NCBI RefSeq assembly: GCF_021033825.1 | Contig: NZ_JAIFXZ010000002.1 | Coordinates: forward strand, 310,001-374,000 | Reading direction: 5' to 3' | From: Dietzia aurantiaca | GTDB taxonomy: Bacteria > Actinomycetota > Actinomycetes > Mycobacteriales > Mycobacteriaceae | Length of the DNA: 64,000 bases | In this document: in pieces, positions 1 through 64,000 of the stretch | How positions within the stretch are numbered: the first letter of the stretch is position 1 | How the letters are laid out: each line of letters opens with the position of its first letter | Program-made: the position numbers and the translations under genes | Notes under the pieces: generated by a model | Seen by the model: only the letters and a program-made list of their open reading frames with translations | What the model was told of the DNA's origin: nothing | The model's database searches: none

Positions 1-590
1 CTCTGGCCGACCGGGTCCGAGAGCACACGGGTTCACTGGACGGCGTGGTGCACTCGATCGGCTTCGCTCCGCCGAGCTGTCTCGGCGACCCGTTCCTCGA
101 CGCCCCGTGGAAGGACGTGGCGGTGGCGCTGGAGGTCTCCGCCTATTCCTACGCGTCCCTGGCCAAGGCCGTTCGACCGCTCCTGAACCCGGGTGCGTCG
201 ATCATCGGACTGGATTTCGATCCGCGGTTCTCGATGCCGTTCTACAACTGGATGTCGGTCGCCAAGAACGCTCTCGAAGCAGTGAACCGCTACGTCGCCC
301 GGGAGCTGGGGCCGGATCGGGTCCGCTCCAACCTCATCGCAGCTGGGCCGATCAAGACCCTCGCCGCCAAGGCGATCGCCGGTGATGCGCTCGGTCCGGG
401 CGGGGAGCTCGACCAGATGCAGGGGGAGTGGGCGCGACGGGCGCCCCTCGGCTGGAACGTCGAGGACCCGACCGCAGTCGCCACCACCGCCGTCGCCCTG
501 CTCTCTGATCTGATGGCGGCGACCACCGGCACCGTCGTCTATGCCGACGGTGGCGCCGGCACCGTGTCGTTCAGCGAACAGGGACAGTGA
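1..590 (+). CDS. inhA: NADH-dependent enoyl-ACP reductase, 5'-truncated
   Basis: Reduces the trans-2-enoyl-ACP double bond in FAS-II, the system that elongates mycolic-acid precursors. The reading frame is open from base 3, so the N-terminus with the NADH-binding glycine motif lies outside the window. The visible part reads [10 protein letters not shown], then [13 protein letters not shown] with the catalytic Tyr-x6-Lys pair, then a [15 protein letters not shown] segment typical of InhA/FabI substrate loops, ending near YADGGAG. The stop at 588-590 leaves one base before the ferrochelatase start, so the two genes are probably cotranscribed, as inhA-hemH are in mycobacteria. Identification rests on the strong match of these blocks to mycobacterial InhA. 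Only about 195 of the usual roughly 270 residues are visible. Confidence 0.93.
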
Positions 591-591
591 C

Positions 592-1635
592 GTGACAGAC
601 CCGAACCCGGCCGGGGGCCCGGTGGACGCACTGCTGCTCCTGTCCTTCGGCGGCCCCGAGGGGCAGGAGGACGTGATCCCGTTCCTCGAGAACGTCACCC
701 GGGGTCGCGGTATCCCGAGGGAGCGGCTCGAAGAGGTGGCCACGCATTACCGGCACCTGGGCGGGCGTAGCCCTATCAACGACCTCAACCGCGAGATCAT
801 CGCGAACATCGAGGCCGAGTTGGCCGATCAGGGACGCGACCTGCCGGTGTACTTCGGCAACCGGAACTGGACGCCGATGGCCGAGGACACCGTCCGCCGG
901 ATGGTGGCCGACGGGGTTCGCCACGCCGCGGTGTTCGCCACCTCCGCATGGGGCGGCTATTCCGGGTGCGCCCAGTACAACGAGGACATCGAGCGCGTCC
1001 GCCAGCAGGTCGCGGGGGCGCCCACGATGATCCGGCTACGCCAGTTCTACGACCACCCGCTGTTCGTGGAGCGCTTCGCCGCGGATCTGCGCCGGGCGAT
1101 CGACGCCGCGGTCCCGGGTGCGCGGGTGGTCTTCACCGCCCATTCCGTCCCCGATGCGGCCGACGAGGTGGCTGGCCCGCCCGCGCTGGGCGGCCACCTC
1201 TACAGCCGTCAGGTCCAGGAGGCCTCGCGGCTCGTCGCCGAGGCGGCCGGAGTGGCGGAGTACGACGTCGTGTGGCAGTCGCGTTCCGGGCCGCCGGGCG
1301 TCCCGTGGCTCGAGCCGGACGTGGTGGACCACGTCCGTGATCTCGCCACCAGTCGCGGCGTCCGCGATGTCGTCGTCGTCCCGATCGGGTTCATCTCCGA
1401 TCACGTGGAGGTCATCTGGGACCTCGACACCGAGCTCGTGGACGAGGTCCGCGAGCTGGGTGTGACCGTCACCCGCTGTGCGACGCCCGGCCCGAGCCGG
1501 GAGTTCGCCCGGATGGTCGTCGAGCTGCTCGACGAGGTCGAGTCCGGCACCACGCAGCCACGACCGGGCAGCGTTCCCGCGCTCGGTCGCAACCGCGACG
1601 GGGCCCGCTGCGGGATCGGGTGCTGCGCCCGCTGA
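592..1635 (+). CDS. hemH: Ferrochelatase (coproporphyrin type)
   Basis: Inserts Fe2+ into the porphyrin late in heme synthesis; actinobacterial members act on coproporphyrin III (CpfC/HemH). The GTG start one base after the inhA stop gives 347 residues, the usual length. It has the N-terminal [18 protein letters not shown] block, the catalytic His in [10 protein letters not shown] and the metal-site Glu in [10 protein letters not shown]. An internal Cys (GYSGCAQY) and a three-Cys C-terminal tail (RCGIGCC) match the cysteines that bind a [2Fe-2S] cluster in mycobacterial ferrochelatases; cluster binding is inferred. An upstream in-frame start at 541 would overlap inhA by 50 bases and was not used. 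Confidence 0.95.
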
Positions 1636-1645
1636 ACAGTGACGT

Positions 1646-2473
1646 TCAGCGGGGTCCCCACTCCCGTAGCGCCGATTCGCCGGCGGCCGCCACGGCGGAC
1701 CGACGCGCCGCGTCCTTCACCGCCACCAGGCGGCGCAGGATCGGCTCGCGCGTCGCGGGGTCGACGCCGAGCCCCGGCCGGGCCAGGGCGAGCGAGGTGA
1801 TCGCCTCGACCCTGTCGATGCGATCGACGAGTTCGAGCACGCGCGCGGGCAGTCCCGCGGGAACGCGGGTGATGGCTGCGTGCACGTCTATCGGGCCGGC
1901 GGCGCCCACCCCCTGAGCGGCCGCGGACCGTTCGATGAGCTCGGCGGCGTCCACCACTGCGCGGCCGAGTTCGTACAACGCCTCCGACGGCCCGGCCGGC
2001 TGGGGCGCCACCGGGCAGTCTGCGACGCCCCGGATCCGCCACCGGAGGACGTCGACATGCGGCCGCACACAGGTCAGGCACAGCCCCTCGCGGCTCTGCG
2101 GATCCCGGATCAGAACGCCCCAACCGGCCTCCGCCACATCGGCACGCACCGCGGGAACGGGCGGAAGGCTCGACGAGTCGCCGGGCGCGGTGGTGAGGAG
2201 CGAGAGGATCTCCGCGGCGGGGTGGGAGGCGCCGACACGGCGCAGGTGCCGCACGATGTCCGGCAGCATCCCCACAGCCCCGGCCGCCGGGCCCACGTCG
2301 GCGAGCCCCGCGACCGGCTCACCGACGATCTCGACCAGGTGCGACTGGGCGAGGCCGCTGACGTACGAGCTCAGGGCATCGAACGGCTGGTCCGCCCACG
2401 CGGTGCGCAGCAGGTGCAGGGGCAGCGCCCACGCGGGGGAGAGCGCGGTACTGGTGGCGAGGGGTCGTGACAT
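1646..2473 (-). CDS. Conserved hypothetical protein next to hemH
   Basis: I do not recognise the 275-residue product. It is Ala/Leu/Arg-rich and probably helical, with no clear signal peptide or membrane span; the only notable motif is one CLTC in the middle of the chain. It converges on hemH with 10 bases between the stops and is divergent from the DUF3097 gene. In mycobacteria an uncharacterised protein of similar size occupies the same place and orientation after hemH, so it is probably an ortholog, though I cannot confirm that here. ATG 2473 follows a TAGGAT hexamer by 8 bases, suggesting a leaderless transcript. Confidence 0.7.
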   Translation of the reverse strand: MSRPLATSTALSPAWALPLHLLRTAWADQPFDALSSYVSGLAQSHLVEIVGEPVAGLADVGPAAGAVGMLPDIVRHLRRVGASHPAAEILSLLTTAPGDSSSLPPVPAVRADVAEAGWGVLIRDPQSREGLCLTCVRPHVDVLRWRIRGVADCPVAPQPAGPSEALYELGRAVVDAAELIERSAAAQGVGAAGPIDVHAAITRVPAGLPARVLELVDRIDRVEAITSLALARPGLGVDPATREPILRRLVAVKDAARRSAVAAAGESALREWGPR

Positions 2474-2481
2474 GACGATCG

Positions 2482-2487
2482 ATCCTA
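2482..2487 (-). promoter_or_regulatory. -10 element of the gene starting at 2473
   Basis: TAGGAT on the minus strand lies 8 bases before ATG 2473, so the start codon should be at or next to the transcript 5' end. Confidence 0.45.
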
Positions 2488-2526
2488 CCGCCGGTGCGCC
2501 ACCGCCCCGATCGTCGTCGCGGCGGC

Positions 2527-2532
2527 TACGGT
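2527..2532 (+). promoter_or_regulatory. -10 element of the DUF3097 gene
   Basis: TACGGT lies 8 bases before ATG 2541 with no Shine-Dalgarno sequence between, which suggests a leaderless transcript. Confidence 0.4.
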
Positions 2533-2540
2533 GTCACGCC

Positions 2541-3362
2541 ATGGCTGATATGTACGGCTCCGATGTCCTGTCCGGAACTGCGCGGCGACGCCGCCCGCAG
2601 GTCCCCGTCGTGGACGCCGAGCGGGATCTGGTCGTCGAGGACGCCGGGTCCGGGTTCTGCGGCGCGGTCGTGGGCTTCGACCGGAGCTACGACGGCGAGT
2701 TCGTCAAGCTCGAGGACCGACACGGCCGGGTTCGCCTCTTCGCCATTACACCGTCGGCGTTCCTCCTCGACGGCTCACCGGTGACACTGCGCAAGCCCGC
2801 GCCCCGGGCCGCCACCGGGCCCGCGGTGACGGCGTCGGGTTCGCGAAAGGTCGAGGGACTCCGCGCCCGGACCGCCCGTGCGGGCCGGATCTGGGTGGAG
2901 GGAATCCACGACGCGGCGCTGGTGGAGAAGATCTGGGGCCATGACCTCCGGGTCGAGGGCATCGTGGTGGAGCCGCTCCACGGCATCGATGACCTGCCCG
3001 GGCTCGTGGCCGACTTCGGCCCGACGCCGCAGGCGCGCCTCGGTGTCCTGGTGGACCACCTGGTCGAGGGCAGCAAGGAGTCGCGGATCGTGGCCGGGCT
3101 GGGCGGGGACGTCCTGGTGACCGGTCACCCGTACGTCGACATCTGGCAGGCGGTCAAGCCCGCCGCCGTCGGTATCCGCGAATGGCCGGTCGTCCCCCGC
3201 GGCGAGGACTGGAAGACCGGCATCTGCTCCCGCCTGGGTTGGGGCGAGCCCGCCGACGGGTTCCGTCACGTGCTGTCGTCGGTCAGCAGCTACCGCGACG
3301 TCGAGCCGACGTTGCTCGGCGCGGTGGAAAGACTGGTGGATTTCGTCACGGAGCCCGCGTGA
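2541..3362 (+). CDS. DUF3097 family protein, Toprim-like
   Basis: A 273-residue actinobacterial DUF3097 protein of unknown biochemical role. Residues about 20-90 form a beta-rich N-terminal domain (GFCGAVVGFDRSYDGEFVKL). The rest looks like a Toprim nuclease/primase fold: a hydrophobic strand ending in WVEGIHDA (Glu120, Asp124), a helix, a second strand, then LGVLVDHLVEGSKE (Asp172, Glu176), which resembles the VEGKDD and DPD.xGEKI motifs of RNase M5. Fold assignment is my inference from spacing and motif shape. ATG 2541 was chosen because a TACGGT hexamer lies just upstream; longer in-frame starts would run antisense through the neighbouring gene. The 3' end overlaps the convergent TVP38 gene by 17 bases. 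Confidence 0.85.
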   Translation: MADMYGSDVLSGTARRRRPQVPVVDAERDLVVEDAGSGFCGAVVGFDRSYDGEFVKLEDRHGRVRLFAITPSAFLLDGSPVTLRKPAPRAATGPAVTASGSRKVEGLRARTARAGRIWVEGIHDAALVEKIWGHDLRVEGIVVEPLHGIDDLPGLVADFGPTPQARLGVLVDHLVEGSKESRIVAGLGGDVLVTGHPYVDIWQAVKPAAVGIREWPVVPRGEDWKTGICSRLGWGEPADGFRHVLSSVSSYRDVEPTLLGAVERLVDFVTEPA

Positions 3363-3981
3363 CCGGCATCCGCGCATCCAGCGCCATCCCCACCAGGCCC
3401 ACCGCGGCGAACCCGGCGGTCGCCCACAATGCCGCGGTGCCCTCGCCCGCGGTGAGCGAGTTGCCGAGCATGATCGCGGCGACCGTGCCGGGCGCGCTGC
3501 CGATCACGGTCGCCGGCAGGAACTGCCGTCGCCGGATCGAGGTCAGCGCGGCGGCGTAGTTGACGACCGAGAACGGCACAACCGGGACGAGTCGCAGGCT
3601 GCCCACCGACAGCCAACCCCGGCGCTGCAGGCGCGCGTCCACCTTCGCGATCCGCGGGTCGGCGCGCAGTGCCGCGGTGCGTTCGTGTCCGAGCCGCCGC
3701 ACGAGTTCGAAGGCGAGCGCTGCGGCGATGCCGGTCGACACGAGGGACCACGGTATGGCCACGGCTGGCGGGAAGAGCACCGCCGCCGAATAGGTGAACG
3801 TCGAGCGGGGGACCGGCACGACGGTGACCACCGCGTACGCCGCGAAGAACGCCGGGGCGAACCACGGTCCGAGCTGGCCCGCCCAGGAGCGGAGCTGTTC
3901 CAGCCCCGGGACGGGGACGAGGGTCGCGAGGACGACGACGACAACGACCGCCACCACCCAACCGATCACCCGTCCGCGCAC
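3346..3981 (-). CDS. TVP38/TMEM64 (VTT domain) membrane protein
   Basis: A 211-residue integral membrane protein of the VTT/DedA superfamily, whose members are linked to lipid scrambling or membrane homeostasis; no substrate can be read from the sequence. An N-terminal hydrophobic segment is followed by the family core: FFAAYAVVTVVPVPRSTFTYSAAVLF, a GIAAALAFELVRRLG helix, and LRLVPVVPFSVVNYAAALTSI, with the re-entrant-loop prolines. It sits between the DUF3097 gene and mutA in opposite orientation, as a similar membrane protein does before mutA in mycobacteria. The GTG start at 3981 follows a TACAGT hexamer by 7 bases. Confidence 0.88.
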   Translation of the reverse strand: MRGRVIGWVVAVVVVVVLATLVPVPGLEQLRSWAGQLGPWFAPAFFAAYAVVTVVPVPRSTFTYSAAVLFPPAVAIPWSLVSTGIAAALAFELVRRLGHERTAALRADPRIAKVDARLQRRGWLSVGSLRLVPVVPFSVVNYAAALTSIRRRQFLPATVIGSAPGTVAAIMLGNSLTAGEGTAALWATAGFAAVGLVGMALDARMPVTRAP

Positions 3982-3988
3982 CGGGATG

Positions 3989-3994
3989 ACTGTA
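3989..3994 (-). promoter_or_regulatory. -10 element of the TVP38 gene
   Basis: TACAGT on the minus strand lies 7 bases before GTG 3981, which implies a leaderless transcript. Confidence 0.45.
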
Positions 3995-4072
3995 GCCCCA
4001 CAGGCCCCGGGGTTCTCCCCCCGAGGACTCCCCGCACTCCAGGGCGTGTTCCTGCGGTGTGAAGCGCTGCAC

Positions 4073-4078
4073 TAGAGT
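4073..4078 (+). promoter_or_regulatory. -10 element of the mutAB operon
   Basis: TAGAGT lies 6 bases before GTG 4085. A weak TTCCTG at 4049-4054, 18 bases upstream, may be the -35. Together they suggest a leaderless mutA transcript. Confidence 0.45.
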
Positions 4079-4084
4079 CCCGAG

Positions 4085-5959
4085 GTGACCCCCTTCACTC
4101 CACAAGAGAACGAGGTACCGGTGACCAGTCCGACCCCAGGTCCTGACCTTCACTCCTGGTACGCATCTGTGGGAGCCGTCCTCGCGAAGGCCGCCCGCAA
4201 GGATCACGCCGACATGCCCGATGACGCCTGGCGTTCGCTGATCGCGACCACGCGGGACGGGATTGAGATCAACCCGCTGTACACGCGGGCGGACGAGATT
4301 GCAGAGCGTCCGGCGCCGGGGGAGTTCCCCTACGTCCGTGGCGGGAACCGTGCGGGACTTCCGGAGAACGGCTGGCACGTCAGTGCCCGCGTCGAGGCCA
4401 CCGGCGACGTCTCGCAGGTCAACACGCGGATCCTCGACCAGCTCGAGCAGGGTGTCTCGGCACTGTGGCTCACCGTCGAGGCCGCCGATCTGGCCGCCGT
4501 CCTCAAGGACGTCTACCTGGATCTGGCGCCGGTGACCTTCGAGTCGGGAACCGATCTGGTGGAGGTCGCCGAGGCCTACCTCGAACTACTCGACCAGCGC
4601 CGGACCGCCGGTGACGGGGTGCAGGACCGCTCGGCCGTGGTCGCCGATCTGGGTGCCGCCCCGGTCACCGCCGCCTACGCCGGGGTCGGCTCCATCGGAC
4701 TGGACGCCGCCGTGCGTCTGGCCGCCCGGGTCTCAGAGCGCGAGGAGACCATCCGGACGTTCGTCGCTGACGGCACCGTGTTCCACGCCGAGGGCGCCGG
4801 GGACGCCCAGGAGCTCGCCTACGCCGTCGCGGCGGGGCTCGAGTACGTGCGTGCCCTGATCTCGGCGGGAATGTCCGCCGACGCCGCCCTCCGCCAGATC
4901 TCGTTCCGGTTGGCCGCGACCGACGACCAGTTCGCCTCGATCGCCAAGTTCCGGGCCGGTCGCCTCATGTGGGCCCGTGCCGCGGAGCTCCTCGGCGCCC
5001 CGGAGGCCGGCGGCGCCGCGCAGCACGCGGTCACCTCCTCTGCGATGATGTCGCGTCGCGACCCGTGGGTGAACATGCTCCGCACCACGCTCGCCGCATT
5101 CGGGGCGGGCGTCGGCGGTGCCACCTCCGTCACGGTCCTGCCGTTCGACGCCTCGGTTCCCGGCGGTCTCCAGAGCACGTCCCGCTCCTTCGCCGACCGC
5201 ATCGCCCGCAACACCCAGCTGCTGCTTCTCGAGGAGTCCCACCTGGGCCACGTCGTGGACCCCGCCGGTGGCTCCTGGTACGTCGAGTCGCTCACCGACT
5301 CGCTTGCCGACGCCGCGTGGTCCGTCCTGCAGACCATCGAAGCCGCGGGCGGCCTCACCGCCGCGATCGGCTCCGGCTCCGTGGCCGAGTCCATCGCCCG
5401 GGTCCGGGACGCCCGTGACGCCGACATCGCGCACCGCAAGGCCCCGATCACCGGTGTCTCGGAGTTCCCGAACCTCGGTGAGCCCGCGTTCGACGAGTCC
5501 CGTCGAGGAGGCGGGGGCTACCGTTACGGTCGCGCCTTCGAGGACCTGCGTGACCGCTCCGACGCCCATCTCGAATCAACCGGATCGCGTCCGACGGTCC
5601 TCGTCGCCGGCCTCGGCCCGCAGGCGGAGACCACGCCCCGCGTGACCTTCGTCGCCAACCTTCTCGCCGCCGGCGGAATCGAGGCCCGCAACCCGGGCGT
5701 CACCGAGGCTGGTCAGTACGCCGATGCTCGCGAGGGTGCCGAGGTCGCCGTGATCTGTGGCGCCGACAAGCGCTACGCCGCCGAGGGCTCGGATGCCGTC
5801 GCCGCCCTGCGCGCCGCCGGTGTGACGACCGTGTACCTCGCGGGTGCCGAGAAGGGCTTCCCCGCCGACGCCACCGACCGCCCCGACGGGTACCTGGGTC
5901 TCGGCATCGACGCCGTCGCCGCCCTGTCCACCCTCCTCGACCAACTGGGAGTGAAGTGA
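4085..5959 (+). CDS. mutA: Methylmalonyl-CoA mutase small subunit
   Basis: The non-catalytic partner of the heterodimeric adenosylcobalamin-dependent methylmalonyl-CoA mutase, linking propionyl-CoA metabolism to succinyl-CoA. The 624 residues have the mutase TIM-barrel in the first two thirds ([77 protein letters not shown]). The C-terminal cobalamin-like domain lacks the DxHxxG cobalt-ligand motif, as expected for the small subunit. Two starts are possible: GTG 4085, leaderless behind TAGAGT, or GTG 4121, preceded by AACGAGG at good spacing. Both may be used. mutB follows after one base. Confidence 0.95.
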
Positions 5960-5960
5960 G

Positions 5961-8252
5961 ATGACGACCTTCCCCGATTTCAGCACCGCCCCCCTCCGCG
6001 AGGCCGCCGCCGACACCGAGGCCGCGGGCACCGCGGTCGAGGGCGGCGTCGCCGCAGACGCACACTGGGAGACCCCGGAGGGCATCGACGTCAAGCGCGT
6101 GTACACCAAGGCCGACCGTGACGGCGTGGAGAAGGGCACGGCCGGCGCCGCGACCGAGGAGGCCGCAGGCGACGAGGTCACCCCCTTCCCGCTGGACACC
6201 GTGCCCGGCGCCGCCCCGTTCCTGCGCGGGCCGTACCCGTCGATGTACGTCAACCAGCCGTGGACGATCCGCCAGTACGCGGGCTTCTCCACCGCCGCAG
6301 AGTCCAACGCCTTCTATCGTCGCAACCTGGCCGCCGGCCAGAAGGGCCTGTCGGTCGCGTTCGACCTGGCCACACACCGTGGCTACGACTCCGATCACCC
6401 GCGCGTGGCGGGCGATGTCGGTATGGCCGGCGTCGCGATCGACTCCATCCTCGACATGCGTGAGCTGTTCGACGGCATCGACCTGTCGGCGGTGTCGGTG
6501 TCCATGACGATGAACGGCGCGGTGCTACCGATCCTGGCGTTCTACGTCGTGGCGGCAGAGGAGCAGGGGGTGACGCCGGAGCAGCTCGCGGGGACCATCC
6601 AGAACGACATCCTCAAGGAGTTCATGGTCCGCAACACCTACATCTACCCGCCCAAGCCGTCGATGCGGATCATCTCGGACATCTTCGCGTACACCTCGCA
6701 GAAGATGCCGCGGTTCAACTCGATCTCGATCTCCGGCTACCACATCCAGGAGGCCGGGGCGACGGCCGACCTCGAGCTCGCGTACACGCTGGCCGACGGT
6801 GTCGAGTACATCCGCGCCGGGCTCGAGGCCGGACTCGACATCGACAAGTTCGCGCCGCGGCTGTCCTTCTTCTGGGCCATCGGTATGAACTTCTCGATGG
6901 AGATCGCCAAGCTGCGTGCCGGCCGCCTGCTGTGGAGCGAGCTCGTCGAGAAGTTCGGTCCGAAGAATGAGAAGTCCAAGTCGCTGCGTACCCACTCGCA
7001 GACCTCCGGCTGGTCGCTGACCGCCCAGGACGTGTTCAACAACGTCGCCCGCACGGCGATCGAGGCGATGGCCTCCACGCAGGGCCACACGCAGTCTCTG
7101 CACACCAACGCCCTTGACGAGGCGCTCGCGCTGCCGACCGACTTCTCCGCACGAATCGCCCGCAACACCCAGCTGCTCCTGCAGCAGGAGTCGAACACCA
7201 CCCGGCCGATCGACCCGTGGGCGGGCTCCTACTACATCGAGTGGCTCACGGCTCAGCTCGCCGACAAGGCCCGGCTCCATCTCCTCGAGATCGAAGAGGC
7301 CGGCGGCATGGCGCAGGCGATCGGGGAGGGCATCCCCAAGCTGCGTATCGAGGAGGCCGCGGCCCGCACGCAGGCCCGTATCGACTCCGGCCGCCAGCCG
7401 GTCATCGGCGTCAACAAGTACGTCGTCGACGAGGACCAGGAGATCGAGGTCCTCAAGGTCGAGAACTCCCGGGTGCGCGCCGAGCAGGTCGCCAAGCTCG
7501 AGAAGCTCCGTGCGCAGCGCGACGAGCAGGCCTGCCAGGCCGCCCTCGCCCGCCTGACCGAGGCCGCCTCGGGCGGCCCCAGCAGCGACCTCGAGAACAA
7601 CCTGCTCGCGCTCGCGATCGACGCCGCCCGGGCCCAGGCCAGTATCGGTGAGATCTCGGACGCTCTCGAGAAGGTCTACGGTCGACACAAGGCCGAGATC
7701 AAGACCCTGTCCGGTGTGTACCGGCAGGAGGTCACCAAGGAGGGCGCCGTGGACAACGTCACCCGGGCCATGCAGATGGCCGACTCCTTCGCCGAGCAGG
7801 AGGGACGCCGTCCCCGCATCCTGCTGGCGAAGATGGGTCAGGACGGCCACGACCGCGGCCAGAAGGTCGTGGGCACCGCGTTCGCCGACCTCGGCTTCGA
7901 CGTGGACATGGGCCCCCTGTTCCAGACACCGGAGGAGGTGGCCCAGCAGGCCGCCGACGCCGACGTCCACGTCGTGGGTGTGTCCTCGCTTGCCGCCGGC
8001 CACCTCACGCTGGTCCCGGCGCTGCGCGCGGCGCTGGCCGAGGTGGGCCGTGAGGACATCATGGTCACCGTCGGTGGTGTCATCCCACCGGGCGACTTCC
8101 AGGAGCTCTACGATGCCGGCGCGGCCGCGATCTACCCGCCCGGAACCGTGATCGCGGAGGCCGCGATCGAGTTGCTCGGTTCGCTGGCGGGCGAGCTCGG
8201 GCACGAGCTGACCGCCTCGGGCGAGGAGGCCGGCACGGAGGTGGGGTCCTGA
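5961..8252 (+). CDS. mutB: Methylmalonyl-CoA mutase large (catalytic) subunit
   Basis: Catalyses the cobalamin-dependent carbon-skeleton rearrangement between (R)-methylmalonyl-CoA and succinyl-CoA. The 763-residue length is typical. The N-terminal barrel includes [23 protein letters not shown] and [17 protein letters not shown], which form the substrate tunnel. The C-terminal cobalamin-binding domain carries [11 protein letters not shown], whose His (around residue 630) is the lower cobalt ligand. It begins one base after the mutA stop and is followed by meaB, giving a mutA-mutB-meaB operon. No cobalamin riboswitch was seen upstream of the operon. Confidence 0.97.
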
Positions 8253-8332
8253 CCCGCCTCGGCTCCGGACCCGACCCCGCGGGGTCGGGCAATCTCTCGG
8301 GCAGTCTGTCCACCACCCTGGGCACCGGTACG

Positions 8333-9352
8333 GTGCGCGGGCCGGTCCCGGCGGCGACCGGTCCGCGCCCGCGTCGTGAGATCGACGTCGACGCCCTGCT
8401 GGCGGGCGTCCTCGAGGATCGCCGCCCGACTCTGGCCCGGGCGATCACGCTGCTCGAGTCCACCAACCCGACGCACCGGGAGAAGGCGCAGCAACTCCTG
8501 CTCGGGGCCTTGCCCCACTCGGGCGGCGCGCTACGGATCGGGATCACCGGGGTACCGGGGGTCGGCAAGTCGACGTTCATCGAGTCGTTCGGGTTGTACC
8601 TCGTCGAGCAGGGACACAAGGTCGCGGTCCTGGCGGTCGACCCGTCATCCACCCGGACCGGTGGCTCGATCCTCGGGGACAAGACCCGGATGGCGACGCT
8701 CTCCACGGAGCCTCGCGCCTACATCCGGCCGTCTCCGACGTCGGGAACCCTCGGCGGCGTCGCCAAGGCGACCCGGGAGTCGATGGTGCTGCTGGAGGCC
8801 GCCGGTTTCGACGTGATCCTCGTGGAGACCGTCGGCGTGGGCCAGTCCGAGGTCACCGTCGCCGGAATGGTCGACTGCTTCACGTTCCTCACCCTCGCGC
8901 GCACCGGCGACCAGTTGCAGGGCATCAAGAAGGGCGTGCTCGAGCTCGCGGACCTGGTGGCCGTCAACAAGGCCGACGGACCGCACGTCAAGGACGCCCA
9001 GCGGGCCGCGCGTGAACTCGGCGCCGCGCTCCGGCTGGTCCGCCCCGCCGATGCGGTGTGGAAGGTCCCGGTCCTCACCATGTCCGGTCTCGAGGGAGAC
9101 GGACTAGACGGTTTCTGGGACGCCGTGCAACGGCATCAGTCCGAGATGGACAAGGTCGGGGAGGTGGCCGGCCGTCGTGCACGGCAGCAGGTCGAGTGGA
9201 CCTGGTCGATGGTGCGCGACACGCTCATGGCGCGGCTCGAGGCCGATCCCGACGTGCGGAAGACCGCCACGGACGTGGAGAGGCAGGTCCGCGAGGGCAC
9301 CCTCACGGCGGCGCTGGCGGCCCAGGCGATCATCGACGCGTTCGACTCCTGA
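8333..9352 (+). CDS. meaB: G3E GTPase chaperone of methylmalonyl-CoA mutase
   Basis: MeaB-type GTPase (MMAA homologue) that gates adenosylcobalamin loading and protects the mutase from inactivation. The 339 residues contain GITGVPGVGKST (P-loop), VLAVDPSSTRTGGSILGDKTRM (switch and base region), VETVGVGQSE (Walker B) and VNKADG (guanine specificity). GTG 8333 is 80 bases after the mutB stop. An in-frame CTG overlapping the mutB stop at 8249 could extend the product by 28 residues, but that stretch is low-complexity Gly/Ser/Pro, so GTG is preferred. No promoter is evident between mutB and meaB, so cotranscription is likely. Confidence 0.93.
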   Translation: MRGPVPAATGPRPRREIDVDALLAGVLEDRRPTLARAITLLESTNPTHREKAQQLLLGALPHSGGALRIGITGVPGVGKSTFIESFGLYLVEQGHKVAVLAVDPSSTRTGGSILGDKTRMATLSTEPRAYIRPSPTSGTLGGVAKATRESMVLLEAAGFDVILVETVGVGQSEVTVAGMVDCFTFLTLARTGDQLQGIKKGVLELADLVAVNKADGPHVKDAQRAARELGAALRLVRPADAVWKVPVLTMSGLEGDGLDGFWDAVQRHQSEMDKVGEVAGRRARQQVEWTWSMVRDTLMARLEADPDVRKTATDVERQVREGTLTAALAAQAIIDAFDS

Positions 9353-9436
9353 CCGCGCGCACGTTTCCGGTCGAGCCTCGTCCCACCCCTGGCATCCGCG
9401 CCAGCGCCTGTACACAACACGCACAGCGAGGAATGC

Positions 9437-9455
9437 TGGCATGCACGGCGTGCCA
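9437..9455. terminator. Weak hairpin between meaB and the methyltransferase gene
   Basis: TGGCATGC and GCGTGCCA can form an 8-bp stem with one wobble pair and a 3-base loop between convergent genes. There is no T-run, so the terminator role is tentative. The rest of 9353-9496 shows nothing recognisable. Confidence 0.3.
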
Positions 9456-9496
9456 TGAGTCCCGGTATGCAGCAGAGCCGGGGGCAGCGGGGCGGG

Positions 9497-10291
9497 TCAG
9501 CGCTTGCGCAGGACGAACCCGACAGCGCTGATGTGCTCGTCATGGGTGGTGAAGGTCTTGCGCATCGCCAGCACCCGCTTTCGGGCGTCGGCGTCACGGA
9601 GGAGGTTGCGAACTATCCGGGCGAGGCCTACGACGCCCTCGTCGGCGAGCATGCGCCGCGGCTGGAGCAGCGCCATGGGGCGGAGCTCGGTGGCCTCCAC
9701 CTCGAATCCGGCTGTCTCGAACAGTTCGCTCCACTCCGAGACGGTGAGCGGGCGTGCGTTGACGCGGATCGACCGGGCCAGGTCCTTGCGGATCTCGGTC
9801 TTGATCGAGTCGTCCAGGTCATCGGGAACCAGACACAGCTCATGAACGAGGTAGCGGCCGTCCGAGTCGAGCACACGGGCGGCTTCGTCCACGATCTGCT
9901 TCTTGGTCGAATCGCCCTGCATCGTGAGCATCGCCTCGCCCACCACGACGTCGGCTGACGCCGACTCGAGGCCGGTCTCCTGCGCGGAGGCCACGACCAT
10001 GGCACCCCGTCCGCCAATGGCGGAACGCGTGACCTCGACGGCCTCCGGGTCGGAGTCGACCCCCGTGTAGGACGACGGGGACTCGTCCAGCAGCAGCGAC
10101 GCGGTCAGGCCCAGGCCCGGCGCGAACTCGACGACGCGCTTGCCGGTGACCGTGGATGCGTGGACCATCCACTCCGACAACTCGCGGCCGCCGGGGCGTA
10201 GGACCTTCTTGCCCACCCGGGCGAGAAGCCAGTGGCCCGCGACGGACTCTGAGTCGCGCTCGTGCTGGGGGAGCGGCGGGCTGGAGGTCAT
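9497..10291 (-). CDS. Class I SAM-dependent methyltransferase behind an iron box
   Basis: A 264-residue methyltransferase with a Rossmann core: KRVVEFAPGLGLTASLLL is motif I (E/DxGxG-like), SSYTGVDSDPEAV carries the acidic ribose-binding residue, and SASADVVVGEAMLTM is motif IV. The substrate is unknown; the layout resembles UbiE/small-molecule methyltransferases. ATG 10291 is preceded by an SD-like GGACCTCC. Upstream at 10338-10356 is a 15/19 match to the IdeR/DtxR consensus, so repression by iron-loaded regulator is likely. That suggests a role in iron starvation, such as siderophore or heme chemistry, but no siderophore gene is nearby. It is convergent with meaB. Confidence 0.82.
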   Translation of the reverse strand: MTSSPPLPQHERDSESVAGHWLLARVGKKVLRPGGRELSEWMVHASTVTGKRVVEFAPGLGLTASLLLDESPSSYTGVDSDPEAVEVTRSAIGGRGAMVVASAQETGLESASADVVVGEAMLTMQGDSTKKQIVDEAARVLDSDGRYLVHELCLVPDDLDDSIKTEIRKDLARSIRVNARPLTVSEWSELFETAGFEVEATELRPMALLQPRRMLADEGVVGLARIVRNLLRDADARKRVLAMRKTFTTHDEHISAVGFVLRKR

Positions 10292-10337
10292 GGGAGGTCC
10301 CTTCGTCTGCGTCAGCGCCCACCAAGGCAGGCCTTCT

Positions 10338-10356
10338 TTAGGGAAGGCTACCCTGA
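10338..10356. promoter_or_regulatory. IdeR/DtxR-type iron box
   Basis: TTAGGGAAGGCTACCCTGA matches the mycobacterial/corynebacterial consensus TTAGGTTAGGCTAACCTAA at 15 of 19 positions, including the central AGGCTA. It lies 47 bases upstream of ATG 10291, next to a possible minus-strand -10 (TATAGG at about 10357-10362). Repression of the methyltransferase by iron-bound IdeR/DtxR is the simplest reading. Confidence 0.7.
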
Positions 10357-10374
10357 CCTATAGTTATCGCGATA

Positions 10375-10387
10375 GGTGAACCTCACC
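10375..10387. repeat. Short palindrome upstream of the iron box
   Basis: GGTGAACCTCACC (5-bp arms, 3-base centre) lies about 20 bases from the iron box in the same intergenic region. It could be a second regulator site or part of the terminator for the downstream-facing acyltransferase gene. Confidence 0.25.
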
Positions 10388-10414
10388 GGCGGAGGTCCGA
10401 GATCGGGGGGCGCT

Positions 10415-11848
10415 TCAGCGACGCTCGAGTGCCCGACGCGCGGGCTCCTCGAGGAAGCGGTGACTCGCCGCGCCCGCAGCGAGCGAACCGGCCACCGTGA
10501 CCGGCCAGATGACGGACATCCGGCGGGCCCACAACGGCGTACGGGTCAGGGGGAACGAGGCCAGCAGGACCAGCTGGTGCCACAGGAAGATCCCGTACGA
10601 CCACGCGCCGACCTTCTGCAGGGGCGCCGATTCCAATACCGGGAACCGCGTGCCCTCCGGCGCCAGGACCACCGGCGCGAGCACTAGGAACGCCATCGCC
10701 CCCGCGAGCCCGGTGCGCGCCGCGAACTCGACGGGGCCGGGGTGGACGAAGCCCTCGGAGAACCACGCCGGCACGGTGGTGGCCACCAGTGCCGCACCGC
10801 CGACGACCCACCAGCCCCACCGGGCCAGACGGTCACGACAGAGACGGACGAGGGTTCCGGGAGGCGCAGTCGCCACCTCGGCCAGCAGCATGCCGGCGGC
10901 GAACCATGCAGTGAACGCGGGCGGCAGGATCTGCTCGTTGACATACGGCGGCAGAATTCCGAGTCCGTGCCAGGGGAGCATCGGGAACACCAGGCCGGAT
11001 GCGCCGAACGCCGCGATCACGGGGATCCGCCAACCGGCGGCGTTGCCGCGCAGACCCTTCATCGCGGTCCACAGGACGGGGAAGGCGAGGTAGTACGCCA
11101 TCTCCACGGCCAGGGACCAGGCGTGGGTCAACCCGGCGACCAGGAACTCGGAGGTGTAGATCTGCGTGAGGGTGAGGTTTACCAGCCAAGAGGTGGGGCC
11201 GTTGACGTGGTTCTGCTTGAGCAACAGCATCGCGGCGGCCACCAGCACCACGTACGCGGGCATGATCCGGACCAACCGGGAGCGTAGATACTCTCTGGTC
11301 GGCCGGGCCGTCCCGGGCTCGTCCCGACGGGCATGGGAGGCGTGGGTGCGCCACAGGAGGAATCCTGATTTGGCGAAGAACACCGCCACCGCGAGGTCCA
11401 GACGCCCGAAGACGCGCTTGAGTGGCGACCCCGAGGACGACCGGGTGACGAACGCGACGTGGGTGGTCAGCACCCCCACTGCAGCCAGGCCCCGGATGCC
11501 CTCGAGTGCGGGCACGAAGCCACGGGCGCCCGCGGGCCGCCGCGATGCCGAGCCCGTCTTCCCCTGCTCGGTCACAGGCCGCCACGAGCCCGCGATCGGC
11601 GTCGCCGGGCCGACTCCGCCTGACGTCGCCACGCGGGGCCCGGCCGCGGGCACCGCCGACTCCGCCCGCTGCCGCACCCGGCGTCGCACGGACCCGCGGA
11701 CGCTCTCTCTCGCGTTCGTCACGGCTGTTCGCACCGAGGCCGTCAGCGGCTCCACTTCACCCCGGACCACCGCCGCGCGCCGGGTGGAGACCCCGGCAGC
11801 GAACGCCCCGCCCGCGACGATGATCAGAGCGGCGGCGACGGACCTCAT
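10415..11848 (-). CDS. Acyltransferase family 3 (OafA/YrhL-like) membrane protein
   Basis: Integral membrane O-acyltransferase of 477 residues, a class that acylates cell-surface glycans or glycolipids. After one N-terminal hydrophobic segment (MRSVAAALIIVAGGAFAAGV) comes an Arg-rich, low-complexity linker of about 100 residues. The acyltransferase domain then starts at FVPALEGIRGLAAVGVLTTHVAF, with the conserved His, followed by about ten membrane helices and the WSLAVEMAYYLAFPV block. The usual FFVLSGF motif reads FFAKSGF here. ATG 11848 was chosen for its GGGAGAG Shine-Dalgarno and the hydrophobic start; an upstream ATG at 11932 lacks both. The acyl acceptor is unknown; mycolate-layer or lipoglycan succinylation/acetylation is a guess. 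Confidence 0.85.
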   Translation of the reverse strand: MRSVAAALIIVAGGAFAAGVSTRRAAVVRGEVEPLTASVRTAVTNARESVRGSVRRRVRQRAESAVPAAGPRVATSGGVGPATPIAGSWRPVTEQGKTGSASRRPAGARGFVPALEGIRGLAAVGVLTTHVAFVTRSSSGSPLKRVFGRLDLAVAVFFAKSGFLLWRTHASHARRDEPGTARPTREYLRSRLVRIMPAYVVLVAAAMLLLKQNHVNGPTSWLVNLTLTQIYTSEFLVAGLTHAWSLAVEMAYYLAFPVLWTAMKGLRGNAAGWRIPVIAAFGASGLVFPMLPWHGLGILPPYVNEQILPPAFTAWFAAGMLLAEVATAPPGTLVRLCRDRLARWGWWVVGGAALVATTVPAWFSEGFVHPGPVEFAARTGLAGAMAFLVLAPVVLAPEGTRFPVLESAPLQKVGAWSYGIFLWHQLVLLASFPLTRTPLWARRMSVIWPVTVAGSLAAGAASHRFLEEPARRALERR

Positions 11849-11980
11849 GGACTCTCCCGGGGCGGTGAAGGGGACGACGGCGAAGTGCGACGACGCCAGC
11901 GCCCGGGCACCTCCACAGGCCGCCCGGCACATCCGCAGGAGCCTAACACCGGTTCTAGTTCCGCCCGGCGGCCACCCGCT

Positions 11981-11986
11981 AGGGTG
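11981..11986 (+). promoter_or_regulatory. -10 element of the flavoprotein gene
   Basis: TAGGGT lies 29 bases before ATG 12016, leaving a short leader with a CGGAG Shine-Dalgarno. Confidence 0.35.
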
Positions 11987-12015
11987 GCAACACCCCTCCC
12001 CAGATCGGAGTGCCC

Positions 12016-13053
12016 ATGACCGACGACTCCGGCGAGGCCGACCGTGGCGTTACCGGCACGAGCGACGCGGTGGCCGACGCCGTGGACGTTCTCGTGGGGG
12101 GCGGCGGGCCGGCCGGGGTGTCCGCTGCCACCTGGGTGGGCCGGTACCAGCGCTCGACCGTGCTCGTCGATGCCGGGGCTCAGCGGAATCTCTCGGCCCG
12201 GCGAATCCACGGCATGCTCGGCACCGGCCCCACCACTCCGGCCGAGTTCTACACCGACATCAACACAGGTCTCGACGAGTACCCGACGGTCCGCCGGCTC
12301 GGCGGGGCCGTCACCAGTCTGATCAAGGACTCCGACGACCGGTTCGTCGCCCGGATCGCCCCCTCTGACGGTGATGGTCAGTTCATCGTGACCGCCAAGC
12401 GGATCGTCCTCGCCACCGGGGTGCGCGACCGACTGCCCGACATCGCGGGTATCGACGAGCACTACGGGGTCGACGTGCACCACTGCCCGGCCTGTGACGG
12501 CCTCACAGCTGCGGGCCGGCGGGTCATCGTGCTCGGCGCCGGCGCACACATACCCGCGTATGCGTCCGAACTGTTGGACTGGGCCTCCGAGGTCGTGATC
12601 ATCACCGAGAGCGACTCCGACCCGTCCTTCGACGACGATCAGCGCGCGGCCTGCGCCGAGCACCAGATCGAGGTGATCGACGGCGTCGCGCGCGAACTGG
12701 TCGGGGAACCGGACGCACTGGACGGTGTGCGGCTCGCCGACGGAAGGGTGATCGCGGGGTCGAGGGTGTTCTTCTCCTACGCGCATCACCCGACCAATGA
12801 ACTCGCCACGTCCCTGGGCTGCGAGACGGACGACGAGGGCGGGCTGGTCGTCAACGCGCTGCAACTGACCAGCGTCGACGGCGTGTACGCCGCCGGCGAT
12901 ATCGTGACCGGACTGCAGCTGGTACCGATTGCCGTGGGCACCGGCGCCGCGGCCGGCGTGGCGTGCGCGACCTCACTGCGCGGGCACGCGACCGTCGCCG
13001 ACGTCCCCAACCCGGCGCCTCCGACACGGAACTTCACCAGGCCGACCAACTGA
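12016..13053 (+). CDS. Thioredoxin-reductase-like FAD-dependent oxidoreductase
   Basis: A 345-residue pyridine-nucleotide flavoprotein of the TrxB-like class. Residues about 23-45 hold the FAD motif (GGGGPAGVSAATW), the middle carries IVLATGVRDR and a redox-type CPAC, then a second Rossmann motif (VIVLGAGAHIPAYASELL), and the C-terminus has VDGVYAAGDIVTGLQ. Canonical TrxB has CATC; the CPAC form is common in NAD(P)/FAD oxidoreductases whose disulfide partner is unknown. No thioredoxin gene is adjacent. ATG 12016 with CGGAG upstream is preferred to GTG 12010. The gene stands alone, converging on the nucleoside hydrolase. Confidence 0.85.
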   Translation: MTDDSGEADRGVTGTSDAVADAVDVLVGGGGPAGVSAATWVGRYQRSTVLVDAGAQRNLSARRIHGMLGTGPTTPAEFYTDINTGLDEYPTVRRLGGAVTSLIKDSDDRFVARIAPSDGDGQFIVTAKRIVLATGVRDRLPDIAGIDEHYGVDVHHCPACDGLTAAGRRVIVLGAGAHIPAYASELLDWASEVVIITESDSDPSFDDDQRAACAEHQIEVIDGVARELVGEPDALDGVRLADGRVIAGSRVFFSYAHHPTNELATSLGCETDDEGGLVVNALQLTSVDGVYAAGDIVTGLQLVPIAVGTGAAAGVACATSLRGHATVADVPNPAPPTRNFTRPTN

Positions 13054-13070
13054 CAGGCCGACCGACTGAC

Positions 13071-14156
13071 TCAGCCCGGTCCGCCCGTCGAGCCCGACCC
13101 GGCGAGCGAGGCGATCGCCGCGCAGATGTCGTCCAGCACCGCGCTCGGGCCACCCGGCGTGCGCACGTCGGTCGCGATCCGCGCGCTGGGCGCCCGCCCA
13201 CGGTGACCGCGCCGGTCCTCGACGGTCATCCCGCGTGTGTGCTTACCGCGGCACTCCACCCGCACGCTCGCCGGTACGGACTCGACCGCGTCCGGATGCA
13301 GGGCCAGCCAGGCCACGAACGGGTCGTGCACCTGCGCCAGGTACCCCTCGCCCACGGACTCGTGGAACTCGAAGTAGAACCGCAGCGCCTCGGCCAACGC
13401 CCGCGTCAATGACGTGTCCGCCGCCGCGACCAGTCGCGCGGACCGCTCCGGCGTCCACACCGCCCGCTCGGTGAGGTTCAACCCGCACCACAGCGGCCCC
13501 CGGACGCGTGCGTGAGCGTTGTTAGCGTCCTCCCAGGCCAGAGACACCGCGTCGGCCGCTTCCGGGTCGACGTCCACGTTCCATTCGCTGACGGGAGTCG
13601 TGTTGCCCGGATGGCCACGGAACGTGCCGCCCATCACCACCAGGTCGCCCACCAGTCCGGGCAACGCGGGTTCCGCCGCCAGCGCGCTGGCCAGCGTGGA
13701 CGAGGGGCCGGTCACGATCGCCACAAGCTCGCCGGAGTGAGCGCGTGCGGCGTCCACCCAGAGCTCGGCTCCGTCGCGGGGATCGGCGCGCCTCGTCGTC
13801 GTCGTCATTCCAGGCGCTCCCGTCGTCGCCTTCGTCGCCGTCTCCGCCCCGGTCCCGACCTCGAGAACGGCGTACCCCGCACCGCGGGGGCCGTGCGTCT
13901 CGGGCGTGAACACGTGCGGGACGGCGATCGCACCGGCCGCACCAGCGCAGACCGGAAGCGGGGGAGCACCGGCCAGGTCCAGCCACGCCAGCGCATTGGC
14001 CACGGTGTCGTCGAGCCCCACGTTGCCGGCCGTACAGACCACGCCGACCAGTTCGATACGCCCGGCCAGGTGCTCGGCCACGAGGTAGGCGATCGCCAGC
14101 GCGTCGTCGATGCCGGGGTCGCAGTCGAGCAGGACCGGGGTCGGGGGCCGGCTCAC
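13071..14156 (-). CDS. Inosine/uridine-preferring nucleoside hydrolase family
   Basis: Hydrolyses the N-glycosidic bond of ribonucleosides for base salvage; substrate preference cannot be read. The 361-residue protein begins with the signature LLDCDPGIDDALAI, whose Asp cluster chelates Ca2+. LVVMGGTFRGHPGNTTPVSEWNVDVDPEAA supplies the other metal and ribose contacts, and a VHDPFVAWLALHPD block closes the site. The GTG start at 14156 overlaps the DinB-like gene stop by four bases (GTGA), placing it third in the SDR-DinB-hydrolase operon. A longer frame to 14348 would only be the antisense-free overlap with the DinB-like gene and was not used. Confidence 0.9.
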   Translation of the reverse strand: MSRPPTPVLLDCDPGIDDALAIAYLVAEHLAGRIELVGVVCTAGNVGLDDTVANALAWLDLAGAPPLPVCAGAAGAIAVPHVFTPETHGPRGAGYAVLEVGTGAETATKATTGAPGMTTTTRRADPRDGAELWVDAARAHSGELVAIVTGPSSTLASALAAEPALPGLVGDLVVMGGTFRGHPGNTTPVSEWNVDVDPEAADAVSLAWEDANNAHARVRGPLWCGLNLTERAVWTPERSARLVAAADTSLTRALAEALRFYFEFHESVGEGYLAQVHDPFVAWLALHPDAVESVPASVRVECRGKHTRGMTVEDRRGHRGRAPSARIATDVRTPGGPSAVLDDICAAIASLAGSGSTGGPG

Positions 14157-14671
14157 GGGCCCGGCGCGCGGTCCAGCAGCACGTCCCGCGTCACCTCGAG
14201 GTGTCCCAGGTGCCCGGCGACGTCGTGCAGGATGTGCGCGAGCACCCAGTCGACGGTCAGCGTCCCCGCCCGGCGCGCGGCCTCCACGTCGAACGCCGTC
14301 CCCGTGGGGTGCGCAAGGGTCCCGCGGTCGCGGGCGGCCGCCGCCCATCCGGGCAGCCGGTCCACCAGATCGGCGAGCCGGTCCAGCTCCGGCCCCACCG
14401 GCCCGGCGAACTCGAACTCCGCGGCCCGGTCACGGACGACCTCCTCGGCGCCCAGGCAGGCCGCGCCCCACGAGGTGACCACCCCGCACAGGTGGTGGAC
14501 GAGGGTGGCTGCGCTGTTCGACGGCCACCTCGACCCGGGGCCCGTCGGCGCCACGTGGACCAGCGTGCCGGGCCCGTCCCCACCGAGGTCGGCGATAGCG
14601 GACCGGATGCCCGGGACGACCTCGGCGCCGAGCACCAGGTGCGCGGCGGCGGCAGCGGGGTCCACGCTCAC
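14153..14671 (-). CDS. DinB / mycothiol-dependent isomerase N-domain-like protein
   Basis: A 172-residue four-helix metal-binding protein of the DinB/MDMPI_N superfamily, which contains thiol-S-transferases using mycothiol or bacillithiol. Candidate metal ligands are the His residues in TLVHHLCGVV and in the C-terminal ILHDVAGHLGHLEVTRD. Mycothiol use would suit an organism carrying mshC, but the actual substrate is unknown. GTG 14671 overlaps the upstream SDR stop (GTGA), and its own stop overlaps the nucleoside hydrolase start in the same way. It is therefore the middle gene of a translationally coupled trio. Confidence 0.75.
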   Translation of the reverse strand: MSVDPAAAAAHLVLGAEVVPGIRSAIADLGGDGPGTLVHVAPTGPGSRWPSNSAATLVHHLCGVVTSWGAACLGAEEVVRDRAAEFEFAGPVGPELDRLADLVDRLPGWAAAARDRGTLAHPTGTAFDVEAARRAGTLTVDWVLAHILHDVAGHLGHLEVTRDVLLDRAPGP

Positions 14672-16116
14672 CACGGGCTCGGCTCGAAGTCCTTGAGGAA
14701 GCAGCCGTACAGGTCCTCGCCGGCCTCGCCGCGCACGATCGGGTCGACCACGCGCGCGGCGCCGTCGACCAGGTCCAGGGGCGCGTGGAAGCCCTCTTCG
14801 TGCAGGCGGACCTTGGTCACGTGCGGGCGCTCGTCGGTGATCCAGCCGGTGTCGACGGCGGTCATGAGGATGCCGTGCTCGGCGAACATCTCCTCCGCGG
14901 ACGTGCGGGTGAGCATGTTCAGGCCCGCCTTGGCCATGTTCGTGTGCGGGTGGCCGGCCCCCTTGTAGCGGCGCGAGAACTGGCCCTCCATCGCCGAGAC
15001 GTTGACGACGTACTTGCGCCGCGCCTTCGACGCCGCCATCGCGGGGCGAAGGCGGGAGACGAGGATGAACGGCGCCACCGAGTTGCACAGCTGCACCTCG
15101 AGCATCTCCATCGGCTCGACCTGCTCGACGGTCGCCACCCAGCTGTTGTGGTCCACCACGTCCGGCAGGAGCCCGCCCGCGTCGATGGCCGTGCCCGCGG
15201 CCATCCGCTCGAGGGACGACGACCCGGCCTGTAGCGCGAGGGTCGCGATGTGGTCGGCCTCCCGTTCGGCCTCCGCGCTGCCGATGAGGGCCGATTCGCC
15301 ACCCATGAGGGCGGCGGGGTGGAGCTCGGAGGTGCGTCCCATCGTCACCATGGGAATGTCCGCGGCCCGGCCGGTCAGCGGCGCCTTCTCACCCTCCACG
15401 AGTCCGGAGTAGGAGCCGGGGGAGCGGCGCACCGTCTGCGCCGCGTTGTTGATGAGGATGTCCAGCGGTCCGGCGGCGGCGACCTCGTCGGCCAGCGCCA
15501 CCACCTGCGCCGGGTCACGCAGGTCCACGCCCATCACGTGGATCCGGTCGGCCCAGTCCGCGTAGTCGTCCATCTTCGCGAAACGGCGCACCGCGTCGCG
15601 GGGGAAGCGGGTGGTGATGGTGACGTCCGCACCAGCGCGCAGCAGCATCAGCGCGATGTACATGCCGATCTTCGCACGACCACCGGTGAGCAGCGCGCGC
15701 CGCCCGGTCAGGTTCATCGCCGGGTCGCGCCGGGCCCGGTTGGCGGCAGCGCAGTCGGGACACAGCTGGTGATAAAAGGCGTCGACGCGGGTGAAGCGCT
15801 GCTTGCAGACGTAGCAGGCCATCGCGCGCTGCAGATGGCCCGCGACGGCGCCCGGGGTGGTGGAGACGAGGCGGATACCGGCCGTCTCGTCGTCGATGCG
15901 GGTGGGCGAGCCGGTCGCGGTGGCCTCGATGACCGCCTTGTCGGCCTCCTGACGTGCGCGGCGCACCTCGGAGCGTCGGGTCTTCTTGAGGAGCTTGAAC
16001 ATGTGGCCCACCGACCGCTGCACGCGGATCGAGTCGGGATGATCGACGTCGAGCGCCGCCGCCTGGTCGAGGACCTGTAGGAAGGTGTCGAAGTCGTCTG
16101 GATCGATGCCGGTCAC
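14668..16116 (-). CDS. SDR-family oxidoreductase with N-terminal zinc ribbon
   Basis: A 482-residue protein whose C-terminal 350 residues are a short-chain dehydrogenase: RRALLTGGRAKIGMYIAL (NAD(P) motif), ILINNAAQTV, then VVNVSAMEGQFSR and a distant HTNMAKAGLNML with catalytic-type Lys. The Tyr is at RRYKGAGHPHTNMAK, so the Tyr-to-Lys spacing is longer than usual. The first 130 residues are not SDR: a charged helical region and a CYVC-x14-CPDC zinc ribbon. This architecture is unusual for a dehydrogenase and suggests binding to RNA, DNA or a partner. The GTG start at 16116 follows TACCGT by 6 bases. It is first in a three-gene operon. Confidence 0.8.
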   Translation of the reverse strand: MTGIDPDDFDTFLQVLDQAAALDVDHPDSIRVQRSVGHMFKLLKKTRRSEVRRARQEADKAVIEATATGSPTRIDDETAGIRLVSTTPGAVAGHLQRAMACYVCKQRFTRVDAFYHQLCPDCAAANRARRDPAMNLTGRRALLTGGRAKIGMYIALMLLRAGADVTITTRFPRDAVRRFAKMDDYADWADRIHVMGVDLRDPAQVVALADEVAAAGPLDILINNAAQTVRRSPGSYSGLVEGEKAPLTGRAADIPMVTMGRTSELHPAALMGGESALIGSAEAEREADHIATLALQAGSSSLERMAAGTAIDAGGLLPDVVDHNSWVATVEQVEPMEMLEVQLCNSVAPFILVSRLRPAMAASKARRKYVVNVSAMEGQFSRRYKGAGHPHTNMAKAGLNMLTRTSAEEMFAEHGILMTAVDTGWITDERPHVTKVRLHEEGFHAPLDLVDGAARVVDPIVRGEAGEDLYGCFLKDFEPSPW

Positions 16117-16122
16117 CAGGAC

Positions 16123-16128
16123 ACGGTA
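16123..16128 (-). promoter_or_regulatory. -10 element of the SDR-DinB-hydrolase operon
   Basis: TACCGT on the minus strand lies 6 bases before GTG 16116, consistent with a leaderless operon transcript. Confidence 0.45.
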
Positions 16129-16251
16129 CGACGACCACGTCGCCGGACCCTAAACCGAGCGCCGCGGGTGCGGCCCCCGTCACTCCGGTCCTACACCGGT
16201 GTTGCCACGTCCCCGTGAGCCGCAGCCCGGGAATCCCCTCGAAACGAGAGC

Positions 16252-16281
16252 GGGCCCCGGATCCAATCGGATCCGGGGCCC
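16252..16281. terminator. Strong hairpin terminator downstream of tRNA-Leu
   Basis: GGGCCCCGGATCC pairs perfectly with GGATCCGGGGCCC (13 bp) around a 4-base loop. It lies 22 bases beyond the 3' end of the minus-strand tRNA and upstream of the SDR operon promoter, so it should insulate the operon from tRNA transcription. A short T-containing tail on the plus side would also allow use in that direction. Confidence 0.75.
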
Positions 16282-16302
16282 TTCTACTGTCTCGACACAG
16301 TG

Positions 16303-16388
16303 TGCGCGAGGGGGGACTTGAACCCCCACGTCCGTTAATAGGACACTAGCACCTCAAGCTAGCGCGTCTGCCATTCCGCCACTCGCGC
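16303..16388 (-). tRNA. tRNA-Leu (anticodon GAG)
   Basis: The 7-bp acceptor stem GCGCGAG/CTCGCGC, a D-arm with GGCGGAATGGCAGACGC, the anticodon stem CTAGC/GCTAG around loop TTGAGGT (anticodon GAG), a long variable arm (TGTCC..GGACG) and the T-arm GGGGGTTCAAGTCCCCC are all visible on the minus strand. The long variable arm identifies class II leucine tRNA. The gene-encoded 3' end reads ACA after the acceptor, so CCA is added post-transcriptionally. It reads CTC and probably CTT codons, the former frequent in this GC-rich genome. Confidence 0.95.
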
Positions 16389-16578
16389 TTGCACACCTGC
16401 TCCGCCGGTGCGGGGATCTCCCCGCCTTGGCCGTGCGAGGAATGACATTAGCCGATGCCTGATCCGCTGACCAAATCGGGCGCCGGATCCTCCCGGCGCG
16501 TCCCGGTCATCGCTGGTAGACAGGGACGTGACCGGCTGGAGGACACCCTCCGGTGGAGTCCGATTCAGGAGGATGACG

Positions 16579-17121
16579 ATGACCGAGTTCCGTGTGCCCG
16601 ATCCCTACCTCGCACTACCGGATCTGCCGTTGTTGGAGGTGAACAGCGAGTCCTACGCCGAGGGCGCCACCCTCGCACCGGCGCAGCTGGGCGGCGTCAT
16701 GGGCGTGGAGGGAGGTGCGGACAAGTCACCCCAGGTGAGTTGGAGTGCAGGCCCCGAGGGCACGAAGAGCTACGCCGTGACCGTCTTCGACCCGGACGCA
16801 CCGACGGCCTCCGGATTCTGGCACTGGGCCGTGGCCAACATCCCGGCGGACGTGACGTCCCTCCCGGAGGGGGCGTGCACCGCGGGCGACGTCTCGGGGC
16901 TGCCGGAGGGGGCCGTCGTGCTGCGCAACGACGCGGGCTTCAAGGGCTTCGTGGGTGCGGCGCCCCCGGCCGGCCACGGACCGCACCGCTACATCCTCGC
17001 CGTCCATGCGGTGGGGGACGTGATCGAACTCGGCGATGACGCCTCGTGCGCCTTCCTCGGCTTCAATCTGTTCGGCCAGGGCCTCGCCCGCGGAACCACC
17101 ACCGCGCTCTACGAGCAGTAA
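16579..17121 (+). CDS. YbhB/YbcL family (PEBP/RKIP-like) protein
   Basis: A 180-residue phosphatidylethanolamine-binding-protein fold. The ligand-pocket blocks are [42 protein letters not shown] and a late [11 protein letters not shown]. The family binds anionic or phospho-ligands, and its bacterial role is poorly known; a mycobacterial homologue sits beside pyrD in the same arrangement. Of two nearby ATGs, 16579 was chosen because the AGGAGG at 16567-16572 is 6 bases away; it abuts ATG 16573. The gene converges on pyrD with 26 bases between the stops. Confidence 0.9.
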
Positions 17122-17147
17122 GACGGCGCGCTGCGCGGGCTCAGCGA

Positions 17148-18227
17148 TCAGCTGGGCCCGGAGCGCACGGCCGACCCGACCGCCTCCGCCAGGGAGCTGT
17201 ACCCGCCCTGGCGGAGGCGTCGTGCCACCAGGCGGCTGGACCCCCACAGCAGTGACGGGCCGGTGAAGATGAATCCCGTGTAGGTCTGCACGAGATCCGC
17301 ACCGTGGGTGATCCGATCCCAGACGTCCTCCGGCGTCTCGACCCCGCCCACGGAGATGATGACGATCCTGCCGCCGGCCCGGGAGTAGATGCGCGAGAGC
17401 ACCTCACGCGAGCGTGCGGCGACGGGTGCCCCGGAGATGCCGCCGGCGCCCAGCGCCTCGACGTCTGTCGCGCGCGTGCGCAGCCCGTCGCGCGAGATCG
17501 TGGTGTTGGTCGCGACGATCCCGGACAGACCCAGTTCCAAAACGAGATCGGTCACCGAGTCGATGTCCCGGTCGTCGAGATCGGGAGCGATCTTCACCAG
17601 GACCGGAATCGTCGCCACGTCGCGTACCGCCGCGAGGATGGGCCGCAGCGATTCGACGGCCTGCAGGTCCCGCAGTCCGGGCGTGTTGGGGGAACTGACG
17701 TTGACGACCAGGTAGTCGGCGAGCCCGGTGAGCATGGTCGCGGAGGCGACGTAGTCACGCACCGCGTCCTGCGCGGGGACGACCTTCGTCTTGCCTATGT
17801 TGATGCCCACGGGATCGCTGCTGCGTCGTCGGCGCAGGTTGTTGGCCGCGTTTCCGGCCCCGTGGTTGTTGAACCCCATCCGGTTGAGGATCGCGCGGTC
17901 CTCCGCCAGCCGGAACAGACGGGGGGCGGGATTGCCGGGCTGGGCGGAGGCCGTGACGGTGCCGACCTCACTGAACCCGAACCCGATCGCGCCCCAGGAA
18001 TCGACTGCGGCAGCGTTCTTGTCGAACCCGGCGGCCAGCCCTAGCGGGCCGGGGAAGGTGCGGCCGAGCACCTCCTGCGAGAGAACAGGGTCGCGCACCC
18101 CGAGGATCCGCCGGACAAGGGACCCGAGCGGCGGGATCAGCGTCAGGAGTTTGATCAGACCGAACACCAGGTGGTGGATCCGCTCCGCGGGAAAGCGGAA
18201 CAGCAGCTTCTTGAGCAGCGCGTACAC
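17148..18227 (-). CDS. pyrD: Dihydroorotate dehydrogenase (quinone), class 2
   Basis: Membrane-associated flavoenzyme oxidising dihydroorotate to orotate with menaquinone in pyrimidine synthesis. The 359-residue product has the N-terminal amphipathic extension of class 2 enzymes ([17 protein letters not shown]), then [17 protein letters not shown], the catalytic-Ser block [28 protein letters not shown] and [14 protein letters not shown] for FMN phosphate binding. GTG 18227 has GAGGAG upstream. The lipoprotein gene precedes it by 37 bases on the same strand, matching the mycobacterial lppL-pyrD order. Confidence 0.96.
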
Positions 18228-18264
18228 GGTTCTCCTCAGGTGAGACGTCTGCGGTCGGCGAAGG

Positions 18265-19293
18265 TCAGCCGGCCGGGCCGGCCAGGTTCGGACGGATCAG
18301 GTGGAGCCCGGCGCCATCCGCGGACCCCACCACCACGGTGCCGGAGTCGGTGACCGCCAGGGCCTCGGGCTGGCGCACCGTCGGGATCTCCGCGCGAAGC
18401 ACACCGATCCCGTCGCCGAGATCGTACGCCTGGACCGTGTTGGTCCCGGTAGAGGTGACCCACACGACGGACCGGGAGGGGTCCTCGGCGACCGCCCACG
18501 GAGCAGCCCCGACGGGGAACTGTTGATGGAGCCGCACCGGGGAGGTCGAATAGACCAGGAGCGTGTTCCCCACGGTGTCGGAGGCGACCAGGGACCCCTC
18601 CCCGAGGTCGCTCATCATCCCGGCCCCGCGTCCGGCCCGCAGCAGCGGGCCCGCGACCTCCTCGGACGGGTCGATCGAGGCGATCACGGTGTCCGTACGA
18701 CTCAGTGCGGTGACCGACCCGTCCCGTGCCACGGTGAGTGAGTCCACCGAGGTCAGACCCTCGAGCCGCGTCTCCTCGACGCCCTCGGCGTCGCGGATCA
18801 CCACCTCCCCCTCTGCGGTGCCCGTGATCAGCTTCCCCTCCTGCGTGACCGCAGCGGCGGTGACAGGCCCAATCCCGGATATCTGCCTCGACCGCCCCTC
18901 CGGGGAGACCACCACGACGCCGTCGGGGTAGGGGACGACGAACGACCCGTCGTCACCCCCGGTGGCGGTACCCGCGTCCGCGGGGAGTTCGACGGAGTGC
19001 TCGGGGATCCACCTGGTGCCGTCGACACGGCCGATCTGGAGGTCGCGCCCGGTCTGCGACTGGACGGCGACCCGATCACCGACCGCCACGACCGCCCGGA
19101 CCGATCCCGGGACCGGAACGAGCTCTCCGCCCTCGGGTTCGAAGACCTGCGGGGACTCCGCCGGAGCCGCGCTGCCCTGGGCGAGCTGACCCTCCTCGAG
19201 CTGGCTGGTTGCGGACGAGCAGGCGGAGAGCCCCACAACGAGCGCGAGAAGTGCGGCGGGCACGCCTGATCGGCGGAGGACACGACGGGTCAC
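18265..19293 (-). CDS. LppL-like lipoprotein, probable beta-propeller
   Basis: Secreted, lipid-anchored protein of 342 residues. The signal peptide [21 protein letters not shown] ends in the lipobox LSAC (Cys25). The mature part is made of repeated short beta-strand blocks ([47 protein letters not shown]), typical of a beta-propeller. It is probably cotranscribed with pyrD downstream, as lppL is in mycobacteria; a functional link to pyrimidine synthesis is not evident. GTG 19293 is preceded by AAAGGAA. The protein should be acylated by the Lgt/Lsp/Lnt pathway, whose Lnt is encoded at 51173-52771. Confidence 0.85.
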
Positions 19294-19361
19294 GGTGTTC
19301 CTTTCGACGCGCTCTATTGTCCACCACGCAGGTCACCAGGCGCCGATCAGGGCCGGGCGAC

Positions 19362-19367
19362 TACCCT
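19362..19367 (+). promoter_or_regulatory. Possible -10 element of uppP
   Basis: TACCCT in the divergent intergenic region gives a leader of roughly 70 bases before GTG 19441. Confidence 0.25.
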
Positions 19368-19440
19368 CACGGCGTGCGACCGGCACACGTGTGCGTCGTG
19401 ACCCCGCCCATGCCCGACCTCTAGGAGAAAGAGCCGCACC

Positions 19441-20325
19441 GTGAACACAACGGTCCTCGCCGCACCGACGCTGGAAGGCATGTCCTGGATCCAGGTCATC
19501 GTGCTGTCAGCGCTCCAGGGACTCACCGAGTTCCTCCCCGTCTCCTCCTCCGGCCACCTCCGGATCTTCTCGACCTGGTGGTTCGGGGCCGACGCCGGAG
19601 CGTCGTTCACCGCGGTGGTGCAGCTGGGCACCGAGGCCGCGGTCCTCGTCTTCTTCTTCAAGGACATCGTCCGAATCCTCGTGGCGTGGTTCCGAGGGTT
19701 GTTCGACTCGTCGCGTCGCGACGACCCGGACTATCGCCTCGGGTGGTTCGTCATCGTGGGTTCGATCCCGATCGCGATCATCGGGTTCGTCGGCAAGGAC
19801 CTCATCCGGGACGCCGCGCGGAACCTCTGGATCACCGCGATCGTGTTGATCCTCTTCTCCTTCGTGTTCCTCCTCGCGGAGAAGGTCGGCAGGCAGAACC
19901 GTCCCGTCGACGGAAAGTCCCTTGCCGGGTTGAAGATGAAGGACGCGATCGTGATGGGCCTGGCCCAATGCCTCGCGCTCATCCCGGGGGTGAGCCGCTC
20001 GGGCGGCACCATCTCCGCCGGTCTGTTCCTGGGCATGTCCCGCGAGGCGGCGGCGAGGTTCTCGTTCCTCCTCGCCATTCCCGCCGTGCTCGCCTCGGGG
20101 CTGTTCAGTCTTCCGGACGCGTTCGAGCCGTCGGTCGGACAGTCGGCGAGCGCCGTCCAGCTACTGGTCGGCTCGGCGATCGCTTTCGTCATCGGTTACG
20201 CCGCGATCGCCTGGCTCCTGCGTTTCGTCCAGAAGCACTCGCTGGCGTGGTTCGCGGGCTACCGCATCATTCTCGGCCTGCTGGTCATGGGCCTGCTCGC
20301 CACCGGCACCATCCCCGCGACCTGA
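19441..20325 (+). CDS. uppP: Undecaprenyl-diphosphatase (bacitracin resistance)
   Basis: Membrane phosphatase that recycles the C50/C55 polyprenyl-diphosphate carrier for peptidoglycan and arabinogalactan synthesis. The 294-residue protein has the two catalytic blocks [18 protein letters not shown] and [31 protein letters not shown], with about seven membrane helices. GTG 19441 is preceded by AGGAGAAAGAG; an internal ATG at 19480 is a shorter alternative. It heads the run uppP, phosphatase, DUF3090, kinase-like, mshC. Confidence 0.95.
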
Positions 20326-20353
20326 CGTGACCGCCTGATCGATGCCGCGTCGG

Positions 20354-20359
20354 TAATCT
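20354..20359 (+). promoter_or_regulatory. -10 element of the histidine phosphatase gene
   Basis: TAATCT lies 7 bases before ATG 20367, giving a leaderless transcript for the phosphatase-DUF3090-kinase-like group. Confidence 0.5.
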
Positions 20360-20366
20360 GCCTCCT

Positions 20367-21071
20367 ATGACCGTCATCCTGCTCCGGCACGGCCGCTCCA
20401 CCGCCAACACCGCGCTCACTCTCGCCGGGCGGACGCCGGGGGTCGGACTCGACGAGACGGGCCTCGCCCAGGCGACCGAGCTCGGCGGTCGGTTGTCCGG
20501 ACTCCCGGTCGGGGCGATCGTCCGATCCCCGCTCATGCGATGCCGCCAGACGGTAGAACCGCTCGCCGGCGCCCTCGGTCTGGATCCCGTGATCGAGGAC
20601 GGTCTGACCGAGGTCGACTACGGGAGTTGGACCGGGCGGCCGCTCAAGGAACTCGCCTCCGAACACATGTGGTCGGTGGTACAGCAGCATCCCTCGTCCG
20701 CGGTGTTCCCGCGGGGCGAGTCGCTGGCGGCCATGGCGACCAGGGCCGTCGACGCCGTCCGTCGCCATGACCGGCACCTCGCCGAGCAGGCAGGCAGGGA
20801 TGTGCTGTGGGTGGCCTGCAGCCACGGCGACGTGATCAAGTCGGTCCTGGCCGACGCGTACGGGATGCACCTGGACCAGTTCCAACGGATCGTCGTGGAG
20901 CCGGCGTCCCTCTCGGTGGTGCGGTACACCCCGCATCGCCCGTTCGTGCTCCGGGTCAACGACACCGGCGGCGACCTGACCGGTCTTCACGGCGACCCGG
21001 CTGGACACGTGGGCACCCCGACCGACGGGCACTCTGAATCCGATGCCGTGCCGGGCGGGAACGTACCCTGA
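20367..21071 (+). CDS. Histidine phosphatase superfamily protein (MSMEG_4193 type)
   Basis: A 234-residue branch-1 histidine phosphatase. The N-terminal LLRHGRSTANT carries the phospho-accepting His, IVRSPLMRCRQTVEPL the second Arg, ADYG-like EVDYGSW the acid region, and VACSHGDVIKSVL the second catalytic His. The group was annotated as putative phosphomutase, but phosphatase chemistry is more likely; the substrate is unknown. A disordered, Gly/Asp-rich tail follows residue 200. It is conserved beside DUF3090 and SCO1664-type genes in actinobacteria, which suggests a shared process. Confidence 0.87.
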   Translation: MTVILLRHGRSTANTALTLAGRTPGVGLDETGLAQATELGGRLSGLPVGAIVRSPLMRCRQTVEPLAGALGLDPVIEDGLTEVDYGSWTGRPLKELASEHMWSVVQQHPSSAVFPRGESLAAMATRAVDAVRRHDRHLAEQAGRDVLWVACSHGDVIKSVLADAYGMHLDQFQRIVVEPASLSVVRYTPHRPFVLRVNDTGGDLTGLHGDPAGHVGTPTDGHSESDAVPGGNVP

Positions 21072-21126
21072 TGAACCGCACCACCACCCGCACAGATCCA
21101 CACACCGACACGAGGAGACGACCGGC

Positions 21127-21714
21127 ATGAGCAGGGCAGTCCACGAGTTCCGCGAGCCGAGCCGGTTCGTGGTGGGCACGGTCGGCCAGCCCGGCGAGCG
21201 GGTCTTCTTCGTCCAGGCCACGGAGTCCGGACGCACCATCACCGTGAGGTGTGAGAAGCAACAGGCGAAAATCCTGTCCGACCGGATGGGGGATCTGCTC
21301 GACGAGATCGCCAGCAAGTCCGACTTCTCGGTACCACCGGCGGGGGGAATGGTCGATGACCTCGACCCGCTAGAGATGCCGGTCGACCCCGAGTTCAACG
21401 TGGGCACGATGGGTCTGGGCTGGGACGGCGACAGGGGCCAGGTCGTCGTGGAGCTCCTGGCGATCGACCCGTCGGCCACGGACGAGTCGGTGGTGCTGTC
21501 GGACTCCGAGGACGCACCCGATGCACTCCGCGTGTTCCTCACCCCGCAGCGCGCCCGGCAGTTCGTCCTGCGCAGCGACAAGGTGGTCTCCGCGGGCCGC
21601 GAGCCCTGCCCGTTGTGTGGTGAGCCGATCGACACCACCGGCCACTTGTGCGTCCGGCTCAACGGTTACCGTCCACGATCCGGTGAGGCACTGACCGAGC
21701 TCATCGATCCGTGA
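21127..21714 (+). CDS. DUF3090 family protein
   Basis: A 195-residue actinobacterial protein of unknown function. Two alpha/beta halves are visible (FVVGTVGQPGERVFFVQATESGRTITVRCEKQQAKIL and VVVELLAID...LRVFLTPQRARQFVLRSDKVV), followed by a C-terminal PCPLCGEPIDTTGHLCVRLNGY, a likely three-Cys/one-His zinc site. ATG 21127 was chosen for AGGAGACG upstream. Its stop overlaps the next gene's GTG (GTGA), so translation with the SCO1664-type protein is coupled; the phosphatase gene lies 55 bases upstream. Confidence 0.88.
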   Translation: MSRAVHEFREPSRFVVGTVGQPGERVFFVQATESGRTITVRCEKQQAKILSDRMGDLLDEIASKSDFSVPPAGGMVDDLDPLEMPVDPEFNVGTMGLGWDGDRGQVVVELLAIDPSATDESVVLSDSEDAPDALRVFLTPQRARQFVLRSDKVVSAGREPCPLCGEPIDTTGHLCVRLNGYRPRSGEALTELIDP

Positions 21715-22490
21715 CCAGATCGTCTGCCGGCCCCGAACTCACCGTCCAGCACCGGATCCCGTCCGGCAGCAACGCCGTGTACCGCTGTGTGGATCAGCAC
21801 GGAGACGGATGGGTGTACAAGCCGTCGGCGGGGGAGAGGCCCCTGATGGATTTCCCGGACGGGAGCCTCGCGGCCCGGGAGGTCGCGGCCTTTGTGGTGT
21901 CCGCAGCTCTGGGGTGGGATCTGATCCCCGAGACGGTCACGGCACACGGCCCGGGTGGCCGGGGGATGGCACAGCGGTGGATCGACGAACGCGACAGCGT
22001 GGGCGGCGCCTACGACCCCGTGGATGTCCATCCGGTCGACTCGGTTCCGGAGGGCCGCGCGGTGGTCCTCCGGGGTGAGGGCTCCCGGGGCGAGGAGGTC
22101 GTCGTCGCCCACGACACCGACGACAGACTTCGCCGTATCGCCCTGCTCGACCTCGTGGTGAACAACGCCGACCGCAAGGGCGGCCACGTCCTGGTCGACC
22201 GCGCCGGTCGCTACTGGGCGATCGACCACGGGTTGTCGTTCCATGTGGACCCGAAGGTCCGCACCGTCCTGTGGGGGTGGGCCGGTCAACCCCTCGTCGG
22301 GGGTGACGTGGCGGACCTGACGGGTCTCGCCGGGGAGTTGGCCCGGGAGGGCGGCCTCGCGAGCCGACTGACACACCTGCTCTCGTCCGACGAGATCGAT
22401 GCGCTGGCCAGGCGCGTGGACGGGCTCCTCACCGACGGGCGGTTCCCCGTCCCGGGCCCGGGTTACCCCTTACCCTGGCCGCTCTTCTGA
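21711..22490 (+). CDS. SCO1664 family, PI3/4-kinase-like protein
   Basis: A 259-residue protein with an atypical kinase fold related to HipA and phosphatidylinositol kinases. GWVYKPSAGERPLMDFPDG resembles the nucleotide-binding Lys region, LLDLVVNNADRKGGHVLVD gives a catalytic-loop-like NNADRK-x2-H, and YWAIDHGLSFH gives the metal-binding Asp (DHG). Kinase activity and substrate are unproven. It is translationally coupled to DUF3090 and lies 27 bases before mshC. This trio's conservation near mycothiol genes hints at a redox or protein-phosphorylation role, which remains inference. Confidence 0.85.
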   Translation: MTRSSAGPELTVQHRIPSGSNAVYRCVDQHGDGWVYKPSAGERPLMDFPDGSLAAREVAAFVVSAALGWDLIPETVTAHGPGGRGMAQRWIDERDSVGGAYDPVDVHPVDSVPEGRAVVLRGEGSRGEEVVVAHDTDDRLRRIALLDLVVNNADRKGGHVLVDRAGRYWAIDHGLSFHVDPKVRTVLWGWAGQPLVGGDVADLTGLAGELAREGGLASRLTHLLSSDEIDALARRVDGLLTDGRFPVPGPGYPLPWPLF

Positions 22491-22504
22491 TCCGGCCGGG
22501 TCTC

Positions 22505-22510
22505 TAGACT
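22505..22510 (+). promoter_or_regulatory. -10 element of mshC
   Basis: TAGACT lies 7 bases before ATG 22518, consistent with a leaderless mshC transcript. Confidence 0.5.
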
Positions 22511-22517
22511 CGGCCCC

Positions 22518-23771
22518 ATGCACTCGTGGTCCTCGCCTGTCGTCCCCTCACTTCCCGGCGACGGCGTTCCCCTCAAGTTGTTCGACACCGCGGGCGGTGC
22601 GGTCCGTGAGGTGGCGGCCGGGCCTCTCGCACGGATGTACGTCTGCGGGATCACCCCGTATGACACGACTCATCTCGGTCACGCCGCGACGTACCTGACC
22701 TTCGATCTGGTCTACCGACAGTTGCTGGACGCGGGCCATGCCGTCCACTACGTCCAGAACACGACCGACGTCGACGATCCGCTGTTCGAGCGGGCGGGCC
22801 GCGACGGCGTGGACTGGCGCGAGCTCGGCGACGCCGAGACGGATCGGTTCCGTGCCGACATGGAGGCGCTGCGCGTCCTCCCACCACAGCAGTACGTGGC
22901 CGCCACCGAGACGATCGACGAGGTGGTCGAGATGGTCGGCGAGCTGATCGAGCGCGGGCACGCCTACCGCATCGACCCGGAGGTCGACGGATACTCGGAT
23001 GTCTACTACCGCCATCGAGCGACGCCGGATTTCGGTTACGAGTCGGGATATGACGACGACGAGATGGCGGCTGCATTCGCCGAGCGCGGGGGCGATCCGG
23101 ACCGCAGTGGCAAGGAGCATCCCCTGGACGCCCTGCTGTGGCGGGTGCAGCGACCCGGTGAGCCCACGTGGCCCTCGCCGTGGGGTCAGGGGCGCCCCGG
23201 CTGGCACATCGAGTGTTCTGCGATCGCACGCAACCGTCTCGGGATGAACTTCGACATCCAGGGCGGGGGCAGCGACCTGGCGTTCCCACACCACGAGTTC
23301 TCCGCTGCCCACGCCGAGGCCGCCTGTGACGAGCGTCCCTTCGCCCGGTTCTACGTACATGCGGCGATGATCGGCCTCGACGGCGTCAAGATGAGCAAGT
23401 CGCTCGGTAACCTCGTCCGCGTGCAGGCACTGCGCGAGGAGGGCGTGGACCCGGCGATCATCCGGCTGGGGCTGGCCGCCGGCCACTATCGCACCGACCG
23501 TTCGTGGTCCGCTGAGATCCTCGACGAGGCCCGCGCCCGCTACTCGACCTGGAACGCCGCCATCGCCCGGGGCGCCGGTGCCGATGCCCGTGCCACTGTC
23601 GCGATCCTGCGGGAGCGGCTGGCCGATGACCTCGACACCCCGGGCGCTCTCGAGGCGATCGATTCCTGGGCGGCGGCGACGCTGGCCGGGGAATCGACCG
23701 ACCCCGTGGCGGGAGAGCTGATCTCCACCGCACTGGACACCCTGCTGGGCGTCCGTGCAGACGCGGGCTGA
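22518..23771 (+). CDS. mshC: L-cysteine:GlcN-Ins ligase of mycothiol synthesis
   Basis: ATP-dependent ligation of cysteine to glucosaminyl-inositol, the penultimate mycothiol step. The 417-residue protein is a cysteinyl-tRNA-synthetase paralogue: the zinc/substrate Cys in [10 protein letters not shown], the HIGH-type motif [33 protein letters not shown] (zinc ligands) and the KMSKS loop at [10 protein letters not shown]. The C-terminal region lacks the anticodon-binding domain of CysRS, which separates MshC from CysS. A cysQ gene, adjacent in mycobacteria, is absent here. Its last codons form half of a hairpin shared with the convergent PAC2 gene. Confidence 0.95.
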
Positions 23772-23791
23772 CCCGCGTCAGCCCGCGTCTG
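23758..23791. terminator. Shared bidirectional hairpin over the stops of mshC and the PAC2 gene
   Basis: CAGACGCGGGCTGA pairs perfectly with TCAGCCCGCGTCTG (14 bp) around loop CCCGCG. Each arm encodes the last codons (Asp-Ala-Gly-stop) of one of the two convergent genes. It lacks a T-run, like many actinobacterial terminators. Confidence 0.7.
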
Positions 23792-24704
23792 GCTCGTCCC
23801 GGTCCCCGCGCAGGAAGCGCTCGAACTCCGCCGCGATCGCGTCGCCGTCGACGAGCGGCATCGCCTCGCCGCTGGAGGCACGTCCCCGGTCCGGCTCCGG
23901 GTCGTCCCCGTGGTCGATCTCGTTCTCCTCGTCCATCCGCTCCTCCAGGGAGCGGATGTAGTCACGGAGGTCCTCGTCCTCGCCCGCGGCGGTGTCGACC
24001 TTCTCCACCCAGGTCCTGGACTGCGCCCGGAGGGCGTCCATCGTCACGGCCATGCCGAGGTTCTCCGCGAGCCAGGACAGCATCGCCTCCGTGCCGCGGG
24101 GATTGGGCGGCGACGCCACGTAGTGGGGGACCCCCGCCCACAGGCTCAGGGTGGGGACGCCTGCCTCGGTCAGCATCTGCTGCAGCACCCCGGTCATCCC
24201 GGTGGGCCCCTCGTAGTCGGAGGCCTCGACCCCCATCGACGACATGCGCTGACGGCTGAACGCGGTGCCGGTCAGCGGCACCGGACGCGTATGCGGGACA
24301 TCCGCCAGGTACGCCCCGAGCAGAACCACCTGGGACACCCCGAGAGTGTCCACGAGGTCGACGAACTGGGAGGCGAACGTGCGCCACCTCAATGCCGGCT
24401 CCGGGCCGCGGACGAGCAACACGTCATTGGCCACGCCATCGGGACGACACGCGGACACGACGATGCGCGGCCATTCGATCGACCGCGACACCCCGCCCGA
24501 ATGCCGGATGACAGGGCGCTGATCCAGGTAGTCGAAGAACTCGTCGCCGCCGATCTCCGCGATCTCCCGCGCCTCCAGGTTGAGGGCGAGATGCTCGATC
24601 GTCCCGGTCGCGACATCCGCGGCGTCGTTCCAGCCCTCGAAGGCCACGATCATGACCGGGCTCTCCAGATCCAGATGCCCGTCAGGACTCCATTCGACAG
24701 TCAT
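23778..24704 (-). CDS. PAC2 family protein
   Basis: A 308-residue PAC2-domain protein, related to proteasome-assembly chaperone 2 of archaea/eukaryotes. The start VMIVAFEGWNDAADVATGTIEHL is the signature, followed by GGVSRSIEWPRIVV, QVVLLGAYLADVPHTRPVPLTG and LSLWAGVPHYVASPPNPRGT. A C-terminal acidic extension (residues about 255-308, LEERMDEENEIDHGDDPEPD) is disordered-looking. The bacterial function is unknown; if the genome lacks prcBA, this PAC2 cannot act as a proteasome assembly factor. It starts with a leaderless-type promoter divergent from metH. Confidence 0.9.
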   Translation of the reverse strand: MTVEWSPDGHLDLESPVMIVAFEGWNDAADVATGTIEHLALNLEAREIAEIGGDEFFDYLDQRPVIRHSGGVSRSIEWPRIVVSACRPDGVANDVLLVRGPEPALRWRTFASQFVDLVDTLGVSQVVLLGAYLADVPHTRPVPLTGTAFSRQRMSSMGVEASDYEGPTGMTGVLQQMLTEAGVPTLSLWAGVPHYVASPPNPRGTEAMLSWLAENLGMAVTMDALRAQSRTWVEKVDTAAGEDEDLRDYIRSLEERMDEENEIDHGDDPEPDRGRASSGEAMPLVDGDAIAAEFERFLRGDRDEPDAG

Positions 24705-24710
24705 CAGTAC

Positions 24711-24716
24711 AGCCTA
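24711..24716 (-). promoter_or_regulatory. -10 element of the PAC2 gene
   Basis: TAGGCT on the minus strand lies 6 bases before ATG 24704, within a 50-base divergent promoter region shared with metH. Confidence 0.45.
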
Positions 24717-24741
24717 CGTACGTCCGATTCCGCCTCACCCA

Positions 24742-24747
24742 TACACT
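24742..24747 (+). promoter_or_regulatory. -10 element of metH
   Basis: TACACT lies 7 bases before ATG 24755, so the metH mRNA probably starts at the start codon. That leaves no room for a 5' riboswitch. Confidence 0.5.
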
Positions 24748-24754
24748 GGGGCCC

Positions 24755-28315
<3,561 letters not shown>

Positions 28316-28324
28316 TCGGTGTGC

Positions 28325-28360
28325 GACGCGGCCCGGACCCACAGCGGTCCGGGCCGCGTC
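28325..28360 (+). terminator. Terminator of metH
   Basis: GACGCGGCCCGGACC pairs perfectly with GGTCCGGGCCGCGTC (15 bp, 6-base loop) 10 bases after the metH stop, followed by GTCGTTT. Confidence 0.75.
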
Positions 28361-28438
28361 GTCGTTTCCGCGTGCTCGCCGGGGGAGTGGGCATGCCCCC
28401 GTCCGCGCACGGTCGCTCCCGGGGCCCGGGCGTTCGGG

Positions 28439-28446
28439 TAGACAGT
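28439..28446 (+). promoter_or_regulatory. Possible -10 element of the HAD-hisE-hisG operon
   Basis: TAGACAGT ends 5 bases before GTG 28452 and has no Shine-Dalgarno after it. The exact hexamer is uncertain. Confidence 0.35.
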
Positions 28447-28451
28447 AGGCC

Positions 28452-29168
28452 GTGACCAGCATCGCGTGTGATCGTGCCCCGTCCGCCATCTGTCTCGACA
28501 TGGACGGGACCCTCGTCGACACCGAACGACTATGGGACGTCGCCGTCTATGAGCTCGCCGAGCACATGGGGCGCCCGCTGGACGAGTCGAATCGAGAGCG
28601 GACGCTCGGAAACTCGCTGCATGGCTTCTTCGAGATCCTCGGTGAATACACGGGCCACCGGATCGAGGGGGAGGAGTTCGATCGTCTCGCGCACCGGCTC
28701 AATTCACGCGTCACCGAACTGATGCGGACCGACATGAGGTGGCGACCCGGGGCGGAGGAGCTCCTCGCGGAGATCGCGGAGACCGGAACTCCGGTGGCGC
28801 TGGTCACCAACACGACGGCAGACGTGGCGCAGGTGCCCCTCGAGTTCATCAACCGGTCGCGATTCGACGTGGTGGTGACCGGGTGCATGGTCCCCGACGC
28901 GAAGCCCGCGCCGGACCCCTATCTCCTCGCCTGCGCGCGTCTGGGTGTGGACCCCCGCTCCTCGGTGGCGATCGAGGACTCCGTCACCGGCGCCACCGCC
29001 GCCGTGGCCGCCGGCTGCCGCGTGCTGTACGTGCCGTCCACTGATGGTCAGCCCGACGTGACCGGCGCACACACCTACCCGACACTCGTGGGTGTCGGGG
29101 TCTCCGCACTGCACACGCTCACCTCAGGGACACCCGCCGCTGTCGCTGTGGGAGAATCGGGCGTGTGA
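28452..29168 (+). CDS. HAD-superfamily phosphatase (beta-PGM/Gph-like)
   Basis: A 238-residue haloacid-dehalogenase phosphatase. [17 protein letters not shown] supplies the nucleophile and acid Asp, [11 protein letters not shown] the Thr/Asn of motif [23 protein letters not shown] the motif III Lys, and [21 protein letters not shown] the metal-binding acidic pair. The alpha-helical cap lies between motifs I and II. The substrate is unknown. Its stop overlaps the hisE start (GTGA), and it is commonly found between metH and hisE in actinobacteria; a role in histidine biosynthesis is not shown by that alone. Confidence 0.88.
29152..29157 (+). promoter_or_regulatory. Possible internal -10 element for hisE-hisG
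   Basis: GAGAAT lies 7 bases before GTG 29165 inside the end of the HAD gene, so hisEG may also start from a leaderless internal promoter. Confidence 0.35.
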
Positions 29169-29428
29169 AGACCTTCGACTCGCTGTTCGCCGAACTGTCC
29201 GAGCGGATCGCCGCGCGCCCTGAGGGCTCCGGGACCGTCACCGCATTCGACAAGGGCGTACACCACCTCGGCAAGAAGGTCATCGAGGAGGCCGGCGAGG
29301 TCTGGATCGCAGCGGAGTACCAGTCGGACGCCGAACTGGCAGAGGAGATCTCCCAGCTTCTCTACTGGACGCAGGTCATGATGCTCAAGCGGGGATTGGG
29401 CCTCGAAGACGTCTACCGACATCTGTAG
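29165..29428 (+). CDS. hisE: Phosphoribosyl-ATP pyrophosphatase
   Basis: Second step of histidine synthesis, hydrolysing phosphoribosyl-ATP to phosphoribosyl-AMP. The 87-residue all-helical MazG-like protein has [22 protein letters not shown], with the metal-binding Glu-Glu pattern, and [25 protein letters not shown]. It is a stand-alone HisE, as usual in actinobacteria, and overlaps the HAD gene by four bases. hisG follows after 46 bases. Confidence 0.96.
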
Positions 29429-29474
29429 ACCGTCACCCACGCCCACCCCTACGCACCTATTCCCAGGAGCCACC

Positions 29475-30326
29475 ATGCTGCGCGTCGCAGTGCCCAACAA
29501 GGGCGCCCTGTCCGAGTCCGCCTCCGAGATGCTCTCCGAGGCCGGGTACCGCCGCCGGCCGGAGGGCAGCAAGGATCTCTCGCTGATCGACCGCGAGAAC
29601 GATGTCGAGTTCTACTTCCTCCGCCCGAAGGACATCGCCGTCTACGTCGGCTCCGGCCGTCTCGATCTGGGTATCACCGGCCGGGATCTCGCGGCCGACT
29701 CGATGGCCGAGGTCGACGAACTGCTAGAGATGGGCTTCGGCCGTTCGACCTTCCGCTACGCGGGCCCGGCCGGCGAAGGCTGGTCGGCCGAGCGTCTCGC
29801 GGGCTCGCGGATCGCCACCTCGTACCCCAACATCGTCCGACGAGATCTCGCCGACCGCGGGATCGAGGCCGAGGTTATCCGTCTCGACGGCGCCGTGGAG
29901 ATCTCCATCCAGCTGGGCGTGGCGGACTGCATCGCAGACGTGGTGGGCTCCGGTCGAACCCTCAAGGTCCACGGACTCGAGGCGTTCGGCGACATCCTGT
30001 GCGATTCCTCGGGTGTGCTCATCTCGCGGATCGACGCCGATGTGTCGCCGGCGATGGCCCAGATGCGGGCGCGGTTGCAGGGCGTGGTGTTCGCGCAGCA
30101 GTACATGATGCTCGACTACAACTGCCCTCGTGAACTGCTCGACGAGGTCTCGACGATCACGCCCGGCCTCGAGTCGCCGACGGTCTCGCCGATGGCGGAC
30201 CCGGCGTGGATAGCGGTGCGGTCGATGGTGCCGCGCAAGCGGGTCAACTCGATCATGGACCAACTCGCCGTGGCCGGCGCGAAGTCGATCATCGCGACCG
30301 ACATCCGTTCCTGCCGGATGGGCTGA
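29475..30326 (+). CDS. hisG: ATP phosphoribosyltransferase (long form)
   Basis: Committed first step of histidine synthesis. At 283 residues it is the long form carrying a C-terminal ACT-like domain (about 210-283, [25 protein letters not shown]), which gives feedback inhibition by histidine. Catalytic blocks include [37 protein letters not shown] and the PRPP loop [19 protein letters not shown] 29475 is preceded by AGGAG at good spacing. Confidence 0.97.
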
Positions 30327-30353
30327 CGCCAACAACCCTCGGGGAATCGCCGT

Positions 30354-30398
30354 CAGCCCCGGAGGACCGGACGCCACGCGTCAGGCCTTCCGGGGCTG
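30354..30398. terminator. Bidirectional terminator after hisG
   Basis: CAGCCCCGGA pairs with TCCGGGGCTG (10 bp) around a 25-base loop between hisG and the convergent thioesterase gene. Confidence 0.5.
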
Positions 30399-30441
30399 TC
30401 CGGTTTCCCAGCCCCTTCCGACGGCGCCCGCCGGCAGGGAT

Positions 30442-31205
30442 CTACACCGTCTCGATGAGCAATGCCTGGAGCGTGTGCCCGAGCGCGCCCGACTCGTCAT
30501 AGAGCGTTCCGGACGTCGCACCGACCCCGTCGGGTCCGATCGAGGCGTGGGCGTCCACCCCGATCCACTCGCCCCGGGGCAGGCGATGGAGGTGCGTGAC
30601 GAGATCGGTGTTGAGGAAGCGCCACTCGGTCGGTTCCAGCACCGCTCCGACCCCGTTGGCGATGTCCGCGATGCACATGACGTGCTCGACCGGGGACATG
30701 GTCTCGCCGGCGACCAGCGGATACCGGGGGCGCGCCCACACGATTCCGTCCTCGGCACCGCGAATCTGCAGCGAGTCGATGTATCCGCTGGTCCACCGGG
30801 TGAAAAACGAGCTGTCGAAGTCGGCCGCGGGCAGTACCCGTGGGCTGTCGACCGTCTGTTCCACCGCCGAGGTGTCCCCGGCACGCATCCGCCACGCGCT
30901 GGCGCGGGCCACCACGCGGCCGCCCGCTTCGAGTTCCGACTCGACGAGCTGGATCCGCTTGCCCGGGCGCGCGATCCGCGCCCGCGTCCGCAGTTCACCG
31001 AGCGGTACCGGGCCCAGCAGGTCCACCGCGATCCGGGAGATGCGGGTCCCGTCGGTTCCCTCGAGTCGGTCCATGGCGCGGGTGAGAATGGCCGACGGCG
31101 GCGCCCCGTGCTGGAGCTCCGGCCCCCACGCGCTCACGGTGTGCTCGGACGCCCGGAACACCTCCCAGTCGTCCTCAGCACCCAGCCGCTCGTAATAGGC
31201 CTCCG

Positions 31206-31209
<4 letters not shown>
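30442..31209 (-). CDS. Acyl-CoA thioesterase-like (double hotdog) protein
   Basis: A 255-residue TesB-like thioesterase-fold protein that should hydrolyse acyl-CoA; chain-length preference is unknown. Features are WGPELQHGAPPSAILTRAM in the N-terminal hotdog, ISRIAVDLLGPVPLGELRTRARIARPGKRIQLVESEL, and a C-terminal hotdog EWRFLNTDLVTHLHRLPRGEWIGVDAHASIGPDGVGATSGTLYDESG. Its ATG overlaps the stop of the upstream RecB-like gene (ATGA), so the two are cotranscribed although their functions look unrelated. A GAGGAG precedes the start. Confidence 0.82.
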
Positions 31210-33063
<1,854 letters not shown>

Positions 33064-33107
33064 TCGGATAACAGCCTGGCCGGCGCGCCCGCGCCTCACC
33101 GCGGCGA

Positions 33108-33113
33108 TAGGGT
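33108..33113 (+). promoter_or_regulatory. -10 element of the mpa-dop-pup-pafA operon
   Basis: TAGGGT lies 53 bases before GTG 33167; the leader contains GGAGGGCAGG as Shine-Dalgarno region. Confidence 0.35.
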
Positions 33114-33166
33114 GGAGGTGACGACGACGAGGGGTCTCGTCGGCGAACCGGAGGGCAGGTGATCGC

Positions 33167-34867
33167 GTGACCGAGGGACGTTCCCCGGCCGGACAGGGTG
33201 ATGATCGGGTCTCGGTCGACCGGGCGGAGCTGGTGCGGCTGCGCAAGGCGGCCGACGAGTGGGCCCGGTCGGATCGCGAGAAGGCGGTCAAGATCGATGC
33301 CCTCGGCGCCCGCAACGTGCGTCTCGCGGAGCTGCTGAAGGACTCCCGGGACCAGCTCGAGGCCCTCAAGGGCGAGGTCGAGCGGCTCGGCAATCCGCCC
33401 AGCACCTACGGGGTCGTTCTCTCGAAGCCGGTGGACGGCGACACCGTCGAGGTCATGGCCTCCGGCCGCCGCATGTTGCTGACGCTCGCGCCCGGCGTGG
33501 AACCGGCGACGCTCACGGTCGGCACGACGGTCCGCCTCAACGAGGCGCTGACCGTCCTGGAGGCCTCGTCCGCGCTGCCCACCACCGGCGTCACCGCGAT
33601 GTTCCGCGACGTCCTGGCGGACGGGCTGCGTGCCCGGGTCGTCATGGGGAACGACGAGGAACACATCGTGCACCTGGCCGATCACCTCCGGGGCGGCCGG
33701 ACCTCCGACCACCCGGCACCGGTGCGGCCCGGTGACGCGGTCCTGGTGGACCCGAAGGCGGCCGTGGCGTACGAGGTGGTGCCCAAGGCGGAGGTCGACG
33801 AGCTCCTGCTCGAGGAGGTCCCGACCGTGGACTACTCGGACATCGGCGGGCTCGGCCAGCAGATCGAGCAGATCCGCGACGCGATCGAGCTCCCGTTCAT
33901 CCACCACGACCTGTACCGCGAGTTCCATCTCGCGCCGCCCAAGGGCGTGCTGCTCTACGGTCCGCCCGGCTGCGGCAAGACGCTCATCGCCAAGGCTGTG
34001 GCGCATTCGCTGGCCCGGGCCGCGGCGGTGTCGCGGGGCGACGACGTGGACGACGGCCGGTACCCCAACTCGTACTTCCTGTCGATCAAGGGCCCCGAGC
34101 TGCTCAACAAGTACGTGGGCGAGACGGAGCGGCACATCCGCTCGATCTTCGAGCGGGCCCGCGAGAAGGCCACCGAGGGTAATCCGGTGATCGTCTTCTT
34201 CGACGAGATGGACTCGATCTTCCGGACCCGTGGATCGGGCGTCTCCTCGGACATGGAGACCACGATCGTCCCGCAGCTGCTCGCGGAGATCGACGGCGTG
34301 GAGGACCTGCGCAACGTCATCGTGATCGGCGCCTCCAACCGGGAGGACATGATCGACCCGGCCATCCTGCGCCCGGGCCGGCTGGACCTGAAGATCAGGA
34401 TCGACCGCCCGGACCGGGACGCGGCGATCGACATCCTCGGCAAGTACGTCACCACCGATCTGCGCTTCGACCCCGACGACATGGCGGGGGCCGCCGCCGA
34501 CCAACACGTGGCGGCTCTGATCCAGCGCGTCACCGAGCGCCTCTACACCCGTGATGTCTCGACCACGTACGCACACCTGGTGTTCGCCTCCGGCCGCCGC
34601 GCCTCGATGTACCTGGCAGATCTGACGTCGGGGGCCATGCTGCGCAATATCGTGGACCGCGCCAAGAAGCTCGCGATCAAGGACATCGTGCACGGCACCG
34701 GCAAGGGCCTGACCACGGACGACTTCCTGGACGCCGTCGAGGCCGAGTTCGCGGAGAACACCGACCTGCCGGGCACCTCCAACCCGCAGGAATGGGCGCG
34801 CCTGACCGGCGTTCGTGGCGAGCGGGTCGTGGAGGTCACCGTGCCGAACAGGGAAGAGAGCGCATGA
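33167..34867 (+). CDS. mpa: Proteasome-associated AAA+ ATPase Mpa/ARC
   Basis: Hexameric unfoldase that recognises Pup and threads pupylated proteins. The 566 residues are an N-terminal coiled coil (about 15-65, [18 protein letters not shown]), which binds Pup, two OB domains (about 70-210), and one AAA+ domain with Walker A GPPGCGKT (265-272), Walker [13 protein letters not shown] and an SRH-like region. The chain ends in VPNREESA and lacks the C-terminal Gly-Gln-Tyr-Leu-type tail that docks mycobacterial Mpa into the 20S proteasome. With no prcBA in the locus it resembles corynebacterial ARC. The dop ATG overlaps its stop (ATGA). Confidence 0.95.
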
Positions 34868-36372
34868 ACGCGAGTGCCCGCCCGACCGGCCCCGTGCGCG
34901 GCCGAATCATCGGAACCGAGATCGAGTTCGGGATCGTCGCCGTGGGCCAGCCGCTGCTGAGCTCGGTCGTCACCTCGACCCAGGTGATCAAGGCCTACAC
35001 CGACCCCGGTGAGGGCGCGGGCGGCGCCGACGAGGCGCGCTGGGACTACCAGTCCGAGTCGCCGCTCCGGGACGCCCGCGGGTTCGACCTCGGCATCGCC
35101 CGGGCGTACGACCCCAGCGAGTTCGGTGTGACCAACCGGGTGCTCACCAACGGCGCGCGCTTCTACGTCGATCACGCCCACCCCGAGTACTCGGCCCCGG
35201 AGGTCGACTCGCCGCGGGACGCCGTGATCTGGGACAAGGCGGGCGAGGTCATCATGCACCGGGCCGGCGCGGAGTCCTCGGCCACGGAAGACAACGCGCA
35301 GCTCAAGCTCTACAAGAACAACGTGGACGGCAAGGGCGCCTCGTACGGCGCCCACGAGAACTACCTCGTGCGTCGCGACGTGGACTTCGACGCGCTGACC
35401 CTCAGTCTGGCCACCCACCTGCTGTCGCGGCAGGTGTACACCGGCGCGGGCAGGGTGGGCATCGGCCAGGAAGGGCAGACCGCCGGGTTCCAGATCTCCC
35501 AGCGGGCCGACTACATCGAGGTTCTGACCGGGCTCGAGACCACGCTGCGCCGCGGGATCATCAACACCCGCGACGAGCCGCACGCCACCGACGAGACGTG
35601 GCGACGCCTGCACGTCATCATCGGTGACGCCAATATGGCGGAGCTGTCCACCTACCTCAAGATCGGCACCACCTGCCTGGTGCTGGACGCGATCGAGGCC
35701 GGCGTCGACTTCGCGGATCTGCTCCCCGAGGACCCGGTCGAGGCCGTGCACACGATCAGCCACGACCCGGGCCTCACCGCGACGGTGCCGCTCGCCGACG
35801 GCCGTGAGATCACCGCACTGGCGATGCAGCGGGAGATCCTGGCGCGGGTCACCGAGATGGTGGGCGACGGCTCCGGCCGACCAGCGTGGGCTCTCGAGGT
35901 GCTCGCCGAGTGGCGGGAGATCCTCGACGCCCTCGAGGAGAACCCGATGTCGTGCGCGGACCGGCTCGACTGGCCGGCCAAGCTCCGGCTGCTGGAGGGC
36001 TTCCGAACCCGAGACGGCCTGGGCTGGGACCACGCCAGGCTCGCCCTGATCGACTTCCAGTACCACGACATCGATCCCGGGCGTGGCCTCTACAACCGAC
36101 TGGCCGCCAAGGGTGCGATCCGCCGGCTCACCAGTGATGACGAGATCGACGCCGCCATCACGACCCCGCCGGAGACGACGCGGGCCTGGGCCCGCGGACG
36201 CTTCCTGGCCGAACTCGGGGATCGTGTCCACGCCGCCGGATGGGACCACGTCGTCGTCGTCGACACCCGCGGCCGGGAACGGCACGTCGACCTCTCCGAC
36301 CCCTACACCGGCAGCCGGGAGTTCTGCGAGGCCAACCCCGGCTTCCTGGGGCCCGACGGCCCCACCACCTGA
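34864..36372 (+). CDS. dop: Pup deamidase/depupylase
   Basis: Deamidates the C-terminal Gln of Pup to Glu and removes Pup from substrates. The 502-residue carboxylate-amine-ligase fold begins with [12 protein letters not shown] (ATP/Mg Glu), carries the Dop-specific loop (about residues 35-75), and has the catalytic Asp in [16 protein letters not shown] (Asp103 by my count), [20 protein letters not shown] and [26 protein letters not shown]. It lies directly after mpa with a four-base overlap and is followed by pup. It is needed here because Pup ends in Gln. Confidence 0.96.
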
Positions 36373-36415
36373 TCACCGCCGACAGCAGAGCACCAGTGAA
36401 CAAGGAGCAACCACC

Positions 36416-36592
36416 ATGGCCCAGATCCAGAAGAACGCCGGCGGCCCCGGCGAGGGTGACGACGAGGCCGGCCAGGTCGCCAAGGCCACCGACACCAGCG
36501 CCGCCGACTCGCTGCTCGACGAGATCGACGACATCCTCGAGACCAACGCCGAGGAGTTCGTGAAGTCCTACGTCCAGAAGGGCGGGCAGTAG
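36416..36592 (+). CDS. pup: Prokaryotic ubiquitin-like protein Pup (Gln-ended)
   Basis: A 58-residue, largely disordered protein tag that PafA links to substrate lysines. A Gly/Asp/Glu-rich N-terminal half is followed by the helix that binds the Mpa coiled coil (ADSLLDEIDDILETNAEEF) and the C-terminal tail YVQKGGQ. The terminal Gln means Dop must deamidate it first. ATG 36416 has AAGGAG at good spacing. pafA begins 5 bases after the stop, exactly where prcB-prcA stand in mycobacteria. Confidence 0.97.
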   Translation: MAQIQKNAGGPGEGDDEAGQVAKATDTSAADSLLDEIDDILETNAEEFVKSYVQKGGQ

Positions 36593-36597
36593 ACCCC

Positions 36598-38004
36598 ATG
36601 CTGCGTCGCATCGTCGGGATCGAGACCGAGTTCGGGATCACCAGCGTCGGGGGAGAGGGCGCCCGCTCGCTCGGCGCCGACGAGATCGCGCGCTACCTGT
36701 TCCGCCCCGTCGTGGAGCGCTGGCGTAGCTCGAACGTCTTCCTCGAGAACGGCTCGCGCCTCTACCTGGACGTCGGCTCGCACCCCGAGTACGCCACGGC
36801 CGAATGCGACGGCCTGCGCCAGCTCGTGGCCCACGACCGGGCGGGGGAGCGGATCGTCGACGAGCTCGGACTGTGCGCCGAACAGTCGCTGGCCGCCGAG
36901 GGGATCGATGCGAAGGTCTACCTGTTCAAGAACAACACCGACACGGTGGGCAACTCCTACGGGTGCCACGAGAACTACCTGCTCGACCGCGCCACCCAGG
37001 TGCGCAGCATCGGCACCACACTGCTGCCGTTCCTGGTGAGCCGGCAGCTCTACTGTGGCGCCGGCAAGATCCTGCCCGGCACGCCCCCCGGTGTCGGGCT
37101 CGACCAGACCCCGGGACCGACGTTCTGCTTCTCGCAGCGGGCCGAGCACATGTGGGACGGGGTCTCCTCGGCCACCACCCGGTCCCGGCCGCTGATCAAC
37201 ACCCGCGACGAACCCCACGCGGACTCCACCCGGTTCCGGCGCATGCACGTGATCGTGGGCGATTCCAACATGATCGAGAAGACCACGCTGCTGAAGATCG
37301 CCACCACGCGGCTGGTGTTGGAGATGCTCGAGGCTGGGATCGAGCTGCGTCCCATGGCCGTGGCGCACCCCGTTCGTGCGATCCGCGAGATCAGCCGCGA
37401 CCTGACCGGCACCCGCCCCGTGACCATGACCGACGGCACCACGATGAGCGCTCTGGAGATCCAGCGGGAGTTCCTGGCCGCGGTCCACCGGTACCTGGAC
37501 GCGGGTGGCTGGGAGCGCGACGACCGGGACGTGGTGACCGAGTGCGTCGCCCTGTGGGAGCGCGTACTCGACGCCGTGGAATCGGGTGACCACGATTCGA
37601 TCGCCGCAGACATCGACTGGGCGGCCAAGCTCCGGCTGATCCGGCAGGTCCAGGACAGGACCGGCGTCGACCTCGACCACCCCAGGCTCGCACAGATCGA
37701 CCTGACCTACCACGACATCCGGCCCGGCCGAGGTCTGCACTCCGTCCTGGAGCGGCGCGGTCTGGTCTCCCGGGTGGTGGACGACGCCGAGGTCGAGCAC
37801 GCACGGGCGGTCGCCCCCGAGACGACCCGGGCGGCACTACGTGGTCGATTCATCACCGCCGCGCGCGAGGCCGGGCGGGACCACACCGTGGACTGGGTGC
37901 ACCTCAAGGTCACCGACGGCACCCTGCCGACCGTCGCGCTGACGGACCCGTTCGCCGACGAGGACCCGCGTGTCGACGACCTGATCTCCGCGCTCGGACG
38001 ATAG
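36598..38004 (+). CDS. pafA: Pup--protein ligase
   Basis: Forms the isopeptide bond between the Pup C-terminal glutamate and substrate lysines, using ATP through a phosphoryl-Pup intermediate. The 468-residue protein is a Dop paralogue without the Dop loop: RRIVGIETEFGI, NGSRLYLDVGSHPEYATAECD with the catalytic Asp (Asp58), YLFKNNTDTVGNSYGCHENYL and [26 protein letters not shown]. Its start is 5 bases after pup, so it is cotranscribed and probably translationally coupled. Confidence 0.97.
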   Translation: MLRRIVGIETEFGITSVGGEGARSLGADEIARYLFRPVVERWRSSNVFLENGSRLYLDVGSHPEYATAECDGLRQLVAHDRAGERIVDELGLCAEQSLAAEGIDAKVYLFKNNTDTVGNSYGCHENYLLDRATQVRSIGTTLLPFLVSRQLYCGAGKILPGTPPGVGLDQTPGPTFCFSQRAEHMWDGVSSATTRSRPLINTRDEPHADSTRFRRMHVIVGDSNMIEKTTLLKIATTRLVLEMLEAGIELRPMAVAHPVRAIREISRDLTGTRPVTMTDGTTMSALEIQREFLAAVHRYLDAGGWERDDRDVVTECVALWERVLDAVESGDHDSIAADIDWAAKLRLIRQVQDRTGVDLDHPRLAQIDLTYHDIRPGRGLHSVLERRGLVSRVVDDAEVEHARAVAPETTRAALRGRFITAAREAGRDHTVDWVHLKVTDGTLPTVALTDPFADEDPRVDDLISALGR

Positions 38005-38007
38005 CGT
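38002..38007 (+). promoter_or_regulatory. -10 element of pafBC
   Basis: TAGCGT overlaps the end of pafA and lies 8 bases before GTG 38016, so pafBC may also be transcribed independently as a leaderless mRNA. Confidence 0.4.
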
Positions 38008-38015
38008 TCCTGCAC

Positions 38016-38984
38016 GTGTCCACCTCGAAGTCACAGCGACTGGTCAACCTGGTGATCTGTCTGCGCTCGACCAACGCCTACCTGTCGGCCGACGAGATCC
38101 GGCGGATGGTGCAGGGCTACGACGACTGCGAGAACGAGGCCGCCTACCTGCGCATGTTCGAGCGGGACAAGCGCGAACTCCGCGACGCCGGCGTGCCGCT
38201 CGAGCAGGGGGCGTCGCTGGCCCACGGTTCGCCGGCCGGGTACCGGATCCCGGCTCGTGACTACGAGCTCCCCGAGATCACCCTGACGGCCGAGCAGGCC
38301 GGAGTCCTCGCGGTGGCCGCCGAGGTCTGGCGCGAAGGGGAGCGGTCCGCCCGCGCGGACGGGGCGTTGGCCAAGCTCACGGCCGCGGGCATCGATCCGG
38401 TCCGGGACGTCGGTACGACCGTCTCGGTCGAGGACCCCGCCGAACTGGCCACCGCGGCGGTCGTCGCCGAGGCTGCAGCGGAGGGCGCCGTGGTGACGTT
38501 CTCCCACACCCCCGCGGGGGCCACCGAGTCCAGCGACCGTCGCGTGGAGCCCTGGTGGACCGGTTCACGGCACGGGCACTGGTATCTCGTGGGCCATGAC
38601 CAGGACCGCGGCGAGCCCCGCACGTTCCGGTTGATCCGCATGTCGGACGTTCGTCTCGGCCGCGGCAGGCGCACCGCACCGGTGCCGCCCACCGAGCGCG
38701 TTCTCGAACTGCTCGACGATGCGGTGTCGAGGCTCAACCCCGTCGTGCAGGCCACGGTGTGGGCGGCCGGGGGCCGGGCAGCGGAGCTCCGCGCCATGGC
38801 CCGCGCGGAGACGTCGGCCCATCGCTTCGATCGCAGTGGTACCGATCTCGAGCTGTCCGCACCGTTGGGTGAACTGTCCTCGCTCGTCGCGGCCCAGGGG
38901 GCCGACGCGGTGGCCCTGCGGCCGGCCGAACTCCGCGTCCGCGTGGTGTCGATCCTGACCGCCGCCGAGGAGGCGATCCGATGA
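38016..38984 (+). CDS. pafB: WYL-domain transcription activator PafB
   Basis: Half of the PafBC activator, which drives the RecA-independent mycobacterial DNA-damage response. The 322-residue protein has an N-terminal winged HTH (STSKSQRLVNLVICLRSTNAYLSADEIRRMV), a linker region, and a WYL domain (about 150-235: VEPWWTGSRHGHWYLVGHDQDRGEPRTFRLIRMSDVRL). The canonical WYL-type residues WYLVG are visible. The C-terminal domain follows. It is translationally coupled to pafC (ATGA overlap). Confidence 0.93.
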   Translation: MSTSKSQRLVNLVICLRSTNAYLSADEIRRMVQGYDDCENEAAYLRMFERDKRELRDAGVPLEQGASLAHGSPAGYRIPARDYELPEITLTAEQAGVLAVAAEVWREGERSARADGALAKLTAAGIDPVRDVGTTVSVEDPAELATAAVVAEAAAEGAVVTFSHTPAGATESSDRRVEPWWTGSRHGHWYLVGHDQDRGEPRTFRLIRMSDVRLGRGRRTAPVPPTERVLELLDDAVSRLNPVVQATVWAAGGRAAELRAMARAETSAHRFDRSGTDLELSAPLGELSSLVAAQGADAVALRPAELRVRVVSILTAAEEAIR

Positions 38985-39955
38985 GCACTCGTTCGGTCCC
39001 GCTCGCGACCCTGCTCAGCGTGGTCCCGTACTTCCACAGCCGCGGCGCCGTCCCCGTCTCCGAGGCCGCGCGCGACCTGGGGATGACCGACAAGGCGCTG
39101 CGGTCCGCCCTGTGGCAGCTGTGGTCCTGCGGCCTACCCGGTTACGGGCCCGGCGACCTCATCGACCTCGCCTTCTCCGCGGAGGATCTCGACGACGCCG
39201 AGATGGTGGAGGTGACGTTCACCGCCGGCATCGACCGGCCCGTGCGGCTGACCGCCGCCGAGGCCGTGACCCTGGAGACCGGACTGGCCGTGTTCCTGGA
39301 CCGCCCCGAGGTCGTCGAACAGGCCGCGCTCCGCGATCTGCTGGCCACGTTGCGGACGGCGGCCGGCGCCGAGAGCGCTCGCGCGCCCCAGGGATCCGAC
39401 ACAGGGGATTCCGACGCCGACGTGGTCCGCACCGCCGTCCGCTCGGGTCGCGCACTCCGGTTCGTCTACCACTCCGCCAGCTCGGACAGCTCGACCATCC
39501 GCGTGGTGGACCCGGCCAGGCTGTCGGTCGCGGACGGCCACTCCTACGTCCACGGGATGGACCGTGGCTCGGGCGCGTGGCGCACGTTCCGGACCGACCG
39601 GATGAGCCGGGTGGAGGAGGTGGGCCCGCGCCGCGCGTTGGGACCCGAGCCCCAGGACGACGGCGAGGGTGAGCGCCGCCTGGAGCGGGCGATCGTCCCC
39701 GCGGCCGGTGCCTGGTTCCTCGACGAGTTCGGTTTCCATTCCGTGGCCCGCCGCCCGGACGGCGATCTGGACGTCGAGATCGCCTATTTCGACCGGGCCT
39801 GGCTCGTGCGGTTCCTGCTGGGCCACGCCGACGTGGTGACACCGGCTGATCCCGTGCTCGCGAGGGAGATCGCGGAGCGTGCCACCGCTGGTCTGGCCGT
39901 CTATACCGGAAGTGTGCCGGAACCGACGGAAGAAGAGCCCGCGCCAGGGATGTGA
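38981..39955 (+). CDS. pafC: WYL-domain transcription activator PafC
   Basis: Partner of PafB in the PafBC heterodimer; some relatives are fused into one chain, but here they are separate. The 324 residues start with an HTH (LATLLSVVPYFHSRGAVPVSEAARDLGMTDKALRSAL), continue with a WYL-type domain (LRFVYHSASSDSSTIRVVDPARLSVADGHSYVHGMDRGSGAWRTFRTDRMSRVEEV) and end in the WCX-like domain. The WYL tripeptide itself is degenerate (SYVHG), as in many PafC proteins. It is followed after 108 bases by tatA. Confidence 0.93.
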   Translation: MSTRSVPLATLLSVVPYFHSRGAVPVSEAARDLGMTDKALRSALWQLWSCGLPGYGPGDLIDLAFSAEDLDDAEMVEVTFTAGIDRPVRLTAAEAVTLETGLAVFLDRPEVVEQAALRDLLATLRTAAGAESARAPQGSDTGDSDADVVRTAVRSGRALRFVYHSASSDSSTIRVVDPARLSVADGHSYVHGMDRGSGAWRTFRTDRMSRVEEVGPRRALGPEPQDDGEGERRLERAIVPAAGAWFLDEFGFHSVARRPDGDLDVEIAYFDRAWLVRFLLGHADVVTPADPVLAREIAERATAGLAVYTGSVPEPTEEEPAPGM

Positions 39956-40063
39956 ATTTTCCGTGAACGTGCAGGTCACCGCCGGTAAACGCCGATACCG
40001 CGGTGTCGGCGGTCGCGCGGGGTGCGTTAGCATGGAGACGTTGTCAGACAAACGGAGGTTGAC

Positions 40064-40438
40064 ATGGGTGCGCTGAGCATCTGGCACTGGCTCATCGTTC
40101 TCGCGGTGGTGCTCCTGCTGTTCGGTTCGAAGAAGCTCCCGGACGCCGCGCGCGGTCTCGGGCGTTCGATGCGCATCTTCAAGTCCGAGATGAAGGAGAT
40201 GCAGAACGACGGCTCCCCGGCGGAGACCGACGAGCCCCAGGCCCTCACCCAGGGTCAGCCGAACGCGGCCCAGTACGTGCAGCCGCCGAGCCAGCAGCCG
40301 GCACCGGCCCCGCACTATCAGCAGCCGGTCTCCCAGCCGCAGCCCCACCCTCAGCAGCACCAGACTCCCGCCGCGCCGCAGCAGCCGCAGCAGCACTCGG
40401 ATCCCACCGGTCCGTACCAGGGCGGACAGGGGCAGTAG
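40064..40438 (+). CDS. tatA: Sec-independent translocase subunit TatA, long tail
   Basis: Pore-forming component of the twin-arginine export system. One N-terminal membrane helix ([21 protein letters not shown]) with the FGxKKLP hinge is followed by an amphipathic helix ([19 protein letters not shown]). The remaining 75 residues are a low-complexity tail rich in Gln, Pro and His. At 124 residues it is longer than the typical 80-95. CGGAGG precedes ATG 40064 at good spacing. tatC begins 12 bases downstream, and no tatB lies here. Confidence 0.95.
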
Positions 40439-40450
40439 GTCTCCTCATCG

Positions 40451-41527
40451 ATGACTGATTCCGGGTCCCCGACAACCGGCGCCTCCCCACAGGGGGGCGC
40501 CGGTCGCCTGCTGTCCAAGCGCCGTCGTCGTCGGCGTAACCCTGACGGCACGATGCCGCTCATCGAGCACATCTACGAGCTTCGCACCAGGCTGCTCATC
40601 GCCATGGCGGCGATTGTGGTGTTCATGGGTTTCGGCTTTTGGTGGTACGGCAGTGGCATCGGCGTGATCCCATCACTCGGTGAGATCCTCACCGGCCCGT
40701 ACTGTGACATCCCGCCGGGCGCCCGGCTTCAGCTCGGGGACGGTGACCAGTGCCGCCTCCTGGCCACGGGCCCGTTCGAGCAGTTCATGCTCCGGCTCAA
40801 GGTGTCGGCCACCGCGGGCATCGTGATCTCCAGTCCGGTCTGGCTCTACCAGTTGTGGGCATTCATCACGCCCGGGCTGCACAAGAATGAGAAGCGCTAC
40901 GGCATCGTCTTCACGACCCTCGCCGCCGTGCTGTTCATCGGTGGGGCGGTGCTGGCGTACATCGTGATCGTCCACGCCCTCGAGTTCCTGCTGTCGATCG
41001 GCGACAACGTCCAGACCACAGCACTGTCGGGAACCCAGTACTTCACCTTCCTCATCCAGCTCATCCTCATCTTCGGCGTGAGTTTCGAGATCCCCCTTCT
41101 GCTCGCGATGCTCAACGTGGCCGGGGTGCTCAGCTACGAGATGCTCGCCAAGTCCCGTCGCGGGATCATCATGGGCATCTTCGTGTTCGCCGCCGTCGCC
41201 TCGCCCGGGCAGGACCCGTTCTCGATGCTCGCGCTCGCCGTGGCCGTGTGCATCCTCGTCGAGTTCTCCATCCAGTTCGCCCGCCTGCACGACAAGCGCA
41301 AGAAGAAGGCCCGAGCAGAGTGGCTCGAGGTGGACGACGAATCGGCGTCCCCGATCGAGGCGTCCGGGGGCATCGACTCCTCCGGTGGGATCGGCGCCTC
41401 CGGGCCGCTGGGTCGTCCGGCACCGGTGCGCACCTCCGCTCCCGCCGGCGGCGCCGCCACGCCGCACAACTCCAGCCCGCTCCAGGCGCCCACCGGCGGC
41501 GGGTCACCGTATGACGACATCACCTGA
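40451..41527 (+). CDS. tatC: Twin-arginine translocase subunit TatC
   Basis: Signal-peptide receptor of the Tat system, with six membrane helices in 358 residues. MPLIEHIYELRTRLLIAM carries the conserved Glu for the RR motif, and SATAGIVISSPVWLYQLWAFITPGLHKNEKRY is the family signature. It has a basic N-terminal extension (KRRRRRRNPDG) and a C-terminal tail of about 75 residues rich in Gly/Ser/Pro. Its 3' end overlaps helY by 17 bases in another frame, so the two are coupled. Confidence 0.95.
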   Translation: MTDSGSPTTGASPQGGAGRLLSKRRRRRRNPDGTMPLIEHIYELRTRLLIAMAAIVVFMGFGFWWYGSGIGVIPSLGEILTGPYCDIPPGARLQLGDGDQCRLLATGPFEQFMLRLKVSATAGIVISSPVWLYQLWAFITPGLHKNEKRYGIVFTTLAAVLFIGGAVLAYIVIVHALEFLLSIGDNVQTTALSGTQYFTFLIQLILIFGVSFEIPLLLAMLNVAGVLSYEMLAKSRRGIIMGIFVFAAVASPGQDPFSMLALAVAVCILVEFSIQFARLHDKRKKKARAEWLEVDDESASPIEASGGIDSSGGIGASGPLGRPAPVRTSAPAGGAATPHNSSPLQAPTGGGSPYDDIT

Positions 41528-44189
41528 CATCGCCGGCCCCGACGAGGGAGACCATTCCGGAGAGCTGCTCGACTCGTTCCTCTCCGGTGAGGGATTCACC
41601 CCGGACCCGTTCCAACTCGAGTCGTTCACCGCCCTGGACGCCGGGCGCAACCTGCTCGTGTCGGCTCCCACGGGCTCCGGCAAGACGCTGGTGGGCGAGT
41701 ACGCGGCCTACCGTGCTCTCGCCGGCGGGGGCCGGTGCTTCTACACGACGCCGATCAAGGCCCTCAGTAACCAGAAGTTCCGTCAGTTCCGCGAGCGGTT
41801 CGGCCCGGAGAACGTCGGCCTGCTCACCGGCGATCACTCCATCGATGCGGACGCGCCCATCGTGGTGATGACCACCGAGGTCCTGCGGAACATGGTCTAC
41901 AGCGGATCATTGGCGCTGCACGATCTCGACTGCGTGGTGATGGACGAGATCCACTACCTGGGGGATCGGTCACGAGGCGTGGTGTGGGAGGAGATCATTC
42001 TCACCCTCGACCCCGCTGTGCGACTGGTCGGCCTGTCGGCCACGCTGAGCAACACCGACGAGCTGGGCGACTGGATCACCGAGATCCGCGGTGACACCGC
42101 CGTGGTGCTCTCCGATCACCGGCCCGTGCCCCTGGCCCACATGCTCTACACCGACGGAGACCTGGTCCCCGTCCGGGCGGCTGCCGAACAGCGGCGGCGA
42201 GCCCGCGCCGGGTACCACGACGAGCGGGTGGCCCCCCGTCAGGGCGCGCAGTGGGCCCGCCGCCGGGATGTCATCGACAAGCTCGACGACGAGCGTCTGC
42301 TGCCCGCCATCTACTTCGTCTTCTCCCGCGCCGGGTGTGACGGTGCGGTCGCGCAGATGCGCCGCGCCCGGCTGCGGCTGACGACCGGGGAAGAGTCCCG
42401 GCGCATCGCCTCGCATGTGGACGCCGCGTGCGCCCCGGTCCCGCAGCACGACCTGGACGCCCTCGACTACCCGGCGTTCCGGGCCGGGCTGGTCAGCGGG
42501 ATCGCGGCGCACCACGCGGGGATGCTCCCGCTGTTCCGCACGGTCGTGGAGGAGTTGTTCTCGGCGGGGCTCATCAAGGTCGTGTTCGCCACGGAGACCC
42601 TGGCGCTGGGAATCCACATGCCGGCGCGCGCGGTGGTGCTCGAGAAGACCACCAAGTTCAACGGCGACACCCACGCGATGCTCACCTCGTCCGAGTACTC
42701 ACAGATCACCGGCCGCGCCGGCCGGCGCGGTATCGACACCAAGGGCACCGCGGTCGTCCTGAGTCAGCCCGATCTCGACCTCGACGCGTTGGCAGCCCTC
42801 GTGGACACTCCGCGCTTCCCGTTGCACAGCGCTTTCGCACCCGACTACTCGATGGCGGTCAACCTCGTCGAGCAGCGTGGAGTCAACGAGGCCACCTCGC
42901 TGATCGGCCGGTCCTTCGCGCAGTTCCAGACGGACCGGTCACTCGTCTCACGCTCCCGCGCGATCGAGCGCCGCGCCGACGAGCGTGACCGGATGCGCGC
43001 CACCCTCGTCGAGGCGGGGGGTGACGAGGAACTCGATGAGTACATGGCGGCCCGTTCGAATCTGAGTCGGCTCGAGCGAAAGGTCGAGAAATCCTCCCGC
43101 GACGACCGGCTCTCCGCCGTCCGTGCGGCGATGCTCAAGCAGACCGCGGGCTCGGTCATCACGGTCGGCCGCAAGCGATACGGGATCGTCGCCACGGTCC
43201 TGCAGGTACGCACCGACATCCAGTCCGACCCTGCCTTGCTGTGCCTCACCGACACCGGCTGGACGGGGTGGCTGCACCAGCACGACTTCTCCGTGCCGCC
43301 CGTCCCCGTCGGCCGGGTAGACCTTCCCAGGGGCCGGCGCAAGCTCGACGGGCGCGCCAAGAGGGCGCTCGTCCAACGCATGGAGCACCTGCGTGGCAAG
43401 GCCAAGGGACGCATGAAGAACTCCGGCGGGAAGCCGGTGCGCAAGGATCCCCGCATCGCCGCCGCGCGCCGAGTACTGCGCCAGCATCCGCTCCACGACG
43501 ATCCCGGCATCGACACGCTCGCCCGCCTGCATGAGCGATGGGCGAAGGCCGATGCCGATGTCACCGCTCTCACCTCCGAGGTCGATGCGGATTCCGACTC
43601 GCTGGCCCGTCGGTTCCGCCGCATCGTCGAGCTGCTACAACAGCTCGGGTACCTAGAGGAGAACGAGGGCGCCCTGCGCGCCACCGATGCCGGCAGACTC
43701 CTGGCGGGTGTCCATACCGAACAGGACCTCTTCGTGGCCGAGTGCCTCCGACGCGGCGTCTGGCGCGGACTCGACCCGGCAGGGTTGGCCGCCGTGATCG
43801 CCACCGTGGTCGCGCACCCGCGTAGCGAATCGGTAGTTCGCGAACCGTCGGACGAGTCTCTGCGTACCGCCCTGGCGGACACCGAACGGGTGGCCTCGGA
43901 CGTCGCCGGGGTCGAACGCGCGCACCGACTGCCCGCGACCCCCGACCTGGATGCCGGTCTCGCGCCGGTTCTCCACCACTGGGTATCCGGCGGCGCCCTG
44001 TCCTCGATCCTGGCCGCTTCGTGGCAGGAAGGCGTGGAGCTGACCGCCGGTGACTTCGTCCGGTCCGCCCGCCTGGTGGTGGACGTACTCGCGCAGGTGG
44101 GCCAGGTCGCGGAACCCGACCTCGCCCGGACCGCACGATCCGCCGTCGGCTCGCTGCGGCGGGGCGTCGTCCTCGACCACATGGCCTGA
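41511..44189 (+). CDS. helY: Ski2-like superfamily II helicase HelY
   Basis: ATP-dependent RNA/DNA helicase of the Ski2/Mtr4 group, 892 residues. The Q-motif FTPDPFQLESFTALDAGRN, motif I APTGSGKT, Ia TTPIKALSNQKF, motif II VVMDEIHYLGD, III LSATLSN, V VVFATETLALGIHMPA and VI QITGRAGRRGID are in order. An accessory DSHCT-type domain follows (about 640-880). ATG 41511 was selected because it is where homology begins; an in-frame extension upstream to 41385 would be inside tatC and is composition-biased. The tatC-helY order matches mycobacteria. Confidence 0.93.
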   Translation: MTTSPDIAGPDEGDHSGELLDSFLSGEGFTPDPFQLESFTALDAGRNLLVSAPTGSGKTLVGEYAAYRALAGGGRCFYTTPIKALSNQKFRQFRERFGPENVGLLTGDHSIDADAPIVVMTTEVLRNMVYSGSLALHDLDCVVMDEIHYLGDRSRGVVWEEIILTLDPAVRLVGLSATLSNTDELGDWITEIRGDTAVVLSDHRPVPLAHMLYTDGDLVPVRAAAEQRRRARAGYHDERVAPRQGAQWARRRDVIDKLDDERLLPAIYFVFSRAGCDGAVAQMRRARLRLTTGEESRRIASHVDAACAPVPQHDLDALDYPAFRAGLVSGIAAHHAGMLPLFRTVVEELFSAGLIKVVFATETLALGIHMPARAVVLEKTTKFNGDTHAMLTSSEYSQITGRAGRRGIDTKGTAVVLSQPDLDLDALAALVDTPRFPLHSAFAPDYSMAVNLVEQRGVNEATSLIGRSFAQFQTDRSLVSRSRAIERRADERDRMRATLVEAGGDEELDEYMAARSNLSRLERKVEKSSRDDRLSAVRAAMLKQTAGSVITVGRKRYGIVATVLQVRTDIQSDPALLCLTDTGWTGWLHQHDFSVPPVPVGRVDLPRGRRKLDGRAKRALVQRMEHLRGKAKGRMKNSGGKPVRKDPRIAAARRVLRQHPLHDDPGIDTLARLHERWAKADADVTALTSEVDADSDSLARRFRRIVELLQQLGYLEENEGALRATDAGRLLAGVHTEQDLFVAECLRRGVWRGLDPAGLAAVIATVVAHPRSESVVREPSDESLRTALADTERVASDVAGVERAHRLPATPDLDAGLAPVLHHWVSGGALSSILAASWQEGVELTAGDFVRSARLVVDVLAQVGQVAEPDLARTARSAVGSLRRGVVLDHMA

Positions 44190-44222
44190 CCCGCCCACTC
44201 CCGCGCCCACTCCCGCATCGAC

Positions 44223-44272
44223 AAGAGTGTTCGGCACACGAAACGCGAGAGACAGGTGCGTCGAACGCTCTT
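44223..44272. terminator. Weak inverted repeat between helY and the exonuclease gene
   Basis: AAGAGTGTTCG can pair with CGAACGCTCTT (11 bp with one wobble) around a 28-base loop between convergent genes. No T-run is present. Confidence 0.3.
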
Positions 44273-44316
44273 CTCGATGTTGGCCGCGGCGGGGGAATAT
44301 CGGGGGAGGGACGGGT

Positions 44317-45246
44317 TCAGGCCTCTTCCAGCGTCGCCGTCGCCTCGACCAGCCGGCCGATCGCCCGGGCCTGCCCGATCGCCCGGCCGAGCTCGTCGAG
44401 TCGCCCATCGTCGACCGGACCGCGTCGGCCGTCGGTGTCGCCGTCGAACTCCAGCTCGAAGACCCGCCCGCCGAGACGGACCACCCCGCGGGCCGCGTCG
44501 AGATAGTCGGCGCCCGCCAGGACGGAGCTACGCTGGCGCGCGGTCAACCCCGATCCCGGGTCCGTCGCCGCGGCCACGATCCCGTCGAGATCGCCGTACT
44601 CGCGCAGCAGCGTAGCCGCGGTCTTGGCACCGACGCCCGCCACACCGGGCAGCCCGTCCGAGGCGTCCCCCACCAACACCGCGTAGTCGGCGTACACGCC
44701 GGCATCGGCGGCCTCGGGTAGATCGAAGCGCTCGGCCACCACCGCCGGCGTGTACGCCCGCCGCTTCTTCATCCCGGCGCCCACGTACACCACCGTGGTG
44801 GACGGCGATGCGAGCTGGAACAGATCACGGTCGCCGGTGACGACCAGTACCTCTCGATCGCGGGCGGAGAGCTCGGCGAGCACGTCGTCGGCCTCCGCAT
44901 CCTCGGCCCACGCCTGGGTGATGCCCGCCGCGGACAGGACCGCACGGATCGAATTCACCTGCGGCGCCAACGAGGCGGGGGCGTCCTCCTCGCCGTCGTC
45001 GCCGACACGATGCGCCTTGTACGACGGCAACAACTCCACACGCCAATCCGGCCGCCACTGACGGTCCAGCGCGGCCACGAGGCCGCTCGGCGAGTACTCC
45101 TCGACCAGAACCGCCACCATGTCGCAGAACCCACGCACCGCGTTGGCCGGGGCGCCGTCGGGGCCGGTGATCTTCTCCGGGACCGAGTGGAACGCCCGGA
45201 ACCACAGTCCGGCGCTGTCGAGAACCATCAACGGACCCTGGGACAT
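44317..45246 (-). CDS. 5'-3' exonuclease (FEN-1/PolA N-domain-like)
   Basis: A stand-alone flap-endonuclease-family nuclease of 309 residues, paralogue of the PolA 5'-nuclease domain. MVLDSAGLWFRAFH, AALDRQWRPDWRVELLPSYKAHR, AEDAEADDVLAELSARDREVLVVTGDRDLFQL and YAVLVGDASDGLPGVAGVGAKTAATLLREYGDLDGIV provide the metal-binding Asp cluster and the helix-hairpin-helix. ATG 45246 has AGGAGG upstream; a longer start at 45276 is disfavoured. It probably acts in Okazaki fragment or repair-flap processing, next to helY as in mycobacteria. Confidence 0.92.
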   Translation of the reverse strand: MSQGPLMVLDSAGLWFRAFHSVPEKITGPDGAPANAVRGFCDMVAVLVEEYSPSGLVAALDRQWRPDWRVELLPSYKAHRVGDDGEEDAPASLAPQVNSIRAVLSAAGITQAWAEDAEADDVLAELSARDREVLVVTGDRDLFQLASPSTTVVYVGAGMKKRRAYTPAVVAERFDLPEAADAGVYADYAVLVGDASDGLPGVAGVGAKTAATLLREYGDLDGIVAAATDPGSGLTARQRSSVLAGADYLDAARGVVRLGGRVFELEFDGDTDGRRGPVDDGRLDELGRAIGQARAIGRLVEATATLEEA

Positions 45247-45323
45247 CGCGCCTCCTGGAGATCTGGTCTGGACCACCCCGCCAGGCTAGCCGCCGACGGG
45301 GGCGGGCGATGCGCGGCTCGGCC

Positions 45324-45329
45324 TACTCT
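45324..45329 (+). promoter_or_regulatory. -10 element of the M24 peptidase gene
   Basis: TACTCT lies 7 bases before ATG 45337, a leaderless arrangement. Confidence 0.5.
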
Positions 45330-45336
45330 GGGGGAC

Positions 45337-46443
45337 ATGAATGCCGACGCCCCGGATCTCTACCCGAACCGCCTCGACGCCGTCCGCGCCCGCGCGCGGG
45401 AGATCGGGATCGACCACGTGGTGGTCTATTCCGGGGAGGACATGGCCTACCTGACAGGTCTACGGATGGAGTCCCACGAGCGGCTCACCGCGCTGGTGAT
45501 CCCCGCGGCGGGTGACGCGCCGCTGCTGATCCTGCCGTCACTCGAGCTCACCGATCCGGTCCGCCGTGCCGCCGAGCAGGTCGGCGCGACCGTGCACCCG
45601 TGGGCGGACGGGACGGACGCAGTGGCGTTGGTCGCGGGGATGGTGTCCGGACGGGTGTCGGTGTCGACCGCCATGCCGGCGTTGCACCTGGTGCCGCTAC
45701 AGCAGGGCGTCGACGGCGAGGTGGTGCTGGCCTCGGACGTGATCGATCACGTCCGGGCCGTCAAGAACGCGCACGAGGTGGGCGAGCTCGCCGAGGCCGC
45801 CCGCCGCATCGATGCCGTGCACGAGCGAATGGGCGAGTTCCTGCAGGTGGGACGGACCGAGTCGGAGGTCGGTGAACTCATCACGGCCGCCATCGAGGCG
45901 GTGGGGCTCACGCACGCCGAGTTCGTGATCGTCGGCTCCGGCCCGCACGGTGCGAACCCGCACCACGGGGTCTCCGACCGTGTGGTACAGGCGGGCGACG
46001 TCGTCGTGGTCGACATCGGCGGGCCGCTGCCCAGCGGCTACCACTCCGACTGCACCCGCACCTATTCGATGGGCGAGCCGTCCGGGCAGGTCGCCCGGGA
46101 CTACGCCGCGTTGCAGGAGGCGCAGCGACTGGCACGCGAGGCCGTGCGGCCCGGGGTGGCCATCGGCGAGGTCGACGCGGCGGCACGTGAGTACCTGGCG
46201 GCGACCGGGCTGGGGGAGCGGTTCATCCACCGCACCGGTCACGGGATCGGGCTCGGGCTGCACGAGCCGCCGTTCGTGGCGCCCGGTGCGGACACCGTGC
46301 TGGCCGAGGGGATGACCTTCTCCGTCGAGCCGGGTATCTACCTGGACGGGCACTGGGGTGCGCGGCTGGAGGACATCGTCGCGGTGACCGCGGACGGCCG
46401 TCGCGATCTCAACAACGGCGAGCGGGGCCTCCGGGTCCTGTAG
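45337..46443 (+). CDS. M24-family Xaa-Pro aminopeptidase/dipeptidase
   Basis: Dinuclear metallopeptidase of the pita-bread fold (PepQ/PepE-like), 368 residues. The creatinase N-domain (about 1-130) precedes the catalytic domain, whose metal ligands are Asp in VVVVDIGGPLPSGYHSDCTRTY, His in IHRTGHGIGLGLHEPP, Glu in FSVEPGIYL and Glu in GARLEDIVAV. Dipeptide versus longer-peptide specificity cannot be decided. It converges with the F420/PPOX gene, 5 bases apart. Confidence 0.92.
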   Translation: MNADAPDLYPNRLDAVRARAREIGIDHVVVYSGEDMAYLTGLRMESHERLTALVIPAAGDAPLLILPSLELTDPVRRAAEQVGATVHPWADGTDAVALVAGMVSGRVSVSTAMPALHLVPLQQGVDGEVVLASDVIDHVRAVKNAHEVGELAEAARRIDAVHERMGEFLQVGRTESEVGELITAAIEAVGLTHAEFVIVGSGPHGANPHHGVSDRVVQAGDVVVVDIGGPLPSGYHSDCTRTYSMGEPSGQVARDYAALQEAQRLAREAVRPGVAIGEVDAAAREYLAATGLGERFIHRTGHGIGLGLHEPPFVAPGADTVLAEGMTFSVEPGIYLDGHWGARLEDIVAVTADGRRDLNNGERGLRVL

Positions 46444-46448
46444 AGGGA

Positions 46449-46856
46449 CTAGGCGTCGGTGAACATCCGGGCGGATCCGAGCACGCGGTCGACCTCGATC
46501 GCGACCACCACGCGCTCGGGGTTCGGGCGCGGCTCCCGGTACCGTAGTGCGTAGCGGCGCTCGCCTTCGTGAACCGCGTCGGCGTCTGTCAGCAGCCGGA
46601 CCGGACCCTCGAAGGTCAGCCAGCGGCCGCCGTCGACGTGGGACACCGCCGCGCGGCCGCCCCGCTCGGCATTGCGCGCCTTCTGTGACCCGCGCCTGGT
46701 GATCACCCGGGCGAGCCCGCCCTCGGTATCGATCGTGAAGCCCACGGCCACGACGTGCGGGGACCCGTCGGCACGGAGGGTGGTCAGTGTGCCCAGATGG
46801 TAGGTCGACAGGAACTGGTGAGCCTCGTCGGACAGCTCGGTCAGGGTGCGGGCCAT
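46449..46856 (-). CDS. F420/FMN-binding split-barrel oxidoreductase
   Basis: A 135-residue PPOX-fold protein. The pattern LSTYHLGTLTTLRADGSPHVVAVGFTID followed by ARVITRRGSQKARNAERGGRAAVSHVDGGRWLTFEG closely follows a mycobacterial F420H2-dependent biliverdin reductase of the same size and neighbourhood (next to an SDR and the cobK/M genes). F420 use is inferred from that resemblance. It is divergent from the SDR gene. ATG 46856 fits the conserved N-terminus; a longer in-frame ORF upstream is antisense to the SDR. Confidence 0.85.
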   Translation of the reverse strand: MARTLTELSDEAHQFLSTYHLGTLTTLRADGSPHVVAVGFTIDTEGGLARVITRRGSQKARNAERGGRAAVSHVDGGRWLTFEGPVRLLTDADAVHEGERRYALRYREPRPNPERVVVAIEVDRVLGSARMFTDA

Positions 46857-46929
46857 GCGCTCGAGACTGCCACAGCTGTCAGGAATCGCCGAGGTGGGCC
46901 GTGAGGCCCGCCGGCGCGGGCCTGCGTGA

Positions 46930-46935
46930 AACACT
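46930..46935 (+). promoter_or_regulatory. -10 element of the SDR-cobK operon
   Basis: AACACT lies 6 bases before ATG 46942 with no Shine-Dalgarno between. Confidence 0.35.
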
Positions 46936-46941
46936 GAGCAC

Positions 46942-47715
46942 ATGCCCACACCCGCATCGTCGTCCTCCCGGCCCGGTGGCGAGGTCGTCGTCATCTTCGG
47001 CGGCCGCAGCGAGATCGGATTGGCCGTGGCGCACCGCCTCGCGCCCGGTCGTACCGTCGTGCTGGCGTCCAGGCCGGGCGGCGACGTCTCGACGCTTGCC
47101 GCTCCGCTCGAGGCGGCGGGCGCTGCCGCGGTCGAGACCATCGACTTCGACGCCGACGACATCAGCTCCCATACCGCGGTGGTCGACCGGATCGAGTCCC
47201 GGGTCGGCCCCGTCGACATCGCGGTCCTCGCATTCGGCATCCTCGGTGACCAGGAGGTCGCCGAGCGGGACGCCGAGGCCGCCGCGCAGATCCTCCACAC
47301 CGACTTCGTGGCCCAGGCCGCACTGTTGACGACGCTGGCCGAGCGGATGAAGTCCCGCGGGCAGGGCGTGCTCGTGGCGTTCTCGTCGGTCGCCGGGCAG
47401 CGCGTCCGGCGCGCCAACTACGTGTACGGGTCGGCCAAAGCGGGGCTGGATGGCTTCGCGTCCGGGATGGCCGACGCTCTGCACGGCACCGGCGTCACCC
47501 TGGTGATCCCGCGGCCGGGCTTCGTGATCGGTCGCATGACCACGGGGATGGATCCCGCACCGTTCTCCTCGACCCCGGACGAGGTGGCGGACGCCGTGGT
47601 CGCCCGCGTTCTCGCGCGCCGCGCGGGTGTCGTGTGGATACCGTGGCAGCTGCGGGTGATGTTCGCCGTCGCCCGTCTCGTACCCCAGCCGGTCTGGCGA
47701 CGGATGCCCCGGTGA
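46942..47715 (+). CDS. SDR-family oxidoreductase (DprE2-like)
   Basis: A 257-residue short-chain dehydrogenase. EVVVIFGGRSEIGLAVAHRLA binds NAD(P), the Tyr-x3-Lys pair is in YVYGSAKAGLDGF, and VLVAFSSVAGQRVRRANY supplies the catalytic Ser region. Overall it resembles DprE2-type decaprenylphospho-2-keto-ribose reductases and their paralogues. A C-terminal hydrophobic/basic end (VRRMFAVARLVPQPVW-like) may contact membrane. Its stop overlaps the next GTG (GTGA), coupling it to the CobM/CobK fusion; a link to corrin synthesis is not evident. Confidence 0.85.
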   Translation: MPTPASSSSRPGGEVVVIFGGRSEIGLAVAHRLAPGRTVVLASRPGGDVSTLAAPLEAAGAAAVETIDFDADDISSHTAVVDRIESRVGPVDIAVLAFGILGDQEVAERDAEAAAQILHTDFVAQAALLTTLAERMKSRGQGVLVAFSSVAGQRVRRANYVYGSAKAGLDGFASGMADALHGTGVTLVIPRPGFVIGRMTTGMDPAPFSSTPDEVADAVVARVLARRAGVVWIPWQLRVMFAVARLVPQPVWRRMPR

Positions 47716-48971
47716 GCCGCCCGGACCGCCCGGGAGGGCCCGCGTCCGGCGAGCCCGCGCAGGTGCACCTCGTCGGGGTGGGACCCGGCCCTGTCGACCT
47801 GCTAACGGTACGGGCCTCACGCCTGATCGCGATGAGCGGGACCTGCCTCTACGCCCACGGCCTCGTGCCCCGGGAGGCCATGTCCCTAATGCCGCCCACC
47901 GCGAGGGTCGTGGACGGCTCCGGGCTCTCGGACACCCGGGCGCTCGACGAGATCCGGACCGCTCTCGAGCGCGGTGACCGTGTCGCGTGCCTGTTCGCCG
48001 GGACTCCCGATCAGCATGACGAGGCCTCGCAGCTGACGGAAGCTCTGGACACTGCCGGGGTCTCCTGGGAGGTCGTGCCCGGGATTCCGCATCCCGGTTT
48101 CCCCACGGCCCTCGGGGCATCGCGCGCAGACGCGGCCGGCGACCACACGAGGGCCGCCCGGCCGGCCGGTGGAGCTGCTGCATCGGGGCTACCCGTCGGC
48201 GGGCCCGGCCTCATCCTCGTACTGGGCGGCACCGGTGAGGCCCGCGATCTCGCAGAACTGCTCGTCACCGCGGGGCTCGAGGTGGTGACCGCCCTGGCCG
48301 GGAAGGTGGCCCGCCCCCGGCTTCCCCGCGGCGAGGTACGGATCGGCGAGTTCGGCGGCGCCGAGGGACTCGCGCACTGGCTGCGGGAGAACTCCGTGAG
48401 CGCGGTGATCGATGCGACCGACCCGTTCGCGGAGCAGATCTCGGTCGACGCTCTCCACGCCGCCGCAGCGACCGCGGTCCCGCTGCTGCGGTTGGAGCGT
48501 CCTGGATGGTCGGAGACCGGGGGCCACGAGTGGATCCACGTCCCGGACGTGCAGGGCGCGGTCGCGGTGGTGCGGGAACGGTTCCGTCGCCCCATGCTCA
48601 CCGTCGGCAAGCTCGGGGCATCGTCGTTCGCCGACGACACCCGCGGTTCGTACCTCATCAGGTGCTCCGAACCACCGCCCGGCCCGCTGCCGGACCGCTA
48701 CCTACTCGTCCTGGACCGCGGGCCGTTCGGCGTCGAGTCCGAGCGCACGCTCATGTCGCGGCACCGGATCGACGTGCTGGTCACCCGAAACAGCGGCGGC
48801 CGCGCATCTGCGGCCAAGCTGGAGGCGGCGCGGGCCCTGCGCATCCCGGTGGTGATGGTCGACCGGCCGCGCAGCACCACCACGACCGCCGACGCCCCGC
48901 CCGCCCCCGAGACCGTTCACCGGATCGAGGATGCGGCCCGCTGGCTCGTCGAACGCTTCGGCTCGCGCTGA
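47712..48971 (+). CDS. cobK: Truncated CobM-like domain fused to precorrin-6A reductase CobK
   Basis: A 419-residue fusion. Residues about 18-140 match the first half of the tetrapyrrole methylase CobM (VHLVGVGPGPVDLLTVRASRLIAMSGTCLYAHGLVPREAMSLMPP ... VSWEVVPGIPHPGFPTALG). The second methylase domain half is missing and the SAM-binding SGDxxVY loop is replaced by AGTPDQHDEAS, so this part should not be active as a precorrin-4 C11-methyltransferase. After a linker, residues about 165-415 are a complete CobK (LILVLGGTGEARDLAELL, VIDATDPFAEQISVDALHA, VTRNSGGRASAAKLEAARALRIPVVMVDRP), the NAD(P)H-dependent precorrin-6A reductase of aerobic cobalamin synthesis. It is translationally coupled to the SDR and convergent with cobG. 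Confidence 0.88.
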   Translation: MSRPDRPGGPASGEPAQVHLVGVGPGPVDLLTVRASRLIAMSGTCLYAHGLVPREAMSLMPPTARVVDGSGLSDTRALDEIRTALERGDRVACLFAGTPDQHDEASQLTEALDTAGVSWEVVPGIPHPGFPTALGASRADAAGDHTRAARPAGGAAASGLPVGGPGLILVLGGTGEARDLAELLVTAGLEVVTALAGKVARPRLPRGEVRIGEFGGAEGLAHWLRENSVSAVIDATDPFAEQISVDALHAAAATAVPLLRLERPGWSETGGHEWIHVPDVQGAVAVVRERFRRPMLTVGKLGASSFADDTRGSYLIRCSEPPPGPLPDRYLLVLDRGPFGVESERTLMSRHRIDVLVTRNSGGRASAAKLEAARALRIPVVMVDRPRSTTTTADAPPAPETVHRIEDAARWLVERFGSR

Positions 48972-48978
48972 CCCGCGC

Positions 48979-50187
48979 CTACCGACCCACGTGGTAGCCG
49001 CTCGGCGACGCCGTGACGCGCTCACCCGCCCCGGTGTCACCGCAGGCCCGTTCGCAACCCACCCAGTGCTGTCTGCCGATCACGGGTAGTGTGCCGGCGC
49101 GCACCGATTCGGCGACGTCGGCGCGCACGTCGGTGTGCGAGCGGGAACACCCGGGCAGGCCGGTGCAGGCGGTCACATCCACCCACGGTGACGCCGCGTC
49201 GAAGACCATGCCCATCGGGGCGAGAACCCGGACGACCTGCTCGGCCATGTGTTCGGTCAGACCGTGTAGGCCGATCACGCGTTCCGCCGAGATGGTGCTG
49301 GGCCGCTCGATCGCGCCGAGGAACTCGGCCAGGCGGGCGGGGACCACGCCGAAGGGCAGCACGGCCAGGAGAGTGACCAGGCCGTCGTCGGTATCGATCC
49401 AGCCGACCGGCGGCACCTCCACCGCCGCGGTGTGGGCGCCGCCGCCGGCGGGGTCGCCGGCCTCATCGACGGGACCTCCCGAGTTGGACTCGCCGGTGGT
49501 GCCCGCCTGGCCGGTGGTCAGTGGGTGCTCGGACAGTGCGACGACGACGAGGTCGTTCAGTTCCCCGACCGGCGGGACGCGCCACTGCCGTTCCGCGCTC
49601 CGGACGAAAGCGGCGGCGGCGTCCGCGAGGACGGTCGCCGCGTCCGCCATCGCGGTGCCGATCCCGGTGTCACGGCCACGGACGTGCAGGTGGAGGAGCC
49701 CGTCGGGGTGTCCGGCGACGGCCGCCAGGTCGGGCCGGTGGGCCAGGACATCACCCGAGCCGTCGTCGAACCCGAACAGGAAGCGCCCGCTGAGTGCCGT
49801 TATGTCGTCCCTGGACAGGAGCTCCGCGTCGAGCCGCTCCGGCAGAGCGCCGAGGTGATGATGTCCGGCGAGTCGGCCGGACATCGGGGAGGCCAGGATG
49901 TTGCGTACCCGGTCGTGGGCGGCGCTCGGCAGGAGCCCCGCCTTCGCGACACGCTTCTGCAGGAGCGCCTCGTCCCGCACGCCCCGGATCTGTACGTTGC
50001 CCCGCGAAGTGAGGTGAAGATCGCTGCCGTGGTCTGCCGCGATCCGGGCGAGCGCGGCCCAGTCCGTGGGCTGCAGTCGGCCGCCGGGGAACCGGAGGCG
50101 GGCCAGTCCGCCGTCCGCTGCGGCGTGCACCCGCCGGACTCCTGGACATCGGTCGGCGGAGCCGGCGGGGGAGTCGGGGGCCGTCAT
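48979..50187 (-). CDS. cobG: Precorrin-3B synthase
   Basis: Oxygen-dependent [4Fe-4S] enzyme that makes precorrin-3B in aerobic cobalamin synthesis. The 402-residue protein has two nitrite/sulfite-reductase ferredoxin-like half-domains (LHLTSRGNVQIRGV; LPFGVVPARLAEFLGAIE) and the cluster cysteines in VDVTACTGLPGCSRSHTDV and HWVGCERACGD. An insert of about 35 residues rich in Gly/Ser/Thr/Glu (around residue 225-260) is unusual. The customary neighbours cobH, cobI, cobJ, cobL and a full cobM are not in the window. Confidence 0.9.
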   Translation of the reverse strand: MTAPDSPAGSADRCPGVRRVHAAADGGLARLRFPGGRLQPTDWAALARIAADHGSDLHLTSRGNVQIRGVRDEALLQKRVAKAGLLPSAAHDRVRNILASPMSGRLAGHHHLGALPERLDAELLSRDDITALSGRFLFGFDDGSGDVLAHRPDLAAVAGHPDGLLHLHVRGRDTGIGTAMADAATVLADAAAAFVRSAERQWRVPPVGELNDLVVVALSEHPLTTGQAGTTGESNSGGPVDEAGDPAGGGAHTAAVEVPPVGWIDTDDGLVTLLAVLPFGVVPARLAEFLGAIERPSTISAERVIGLHGLTEHMAEQVVRVLAPMGMVFDAASPWVDVTACTGLPGCSRSHTDVRADVAESVRAGTLPVIGRQHWVGCERACGDTGAGERVTASPSGYHVGR

Positions 50188-50249
50188 GGCTCCCGAGCCT
50201 AGTTCAGCCCTGCGGGTGGCCGGGTTCCGCGCAGCGGGCGAGGCTCGGG

Positions 50250-50255
50250 GATACT
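50250..50255 (+). promoter_or_regulatory. -10 element of the amidohydrolase-like/lnt/ppm1 operon
   Basis: GATACT lies 6 bases before ATG 50262 with no Shine-Dalgarno between. Confidence 0.35.
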
Positions 50256-50261
50256 CGGATC

Positions 50262-51176
50262 ATGCCTGCAACTCTCGCCACCGGAGGCCGCGTCCTCACC
50301 CCCGCCTCGCGAGACGCCACCGCGCTGGCGTGGGAGGAGGGGCAGGTCGTCTGGGCCGGATCCGACGCGCCCGGCCCCGCGCTGTTCCCCGATGCCCACC
50401 ACCTCGATCTGGCGGGGGACTGGGTCGCTCCGCCGTTCGTCGAGTGTGTCGTCGGCGGGGTCGATACCGACACCACCATCGACGCGGCCACCGCGGCGGC
50501 GTCGGGAATCCTGCTGACGGGGCTGGCCGCAGCCCACGGGCCGGACGCCGTCGCGGACCGGGCGCGCGAGGGGGAGCGGGTCGTCCTCGAACCCGGGACC
50601 GAGCCCACTCGGCTCGCCGGGGAGCTGACGCGGCTCGCCGACGAGCTGGGCCGCCCGGCAGTGGCGCGGTGCACACCGATCCTGATCGGCGCGGCCGAGA
50701 TCAGTGACGACGACCTGGCGGCGCTCTCGGCCGTCGGCACGGTCCTGCTGTTGCGCCCCCTCGTCGATGACCTCACCGGTCTCGACCTGGTCCGGATCGC
50801 GGCCTCGGGAGTGGCGCTGGCCGCCTCCGTCCGCGCCGGCAGCGAAGTACGCCCGTGGGACGCCCTGCGTGCCCTGACCAGAGTCCCCGGTGGGCGGGGG
50901 CTGTCGCCCCGGGCCGCGTTCACCGCCACCACCCGCGGCGCCCGCCGCGCGGCCGGCGCCCGGGACGGGCTGTCCGGGACGCTCGCTCCGGGGGCCCCGG
51001 CGTCCTTCGCCCGCTGGCAGACCGGTGACCTCGCCGTGGTCGCGGCCGACGACGCCGTCCAGCGCTGGTCCACCGATCCGCGATCCGGGGTCCCCCCGAT
51101 GCCCGACCTCACCGGCCCGGACCCCGTCCTGCGGGCCCTCGTCGTGGACGGCGAACCCGCCGGCCGGGCGGAGTGA
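50262..51176 (+). CDS. Degenerate amidohydrolase-like protein
   Basis: A 304-residue protein with the frame of an amidohydrolase: the N-terminal beta-sandwich part (ATLATGGRVLTPASRDATALAWEEGQVVWAGSD...HHLDLAGDWVAPPFVECVV), a C-terminal part (LTRVPGGRGLSPRAAFTATTRGARRAAGARDGLSGTLAPGAPASFARW) and the closing RALVVDGEPA. The metal-binding HxH that follows the PGFVDAHVH-type motif is replaced by ECVVGG, and much of the TIM barrel with its His and Lys ligands is missing. Hydrolase activity is unlikely. Its stop overlaps the lnt GTG (GTGA), coupling it to lnt and ppm1. It could be a structural or regulatory remnant. Confidence 0.72.
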   Translation: MPATLATGGRVLTPASRDATALAWEEGQVVWAGSDAPGPALFPDAHHLDLAGDWVAPPFVECVVGGVDTDTTIDAATAAASGILLTGLAAAHGPDAVADRAREGERVVLEPGTEPTRLAGELTRLADELGRPAVARCTPILIGAAEISDDDLAALSAVGTVLLLRPLVDDLTGLDLVRIAASGVALAASVRAGSEVRPWDALRALTRVPGGRGLSPRAAFTATTRGARRAAGARDGLSGTLAPGAPASFARWQTGDLAVVAADDAVQRWSTDPRSGVPPMPDLTGPDPVLRALVVDGEPAGRAE

Positions 51177-52771
51177 TCCCGCTTCTGCTCCGACTGGTCG
51201 GAGCCGCCGCCTCCGGTGCGCTGCTGGCCGCATCGTTCCCTCCGGTCGGCCTCTGGTGGATGGCACCGCCGGCGATCGCCGTTCTCGTCGTCGTCCTCTC
51301 TCCGGTCCGGGGCACCGCGCCCCGGGCGCGCACCGGGGCACTCGTCGGATTCCTCGCCGGCCTGGTGTTCTTCCTCCTCCTCGTGCCGTGGGTCGGCCTG
51401 TACGTGGGCGCCTACGCCGCCTGGGGTCTGTCCGTGGTCGAGGCCCTGTACCTGGCGGCGTTCGGCGCCGGCGCGGCGGTCATCCTGCGCGCAGGGCTGA
51501 CCCCCGGCGGCCACGACGGCCGACGAGCAGCTGCTGCTCTGCTCGGCGTCGCGGGATGGTGGTCACTGTGGGAGTGGATCCGCTCGTCGTGGCCGTGGGG
51601 CGGTTTCCCGTGGGGGAGGCTGGCGTTCGGCCAGGCCGACGGCCCCCTGTTGCCGCTCGCCTCGCTCGGGGGGACACCGCTGATGGGCTTCGTCGTGGCG
51701 GCCTTCGGCACGGCACTCGGGTTTGCCGTCGTCCTGCTTCTCCGACGCGACCGGCCGGTGCGGACCGCCACCGGGCTCCTCGCGGTCCCGCTGGTCACGG
51801 CCGGACTGGTCGCCGCCGCCGCGATCGACCCCGGTGACGAGCACCCCACACAGGCACTCGACGTGGCGGTCATCCAGGGCAACGTTCCGCGCCTCGGGCT
51901 GGACTTCAACGCCCAGCGACGCGCCGTCCTCGACAATCACCTGCGTGTGACCGGCGAGCTCGCCGACCGCGTCGACGCCGGTGAGGTACCGAGGCCGGAT
52001 GTGGTCATGTGGCCGGAGAACGCCTCCGACATCTCGCCGCTGGCCGATCGACGAGCCGCCGACCAGATCTCGGCACTGTCCCACCGCCTCGGGGCGCCGA
52101 TTCTCGTCGGTACCGTGTTGCCGACCGGCGAGGGGCGGGAGGCGACGAACTCCTACCTGGTGTGGGACGGACGGTCAGCCGACCGCGGCGAGGGCCCGGT
52201 CGCGGACCGCCACGACAAGAAATACATCCAACCGTTCGGCGAATGGCTGCCGTTGCGCGCGCCTCTCGAGGCGCTGTTCCCGATCGCCCGCACCGCCGGG
52301 CATTTCGTGCCCGGCGACGGCGACGGCGTGGTGACCGCCGCCGGGGTGGACATCGGGGTGGCCATCTGCTTCGAGGTGGCGTTCGATTCCGCCGCGCGCG
52401 AACCGGTCGCCCACGGCGCGCAGTTGCTCACCATCCCCACGAACAACGCCACGTTCGGCCGGTCACCGATGACATACCAGCAGTTGGCGATGTCGCGGGT
52501 TCGTGCGGTCGAGCATCACGTCCCTGTACTCATCGCCGCGACCAGTGGGGTCAGCGCCGTGATCGGATCGGACGGCGCCGTTCAGCAGGAGACGGAGATC
52601 TTCGAACCCGCGGCGTTGGTGGCGCAGGTGGAGATCGGTTCGGCCGGTACAGTGGCAACCCGATCGGGCAGCATCCCGCAGGTGGTGTGTTGCCTCATCG
52701 GGCTCGTCGGGCTGGCCTGGGCGGTCATCCACTCCCGACGCCGGCCCGCACACGACCACGAGGAGAGCTAA
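51173..52771 (+). CDS. lnt: Apolipoprotein N-acyltransferase
   Basis: Adds the third acyl chain to lipoproteins in the outer leaflet. The 532-residue protein has about six N-terminal membrane helices, the CN-hydrolase domain (about 215-500) and a final anchor helix. The catalytic triad is visible as Glu282 (MWPENAS), Lys349/350 (HDKKYIQPFGEWLPLR) and Cys399 (AICFEVAF). In mycobacteria Lnt and Ppm1 are fused in one chain or adjacent; here they are separate genes, the lnt stop (TAA) directly abutting the ppm1 GTG. Targets include the LppL-like lipoprotein encoded at 18265-19293. Confidence 0.95.
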   Translation: MIPLLLRLVGAAASGALLAASFPPVGLWWMAPPAIAVLVVVLSPVRGTAPRARTGALVGFLAGLVFFLLLVPWVGLYVGAYAAWGLSVVEALYLAAFGAGAAVILRAGLTPGGHDGRRAAAALLGVAGWWSLWEWIRSSWPWGGFPWGRLAFGQADGPLLPLASLGGTPLMGFVVAAFGTALGFAVVLLLRRDRPVRTATGLLAVPLVTAGLVAAAAIDPGDEHPTQALDVAVIQGNVPRLGLDFNAQRRAVLDNHLRVTGELADRVDAGEVPRPDVVMWPENASDISPLADRRAADQISALSHRLGAPILVGTVLPTGEGREATNSYLVWDGRSADRGEGPVADRHDKKYIQPFGEWLPLRAPLEALFPIARTAGHFVPGDGDGVVTAAGVDIGVAICFEVAFDSAAREPVAHGAQLLTIPTNNATFGRSPMTYQQLAMSRVRAVEHHVPVLIAATSGVSAVIGSDGAVQQETEIFEPAALVAQVEIGSAGTVATRSGSIPQVVCCLIGLVGLAWAVIHSRRRPAHDHEES

Positions 52772-53551
52772 GTGACCGATCCGTCGATGCCGGGCAGCAC
52801 CGCGCCATCGGAGCGCACTCTGGTGATCATCCCGACCTACGACGAGCGGGACACCCTGCCGGTCGTGGTCGAGCGGCTGCTCGCCGCGGCGCCCGACGTC
52901 TCGGTCCTCATCGCCGACGACAACAGCCCCGACGGCACCGGCGAGGTCGCTGACCGGCTGGCCGCCGAGGACCCGCGCGGCCGCATCACCGTTCTGCACC
53001 GCAAGGGCAAAGAGGGGCTCGGGGCCGCGTACATCGCGGGTTTCCGTTGGGGCCTGGCCCGCGACTACACGGTCCTGGTCGAAATGGACGCCGACGGCAG
53101 CCACCCGCCGGAGCGGCTCCCCGCCATGCTCGAGGCGGTCGACGCCGGCGCCGACCTGGCCATCGGATCGCGGTACGTGCCCGGTGGCAGTATCGTGAAC
53201 TGGCCGTGGCAGCGGCACGTCATCTCGCGCGGAGGCAATGTCTACTCGCGCATCATGCTCGGGGTGGGCATCAAGGACATCACGGCCGGTTACCGGGCCT
53301 ACCGCGCCGGCGCCCTCGCCGAGCTCGACATGGATTCGATCGAGTCCAAGGGGTACTGCTTCCAGATCGACATGACGTGGCGTCTGCTGGGCAACGGACG
53401 CAAGGTCGTCGAGGTGCCCATCACGTTCACCGAGCGCACCGTCGGGCACTCCAAGATGAGTGAGTCGATATTCCGCGAGGCCGCGGTCAACGTCGCCCGC
53501 TGGGGCTGGCAGAAACGGCGGCGGCAGCTCAGGGAACTCCTCGGCCGCTGA
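52772..53551 (+). CDS. ppm1: Polyprenol monophosphomannose synthase
   Basis: GT2 glycosyltransferase that transfers mannose from GDP-mannose to polyprenyl phosphate, the donor for lipomannan/lipoarabinomannan synthesis and protein O-mannosylation. The 259 residues show [30 protein letters not shown], the DxD motif in [16 protein letters not shown], and [34 protein letters not shown] followed by [15 protein letters not shown] 52772 follows GAGGAG. Interaction with Lnt, as in the mycobacterial fusion, is plausible. Confidence 0.95.
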
Positions 53552-53590
53552 CGGCCTGACGCCCGCGCCCGCCCCGCGAGCCAGAAAAGA

Positions 53591-53627
53591 GAACTCCCCG
53601 TCCCTGGGCTTCAGGGACGGGGAGTTC
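53591..53627 (-). terminator. Terminator of rbpA
   Basis: GAACTCCCCGTCCCTG pairs perfectly with CAGGGACGGGGAGTTC (16 bp, 5-base loop). On the minus strand it is followed by a T-rich tail (TCTTTTCTGG), so it is a classical intrinsic terminator for rbpA; it can also stop ppm1 transcripts. Confidence 0.85.
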
Positions 53628-53648
53628 CGGCTCGGCGCGACGGGAGCG

Positions 53649-53993
53649 TCAGCGCGACCCGGCGCGACGACGCTTCTTGAGCAGGTCCATGCGCTCCTTG
53701 AGCAGGTCCTCGAGATCCTCGAGGGACCTGCGCTCGAGCAGCATGTCCCAGTGGGTGCGCGGCGGCTTGCCCTTCTTCACCTCGACGGCCGGGCCGTCGA
53801 TGAGCTGGCCCTCCTGACCGTTCTTGCACATCCAGGCGCCGGGGATCTCCGCGTCATCAGCGAACGGGACCTCGTACACCTCCCCGTTGGGGGTCTGGTA
53901 CTTGGCCATCCGGCGGGGGGCGAGGTCGTGGTCCCGGTCCGTCTCGTAGCTCACCGCACCGAGGCGGCTGCCCCTGAGCACTCGATCTGCCAT
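53649..53993 (-). CDS. rbpA: RNA polymerase-binding protein RbpA
   Basis: Essential actinobacterial transcription factor that binds sigma-A/sigma-B and stabilises open complexes. The 114-residue protein follows the family: MADRVLRGSRLGAVSYETDRDH as the N-terminal tail, the core with VPFADDAEIPGAWMCKNGQEGQLIDG, the basic linker KKGKPPRTHWDMLLERRSLEDLEDLLKERM and the sigma-interaction helix. In some relatives the core binds zinc; only one Cys is visible here. AAGGAG precedes ATG 53993. It converges with ppm1. Confidence 0.97.
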   Translation of the reverse strand: MADRVLRGSRLGAVSYETDRDHDLAPRRMAKYQTPNGEVYEVPFADDAEIPGAWMCKNGQEGQLIDGPAVEVKKGKPPRTHWDMLLERRSLEDLEDLLKERMDLLKKRRRAGSR

Positions 53994-54139
53994 GCGAACT
54001 CCTTCTGCCGTGTCGCGTCTTCGGTCGATATCCGCGGATCGACACAGACGCTGCGTGGTACCTGCTCCTGTCAACGCCAAGAGAACCCCGAAATGTTCCC
54101 ACGCCCCCGTGTCCCGTGCTACCCCGGGGGCCTCGTGGG

Positions 54140-54145
54140 TAGCCT
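54140..54145 (+). promoter_or_regulatory. -10 element of the zinc-finger/hydrolase operon
   Basis: TAGCCT lies 7 bases before GTG 54153, a leaderless arrangement. Confidence 0.45.
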
Positions 54146-54152
54146 GACATGC

Positions 54153-54509
54153 GTGGAAACCGACGTCAGGACAGAGCAGGCCCCGCCCAGGCGGGGCGAG
54201 GCCTCGTGCGCGTGGTGCGGTCGCCCGGTGGACGAGGGCAGCACCGGGCGCCGCCGTCGGTACTGTCGGCGATCGTGCCGTCAGCGCGCTTATGAGCAGC
54301 GTCGGTCCCTGCTGATGCAGGATCTCCCGGAGGGCACGGTCGTGCTCACCGAGACGGAGTCAGCCGACCTGATGGACCGGATGTTCCAGTTGCGCTGCGC
54401 CTGTGAGGACCTGGATACCGCGATCGCCGAGGGTGAGGACCCGGCCGAGGTGGCCCGGATGTCCGCCGATCTGGTGGCCGCCGCGAGAAGGGCCGAACGG
54501 CTGCGGTGA
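54153..54509 (+). CDS. Small zinc-finger protein near rbpA
   Basis: A 118-residue protein with an N-terminal treble-clef-like zinc site, SCAWCGRPV followed by RRRYCRRSCRQRAYEQRR, in a strongly basic context, then an acidic helical half (ESADLMDRMFQLRCACEDLDTAIAEGEDPAEVARMSADLV). This looks like a nucleic-acid-binding protein, but no defined family is recognised. A small protein of this kind also flanks rbpA in mycobacteria. Its stop overlaps the next GTG (GTGA). Confidence 0.75.
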   Translation: METDVRTEQAPPRRGEASCAWCGRPVDEGSTGRRRRYCRRSCRQRAYEQRRSLLMQDLPEGTVVLTETESADLMDRMFQLRCACEDLDTAIAEGEDPAEVARMSADLVAAARRAERLR

Positions 54510-56218
54510 ACACGATCGTCACAGTTCTCCGGGGGTGGTGGACCCGGTGGCACCCCTCGGTCACCGGGCTCGTGATGGCGGCCCTGGCCGCATGGGTCTC
54601 GCTCATGCCGTCGCTGTTGCCTCGCGCATGGCACTACCAGGGGATCGTCACCGGGGTCTCCATGGCGGTGGGCTACGGCGTCGGCGTGGCTCTGCGGACC
54701 CTCTGGCAGCGGCTGGCAGCTCCCCGCATCAGGGTCCACCGCGATCTCGACGCACTCGGCAATCGCCTACTGGCCTTCGCCCGCCTGTCAGCGCCGTATG
54801 TGCTGGTCGTGTACCTCATCACGGCCACCGCGACCGCGATACGCTGGCAGGATCAGGTCTCGGACCTGGTGGAGTCACCCCGGCCCCCGTGGGCCGACTA
54901 CATGCGCATCCCCTGGATCGCCCTCGCGGTGTTCGTGGGATTGCTCGTACTCGCCCGCGGCATCCGGGCCGCATACCGGGCGTTCGTCCGCACGATCCGC
55001 CGTCAGTTCAACCTGGGGGAGTACACCGCCCGACTCACCGGTTTCGTCGTGATCGCGGCACTGCTCTTCGGCGTGGTCGACGGAGTGGTGCCCCGGCTGT
55101 TCTTCGAGGCGGCCAACCGGGTCTCCGGGGTTCAGAACGACGAACGCGTACCGGGCGCGACGCGTCCGACGACGCCCGAGCGATCCGGGGGGCCGGGCTC
55201 GGTCGTGGACTTCGACGATCTCGGCATGCAGGGCCGGCGTTTCATCAGCGGTGGACTCGACCAGGCGGCGTTGAGCGACCTACTGGGCGAGGACGCTCTC
55301 GAGCCGATCCGCCTGTACGCGGGCCTCGAATCGGCTGCGACCGACGACGAGCGCTCCGCCCTGGTGGTGGAGGAGCTCAACCGCACGCGGGCCTGGGAGC
55401 GCGATTCCGTGGTGATCGTACCGACCACCGGAACCGGCTGGATCAATCCCCACGCGGCCCAGGCGATCGAACTGCTCAGTGGGGGCGATGTGGCCATCGT
55501 CGGAACCCAGTACTCGTACCTACCGAGCTGGATCTCGTTCCTCGCCGACAGGGAGAAGGCCGAGGCCGCGGGCCTGTCGCTCATCGAGGCCGTGGTGAAC
55601 TGGCGTGAGTCGCTGCCGCCGGATGCACACCGTCCGAATCTGTACGTCTACGGCGAGAGTCTGGGCACCCAGGCGGGAGAGGCCGCGTTTTCCGGGATCC
55701 GGGACATCCGGAACACGGTCGACGGCGTGCTGTGGATGGGGCCGCCCAACTCCAACCGCATCTGGAAATCTCTCGTCGAACGACGGGACCCGGGGTCGCC
55801 CGTCACCGAACCGGTCTACGCGGACGGGCTTCTGGTCCGGTTCTCGGAGGATCCGGCCGAGTTCCGGAGCGATGACACCCCGTGGATACCGCCGCACGTG
55901 CTGTACGTCCAGCACGCGACCGACCCGGTCGTGTGGTGGACCCCGAACATGCTGTTCGAGCGCCCGGCATGGCTGGCCGAACCTCCGGGGAAGGGCCGCC
56001 ACCCCGGGATGTTCTACATGCCCGTCCTCACCTTCTTCCAGGTGACCGCGGACCTGGGCAATGCGATCGGAGGATCGCAGGGATACGGGCATCTCTACGA
56101 TCACCAGATCCTCGACGGGTGGGCGGCGGCCACCGGCCGAGAAGGTTGGGACGACGACGAGTTCCGTCGCTTCGCCCGCCTTCACGACCTGGCGATGGAG
56201 ACCCAGGCGCGCGGATGA
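54506..56218 (+). CDS. Abhydrolase_9 family membrane esterase
   Basis: A 570-residue protein of the two-part Abhydrolase_9 family: four N-terminal membrane helices (about 15-195), a linker, then a soluble alpha/beta-hydrolase domain (about 260-570). The nucleophile is in LYVYGESLGTQAGE, with ASP/His candidates in the C-terminal GHLYDHQILDGWA. The substrate is unknown; actinobacterial members are thought to act on lipids at the membrane. It is coupled to the zinc-finger gene by a GTGA overlap. Confidence 0.85.
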   Translation: MNTIVTVLRGWWTRWHPSVTGLVMAALAAWVSLMPSLLPRAWHYQGIVTGVSMAVGYGVGVALRTLWQRLAAPRIRVHRDLDALGNRLLAFARLSAPYVLVVYLITATATAIRWQDQVSDLVESPRPPWADYMRIPWIALAVFVGLLVLARGIRAAYRAFVRTIRRQFNLGEYTARLTGFVVIAALLFGVVDGVVPRLFFEAANRVSGVQNDERVPGATRPTTPERSGGPGSVVDFDDLGMQGRRFISGGLDQAALSDLLGEDALEPIRLYAGLESAATDDERSALVVEELNRTRAWERDSVVIVPTTGTGWINPHAAQAIELLSGGDVAIVGTQYSYLPSWISFLADREKAEAAGLSLIEAVVNWRESLPPDAHRPNLYVYGESLGTQAGEAAFSGIRDIRNTVDGVLWMGPPNSNRIWKSLVERRDPGSPVTEPVYADGLLVRFSEDPAEFRSDDTPWIPPHVLYVQHATDPVVWWTPNMLFERPAWLAEPPGKGRHPGMFYMPVLTFFQVTADLGNAIGGSQGYGHLYDHQILDGWAAATGREGWDDDEFRRFARLHDLAMETQARG

Positions 56219-56286
56219 GGTCCGACGCGCCGTGCGATGGCAGGACTGCGGTCGCGTGGCTGTTCCACTTCTCGCCCGGCCGGGTC

Positions 56287-56292
56287 TAGCGT
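56287..56292 (+). promoter_or_regulatory. -10 element of the UvrA-like gene
   Basis: TAGCGT lies 33 bases before ATG 56326; the leader has GAGGAG as Shine-Dalgarno. Confidence 0.35.
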
Positions 56293-56325
56293 ATCGGGGG
56301 TACCGGCCCGACGAGGAGAACCGCG

Positions 56326-58689
56326 ATGAGCATCCACACCGCAGACAGCCACGACATCATCCGCGTCCTCGGTGCGCGGGAGAACAATCTCAGGTCGGTT
56401 GATGTCGAGCTGCCCAAGCGGCGCCTGACCGTGTTCACCGGCGTGTCCGGCTCCGGGAAGAGCTCGCTGGTGTTCGCCACCATCGCGGCCGAGTCCCAGC
56501 GGATGATCAACGAGACCTACAGCGCCTTCCTCCAGGGCTTCATGCCGACGCTCGCCCGGCCCGACGTGGACGTCCTCGAGGGGTTGACCACGGCGATCGT
56601 CGTGGACCAGGAGCGGATGGGGTCCGACCCCAGGTCGACCGTGGGGACCGCCACGGACACGGGCGCGATGCTGCGGATCCTCTTCAGCCGCCTGGCCGAG
56701 CCCCACCTGGGCGGGCCCAAGGCGTACTCGTTCAACGTGGCGTCGGCCACCGGCTCGGGGGTGCTCAAGAAGGCCGACGGGACGCGGGAGAAGGCGGAGT
56801 TCTCGATCACCGGTGGTATGTGCGTGCGCTGTGAGGGCCGGGGCAGCGTGTCCGACTTCGACATCGACGCCCTGGTGGACCGATCCAAGTCGCTCGCCGA
56901 GGGCGCGATCACCGTGCCGGGGTACTCGATGGACGGCTGGTACGGCCGCATCTATGCCGGCTCCGGATACTTCGATATGGACAAACCGGTGAAGGACTTC
57001 TCGGACGAGGAGATGCACCGTCTCCTGCGGCTCGAGCCCACCAGGATCAAGGCCGAAGGCATCAACGTGACCTTCGAGGGGCTGATCCCCAAGATCCAGA
57101 AGTCGATGCTCGCCAAGGACGTCGAGGCGATGCAGCCCCACATCCGCGCCTTCGTCGAGCGCGCGGTCGTGTTCACCACCTGCCCGGATTGCGGCGGCAC
57201 CCGCCTCAACGAGGGCGCCCGGTCCTCGCGCATCGGCGCGATGAACATCGCCGACGTCTCGTCGATGCAGATCACCGACCTCGCGGAGTGGCTGCGAGGC
57301 CTGGACGAGCCGTCGGTCGCCCCGCTGCTGAAGTCGTTGCAGCACACGCTCGACTCGTTCGTCGAGATCGGTCTCGGCTACCTCTCGTTGGACCGGCCGG
57401 CGGGGTCGCTCTCGGGTGGCGAGGCGCAGCGGGTCAAGATGATCCGCCACCTCGGGTCGGCCCTCACCGACGTCACCTACGTCTTCGACGAGCCGACGAT
57501 CGGCCTGCACCCGCACGACATCCAGCGGATGAACAACCTGTTGCTGCGGCTGCGGGACAAGGGCAACACGCTCCTGGTGGTGGAGCACAAGCCGGAGACC
57601 ATCGCGATCGCGGACCACGTGGTGGACCTCGGACCCGGCGCCGGCTCCGAGGGTGGTGAGATCTGCTTCGAGGGCTCCGTCGAAGGACTGCGCGCGAGCG
57701 AGACCGTCACCGGTCGGCACCTCGACGACCGCGCGAGGCTCAAGGACGCCGTGCGCCCGGCCTCCGGTGTGCTGGAGGTGCGGGGCGCAACCGCGCACAA
57801 CGTCCGCGGGGTGGACGTGGACATCCCGCTCGGCGTGCTGTGCGTGGTGACGGGAGTCGCGGGGTCGGGCAAGAGTTCGTTGATCCACGGCTCGGTCTCG
57901 CCCCGCGACGGGGTGGTGGCGATCGACCAGACAGCGATCCGCGGATCCCGCCGGAGCAACCCCGCCACCTACACCGGGCTGCTCGAGCCGATCCGCAAGG
58001 CCTTCGCCAAAGCCAACGGCGTCAAACCCGCCCTGTTCAGCCCCAACTCGGACGGCGCGTGTCCCACCTGCAAGGGCGCCGGGGTGGTCTATTCAGATCT
58101 CGGGATGATGGCGGGTGTCGCTACCACGTGCGAGGACTGCGAGGGAAAACGCTTCCAGTCGGAGGTGCTGGACTACGAGTTCGGTGGAAGGAATATCGCC
58201 GACGTCCTGGGGATGTCGGTGGCCACCGCCGAGGAGTTCTTCGGGCAGGGGGAGGGGCGCATCCCGGCCGCCCACAAGATCCTCGTCCGGCTGCGCGATG
58301 TGGGGCTGGGGTACGTGACGATCGGCCAGCCCCTCACGACACTGTCCGGCGGCGAGCGGCAGCGGCTCAAGCTGGCCGCCCAGATGGCGGACAAGGCCGA
58401 GGTGTACGTCCTCGACGAGCCCACCACAGGTCTGCACCTCGCCGACGTACAGAACTTGTTGGGGATGCTCGACCGGCTGGTCGATTCGGGCAAGTCCGTG
58501 ATCGTGATCGAGCACCACCAGGCCGTGATGGCGCACGCGGACTGGATCATCGATCTCGGTCCCGGTGCCGGCCACGACGGCGGGCGCGTCGTGTTCGAGG
58601 GGACACCCACCGAACTCATCACCGACCCCTCGACCGTGACCGGCGAGCACCTGGCCGAATACGTGGGGAAGGCGCCGTCGCGGTCCTAA
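56326..58689 (+). CDS. UvrA-like ABC ATPase, short class (UvrA2/DrrC type)
   Basis: A 787-residue UvrA paralogue with two ABC modules. Walker A motifs are VFTGVSGSGKSSLVFATIAAESQ and VVTGVAGSGKSSLIHGS; signatures are LSGGEAQRVKMIRHLGSALTDVTYVFDEP and LSGGERQRLKLAAQMADKAEVYVLDEP; zinc modules are GGMCVRCEGRG, TCPDCGG and ACPTCKG. Canonical UvrA is about 950 residues; this form is shorter, consistent with the class lacking the UvrB-binding domain and often linked to resistance to DNA-targeting drugs. Its role in repair or drug tolerance is inferred. ATG 56326 has GAGGAG upstream. Confidence 0.9.
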   Translation: MSIHTADSHDIIRVLGARENNLRSVDVELPKRRLTVFTGVSGSGKSSLVFATIAAESQRMINETYSAFLQGFMPTLARPDVDVLEGLTTAIVVDQERMGSDPRSTVGTATDTGAMLRILFSRLAEPHLGGPKAYSFNVASATGSGVLKKADGTREKAEFSITGGMCVRCEGRGSVSDFDIDALVDRSKSLAEGAITVPGYSMDGWYGRIYAGSGYFDMDKPVKDFSDEEMHRLLRLEPTRIKAEGINVTFEGLIPKIQKSMLAKDVEAMQPHIRAFVERAVVFTTCPDCGGTRLNEGARSSRIGAMNIADVSSMQITDLAEWLRGLDEPSVAPLLKSLQHTLDSFVEIGLGYLSLDRPAGSLSGGEAQRVKMIRHLGSALTDVTYVFDEPTIGLHPHDIQRMNNLLLRLRDKGNTLLVVEHKPETIAIADHVVDLGPGAGSEGGEICFEGSVEGLRASETVTGRHLDDRARLKDAVRPASGVLEVRGATAHNVRGVDVDIPLGVLCVVTGVAGSGKSSLIHGSVSPRDGVVAIDQTAIRGSRRSNPATYTGLLEPIRKAFAKANGVKPALFSPNSDGACPTCKGAGVVYSDLGMMAGVATTCEDCEGKRFQSEVLDYEFGGRNIADVLGMSVATAEEFFGQGEGRIPAAHKILVRLRDVGLGYVTIGQPLTTLSGGERQRLKLAAQMADKAEVYVLDEPTTGLHLADVQNLLGMLDRLVDSGKSVIVIEHHQAVMAHADWIIDLGPGAGHDGGRVVFEGTPTELITDPSTVTGEHLAEYVGKAPSRS

Positions 58690-58733
58690 CCTGTCACGGA
58701 CCGCGGCCAGTCACCTCCGGTTACTGCGGAGCC

Positions 58734-60470
58734 TCAGTCGATCGCCGCGCCGGCCCGCCGGCACTCGCGGCGGATCGCCACGTCCGCCGGGTGCTCGGCG
58801 CCCACCGACCGCACCCCGGAGGGCAGCTCGGCCGAGGCGAGCGCGACCCAGCGCGGTGCGGACATGCGGACGGTCTGCCGATCGAGCGTGCCGAGCATGA
58901 GGTAGCCCGCGTAGGTGACCGCCTCGGCGGTGCGGGCCTCGGCCGAATCGCCGTGCCCGTCCGCGATCAGGAGGGTCGTGCTGGTGTTGAGGTCGCGCAG
59001 CACGGAGGCCAGTGTCGGTTCCGTCGGGGTCTGTGCGTCGCCGCGGGCGAACTCCGCGAGCTCTGCGAGAGCGCGACGGGTGTCGCCGCGGACCGCCCGG
59101 TGGGGCGCTCGACGTCCGAGTGTCCACAGGACGACGATGGCGACGACGACGCCGATCACCGTGTCGAGCAGCCGCTCACCGGTCAGCGCCAACGGGTCCT
59201 CCGGCATCTGCCCGCCGGTCGCGACGAGGAGGGCGAGCGGGGTGATGAGCGTGACCGCCAGCCCGTAGTTGCGGGTGACGAGCAGCTCGATGGCGAACTG
59301 CAGCGTGACGATGAGGACGATCAGCCACCACCCCGAGGGATGGACCAGCGTCAGCAACAGGAACAGACCCAGCCCGAGCACCGTCCCCGTCAACCGGTGG
59401 AGAGCGCGGTGGGTCCGGGCGACACGGGGACCGCCCTGGTGGAGCACGAGCGCCGAGAAGGCCACCACCCAGTACAGGTGCGGCTGATCCGGTCCACTGA
59501 TGGCCAGCAGTACGAGTATCGAAATCGCCGTGGCCACTCCTACGGAGAGCGCCACCGACCACGGCTCACCCGGCCACCGCAGTCCGTCCGCCAGCCGACG
59601 TCGCAGCGAGCCCGTGCTGCGCAACTCATCGTCGGAGAGTGCGTTCTCGACACGTCCGGCGGCCTCCGCCGTCGGCATCTCGACGTCCGCATGCCCCGCA
59701 TCGTCCTCGATCCACCGACCGGCGTCGGGATTGCGGGGATCCCACCCGAGTTCCTCCCCGGGAACGACGTGCAGCTTCGCCCGAGCACTGCGCTCGGCGT
59801 ATTCGCGGTGCGCACCCTCCAGCGCGGCGGCGAGCGACCGGTCGGCGGTCCACATCCCTTCGGCGACTGCTTCCTCCGCGGACGCGAGGGCATAGGCGGC
59901 TGCCCGGTGCAGCGGGCGGCCGTCCGGCCCCGGTTCGGAAGCGGCGTACGCGGTCACCGCATCGGCGGCAGCCTTCACCGCGAGGCGCTCGGGCCGTCGC
60001 GGGTCGGGGATGAGCTCGGCCATCGTCACCGCCCACGCGACGGTCGCACCGACCGCGGTCATCGCCGGCACGAGCCAGGGCGCGGTTCCGTGCTCACCGA
60101 CGAGCAGAAAGGCGATTCCCGCGCACAGGACGAGGAAGTAGGAGCCGGGTGGCCCGACCCGGAGCGCAAGACACAGCCCGGCGGTCACCATGGCGAGGAG
60201 GATCGCAGAGACGGCAAAGAACGCGACGGACCCCGCGGTGAACGCCCCCAGGGCCGTCGCACCGATCAGCCCGAGGCCGATCCCCGCCACCGTGACCGCG
60301 CGTCGGCGCAGGGGAGCAGCCGGGGCGTACAGGACCGCGAAGGTCCCCGTGACCGTCAGCAGTCCGAGGTCCGGTCGTCCGAGCAGGGTGGGGACCGACA
60401 GACACAGGAGAACCGTCAGTCCCGCCTTGATCGCGTTCCGCAACCGCGGCGGGCTCGGTGCGAGCGTCAC
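58734..60470 (-). CDS. FUSC-family membrane protein
   Basis: A 578-residue FUSC-type (fusaric-acid-resistance-like) transporter protein. Six N-terminal helices (LRNAIKAGLTVLLCLSVPTLLG ... PAMTAVGATVAWAVTMAEL), a cytoplasmic domain (about 165-320) and a second set of helices (WSVALSVGVATAISILVLLAIS; LHQGGPRVARTHRALHRLTGTVLGLGLFLLL, a FUSC-core motif) are seen, then a cytoplasmic C-terminal domain. Efflux of aromatic acids is the family theme, but the substrate is unknown. The upstream HTH gene lies 48 bases away on the same strand, so an efflux operon controlled by its own regulator is plausible. Confidence 0.87.
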   Translation of the reverse strand: MTLAPSPPRLRNAIKAGLTVLLCLSVPTLLGRPDLGLLTVTGTFAVLYAPAAPLRRRAVTVAGIGLGLIGATALGAFTAGSVAFFAVSAILLAMVTAGLCLALRVGPPGSYFLVLCAGIAFLLVGEHGTAPWLVPAMTAVGATVAWAVTMAELIPDPRRPERLAVKAAADAVTAYAASEPGPDGRPLHRAAAYALASAEEAVAEGMWTADRSLAAALEGAHREYAERSARAKLHVVPGEELGWDPRNPDAGRWIEDDAGHADVEMPTAEAAGRVENALSDDELRSTGSLRRRLADGLRWPGEPWSVALSVGVATAISILVLLAISGPDQPHLYWVVAFSALVLHQGGPRVARTHRALHRLTGTVLGLGLFLLLTLVHPSGWWLIVLIVTLQFAIELLVTRNYGLAVTLITPLALLVATGGQMPEDPLALTGERLLDTVIGVVVAIVVLWTLGRRAPHRAVRGDTRRALAELAEFARGDAQTPTEPTLASVLRDLNTSTTLLIADGHGDSAEARTAEAVTYAGYLMLGTLDRQTVRMSAPRWVALASAELPSGVRSVGAEHPADVAIRRECRRAGAAID

Positions 60471-60518
60471 CAGTTGCCGGAGGAACTCCGCCGCCGGCCT
60501 CGTCGTCCTCGACAGTGA

Positions 60519-60734
60519 TCAGCCCACCTTCCCGAAGCGCTTGTGCAGCGCTTGCTTGCTCACGCCCAGCACGAGTCCGATCTCCGCCCAGCTCATCCCA
60601 TGAATACGGGCGTGACGGACGGCTGCCGCCTCCTCACGGGCGAGATCTGCCTTGGCTCCCGCGATCGCGGCCAGTCGGGCGACCGGCCCGCCCTCGTCGT
60701 CGTCGTATCCCAGTGCGGTTTCCACCGTAACCAC
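60519..60734 (-). CDS. Small helix-turn-helix protein upstream of the FUSC gene
   Basis: A 71-residue protein ending in a clear HTH (REEAAAVRHARIHGMSWAEIGLVLGVSKQALHKRFGKVG). The recognition helix SKQALHKRF resembles sigma-region-4 or RpiR/HTH_23-type readers. GTG 60734 gives 71 residues; GTG 60725 gives 68. Longer in-frame TTG starts would begin inside the -35/-10 promoter region (60745-60773) and are rejected. The start sits just downstream of a large inverted repeat, so it may autoregulate and control the FUSC gene; this is inferred. Confidence 0.7.
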   Translation of the reverse strand: MVTVETALGYDDDEGGPVARLAAIAGAKADLAREEAAAVRHARIHGMSWAEIGLVLGVSKQALHKRFGKVG

Positions 60735-60738
60735 CCCC

Positions 60739-60787
60739 GACGTCAATCTACGTTGACCCCACCCTCTCGTCAACGTTCATTGACGTC
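60739..60787. promoter_or_regulatory. Palindromic operator over the HTH-gene promoter
   Basis: GACGTCAATCTACGTTGAC (60739-60757) and GTCAACGTTCATTGACGTC (60769-60787) are inverted copies, 17 of 19 positions matching, 11 bases apart. Each arm contains its own GTCAA-N6-TTGAC palindrome (60742-60757 and 60769-60784). The minus-strand promoter TTGACG (60768-60773) -N17- TAGATT (60745-60750) lies inside it, and the divergent PPOX gene starts 55 bases away. It should be the binding site of a dimeric regulator. Confidence 0.7.
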
Positions 60788-60828
60788 GCGTTCCGTCTCG
60801 GGGCTGCCGAGACCGGTGCCGACGCCGT

Positions 60829-60834
60829 TAGTGT
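60829..60834 (+). promoter_or_regulatory. -10 element of the PPOX gene
   Basis: TAGTGT lies 7 bases before ATG 60842. It is divergent from the HTH promoter, and its upstream flank abuts the palindrome at 60739-60787. Confidence 0.45.
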
Positions 60835-60841
60835 CGACGCC

Positions 60842-61459
60842 ATGACCGCCAACCGTTATCCGGAGATCGCATTCGGCCCCGCCGCACGCGCGAGGCAGGA
60901 CGCCGTGGGCGTCAACCGACCCGAGCAGACCGGCGAGTTCGCGCTCGAGGGCACGGACATCGCCCAGATCAGGCGGGCGGACCACTTCTTCCTGTCCACG
61001 GTCACCGAAACGGGGTGGCCCTATGTGCAACATCGCGGCGGGCCCGCGGGATTCGTCCATGTCGACGGTGACACCACGCTGTCCTGGGTGGAGTTCCGCG
61101 GCAACCAGCAGTACGTGTCCACCGGCGACATCGACTCCGACGGGCGGGTGTGCCTGTTCTTCATCGACTACCCCACGCGCAGCCGGCTCAAGGTGTTCGG
61201 GCACGCACGGATCGTTGAGCCGGAGCAGGATCCCGCGCTGATCGAGCGACTGCGCACGATGGGGGAGAAGACCTACACCGGCCACGTGGAGCGGGCGATC
61301 ATCGTGGAACTCGTTGCCTCGGACGCCAATTGCAGCAAGCACATCACGCCACGGTGGGATCGCGAGTACATCGACAGACTCACCGGCCTGTACCAGCGTG
61401 ATATCGATGAACTACAGGCGCGGGTTGATGAGCTCCGTCGACACGGGCGCGCCGACTGA
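60842..61459 (+). CDS. Pyridoxamine 5'-phosphate oxidase-family flavoprotein
   Basis: A 205-residue FMN/F420-binding split-barrel protein. The N-terminal QIRRADHFFLSTVTETGWPYVQHRGGPAGFVHVDGDTTLSWVEFRGNQQYVSTGDIDSDGRVCLFFIDYPTRSRLKVFGHARIV block is the PPOX core. A C-terminal helical region (ITPRWDREYIDRLTGLYQRDIDELQARVDEL) follows, with SNCSKHITPRW as a typical ending. The substrate is unknown. It is divergent from the HTH-FUSC operon across the palindrome, so it may share regulation with it. Confidence 0.83.
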   Translation: MTANRYPEIAFGPAARARQDAVGVNRPEQTGEFALEGTDIAQIRRADHFFLSTVTETGWPYVQHRGGPAGFVHVDGDTTLSWVEFRGNQQYVSTGDIDSDGRVCLFFIDYPTRSRLKVFGHARIVEPEQDPALIERLRTMGEKTYTGHVERAIIVELVASDANCSKHITPRWDREYIDRLTGLYQRDIDELQARVDELRRHGRAD

Positions 61460-61461
61460 TG

Positions 61462-61467
61462 TACGGT
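61462..61467 (+). promoter_or_regulatory. -10 element of the ABC-F leader ORF
   Basis: TACGGT lies 7 bases before ATG 61475, making the leader ORF a likely leaderless start. Confidence 0.5.
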
Positions 61468-61474
61468 GTCCGAC

Positions 61475-61519
61475 ATGTATCCCGGTGCGTACTCCCTGAA
61501 GCCCTGGTCCCGCCGCTGA
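61475..61519 (+). CDS. Leader peptide of the ABC-F gene (14 codons)
   Basis: ATG to TGA encodes MYPGAYSLKPWSRR. It starts 7 bases after a -10 hexamer and ends inside the loop of the hairpin at 61502-61530. Leader peptides of this length precede antibiotic-resistance ABC-F and erm genes, where drug-stalled ribosomes change downstream folding. That role is inferred here from position, hairpin layout and the downstream gene; the short length alone would not prove coding. Confidence 0.55.
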   Translation: MYPGAYSLKPWSRR

Positions 61520-61625
61520 CGGCGGCAGGGTCCACACTTCACCTCTGATCTCTGCACGCCGTCGACGGCCCACCGGCCGGGCGGCGCATTCGTGCTGTCC
61601 GGCTCCGCGACGAACTCTGCAGAGA
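61502..61625 (+). promoter_or_regulatory. Putative translational attenuator before the ABC-F gene
   Basis: Hairpin one (61502-61530): CCCTG pairs with CAGGG and CCGCCG with CGGCGG, a 3-base bulge on the left, with the leader stop codon in its loop. Further downstream TCTCTGCA (61549-61556) is perfectly complementary to TGCAGAGA (61618-61625), which contains the ABC-F Shine-Dalgarno region. A palindrome CTCTGCAGAG (61615-61624) competes with that pairing. Ribosome stalling in the leader ORF could therefore free the ABC-F start; the mechanism is inferred. Confidence 0.5.
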
Positions 61626-61630
61626 GCTCC

Positions 61631-63250
61631 ATGCCTGACACACCGAACAATCATCTTCCCGCGGGCACCCGCGCCCACCTCCGTCTGACCGGCGCCTCAG
61701 TGGCCCTGGGGGGCCGGCCCGTCCTCACCGGGGTCGATGTGACCCTGTCCGCCGGCACCGCACTGGCGGTGGTGGGGGAGAACGGGCGGGGCAAGACCAC
61801 CCTGCTCGAGGTTCTGGCGGGAGCCCGGTGCCCCGATGCCGGCACCATCACACGCCGCGGGAGCGTCGGCACCGTGGAACAGCATCTCGACATCTCCGAG
61901 GGCCGCACCGTCGGAGATGCCGTGGACCTGGAGATCGCCGACAGCATCAACGCTCTCCAGGCGTTGGACAGTGCCACCACCGCGATGGTCGAAGGACGGC
62001 CCGGCGCCGACGACGCGTACGCATCCGCGCTGGACCGCGCCATACTGCTGGACGCATGGGACGCCGACCGCCGCGTGGACGTGGCACTGGAGGGACTGTC
62101 CGCCTGCACGGATCGGACACGGCCGCTGTCATCGCTGTCGGTGGGGCAGCGGTACCGGGTGCGACTGGCATGCGTCCTCGGCGCCCGACACGACATACTC
62201 CTGCTGGACGAGCCCACCAACCACCTCGACGCGTCCGGGCTGGCGTTCCTGATGGAACGACTGCGGGAACACCCCGGCGCGCTTGGCCTGGCCAGCCACG
62301 ACAGGGCCCTGTTGCGCGACGTCGCGACCCACTTTCTGGACCTGGACCCGAGCCAGGATGGCGTACCGCGACTCTACGGGGGCGGTTATGAGGGCTGGAT
62401 CGAAGGCCGACGCCGAGAGAGAGTGCGATGGGAACAGACTCACGCGGCACAGGTGGACGAGCACGACCGACTCAGTCGTGCGGCAGAAGACGCGCGTGGG
62501 AGACTCCACGATTCGTGGCGTCCCGCCAAGGGGCACGGTCGGCACGAGAGGGCGACACGGGCCGCCGGTGCCGTGCAGGCGTTCAACCGGCGACGTGAGG
62601 CACTGGATCGCCACCGGGTGACCGTGCCACCGCCGCCCGCGCGGTTCCTGTGGCCGGAATGGTCGGTGCCCGCCGGACGTGCCGTGCTCACCTGCGTCGA
62701 GCCGCGGGTCACCGGCCGACTCACCGCCGCGGTGTCCCTGTCGATCGATACCGGCGACCGAATACTGCTGACCGGCCCGAACGGCGTGGGGAAATCCACC
62801 CTGCTGGATCTGCTGACCGGAGAGATCGAACCCGACTCAGGCCGAGTGGATCGACGCCCGGACGCCCGGGTGTCGCTCCTCAGCCAGGAGGTGCCGGGGT
62901 GGGATCCGCACCGGACCGGGGTGGAGATCTATCGCGACCACGTGGACCGGCTCGGAGCGACGTCCGCGCCCGGCCTGGTGACCACCGGACTACTCGGCTC
63001 CGACACGGTGGGGACCCCCGTGTCGCGCATGTCGCAGGGACAACAGCGGCGGCTCCACCTGGCACTGTGCCTCGCGGAGAAACCAGATCTGCTGATACTC
63101 GACGAGCCGACCAATCATCTGTCATTCTCCCTGGTCGACGCCCTCACGGCCGCCCTGAGGACTGCGTCGTGTGCCGTCGCCGTAGCCACTCACGACCGGC
63201 AACTGCTTCGCGATCTCAGCGATTGGCCAACGCTCGTGATACGGAGGTAG
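61631..63250 (+). CDS. ABC-F family ATPase, ribosome-protection type
   Basis: Soluble twin-ABC protein of 539 residues with no membrane domain, an ABC-F member; these rescue ribosomes from antibiotics or tune translation. ABC1 has [56 protein letters not shown]2 has [53 protein letters not shown]. The linker between them (about 245-320) is rich in Arg and Asp and lacks a long P-site loop. ATG 61631 follows AGAGAGCTCC; an upstream GTG 61592 is inside the attenuator. Macrolide/lincosamide resistance by analogy with TlrC/OleB-like proteins is a guess. Confidence 0.88.
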
Positions 63251-63253
63251 CGC

Positions 63254-63259
63254 TAGGGT
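63254..63259 (+). promoter_or_regulatory. -10 element of the GyrI-like gene
   Basis: TAGGGT lies 6 bases before ATG 63266. Confidence 0.45.
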
Positions 63260-63265
63260 CGGTGT

Positions 63266-63919
63266 ATGTCAGGTGACCCCGGGGCCGCGAGTCGGCTCAC
63301 CGCGAACTACGACGTCAAGAAGAACCGTCGGGACCTGTACAGCGGACGAGCGGGCAGGTTCGATGTGGTGGACGTACCCGAGATGAGTTTCCTCATGGCG
63401 GACGGCCACGGCGATCCGAACCTCGCAGACGACTATCGCCGTGCCGTCGAGGCCTTGTATACAACGGCCTATGCGATCCGGGCGGCAGCACGGTCCCGGT
63501 TAGGACGAGTGCACACCGTAGGACCACTCGAGGGCCTCTGGTACGCGGACGATCTCAGTGTGTTCACCGCACGGGACAAAGGCGCATGGCACTGGACCAT
63601 GATGATCTGGCAGCCCGAGTGGATCACCCCGGATGTGGCAGCGTCTGCGTTGGACACGGTGGGTACGAAGAAGATCCCGGGTGTCAAGGATCTCGTACGG
63701 TACGCGACCCTCGTTGAGGGGCCAGCGGTCCAGACGCTCCATGTGGGCCCCTACGACGCCGAGGGCCCGACCATCGCGCGGATACACGATGAGGTCCTGC
63801 CGGGACACGGCATGGTCGCCGCCGGACGTCATCACGAGATCTATCTGTCCGACCCGCGGAAGACACCACCGGATCGCCTTCGCACCATCCTCCGCCAGCC
63901 CGCCAAACCGTCACAGTGA
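63266..63919 (+). CDS. GyrI-like small-molecule-binding domain protein
   Basis: A 217-residue stand-alone GyrI-like/SOUL-related protein. The pattern GRFDVVDVPEMSFLMADGHGDPN at the start, WHWTMMIWQPEWITPDV in the middle and VQTLHVGPYDAEGPTIARIHDEVLPGHGMVAAGRHHEIYLSDPRKTPPDRLRTILRQP at the end is typical of bacterial GyrI-like proteins that bind cationic or xenobiotic ligands. The substrate is unknown. It follows the ABC-F gene by 15 bases with its own leaderless promoter, so the two may form a small drug-response unit. The last 81 bases of the window after it show nothing recognisable. Confidence 0.8.
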   Translation: MSGDPGAASRLTANYDVKKNRRDLYSGRAGRFDVVDVPEMSFLMADGHGDPNLADDYRRAVEALYTTAYAIRAAARSRLGRVHTVGPLEGLWYADDLSVFTARDKGAWHWTMMIWQPEWITPDVAASALDTVGTKKIPGVKDLVRYATLVEGPAVQTLHVGPYDAEGPTIARIHDEVLPGHGMVAAGRHHEIYLSDPRKTPPDRLRTILRQPAKPSQ

Positions 63920-64000
63920 CGTTTCTAGGACGGCCAAGGGACCAGACGTTACAACCCGGGGAACCGTGGGCAATTCGCCACCACCGAACCCGACAGCCGG

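Follow-up and report, generated by a model that had tools for sequence, protein, structure and literature searches.

The window analysed here, i.e. a stretch of 64,000 nucleotides from Dietzia aurantiaca (host assembly 3.77 Mb in 37 contigs), carries near its end a gene for an ABC-F ATPase of 539 amino acids (61631-63250, plus strand, start codon ATG at 61631), in which two stretches matched Pfam ABC_tran. The best matches of the protein were the NCBIfam families NF000171 (TlrC/CarA/OleB/SrmB; 310.2 bits, below the curated cut-off of 800) and NF000355 (ribosomal protection-like ABC-F; 303.6 bits, below the curated cut-off of 380). PADLOC gave generic ATPase matches, and the nearest PDB chain by sequence was EttA. 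Judged from these similarities, the protein is a probable ribosome-protection factor with a putative role in resistance. A gene for a GyrI-like protein of 217 amino acids (63266-63919, plus strand; Pfam GyrI-like, 53.6 bits) starts 15 bases after the ABC-F stop codon and probably belongs to the same operon. Since it is this close, and was found beside the ABC-F gene in five of eight same-genus relatives (within a flank of 1.5 kb, or 0.86 kb for L013), it is plausible that the two genes form a small unit. Upstream, a PPOX-type flavoprotein gene (60842-61459), likewise adjacent in five of the eight relatives, ends 15 nt before the leader described below. An Rfam search returned one tRNA only.

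Between the flavoprotein and ABC-F genes lies a leader ORF of 14 codons plus TGA, MYPGAYSLKPWSRR (61475-61519, plus strand), with its ATG at 61475-61477 and its stop codon at 61517-61519. In the minimum-energy fold the stop codon is located at the apex of a hairpin spanning 61497-61541. A −10-like box, TACGGT (61462-61467, plus strand), stands 7 nt before the ATG. The initial annotation had described this −10 hexamer and a 14-codon ORF ending inside a hairpin, and all of these can be read directly from the sequence. The pattern TANNNT, 6-8 nt before the leader, recurs in other genera and families, where its middle bases vary; conservation of TA...T around a variable middle is what would be expected of a −10 element. 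Only one of the 14 leaders of 14 codons is preceded by a Shine-Dalgarno (SD)-like tetramer. In mycobacteria, according to the available text of PMC4633059, an RTG at the start of the transcript is necessary and sufficient for leaderless initiation. From the spacing of the box, the lack of an SD sequence and this mycobacterial rule, we infer that transcription begins with the A of the leader ATG, i.e. that the leader is leaderless.

Within the genus, 11 of 23 genomes, the own one among them, gave an ABC-F match at E ≤ 1e-60. Two of the 11 were set apart: the gene of L018 is incomplete, and the ABC-F of L019 is only distantly related (39 % identity) and has a leaderless-looking six-codon ORF of its own, MGSLVL. 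Conservation of the 14 codons had been proposed as a check, and the leader frame was indeed kept in all nine full-length same-genus orthologs, the own one included, with the consensus MY[PS]GA[YIL][ST][LM]KPW[SPT][RLG]R. At 1e-80, an ABC-F match was present in 57 of 301 genomes of the family. Among the matches listed, nine own-genus and 21 other family loci were examined, and L116 (at a contig edge) was left out; L116 and L018 are excluded from every leader count. A short ORF 6-8 nt after TANNNT was found at 19 of 20 non-genus family loci among the matches listed and in all 16 class-level orthologs outside the family; one further family ortholog, L205, had no such box and ORF. Altogether 44 of 46 orthologs among the matches listed, the nine of the own genus included, had the −10-like box and short ORF, so that the leaderless-looking start, called unusual in the initial annotation, is instead the rule in this ABC-F group. 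Shuffled upstream regions predict 0.3 such ORFs in nine, 1.6 in 20 and 0.6 in 16, i.e. about 2.5 for 45 orthologs, and only one of nine distant ABC-F genes had the arrangement. A strict DNA pattern for the leader recovered the own copy only among 397 genomes of the order. A scan of genome contigs yielded 80 loci, mostly distant genes, three of which (L020-L022) were examined.

As judged by reading the sequences, leaders of the KPW kind account for 20 of the 44 (own genus nine, L101-L107 and L191-L194). The other 24 short ORFs are of other types without the KPW motif, such as MHLYFL, MIQALYFH, VHLPLYL and VQYLFFL, and the MHLYFL-like short leaders may constitute a second sensor type. These other leaders (L108-L113, L115, L117-L121, L195-L204, L206 and L207) mostly have 6-8 codons and resemble MsrDL, given as MYLIFM in the available literature text.

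The RNA of the region is strongly folded: 61476-61650 has a predicted energy of −81.8 kcal/mol compared to −62.9 ± 4.2 kcal/mol in 200 dinucleotide shuffles, none of which was as low (z −4.45). An alignment of 16 ABC-F elements, spanning the leader up to the start of the gene, revealed two sets of mutually exclusive helices, formed by segments all lying on the plus strand. Segment 2, GACGGCGGC (61518-61526), overlaps the leader stop codon and pairs with segment 3, CGCCGTC (61557-61563), in the on state; segment 3 pairs instead with segment 4, GCCGGGCGGC (61576-61585), in the off state; and segment 5, TCCGGCTCC (61598-61606), is the on-state partner of segment 4. The core of segment 1 (61513-61515) pairs with 61523-61525 in the off state and is paired in all 16 elements, without variation. 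The RNAalifold helices were 61518-61524/61557-61563 for 2:3 and 61576-61581/61598-61603 for 4:5, i.e. GACGGCG with CGCCGTC and GCCGGG with TCCGGC as the common switch helices. In the 16 sequences, 99.0 % of the cells of helices 2:3 and 4:5 were paired, compared to 30-52 % when the helices were slid along the alignment, and for the off-state helices 1:2, 3:4 and 5:6 the values were 97.9 % and 29-59 %.

Compensatory changes in the stems had also been suggested as a check, and here the outcome was mixed. Of the 13 on-state pairs, a single one was changed on both sides in the alignment of 16 sequences (the 4:5 pair at columns 117:136, which is GC in 12, AU in three and GU in one), and the off-state helices showed no double changes. 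A wider alignment, A2, of 47 matches (43 distinct rows), which was fitted to the structure and includes some chance matches, had 95.0 % of its cells pairing and 19 double-change cells at five on-state pairs, compared to 4.2 after shuffling, with none of 500 shuffles as high; it had fewer pair types than the shuffles (10 vs 12.4). The energy of the segment 2-3 duplex relative to shuffles averaged z −2.25 in the 16 aligned elements. In further elements it was nearer to zero, −1.18 in nine ABC-F, −0.57 in nine Erm and −0.99 in two MFS elements, and the duplex signal is therefore weak outside the first 16.

A covariance model, R1, built only from the 16 ABC-F elements, found 46 matches in 43 of 401 genomes of the family at E ≤ 0.01; in the own genome it found a single copy. 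Downstream of the 46 matches lay 24 ABC-F genes (16 being the model's own), 19 Erm-type genes and one MFS gene, and two matches (L161 and L167) had no clear gene. In the class search 24 of 394 genomes had a single match. Besides the own copy, these matches preceded five ABC-F genes, seven Erm genes, three MFS genes and one Lnu(F)-like gene; the other seven (L178, L179, L180, L182, L186, L188 and L189) had no assignable gene. The Erm proteins of L147 and L148 (family) and of L172 and L174 (class) pass the broad NCBIfam Erm cut-off; the remaining Erm proteins were called from the N-terminus. The element of L147 precedes an Erm gene in the own genus, with the leader MLITGVGSLRLRSSR. L148 is the erm(X) element, matched by R1 with 44.7 bits and E 3.4e-8; its region is up to 100 % identical to plasmid erm(X) (15 records), and on plasmid pAP2 a 48-base ORF at erm(X) is annotated as an erythromycin resistance leader peptide. 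Related RNA also precedes Erm genes in other genera of the family (L136:406-545, L162, L163 and L166), with leaders ending in RIRRF or ERGRP; L166 has no leader by the −10 rule. The MFS and Lnu-like matches were weak (E 3.4e-6 to 0.0047; those proteins that were compared scored below the NCBIfam cut-offs) and count as no more than leads. The weak matches L164, L173, L177, L181 and L183 stand before genes for MFS efflux proteins (LmrA-like in L173) and an Lnu(F)-like nucleotidyltransferase, and L181 has no leader by the −10 rule.

Leader codons 9-11 (61499-61507, plus strand) encode Lys-Pro-Trp, a predicted macrolide arrest motif. Inverse toeprinting with erythromycin gave the arrest motifs +X(+), XP(X), +X(W) and XP(W), where the bracket denotes the A site (PMC6238534, available text), and the Lys-Pro-Trp of the own leader fits both +X(W) and XP(W). 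In the 14 aligned elements with a 14-codon leader (L101 and L105 have none and were left out of the codon table), codons 9-11 were Lys-Pro-Trp 13 times and Lys-Leu-Arg once, codon 4 was always Gly and codon 14 always Arg, while codons 3, 6, 7 and 13 varied; codon differences were mostly non-synonymous (439 vs 153, counted pairwise). The motif was then counted in the distinct leaders of model-matched elements with a nameable leader, i.e. 22 ABC-F, 15 Erm and four others, without L105; the −10 rule gave no leader for the Erm elements L166, L172 and L187. All 22 ABC-F leaders contained [KR]X[KRW] with its last residue fourth from the stop, in the form of KPW, KLR, KLW, RLR, RPR, RPW or RIW at residues six to four before the stop, compared to 3.6 expected from residue shuffling in a slightly wider window of four places. 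Of the Erm leaders, 13 had the motif at the same place or one to two codons nearer the stop (1.9 expected), and the two others read RPL, which is an XP(X) motif. None of the four other leaders (three MFS, one nucleotidyltransferase) had it. Based on the agreement of the leader with the published arrest motifs, the inducing drugs would be macrolides or ketolides.

On balance we lean towards the view that these elements belong to one family of leaderless, macrolide-reading RNA switches spread across Actinomycetes and joined to ABC-F and Erm genes and, more tentatively, to LmrA-like pumps and an Lnu(F)-like nucleotidyltransferase. The sensor (KPW, KLR, KLW, RLR, RPR, RPW, RIW or RIR) would be swapped at an almost constant position within an RNA frame that is itself retained.

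The ABC-F gene has an SD-like run, GAGAG, at 61622-61626 (plus strand). The initial annotation had pointed out an 8-base perfect complement that could mask this region, and TCTCTGCA (61549-61556, plus strand) is exactly complementary to TGCAGAGA (61618-61625), which overlaps GAGAG. A complement of at least eight bases to the SD region appeared in only five of 300 shuffles, so the own complement is rarer than chance. Among the 15 aligned relatives, all eight bases are present only in L010 and seven are kept in L011; L013 has a different 8-base complement and the other 12 have four to six bases. SD and anti-SD did not covary, 1419 of 5000 permutations being as low in a swap test. The complement was thus rejected as a general switch and is a detail of the own species and its two nearest relatives, where it probably strengthens the off state.

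The effect of a stalled ribosome was assessed by setting a ribosome on each leader codon in turn and folding the RNA downstream of it. In the 16 aligned elements SD exposure was highest (0.41-0.44) when one of codons 8-10 occupied the P site, compared to 0.19 at codon 14 and a flat level of about 0.3 in shuffles, and the mean change in SD unpaired probability was 0.209 vs 0.004 ± 0.027 in 20 shuffled sets. In 20 further elements, picked from the model matches with near-duplicates left out, stall position caused no change (0.004 vs −0.005), and SD unpaired probability was rejected as a general read-out. The energy needed to open the region from −20 to +12 around the gene start was chosen as a measure after that test had failed. 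For the own element, opening costs 16.4 kcal/mol without a ribosome and 16.6-17.2 kcal/mol with the ribosome at the stop codon, but 5.9-8.4 kcal/mol with the P site at codons 9-10 (five footprint choices). Its stall-dependent drop of 10.3 kcal/mol, from 17.2 to about 7 kcal/mol, was reached by none of 200 shuffles. The mean drop was 5.25 vs 0.07 in shuffles (sd of set means 0.38) in the 16 aligned elements and 1.95 vs 0.14 (0.48) in nine further ABC-F elements, whereas nine Erm elements (0.20 vs 0.13, 0.36) and two MFS elements (0.09 vs 0.10, 1.31) showed no opening effect. With an effect in the ABC-F sets and none in the Erm set, a translational reading is a good one for the own ABC-F gene and its relatives, and no more than a candidate for the Erm elements. 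Stalls from codon 1 onward lower the cost (11.8-11.9 kcal/mol at codon 1), and as stalls elsewhere before codon 11 do so too, the model leaves room for other drugs; start-codon-stalling drugs may be alternative inducers.

We consider it probable that the element is a leaderless, macrolide-induced translational attenuator of the ABC-F gene. The attenuator layout recognised in the initial annotation is supported by the conserved leader ORF, the arrest motif at a fixed place, the mutually exclusive helices and the predicted opening of the start region upon stalling. It is weakened by the unchanged SD exposure in the 20 further elements, the missing opening effect in Erm and MFS elements, the few double changes and the low number of pair types, the lack of SD/anti-SD covariation, the mostly non-synonymous codon differences, the sub-cut-off scores of the ABC-F protein and the 24 orthologs with other leader types. 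RNA polymerase would start at the A of the ATG at 61475 and a ribosome would initiate on the bare 5' end. Without drug, the ribosome would reach the UGA at 61517-61519 and leave, 1:2 and 3:4 would pair, and the ABC-F start region would fold closed, so that little ABC-F would be made. If a macrolide occupies the exit tunnel, the published motifs predict that the ribosome stalls once Pro10 has reached the P site, Trp11 being in the A site. The stalled ribosome would then cover segment 1 but not segment 2, 2:3 and 4:5 would form and the ABC-F start would open. The ABC-F protein, perhaps together with the GyrI-like protein, would be made and, going by its family, would protect ribosomes.

The same leader and helices could instead act through premature termination of transcription, either Rho-dependent or at a terminator without a T-run. 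The lmrC and msrD leaders act on transcription (according to the literature text available), and the Erm elements, for which no opening effect was predicted, suggest that another read-out may exist. Against this, no intrinsic terminator (a GC hairpin with a T-run) was found in 60600-64000, and the own start region opens strongly in silico when the ribosome stalls; transcriptional attenuation therefore seems unlikely. The leader need not be leaderless if it is reached by a read-through transcript from the flavoprotein gene, which ends with its stop codon at 61457-61459, 15 nt upstream of the ATG, and is a recurrent neighbour within the genus. However, L014, L016 and L017 keep the leader and the −10-like box without a flavoprotein gene in the flank, and TANNNT recurs at its fixed distance in other genera and families, which makes such read-through improbable.

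The chances are slimmer still that the leader is a small functional protein or an amino-acid attenuator. Mycobacteria commonly make small proteins from leaderless ORFs (PMC4633059, available text), but here K9-P10-W11 and R14 are conserved and codons 3, 6, 7 and 13 are free to change, and the same RNA frame has different three-residue motifs before Erm genes; as to an amino-acid attenuator, the leader contains a single Trp and no stretch of one repeated residue. That a short ORF and hairpins arose by chance in GC-rich DNA is hardly credible. At this G+C content short complements do arise often, the observed SD complement being reached by 78 or more of 300 shuffles in 11 of the 16 elements, but chance is contradicted by the conservation across genera and families and by the fold z of −4.45, and 43 of the 46 family matches of the model precede an ABC-F or Erm gene (16 being the model's own sequences).

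Compared with known systems, the preferred translational attenuator would act in the manner of the macrolide attenuators of erm and msr genes, and its RNA is related to the erm(X) leader of Corynebacterium and relatives. The latter was found by the model built from ABC-F elements, its leader MLISGTAFLRLRTNR has the motif equally far from the stop, and its segment 4-loop-5 is, by eye, near-identical to that of a same-genus ABC-F element. It differs in having a methylase downstream instead of an ABC-F gene, RLR instead of KPW as the motif and no predicted opening of the start region upon stalling. The following comparisons refer to the available text of the publications cited. ErmDL, MefAL and MsrDL are also short leader ORFs with macrolide-dependent stalling, and ErmDL and MefAL share the +X+ motif (PMC8298421, PMC10314930). 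Unlike the present leader they act in Firmicutes, msrD uses an intrinsic terminator, of which none was found here, and the available text of the same two papers makes no mention of a leaderless start for the three. The Streptomyces genes lmrC, are5sc and tiaA are actinobacterial ABC-F genes induced via uORFs, but lmrC is terminator-based, while in are5sc and tiaA the uORF is equipped with a ribosome binding site and stalling takes place at its start codon, in response to lincosamide-type drugs but not to erythromycin (PMC8546547, PMC12421871). In cplR of C. difficile, uORF stalling likewise releases the SD of an ABC-F gene; it differs in its three-codon uORF, MRI, and in also using transcription termination, so that translational and transcriptional control are combined (PMC10201436). 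Mycobacterial leaderless short ORFs resemble the leader in beginning at the first base of the transcript and lying before operons, and for the cysteine-rich ones attenuation has been proposed, responding to cysteine and not to a drug (PMC4633059).

Each of the ingredients, namely drug attenuators, the erm(X) leader and leaderless uORFs, is thus already known by itself. In the part of the open-access literature covered, mostly as titles and abstracts and with subscription papers, including older erm(X) work, lying outside it, no report was found that describes a leaderless attenuator upstream of an ABC-F gene or an RNA element common to ABC-F and Erm genes. If the interpretation is true, Actinomycetes have a drug sensor that needs no ribosome-binding site, and a common ancestral RNA underlies two routes to resistance, namely ribosome protection and rRNA methylation. 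Macrolide-inducible members of these genes would then be predictable from sequence, and the elements would offer natural one-site variants for testing the erythromycin arrest motifs found in vitro.

Two minor observations concern the surroundings of the element. A UvrA-like protein of 787 amino acids is encoded at 56326-58689, with 679/730 bits, just below the UvrA cut-off. GTCAA...TTGAC palindromes are repeated at 60738-60786, near a divergent small ORF (60519-60773, minus strand), and are perhaps an operator; similar palindrome motifs stand upstream of the leader in L014, L016 and L017.
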